This document shows positions 1 through 8,486 of a stretch of 8,486 nucleotides of DNA, piece by piece. This DNA is from a bacterium. Its GTDB lineage: Bacteria > JAMOTN01. A program made the position numbers and the translations under genes. Under the pieces are notes generated by a model, which saw nothing but the letters and a program-made list of their open reading frames with translations, did not search any database and had not been told where the DNA came from. The stretch spans positions 1 to 8,486 of the forward strand of contig JAMOTN010000031.1 of NCBI GenBank assembly GCA_027062325.1, in the 5' to 3' direction. How positions within the stretch are numbered: position 1 is the stretch's first letter; the number at the start of each line of letters is the position of its first letter.

Positions 1-15
1 AAAGAGGGTGATGGG

Positions 16-732
16 ATGAAGGGAAAAACTTCTCGAAAAGTGCGCCTTGATAAGGCTTTGGCTTTGGCAGGATATGGAACTCGCAGACAGGTAAAAGAGC
101 TTATTAAAGAAGGCTTGGTTTCTGTGAACGGAGAGATTGTTAAGAGAGTGATTGATGTTACACCTGATGACTTTATTGAAGTTGATGGAGAGGTATTCCA
201 TCCCCGACATAACATATATGTTGTTTTGAATAAGCCAGCAGGTTACAGCTCAAATGCGAAAGAGTACAACAGTTGCTATCAGTTATTGGATGTTCCCTAT
301 GCTTCGCGCCTTAAAGTGGCTGGGAGATTGGATGTTGATGTTGAAGGATTGCTACTTCTCTCTACAGATAATGAGTTCATTCATCGCATAACTCATCCTA
401 GGTGGAAGGTAGAAAAGGAGTACTGGGTGGTGTTGGATAAGCCTTTGGATGAAAGGGCTGTGAGGCGTATAGAGAGGGGAGTTTACATAGGTGGTGGAGA
501 GAGGGCAAGGCCGGCGAAGGTTTTTGAAGAGGATGGATTTGTGAGAATAGTTGTTACAGAGGGGAAATATCATCTGGTTAAAAGAATATTCTTAGCTGTT
601 GAAAGGCGTGTTTTAAAAATGAAGAGAGTTAGGATTGGAAGCTTTAGACTAACGGACCTTGAGCTTGGAGAGTGGAGAGAGCTTACAGATGATGAGATAA
701 CTATTCTAAAGTCAGATGTGGGTTTGAGTTAG
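16..732 (+). CDS. rsuA: 16S rRNA pseudouridine synthase, RsuA family
   Basis: Isomerises a uridine in 16S rRNA (U516 in the E. coli enzyme) to pseudouridine, in the cytoplasm during ribosome assembly. The 238-residue protein has an N-terminal S4 RNA-binding domain (about residues 9-56) followed by the catalytic domain. The signature G-R-L-D at 103-106 supplies the catalytic Asp106, and LNKPAGY at 71-77 is the other usual motif. EGKYHLVKRIF (182-192) is closer to the RsuA form (EGxYHQVKRMF) than to the RluB/RluE form (EGxNRQVRRMF), with Gln replaced by Leu. Size is normal for RsuA. ATG at 16 is preceded by GAGGGTG at 4-10, a good ribosome site. It probably continues an operon that begins outside the window. 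Family is near certain. RsuA against RluB is a motif judgement, and the exact target uridine is inferred. Confidence 0.9.
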   Translation: MKGKTSRKVRLDKALALAGYGTRRQVKELIKEGLVSVNGEIVKRVIDVTPDDFIEVDGEVFHPRHNIYVVLNKPAGYSSNAKEYNSCYQLLDVPYASRLKVAGRLDVDVEGLLLLSTDNEFIHRITHPRWKVEKEYWVVLDKPLDERAVRRIERGVYIGGGERARPAKVFEEDGFVRIVVTEGKYHLVKRIFLAVERRVLKMKRVRIGSFRLTDLELGEWRELTDDEITILKSDVGLS

Positions 733-746
733 GTATTGAGTCTGGC

Positions 747-754
747 AGAGGTGG
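747..754 (+). promoter_or_regulatory. Ribosome binding site deciding the start of the DedA-like gene
   Basis: AGAGGTGG with a 6-base spacer (counted from the GAGGTG core) before GTG at 760 is the best ribosome site near this gene. The upstream in-frame TTG at 736 has only a weak AGG three bases before it, so 760 is preferred. Confidence 0.55.
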
Positions 755-759
755 ATTTG

Positions 760-1263
760 GTGTTGGAAAACTTTGTTCACAATTTGATCTATTCAACTTA
801 TAAGTTTATAGACAGTTGGGGATTATGGGCGTTGTTTTTATTTTCAATAACAGAAAGTATTGTGAATCCTGTGCCGCCCGATGTTTTCTTACCATTTGCT
901 GCCTCTAAGTTTGGAGTTTTGAAAGTTACTTTTGCTGCTTTAGCTGGAAATTTGATTGGTGCCATCATATCTTATGTAGCTTTTTATTACTTTAAAGATC
1001 ACTTTTCCAGTATGTTGCTTAGAAACAAATATTATTTAAGAGCAAGGCAACTTTTGGAAAAGTGGGAAGTAACAGCTGTTATTGTGGCTGCTTTGACACC
1101 CATTCCTTACAAGTTGATGTGTTGGAGCGCTGGTTTTTTGGAATTGAACTTTGTAAAATTTATAGTTGCTTCAATTTTAGCAAGGGGATTGAGATTTTTT
1201 GTGGTTGCCTCTGTTGGGAGATGGAGTTTGGAAGCTTTTATGACTATTTTGAAGGAGGGATAG
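760..1263 (+). CDS. DedA/YqaA-type (VTT domain) inner-membrane protein
   Basis: A small polytopic membrane protein of 167 residues from GTG 760 (175 if TTG 736 is used). It matches the SNARE-associated/VTT (DedA) superfamily. A first hydrophobic stretch (about 22-50) carries the E-S-x-x-N-P-x-P-P-D element (32-41) typical of the re-entrant loop, and helices follow at about 56-77, 104-128 and 132-152. ALTPIPYK at 111-118 and the following ARGLRFF at 141-147 are characteristic of the YqaA branch, which has T-P-I-P-Y-K where classic DedA proteins have F-x-R-x-x-P. DedA relatives are implicated in lipid-carrier (undecaprenyl phosphate or phospholipid) flipping and proton-motive-force homeostasis; the substrate of the YqaA branch is not known to me. 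It lies between rsuA and rsmD and contains the rsmD ribosome site at its 3' end. Confidence 0.8.
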   Translation: MLENFVHNLIYSTYKFIDSWGLWALFLFSITESIVNPVPPDVFLPFAASKFGVLKVTFAALAGNLIGAIISYVAFYYFKDHFSSMLLRNKYYLRARQLLEKWEVTAVIVAALTPIPYKLMCWSAGFLELNFVKFIVASILARGLRFFVVASVGRWSLEAFMTILKEG

Positions 1264-1266
1264 AAT

Positions 1267-1815
1267 GTGCCGCTTAGAGTTACTGCGGGGCTTTTTAGAG
1301 GGAGAAAATTGGAAGAGTTCAAGGGAAGGGATATAAGGCCTGTTACAGCTGTGGTAAGAGAGGCATTTTTCAACATTGTTGATGTTTTTGGATTAACTTT
1401 TCTAGATTTGTTTGCGGGAACGGGAGTGATGGGAATAGAAGCATTGAGCAGAGGGGCAGAGTTTGTAGTTTTTGTGGATGCAAATCTTGATGCTGTAAAG
1501 CTTATAAAAAGCAATTTAAATCGCTGTAAAGTAAGCGAAGATAAGTACACCATATTGAAGATGAGTGTTTCAGATTTTTTGGCTTCACCGGTAAGAAAAA
1601 AATATGATGTTGTATTTTTTGATCCTCCTTTTCCTGTTGGAATGTGGTATTCTGAATTGGCTTCTTGTGCGAGGGTTGTTAACAATGATGGAATTGTAGT
1701 GGTTAAGAATCATAAGACCGAGTATTTGCCTGATAAGTTAGGGCTTTTGGAAAAAGTTGATGCTCGAAAGTATGGAAGTAGTGGTTTGACATTTTATAGA
1801 TTGATTGGACAATAA
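1267..1815 (+). CDS. rsmD: 16S rRNA (guanine-N2)-methyltransferase RsmD
   Basis: A SAM-dependent methyltransferase of 182 residues, expected to make m2G966 in 16S rRNA. The N-terminal segment carries the family's AGxxRGRKL (7-15) and the RPVTAVVREAFFNI element (24-37). The SAM-binding loop is DLFAGTG (47-53), followed by GIEALSRGA (56-64), and the catalytic motif is DPPF at 119-122, as expected for base-amino methylation. Length matches family norms. GTG at 1267 follows AAGGAGGG (1252-1259) by 7 bases, and that site sits inside the preceding gene, giving a 3-base gap that suggests coupled translation. An ATG at 1265 is in another frame and stops quickly. It is followed by coaD, a common gene pair in bacteria, which strengthens both calls. 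Confidence 0.93.
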   Translation: MPLRVTAGLFRGRKLEEFKGRDIRPVTAVVREAFFNIVDVFGLTFLDLFAGTGVMGIEALSRGAEFVVFVDANLDAVKLIKSNLNRCKVSEDKYTILKMSVSDFLASPVRKKYDVVFFDPPFPVGMWYSELASCARVVNNDGIVVVKNHKTEYLPDKLGLLEKVDARKYGSSGLTFYRLIGQ

Positions 1816-1858
1816 ATAAAGATAGCTGTTTTGGAGAGAATATGTGGGGGTGAGTTCA

Positions 1859-2350
1859 GTGCCGACGGTTGTATATCCAGGAAGTTTTGATCCAGTCACA
1901 CTGGGGCACCTTGACATAATGAAACGCGCGGTGAAGATATTTGGCACTCTTGTGGTTTTAATAGCTAATAATCCATCTAAGAAATATACTTTCTCTGCTG
2001 AAGAAAGGGAAAAATTTATAATTAAAGCTTTAGAGGAAGAGGGGATGAGCAATATTGTTAAGGTTGAAGTTTTTAACGGCCTACTGGTTGATTATGTGAG
2101 AAAATTTGGAGATGTGGTTATTATAAGAGGTTTAAGAGCTGTGACAGACTTTGAATATGAGTTTCAGATGTTGCTTGCTAATAGAACACTTTGTAAAGAA
2201 TTCGAGTTGATATTTCTACCAGCCAGTAATCGTTATCTTTACCTTAGCTCTTCTATTGTTAAGGAGATAGCAAGGTTTGGTGGTGACATAAGTAGGTGTG
2301 TACCTGCTTCTATAATAGATTTTGTTATGGAGAAATTGAGAATTAATTAG
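1859..2350 (+). CDS. coaD: Phosphopantetheine adenylyltransferase
   Basis: Transfers AMP from ATP to 4'-phosphopantetheine, giving dephospho-CoA, the penultimate step of coenzyme A synthesis, in the cytoplasm. The 163-residue protein opens with YPGSFDPVTLGH (6-17), the nucleotidyltransferase T-x-G-H motif with His17. It keeps IIRGLRAVTDFEYE (88-101) and the C-terminal SSSIVKEIARFGGD (130-143) that contacts ATP. GTG at 1859 is chosen because it puts the start at the usual distance from YPGSFDP and has GGGGGTGA (1846-1853) five bases upstream. GTG at 1844, giving five extra residues, also has a usable site (GGAGAG, 1833-1838) and cannot be excluded. The 43-base gap after rsmD contains no terminator. 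Confidence 0.95.
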   Translation: MPTVVYPGSFDPVTLGHLDIMKRAVKIFGTLVVLIANNPSKKYTFSAEEREKFIIKALEEEGMSNIVKVEVFNGLLVDYVRKFGDVVIIRGLRAVTDFEYEFQMLLANRTLCKEFELIFLPASNRYLYLSSSIVKEIARFGGDISRCVPASIIDFVMEKLRIN

Positions 2351-2357
2351 TATGATG

Positions 2358-2363
2358 AAGGTG
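2358..2363 (+). promoter_or_regulatory. Ribosome binding site deciding the start of the apbE fusion gene
   Basis: AAGGTG lies six bases before ATG 2370. The in-frame ATGs at 2352 and 2355 have no well-placed ribosome site, although 2352 sits one base after the coaD stop and could be used by translational coupling. Confidence 0.5.
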
Positions 2364-2369
2364 CTGCTT

Positions 2370-3740
2370 ATGGGCACTAGATTGAGTAATTTTATTTTGC
2401 TTTTTTGCTTTTTTATTTCAACTTATGTTTTTGCTCAAAGCTTAAAATATCGGGAAAGTTTTGTATTGTGGGATACTTTTATAAAAGTTGGAGCTAGTTT
2501 TAAGCCAGCTTTTGATGTTGAAAGTTTTTTGAAAAAATGGGAAAATGAGTTTTCCCCGGAAAAATTTAAAGCTCTTGCAGCTACAAAAGAGATATTGCTT
2601 AGTACTTCTGAAGCTAGAGTTTTCAAAGAGGCTGGAGGCTTTGTTGATTTAACAAACGGCTACTTCGATCCGACGGTTGGAGTGCTGTCTCAACTTTGGG
2701 GATTTTGGAGTGGTAATTACAGAGTTCCTAGTGCTCATGAGATAAAAAAGGCTTTGAGTTTTGTTGGATGGCGTAAATTGGTAAAGATTGAGAGAGTATC
2801 GTCAGGTTTATGGAAGGTTGTCAAGAAGAGAGGGGTGATTTTTGATTTTGGTGGAATAGCAAAAGGTGCTGGGATTGATATGCTAGTTGATAAGTTGAAA
2901 GAAGATATGCGTTCCTATGATGTGTTTTTTGTTGATGCTGGTGGGGATGTGGTAATTTGTGGAAAAAAATTGTGGCGGGTGGGAATAAAGAATCCCCGAG
3001 GAAAAGGTATTGCAGGAGTTTTGGAGTTTGACTTGAGTGAAAAGGAGTGTGTAGCAATTGCAACGAGTGGGGACTATGAGCGTTATTTTGAAAAAGATGG
3101 TAAGCGATACTGTCACATATTTGATCCTCGAACGGGATATCCTGTGATAGGACCTGAGAGTGTAACAGTTATAGCTAAAAATCTAACAAAAGCAGATGCT
3201 TTAGCAACGGCTTTTTTTGCAATGGCTAGCTGGGAAGTTGTAAAGAGAGTAGCTGATAAACTTAAAGTAGGAGTGGTGTGGATAGGAAGTGATGGTAAGA
3301 TGATTGAAAATAATTTTGCAAAACCCTACTTGAAAGGAGTAAAGTTTTACACCTCTAAAGATTGGATATTGATAGTTATATTGGCAGTATTTTTATCGGT
3401 GGTGTTATTTTTATCTTGGAAAGCTGGAAAGTTTGGTGGCGTTGGGAAGATGAAGCCTTCTAGAGCGGTGATTTTGACGCCTTATGGAAAAAAGGTATTT
3501 GAACTTCCTCGAGAGGGGAAAGTTGTAATTAAAGGTAAGTTAGGTGATGTTAAGCTCAAATTTGATGGTTATAGGGTTAGGGTTATAAGTAGTAGTTGCC
3601 CGGATAAAATATGTATGAAACACGGTTGGCTTGAAGATGTTTTTCCGCGTGATTCTATAATATGTGTTCCTAATGAAGTGGAGATTAGATTGGAAGGTGT
3701 AGGCAAGGATATAAATGATGTTGATTTAGTGGTTAGATAA
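2370..3740 (+). CDS. Exported FAD:protein FMN transferase (ApbE) fused to a membrane-anchored NusG domain II
   Basis: A two-part protein of 456 residues from ATG 2370 (462 from 2352). Residues 1-22 form a Sec signal peptide ending V-F-A before Gln-Ser, with no lipobox Cys. Residues 23 to about 325 are an ApbE domain, which moves FMN from FAD onto Thr/Ser of extracytosolic flavoproteins. Visible motifs are FDPTVG (99-104), LWGFW (109-113), FDFGGIAKG (158-166), VDAGGDV (188-194), TSGDYERY (232-239), HIFDPRTG (249-256) and KADALATA (274-281), the last holding the expected metal-binding Asp and Thr. The usual S-x-Y-x(4)-S-E-x-x-x-L-N element is degenerate. A transmembrane helix follows (332-350). 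A NusG domain II (about 366-443) then carries CPDKIC (410-415), the Gly of HGW and the later IICVPNE (430-436). ApbE and NusG-II proteins are usually separate. The next gene, of Gx-transporter type, supports a shared role in extracytosolic flavin or electron transfer. Confidence 0.88.
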   Translation: MGTRLSNFILLFCFFISTYVFAQSLKYRESFVLWDTFIKVGASFKPAFDVESFLKKWENEFSPEKFKALAATKEILLSTSEARVFKEAGGFVDLTNGYFDPTVGVLSQLWGFWSGNYRVPSAHEIKKALSFVGWRKLVKIERVSSGLWKVVKKRGVIFDFGGIAKGAGIDMLVDKLKEDMRSYDVFFVDAGGDVVICGKKLWRVGIKNPRGKGIAGVLEFDLSEKECVAIATSGDYERYFEKDGKRYCHIFDPRTGYPVIGPESVTVIAKNLTKADALATAFFAMASWEVVKRVADKLKVGVVWIGSDGKMIENNFAKPYLKGVKFYTSKDWILIVILAVFLSVVLFLSWKAGKFGGVGKMKPSRAVILTPYGKKVFELPREGKVVIKGKLGDVKLKFDGYRVRVISSSCPDKICMKHGWLEDVFPRDSIICVPNEVEIRLEGVGKDINDVDLVVR

Positions 3741-3743
3741 TTT

Positions 3744-3749
3744 GGAGGA
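3744..3749 (+). promoter_or_regulatory. Ribosome binding site deciding the start of the Gx-transporter gene
   Basis: GGAGGA is only one base from the in-frame TTG at 3750, too close to serve it, but nine bases from TTG 3759. The downstream TTG is therefore the better start. Confidence 0.5.
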
Positions 3750-3758
3750 TTGCAAGAT

Positions 3759-4205
3759 TTGGATTTTAAGTGGAAGCGATTAAGTTTTGCAGCGATTGTT
3801 TTGATGTTGTTGGTTATTTTAGATAGATTTACTTCATTCTATATGCTGAGATTTGGTTTATCAAATCTTGTGATTTACTTGTATTACGATGTGTTTTGGC
3901 AACTTGTTTTATTCAAAGCACTGGTGGTTTTTATTTTTAAAGGGCCTTTTGTCTCATTTGTTTCTTTTCTTGCTACTTCTATTTCTGCTTTTGTAGTTGT
4001 CAAATTGTTGCAGGCAGGTTATGGTTCAGTTGTGAGTTGCGTTACAGGTAGTGTTTTGCATACATATGTTCAAATATTAGTTTTTCAAATTTTTTTGTTC
4101 AAGTTAGGGTTTTATATTGAACTTTTAGCGTTTGGAATGTCAATTTTGACAGGGATATTGACTGGTTTAATATTGCCTAGGCTGGAGTTGTATTTACAAA
4201 GATGA
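3759..4205 (+). CDS. Gx transporter family (heptaprenyl diphosphate synthase component I-like, PF07456 type) membrane protein
   Basis: A very hydrophobic protein of 148 residues from TTG 3759 (151 from TTG 3750). The family signature FGLSNLV (32-38) corresponds to the usual L-G-L-x-N-I. LFKALVVFIFKG (51-62), a Ser/Ala-rich helix (69-80), GSVLHTYVQ (97-105, matching the family's G-A-x-x-H-N-x-x-Q) and SILTGILTGLILP (128-140) all follow in the expected order. About five membrane helices are likely. The old name, heptaprenyl diphosphate synthase component I, is misleading for most members, which look like ECF-type substrate-binding membrane proteins. In many genomes such a gene sits beside NusG-II and ApbE genes, and here the NusG-II partner is fused to ApbE just upstream. 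The transported or bound molecule is unknown; an isoprenoid, quinone or flavin link is inference. The last helix is followed by Arg/Gln-ended residues and the stop at 4203-4205. Confidence 0.75.
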   Translation: MDFKWKRLSFAAIVLMLLVILDRFTSFYMLRFGLSNLVIYLYYDVFWQLVLFKALVVFIFKGPFVSFVSFLATSISAFVVVKLLQAGYGSVVSCVTGSVLHTYVQILVFQIFLFKLGFYIELLAFGMSILTGILTGLILPRLELYLQR

Positions 4206-4273
4206 TTGGAGTGGAACGTGGAGCAGTTTTTTTAAGAGAGGTTATAATAAAACTTGGAGTTTTTATATGTTTT

Positions 4274-4279
4274 GGGGGT
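4274..4279 (+). promoter_or_regulatory. Ribosome binding site favouring ATG 4286 for the giant exported protein
   Basis: GGGGGT (one mismatch to GGAGGT) lies six bases before ATG 4286, whose product begins with a standard signal peptide. The upstream in-frame ATG 4202, overlapping the previous stop as ATGA, lacks a clear site and would add 28 residues in front of the signal. Confidence 0.5.
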
Positions 4280-4285
4280 ATTTTT

Positions 4286-7200
4286 ATGAAAAGTGTACTT
4301 CTGAGAGTCATGGCGTTGACTTTTACGATTTTTGTTATTTTTAGTTTTTCCGAAAGTTTGGATGAACTTTATAAGAGATATACCTATTTAGTTAACAAGG
4401 CTTCAGAGGCTGTGGGTGAAGAAAAAGCAGAATTGGATGAGCAAATACAGGAAGTTTTGAAGAAGATAAATGGCGTCACTCGTGGAGTAAGTAGAGTGGC
4501 TACTGAAAGTGTAAGAATACAGCAAAAAGTTTCGAAGTATGGCAAGGTTGGTAAGAAAGTTGGGGAATTTTTAGGGCAAGTTAGTGTTTTTGCAGGAAAT
4601 CTTACCAATATTTTGAATAATGTTCAAAATGTTATAAGTCAGGCAACTTTGGAAGTTGAAGATGCAATTGCATCTGTTGACGTTTCAAGTTTTGGAGATG
4701 TGAAAAATTTAGCGAATTTGATACTTCAAAGTAAGTTGTCAGAGGATATTATTGGGAAAATAGTTGATCAGCTATCCAGTCCAAGAGGGAAAGAAATCCT
4801 TGCTAAATTACCCCCCTCCCTAAAGAAAAGAATAGAAAAGAGTTTGAAAAAGGAGATAAGAGAAAACTATACTTCTTACATTGGAATAGAAAGACCTTCT
4901 TTTTTCAAAAAACTTTACCTTAAAGTGAAAGAAAAATTGGGCAAGCTTACGAATGAAGATAAGTTAATCTTGGCCAAAGAAGCATTTGATAAAGGTGAAT
5001 TAGACAAAGCTATGAAATATTTGAATGAACTAGAAAAGGCAGGTTACGATGCTCCTCAGCTTTACTATTTGAAAGCCTTGATATATGAAAAGCAAGGGAG
5101 AACGGAAGATTCCATTATATACTTAGCCAAGTTTATAAAGTATGCAATTACTAAAAAGAGTGCAATGGTTGCGGCAGCTATTAAAGATGAGAGTTTGTTT
5201 GATAAGTTGATGGAGAAGCTGTTTGCGTATAAATCCAAGTATGATAAGTACATAAAAGATCCTAAGTTGTTTAAGGTAGCTGTTCAGCGTTTCTTAAAGT
5301 CGGGAGATAAGAAGAGTTTTAGAAGATTAATAGCTCATTTAGGTAATAAGAATGATATAAGAAAGACGTGGAAATATATTGCTCAAATGTACAACGATTT
5401 TAAAGCTCAGGTGCGTTCCAACCAAGTTCCACCTCAGCTGAAGGAAGAAGTAAATTGGGCAATAAACAATTTGAGAGTACTAAAATACAGGGTTGAGAAG
5501 GCAGTTTTCTATACAGAGGAAAATGTTACAAAGGATCGCTATGTTGTATTTGTATTGTTTGATGGTTTGAGCTGGCCTCTTTTAAAACGTTTAATGAGGG
5601 AAGGAAGGTTGCCGTTCCTAGCGAAATTAGTGAGAAATGGAATGTATTCTGATAACTGTTTGACAGTGGTTCCTTCCATGACAGGGCCGGGACATATTGC
5701 ATTTTACATGGGGGTATTTAACGATAGAATGGGAATACCGAATTTGCGCTACTTTGACAGAACTTCGAAATCTTTGAGAAACTACATTGGATTGGATATG
5801 ACTACTAGCAATGTAGATGCTTACAGATATGTGCCAACAATATTTAGGCAGCTTGGTTATCAGGCAGGAGTAGTAGGTGAGATGTTTGCGCCGGGGGTTA
5901 AAGTATTCAGGAATATTCCAAAGGTGGAGTTTATTTTGGCAGCTGCTCACACATACAAGGCTTTCTTGATAATGGATAAGGTTAGTTTGAATGTGTTTAA
6001 AAATTTGGTAAAGGTTGGGGTGGCATTTCATAATTTACCCCACTTTATAGTGCTTTACTTGCCGGGAATTGATGAGACTAGCCATAATTATGGATGGGGA
6101 AGTAAGGAATGTATAGATCACTATACGAATATAATAGAGCTAACTGCGAAAACAATTTATGATTTGTTTAATGAATCCGGGTTATGGGATAAGACCATAG
6201 TTATTTTCTCTGGTGATCATGGACAGCAGAGGAGTAAGGAAGAGTTACCAGCTCATAAGTTTTTTGAAAAGTTTGGTTTAAAAGGTTTGAACCCGAGCCT
6301 TACAGATGATTTAAAGGTTAAGTTCATGCTTGATAAGTATGATGTGGTTCAACTACCTACTGGAAATGCATGTATGAATTACTACTTCAAAGATCCGGTG
6401 ACTGGAAAATGGGACAGCATAGTTATGGGTAAGCAGTTGAGAAATTACCCCACTCCTAAAGGAAATACTGATTTGGTAAAAGCGGTAGTTGATGCTTATA
6501 AAGATGCGATAGTGTGTGCAGTTTACAAGATATCACCTGTTAAGTTCGGGGTTGTTTCGTATAAAGGTGAGGCTGTTATAAAGGTGAGATGGGCGTTTGG
6601 TAAGACCTTAATCAAATACGAGCCGATTACTGCTAATGTTTTGGAAATACCAAGTGAGTACTGTGGACGTTGGATGACAGATGATAGCTGGTTAAAGGCT
6701 TCTTTGAGATTGAAATGGCCGGGAGCTGTTGAAGGAATTGCTCATTACATGATGAATGCATATTCGCCTGATTTGGTACTATTTGCCAACTACCGTTCTT
6801 TTGGTTGGCAGCATTACAAAGGAAATCACGGATCTGTTGATCCTGAGAGTATGAGGGTTCCAATGCTAATATTCGGTGGGGCTCCAGAAGTGAAGCGTGG
6901 TGTAAAGATAAAGTATTGTCGCACAATTGATGTCTATCCTACAGTTTGCAAATTGCTAGGTGTAACAGTGCCTTCTGGTATTGATGGAAGGGATATATTT
7001 AAGCGTCCGCTTGAAAAGGCAACGGATTTCTTTGCTACTCAAGAAGCGTCAGTAGGTGATGGGTTAGAGGCGACGGTGGTTCGTGTGGTAGATGGTGATA
7101 CCCTCATAGTTAGATTGGCTAATGGGAAGGAGGAAAGAGTGCGACTTTTGGGGGTTGATACACCTGAAAAGACTCAACCTATGGGCCAACTTGCAAAAAA

Positions 7201-7489
7201 ATTTACAGAGGATATGGTATTGGGCAGAAGAGTTGTTTTGGAGTTTGAAAAGAATAAAAGGGGGCGTTATGGTAGGCTTTTGGCTTATGTTTGGATAGAT
7301 GGGGTGCTTTTGAATGAAGAGTTATTGCGTGCTGGTATGGCTTATCTTTACGTGTTTACTAGAAAGATGAAGTATTACAGTCGTCTTGTTGAGGCTCAAA
7401 AGTTTGCAAAAGAAAATAAGCTTGGTGTATGGGGAGGAGATTACGAGAAACCTTGGGAGTATAGGAAGAGAATTAGAGGGGCAAGGTAG
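4286..7489 (+). CDS. Exported TPR / alkaline-phosphatase-superfamily phosphodiesterase / thermonuclease fusion protein
   Basis: A 1067-residue multidomain protein from ATG 4286 (1095 from ATG 4202). Residues 1-22 are a signal peptide with no lipobox. Residues 24-200 are helix-rich, with a likely coiled coil at about 24-62. Two TPR-like repeats follow (about 223-290), then a helical linker. Residues about 416-905 form a type I phosphodiesterase/nucleotide pyrophosphatase domain with the full active-site set: Asp426 (LFDGLSW), nucleophile Thr466 (PSMTGPGH), Asp596 and His600 (GIDETSH), Asp644 and His645 (SGDHG) and His848 (NHGSVD). Residues about 926-1052 form a staphylococcal-nuclease domain: VVDGDT (934-939), Arg953 and Asp958-Thr959-Pro960-Glu961 (RLLGVDTPE), and Arg997 (YGRLLAY), matching Asp21, Arg35, Asp40-Thr41, Glu43 and Arg87 of S. 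aureus nuclease. Both enzymes look active. There is no C-terminal anchor. Extracellular or periplasmic breakdown of nucleic acids and nucleotides is the simplest role; the substrate is unproven. Confidence 0.9.
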   Translation: MKSVLLRVMALTFTIFVIFSFSESLDELYKRYTYLVNKASEAVGEEKAELDEQIQEVLKKINGVTRGVSRVATESVRIQQKVSKYGKVGKKVGEFLGQVSVFAGNLTNILNNVQNVISQATLEVEDAIASVDVSSFGDVKNLANLILQSKLSEDIIGKIVDQLSSPRGKEILAKLPPSLKKRIEKSLKKEIRENYTSYIGIERPSFFKKLYLKVKEKLGKLTNEDKLILAKEAFDKGELDKAMKYLNELEKAGYDAPQLYYLKALIYEKQGRTEDSIIYLAKFIKYAITKKSAMVAAAIKDESLFDKLMEKLFAYKSKYDKYIKDPKLFKVAVQRFLKSGDKKSFRRLIAHLGNKNDIRKTWKYIAQMYNDFKAQVRSNQVPPQLKEEVNWAINNLRVLKYRVEKAVFYTEENVTKDRYVVFVLFDGLSWPLLKRLMREGRLPFLAKLVRNGMYSDNCLTVVPSMTGPGHIAFYMGVFNDRMGIPNLRYFDRTSKSLRNYIGLDMTTSNVDAYRYVPTIFRQLGYQAGVVGEMFAPGVKVFRNIPKVEFILAAAHTYKAFLIMDKVSLNVFKNLVKVGVAFHNLPHFIVLYLPGIDETSHNYGWGSKECIDHYTNIIELTAKTIYDLFNESGLWDKTIVIFSGDHGQQRSKEELPAHKFFEKFGLKGLNPSLTDDLKVKFMLDKYDVVQLPTGNACMNYYFKDPVTGKWDSIVMGKQLRNYPTPKGNTDLVKAVVDAYKDAIVCAVYKISPVKFGVVSYKGEAVIKVRWAFGKTLIKYEPITANVLEIPSEYCGRWMTDDSWLKASLRLKWPGAVEGIAHYMMNAYSPDLVLFANYRSFGWQHYKGNHGSVDPESMRVPMLIFGGAPEVKRGVKIKYCRTIDVYPTVCKLLGVTVPSGIDGRDIFKRPLEKATDFFATQEASVGDGLEATVVRVVDGDTLIVRLANGKEERVRLLGVDTPEKTQPMGQLAKKFTEDMVLGRRVVLEFEKNKRGRYGRLLAYVWIDGVLLNEELLRAGMAYLYVFTRKMKYYSRLVEAQKFAKENKLGVWGGDYEKPWEYRKRIRGAR

Positions 7490-7524
7490 TTTTTAAATTA
7501 GTTATTTCAATAAGGTATTTAGTA

Positions 7525-7550
7525 GGGGGCTTTTAAGCCCCCTTTTGTTT
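7525..7550 (+). terminator. Rho-independent terminator
   Basis: A perfect GC-rich stem pairs GGGGGCT (7525-7531) with AGCCCCC (7536-7542) around a four-base loop and is followed by TTTTGTTTT. It lies 35 bases after the stop of the phosphodiesterase-nuclease gene and should end the transcript of the whole preceding gene group. It is the only strong intrinsic terminator I see in the window. Confidence 0.93.
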
Positions 7551-7570
7551 TATTCAGATTTTTTGTTCAA

Positions 7571-7600
7571 TTTACAGCGGCCTTTTTTATTGGTTAGAAT
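7571..7600 (+). promoter_or_regulatory. Candidate housekeeping promoter for the ROK kinase gene
   Basis: TTTACA (7571-7576, one mismatch to TTGACA) and TAGAAT (7595-7600, one mismatch to TATAAT) are 18 bases apart. They sit between the terminator and the ROK gene, where a new promoter is needed. The predicted transcript start near 7607 leaves a leader of roughly 40 bases. No operator-like inverted repeat is obvious. Confidence 0.5.
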
Positions 7601-7645
7601 AGATAAAAGTTCGATTTTGTATGAGGCTTATGGAGAGAGATAAAT

Positions 7646-8486
7646 ATGGATAGTGTAAAGGTAGCGGCTTTTGACATTGGAGGCACGTTTGTAAAGTGTG
7701 CAAAAGTTGAGGTAAATGTTAAAGATTTTACTTTTAAAGTGACTGAGTACAAAAAGATTAGAAGCACTGTTATGTTTCTTGGTGAGGTTGAAGTGCTTAT
7801 TGATAAGTGGAAAAGTGATGTTGATGTTGTGTCTTTTAGTGTTGCAGGTGCTGTGCGTGATCCAAAAGGTGTTGTATTTCTTCCCAATATGGGATTGAGA
7901 GTAAATTTTTACGAATTTGCTCAAAAAGTGGCTCCGGGCCACCAAGTATTTATTTTAAATGATGCAGATGCTGCAGCAATTGCCTGTTGGCAAGAGGCGG
8001 AGAAGCTTGGTGTTTCAAATTACGCGACAGTTGTTTTGGGGACAGGAGTTGGAGCAGGGATTATTCATGGAAAGAAATTGCTTTCTACAGGAGCTGGTGA
8101 AATTGGGCATATTGTGGTGGAGAAGAACGGTTCTAATTGTAGTTGCGGAGGTAAAGGTTGCCTGGAGACTGTATGTTCTACAAGGTTCTTGGAAAGAGAG
8201 GCATTTGCCAGATTTGGTGTTAGGTTGACTCCTAAAGAATTATTTGAAAGTGATATGGCTTATAATTTGGCTAATGAGATGGAAAAGATTTTAGACGATA
8301 ACGTTTTGATTTCTCCTTATGAATTGAAAAGAAGACTTACTGTTAATAGATTGGCAAGCATTATTTTAAAGTATATAGAAAATTTAGCAATTGCTATGGC
8401 TTCTACTGTAAACTTGCTGGCACTTGAGGCTGTGTTTTTAGCAGGTGGGATAGCCAGAGGTGTGAAAAAATTTGAAAAGTTGCTCA
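7646..8486 (+). CDS. ROK-family sugar kinase (glucokinase-like), cut by the window edge
   Basis: The reading frame is open from ATG 7646 to the end of the window (280 codons and one base), so the C-terminus is missing. ROK kinases phosphorylate hexoses such as glucose, fructose or N-acetylmannosamine with ATP in the cytoplasm. The phosphate-binding loop is FDIGGT (9-14), the catalytic Asp is Asp106 in NDADAAA (105-111), and LGTGVGAGI (131-139) is the second phosphate motif. GAGEIGH (149-155) and C-S-C-G-G-K-G-C-L-E (165-174) make up the ROK zinc site with His155, Cys165, Cys167 and Cys172. LAGGIARG (265-272) is the expected late glycine-rich motif. There is no N-terminal DNA-binding domain, so this is a kinase and not a NagC/XylR-type repressor. 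GGAGAG (7632-7637) lies eight bases before the ATG. Sugar specificity cannot be told from what is visible. Confidence 0.9.
   Translation, partial: MDSVKVAAFDIGGTFVKCAKVEVNVKDFTFKVTEYKKIRSTVMFLGEVEVLIDKWKSDVDVVSFSVAGAVRDPKGVVFLPNMGLRVNFYEFAQKVAPGHQVFILNDADAAAIACWQEAEKLGVSNYATVVLGTGVGAGIIHGKKLLSTGAGEIGHIVVEKNGSNCSCGGKGCLETVCSTRFLEREAFARFGVRLTPKELFESDMAYNLANEMEKILDDNVLISPYELKRRLTVNRLASIILKYIENLAIAMASTVNLLALEAVFLAGGIARGVKKFEKLL

Follow-up and report, generated by a model that had tools for sequence, protein, structure and literature searches.

The locus and its reading frame

The window, which is the whole stretch of DNA analyzed in this study, is a complete contig of 8486 bp. It belongs to a draft genome of 1.65 Mb (84% complete, 81 contigs, contamination 0.21%), which is the single representative of its phylum in the collection searched, with no phylum-mates for comparison. 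The host is probably a thermophile, as the GC content of the 16S rRNA is 62% versus 38% for the window.

A tightly packed run of genes on the same strand includes those for a pseudouridine synthase, a DedA/VTT protein, rsmD, coaD, an ApbE-NusG_II protein and an Hpre_diP_synt_I-like protein. The last gene of the run encodes the fusion protein described below, and an intrinsic terminator follows it. The relevant features are:

4274..4278, plus strand: Shine-Dalgarno-like GGGGG, located 7 nt before the start codon at 4286 (read from the sequence)
4286..7489, plus strand: whole fusion gene (open frame, Pfam, AF2)
4286..4357, plus strand: signal-peptide-like segment, aa 1-24, MKSVLLRVMALTFTIFVIFSFSES (hydrophobicity peak)
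4358..5530, plus strand: all-helical N-terminal region, aa 25-415 (AF2 helices)
4964..5143, plus strand: one or two TPR-like hairpins, aa 227-286 (TPR_16 and TPR_8 under cut-off; pLDDT about 90)
5534..6997, plus strand: AlkP-superfamily phosphoesterase of NPP fold, aa 417-904 (PF01663, Z 27-28, conserved columns)
6998..7060, plus strand: low-confidence linker, aa 905-925 (pLDDT under 50 at aa 903-923; alignment A1)
7061..7441, plus strand: staphylococcal-nuclease (SNase) domain, aa 926-1052 (PF00565, 3mhb and others, fold match)
7524..7543, plus strand: intrinsic terminator, 8-bp stem plus T tract, 3' of the fusion gene

The upstream ApbE-NusG_II gene (2352-3740) has its own peculiarity: it encodes a 462-aa protein in which a transmembrane segment connects an ApbE flavin transferase with a NusG_II domain. 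The gene for the Hpre_diP_synt_I-like membrane protein comes next, an arrangement that resembles flavin-based electron-transfer loci.

A preliminary description of this DNA had assigned all parts of the fusion to one uninterrupted frame, and 4286..7489 is indeed a single open frame of 1067 aa plus stop, intact throughout. Another ATG in the same frame lies at 4202, where it overlaps the upstream gene's stop; starting there would give 28 extra residues (4202-4285). Position 4286 appears to be the better start because it is preceded by the GGGGG run and because the signal-peptide-like segment begins directly at it.

Domains of the encoded protein

The hydrophobicity maximum of the protein is found at aa 3-22. 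The segment formed by aa 1-24 is predicted to be Sec signal-like or an anchor, and could be retained in the membrane; its signal-peptide-like character supports the export-type N-terminus proposed earlier. The helical region that follows (aa 25-415) had been described as a TPR region. Helical hairpins are predicted by AF2 at aa 225-290, and this part is a helical stretch holding one or two TPR-like hairpins. The TPR assignment itself is weak, however: none of the Pfam TPR models scored over its cut-off, the best being TPR_16 (27.5 vs 32.7 bits, aa 229-282). When the N-terminus was folded alone as a single sequence, the mean pLDDT was 64, which is low confidence. No relative of aa 25-415 was found among the open reading frames of the fetched loci.

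An AF2 run on an 82-row alignment (pTM = 0.57) folded both the phosphoesterase and the SNase domains confidently. The phosphoesterase matches PF01663 at aa 420-661 with an E value of 8.1e-24, far above the curated cut-off. The nearest solved folds for aa 415-904, obtained with Foldseek/VIA, are those of ENPP5, ENPP7, Xac NPP, ENPP4 and ENPP6, with Z scores of 27-28 and an rmsd of 2.8-3.0 over about 350 residues. All seven metal/nucleophile residues are present (D426, T466, D596, H600, D644, H645 and H848). Six of these positions are invariant in alignment A1, and T466 is nearly so; the call for H848 was made from A1, its column being misaligned in the larger alignment A3. The family match, the fold and the conserved columns thus bear out the earlier assignment to the AlkP superfamily, with all seven positions in place.

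The substrate pocket departs from that of known NPP enzymes. In the latter, an Asn located 21 residues past the nucleophile binds phosphate. A Phe next to the nucleophile lines their nucleotide pocket (F186 in svPDE; PMC10121219). Neither marker was present when the domain was aligned: the Phe column is occupied by G467, a Gly found in all 51 stand-alone relatives of A3, and the Asn column by L487, which is Ile or Leu in the relatives, with N486 lying one residue earlier. R488, beside L487, is an invariant Arg across the 51 stand-alone relatives. The Asn column of PafA type is not conserved in a profile alignment, and the PafA Lys/Arg pair could not be reliably aligned. Because of the substitutions in the Phe and Asn columns, the domain is read as one built on the AlkP plan without being a canonical NPP.

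The absence of these pocket residues also bears on a further possibility: that the domain is a pyrophosphatase of nucleotides, working for FAD or the AMP side of the exported ApbE flavinylation system encoded next to it, with the SNase being unrelated. Such a role is suggested by two genes directly upstream in the same run, one for the exported ApbE-NusG_II protein and one for a Gx-transporter-like protein. Unrelated housekeeping genes (pseudouridine synthase, rsmD, coaD) are part of that run too, however, and with the nucleotide-pocket residues missing as well we regard this role as very unlikely.

A linker of about 20 residues, starting at the point that marks the end of stand-alone relatives, separates the phosphoesterase from the SNase. 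The latter matches PF00565 at aa 951-1049 (E 1.5e-22, 80.5 bits vs a cut-off of 21), and the fold of the C-terminal domain agrees with staphylococcal nuclease with a TM score of 0.84-0.89 (Foldseek/VIA). The main catalytic residues are all present (D936, D938, R953, D958, T959, E961, Y995 and R997), and the catalytic D21, R35, D40, E43 and R87 of SNase correspond to D938, R953, D958, E961 and R997. A complete SNase domain, as previously announced, is therefore encoded. Known members of the family are Ca2+-dependent and leave products with 3'-phosphate and 5'-OH ends. The domain resembles the thermonuclease/SNase family in fold, catalytic residues and identity to its nearest members (about 35-48%), while the usual member of the family is a small, single-domain secreted protein.

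The nature of the SNase products is relevant to one possible division of labour, in which the AlkP domain would be an NPP-type phosphodiesterase/exonuclease that trims SNase oligonucleotides to 5'-mononucleotides. The NPP fold and the seven catalytic residues are compatible with this relay, and snake venom PDE, which has the same fold, does degrade nucleic acid. The chemistry is mismatched, however, since SNase yields 3'-phosphate ends and a venom-type exonuclease starts from 3'-OH. Given also G467 and L487 at the pocket positions, we consider a relay of this kind quite unlikely.

Relatives and the origin of the fusion

A chimera made during assembly or binning deserves consideration as the source of the fusion, as the genome is an isolated 81-contig draft and the phylum offers no second one in which to confirm the junction. 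Nevertheless, the frame is continuous across the junction, which lies well inside the contig. GC and GC3 are similar in the three regions of the gene and in the neighbouring genes, and no repeats were found at the junction between phosphoesterase and SNase. A search of the genome detected one SNase only and one phosphoesterase of this kind, both in the fusion chain. The other two AlkP-type hits are a 524-aa phosphoglycerate-mutase-like protein and a 412-aa phosphopentomutase-like protein (named from their sequences), both full-length and cytosolic. With a contamination as low as 0.21%, a chimera seems extremely improbable, and composition, repeats and frame show no sign of the error near 7020-7070 that the preliminary description had contemplated. 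Furthermore, the phosphoesterase ends in a ...GIDGRDIF motif, at the same point where stand-alone relatives end in alignment A1, and the SNase starts just after it. Hence, the SNase is an addition placed where the phosphoesterase naturally terminates.

A protein with this domain order had not been known to the preliminary description, and the searches agree. Two largely overlapping sets of genomes were queried, 386 with the phosphoesterase and 385 with the phosphoesterase-SNase part, scoring the top few candidates in each genome; one domain or the other was retrieved but never both in one frame. Peptide patterns yielded no relatives of the fusion in genome and viral contigs. In viral contigs a single-protein query found no SNase, and an alignment query gave matches; only the SNase was found in phages and plasmids. 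Literature searches of partial coverage found no SNase-AlkP or SNase-phosphodiesterase fusion.

Several candidates were examined and discarded. The phosphoesterase of G044 joins that of the window in the tree by a long-branch join, and its phosphoesterase and SNase lie on separate contigs. None of the long frames with SNase hits turned out to be an AlkP fusion: L227 joins ComEC and SNase, L228 joins SNase and a purple acid phosphatase, and L229 and L230 are peptidase-like or have no other named domains. No sign of a defence system was seen either, the only PADLOC hit being to a generic SNase plus lamin-tail model. L227 (G065, 1099-4383, minus strand) is a 1095-aa ComEC-like competence protein with an SNase insertion ahead of the channel part and a metallo-beta-lactamase domain behind it. 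In the genome of our host, the ComEC match is short, a frame of 299 aa.

In the GTDB collection, 238 loci with phosphoesterase relatives were found, and 80 were kept for analysis. In the latter, no SNase or N-terminal match was detected in the phosphoesterase frame, and no SNase gene was found within the fetched flanks. The stand-alone relatives, mostly of 470-510 aa and 21-29% identical to the AlkP domain of the window, occur in Dadabacteria, Gemmatimonadota, Zixibacteria, Bacteroidota, Bathyarchaeota and others. Most are devoid of a signal peptide; five (L023, L024, L051, L053 and L084) have signal or lipoprotein-like N-termini as judged by eye. Across the entire AlkP domain, the stand-alone PF01663 proteins are the best sequence relatives of the window protein; they share with it the insert that separates DHG from the last His, the conserved Arg (R488) and the Gly after the nucleophile, and differ in lacking both the SNase and the helical N-terminus.

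Next to the stand-alone relatives (L053-L132), MlaC is found in 13 of 80 loci, LPG_synthase_TM in 8 and GlnE in 22. The MlaC and LPG_synthase_TM neighbours are a hint of lipid substrates, and those of GlnE look like lineage synteny. Altogether, the relatives may constitute a widespread and uncharacterised AlkP subfamily, perhaps lipid-linked. For the window protein, this raises the possibility that the substrate of the AlkP domain is a phosphodiester of the envelope or one linked to a lipid, and that the SNase works separately from it (e.g., on envelope eDNA), the two sharing an exported scaffold with no substrate relay. ENPP6 and ENPP7 act on choline lipids, the former as a choline phosphodiesterase and the latter as a sphingomyelinase. 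Both are among the nearest folds, the base-stacking Phe of NPPs is replaced by Gly, and the MlaC-like and LPG_synthase_TM neighbours span several phyla. Against this proposal, the AlkP domain of the window is a long branch of about 25% identity whose placement in the tree is insecure, and neighbour evidence may not transfer to it; the GlnE case illustrates that neighbours can be lineage synteny; and the nucleotide-specific ENPP5 and NPP score equally in the fold comparison. We view a lipid or envelope substrate as somewhat unlikely, albeit with a real chance of being correct.

Possible functions of the two-enzyme chain

Our preferred reading, which we hold tentatively, is that the protein may be an exported, possibly membrane-anchored two-enzyme chain that degrades nucleic acid outside the cytoplasm, the AlkP domain serving as phosphatase for SNase products. 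The C-terminal SNase would cut DNA or RNA to pieces and nucleotides with 3'-phosphates; the two-metal AlkP domain would act on the released 3'-phosphates as a phosphatase or short-range phosphoesterase; and the end products would be phosphate and nucleosides. The helical N-terminus might space the enzymes from the membrane or bind a partner. The single frame, the export-type N-terminus, the two predicted folds and the two complete catalytic sets are shown by the analysis; activity, location, what the AlkP domain acts on and the sequence of steps are inferred.

Several observations are in line with a nuclease-phosphatase pair. Catalytic residues and folds are complete in both domains; the fusion is covalent, with the SNase appended where the phosphoesterase naturally ends; and the only SNase found in the genome shares its chain with the sole PF01663-type phosphoesterase that is not a mutase. 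In addition, DNA-degrading bacteria pair secreted nucleases with secreted nucleotidases, as does Shewanella with a 2',3'-cyclic phosphodiesterase/3'-nucleotidase (PMC8289736). A different exported protein, L228 (G100, 1347-3269, minus strand), has 641 aa and combines an SNase with a purple-acid-phosphatase-like metallophosphatase (PF00565 + PF16656 + PF00149). It resembles the window protein in having an SNase and a two-metal phosphoesterase in one exported chain, and differs in the reverse domain order and the unrelated phosphatase fold (PF00149); it is therefore a convergent, independent nuclease-phosphatase fusion. L228 and the published pairs of nuclease and nucleotidase favour a nuclease-phosphatase pair here as well.

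Other observations point the opposite way. An architecture without relatives gives no support for cooperation from co-evolution or recurrence, and with the Asn column of PafA type not conserved, known markers do not signal a monoesterase activity. Some stand-alone relatives lie near lipid-related genes, and none near nucleases. Moreover, the genome, which is 84% complete, yielded neither a PF12849 phosphate-binding protein nor a PF02608 (Bmp) nucleoside-binding one. The relay initially envisaged, in which the phosphodiesterase processes nuclease fragments, is not supported as formulated in view of the 3'-phosphate ends, G467 and L487, and the genomic context of the relatives; a relay based on dephosphorylation is plausible.

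The closest known plan is that of ENPP1-3 and snake venom PDE, in which a PDE domain is followed by a C-terminal nuclease-like domain (PMC6052110, PMC10121219). As is predicted for the window protein, an extracellular two-zinc PDE domain sharing this fold (Z about 26-28) precedes a domain of nuclease fold, and additional domains lie on its N-terminal side. In contrast, their nuclease-like domain is of unrelated fold and has a structural role, and the SNase of the window is predicted to be catalytically complete. No nuclease-like domain of ENPP type was detected in the window protein, whose C-terminal domain is an SNase by Pfam and fold, and which also lacks SMB domains and the Phe and Asn of the NPP pocket. 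The likeness to ENPP1-3 is thus one of plan only.

Each kind of enzyme is known, and what is new is the combination of two well-known enzyme folds, apparently undescribed. It is possible, if doubtful, that the protein is a one-chain extracellular enzyme for nucleic-acid mineralisation, in which a new AlkP subfamily with NPP fold and without NPP pocket removes the 3'-phosphate left by SNase, and that it arose independently of both the SNase-purple acid phosphatase fusion and the PDE-nuclease plan of ENPPs. The pairing occurs nowhere else in the genomes searched, and the host phylum is barely sampled. If the active sites cooperate, the protein would be a compact natural nuclease-phosphatase that scavenges phosphate and nucleosides; it would also parallel the ENPP1-3 plan, with an apparently active nuclease in the C-terminal place. 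The finding also points to a widespread AlkP subfamily, maybe tied to lipid-related genes.
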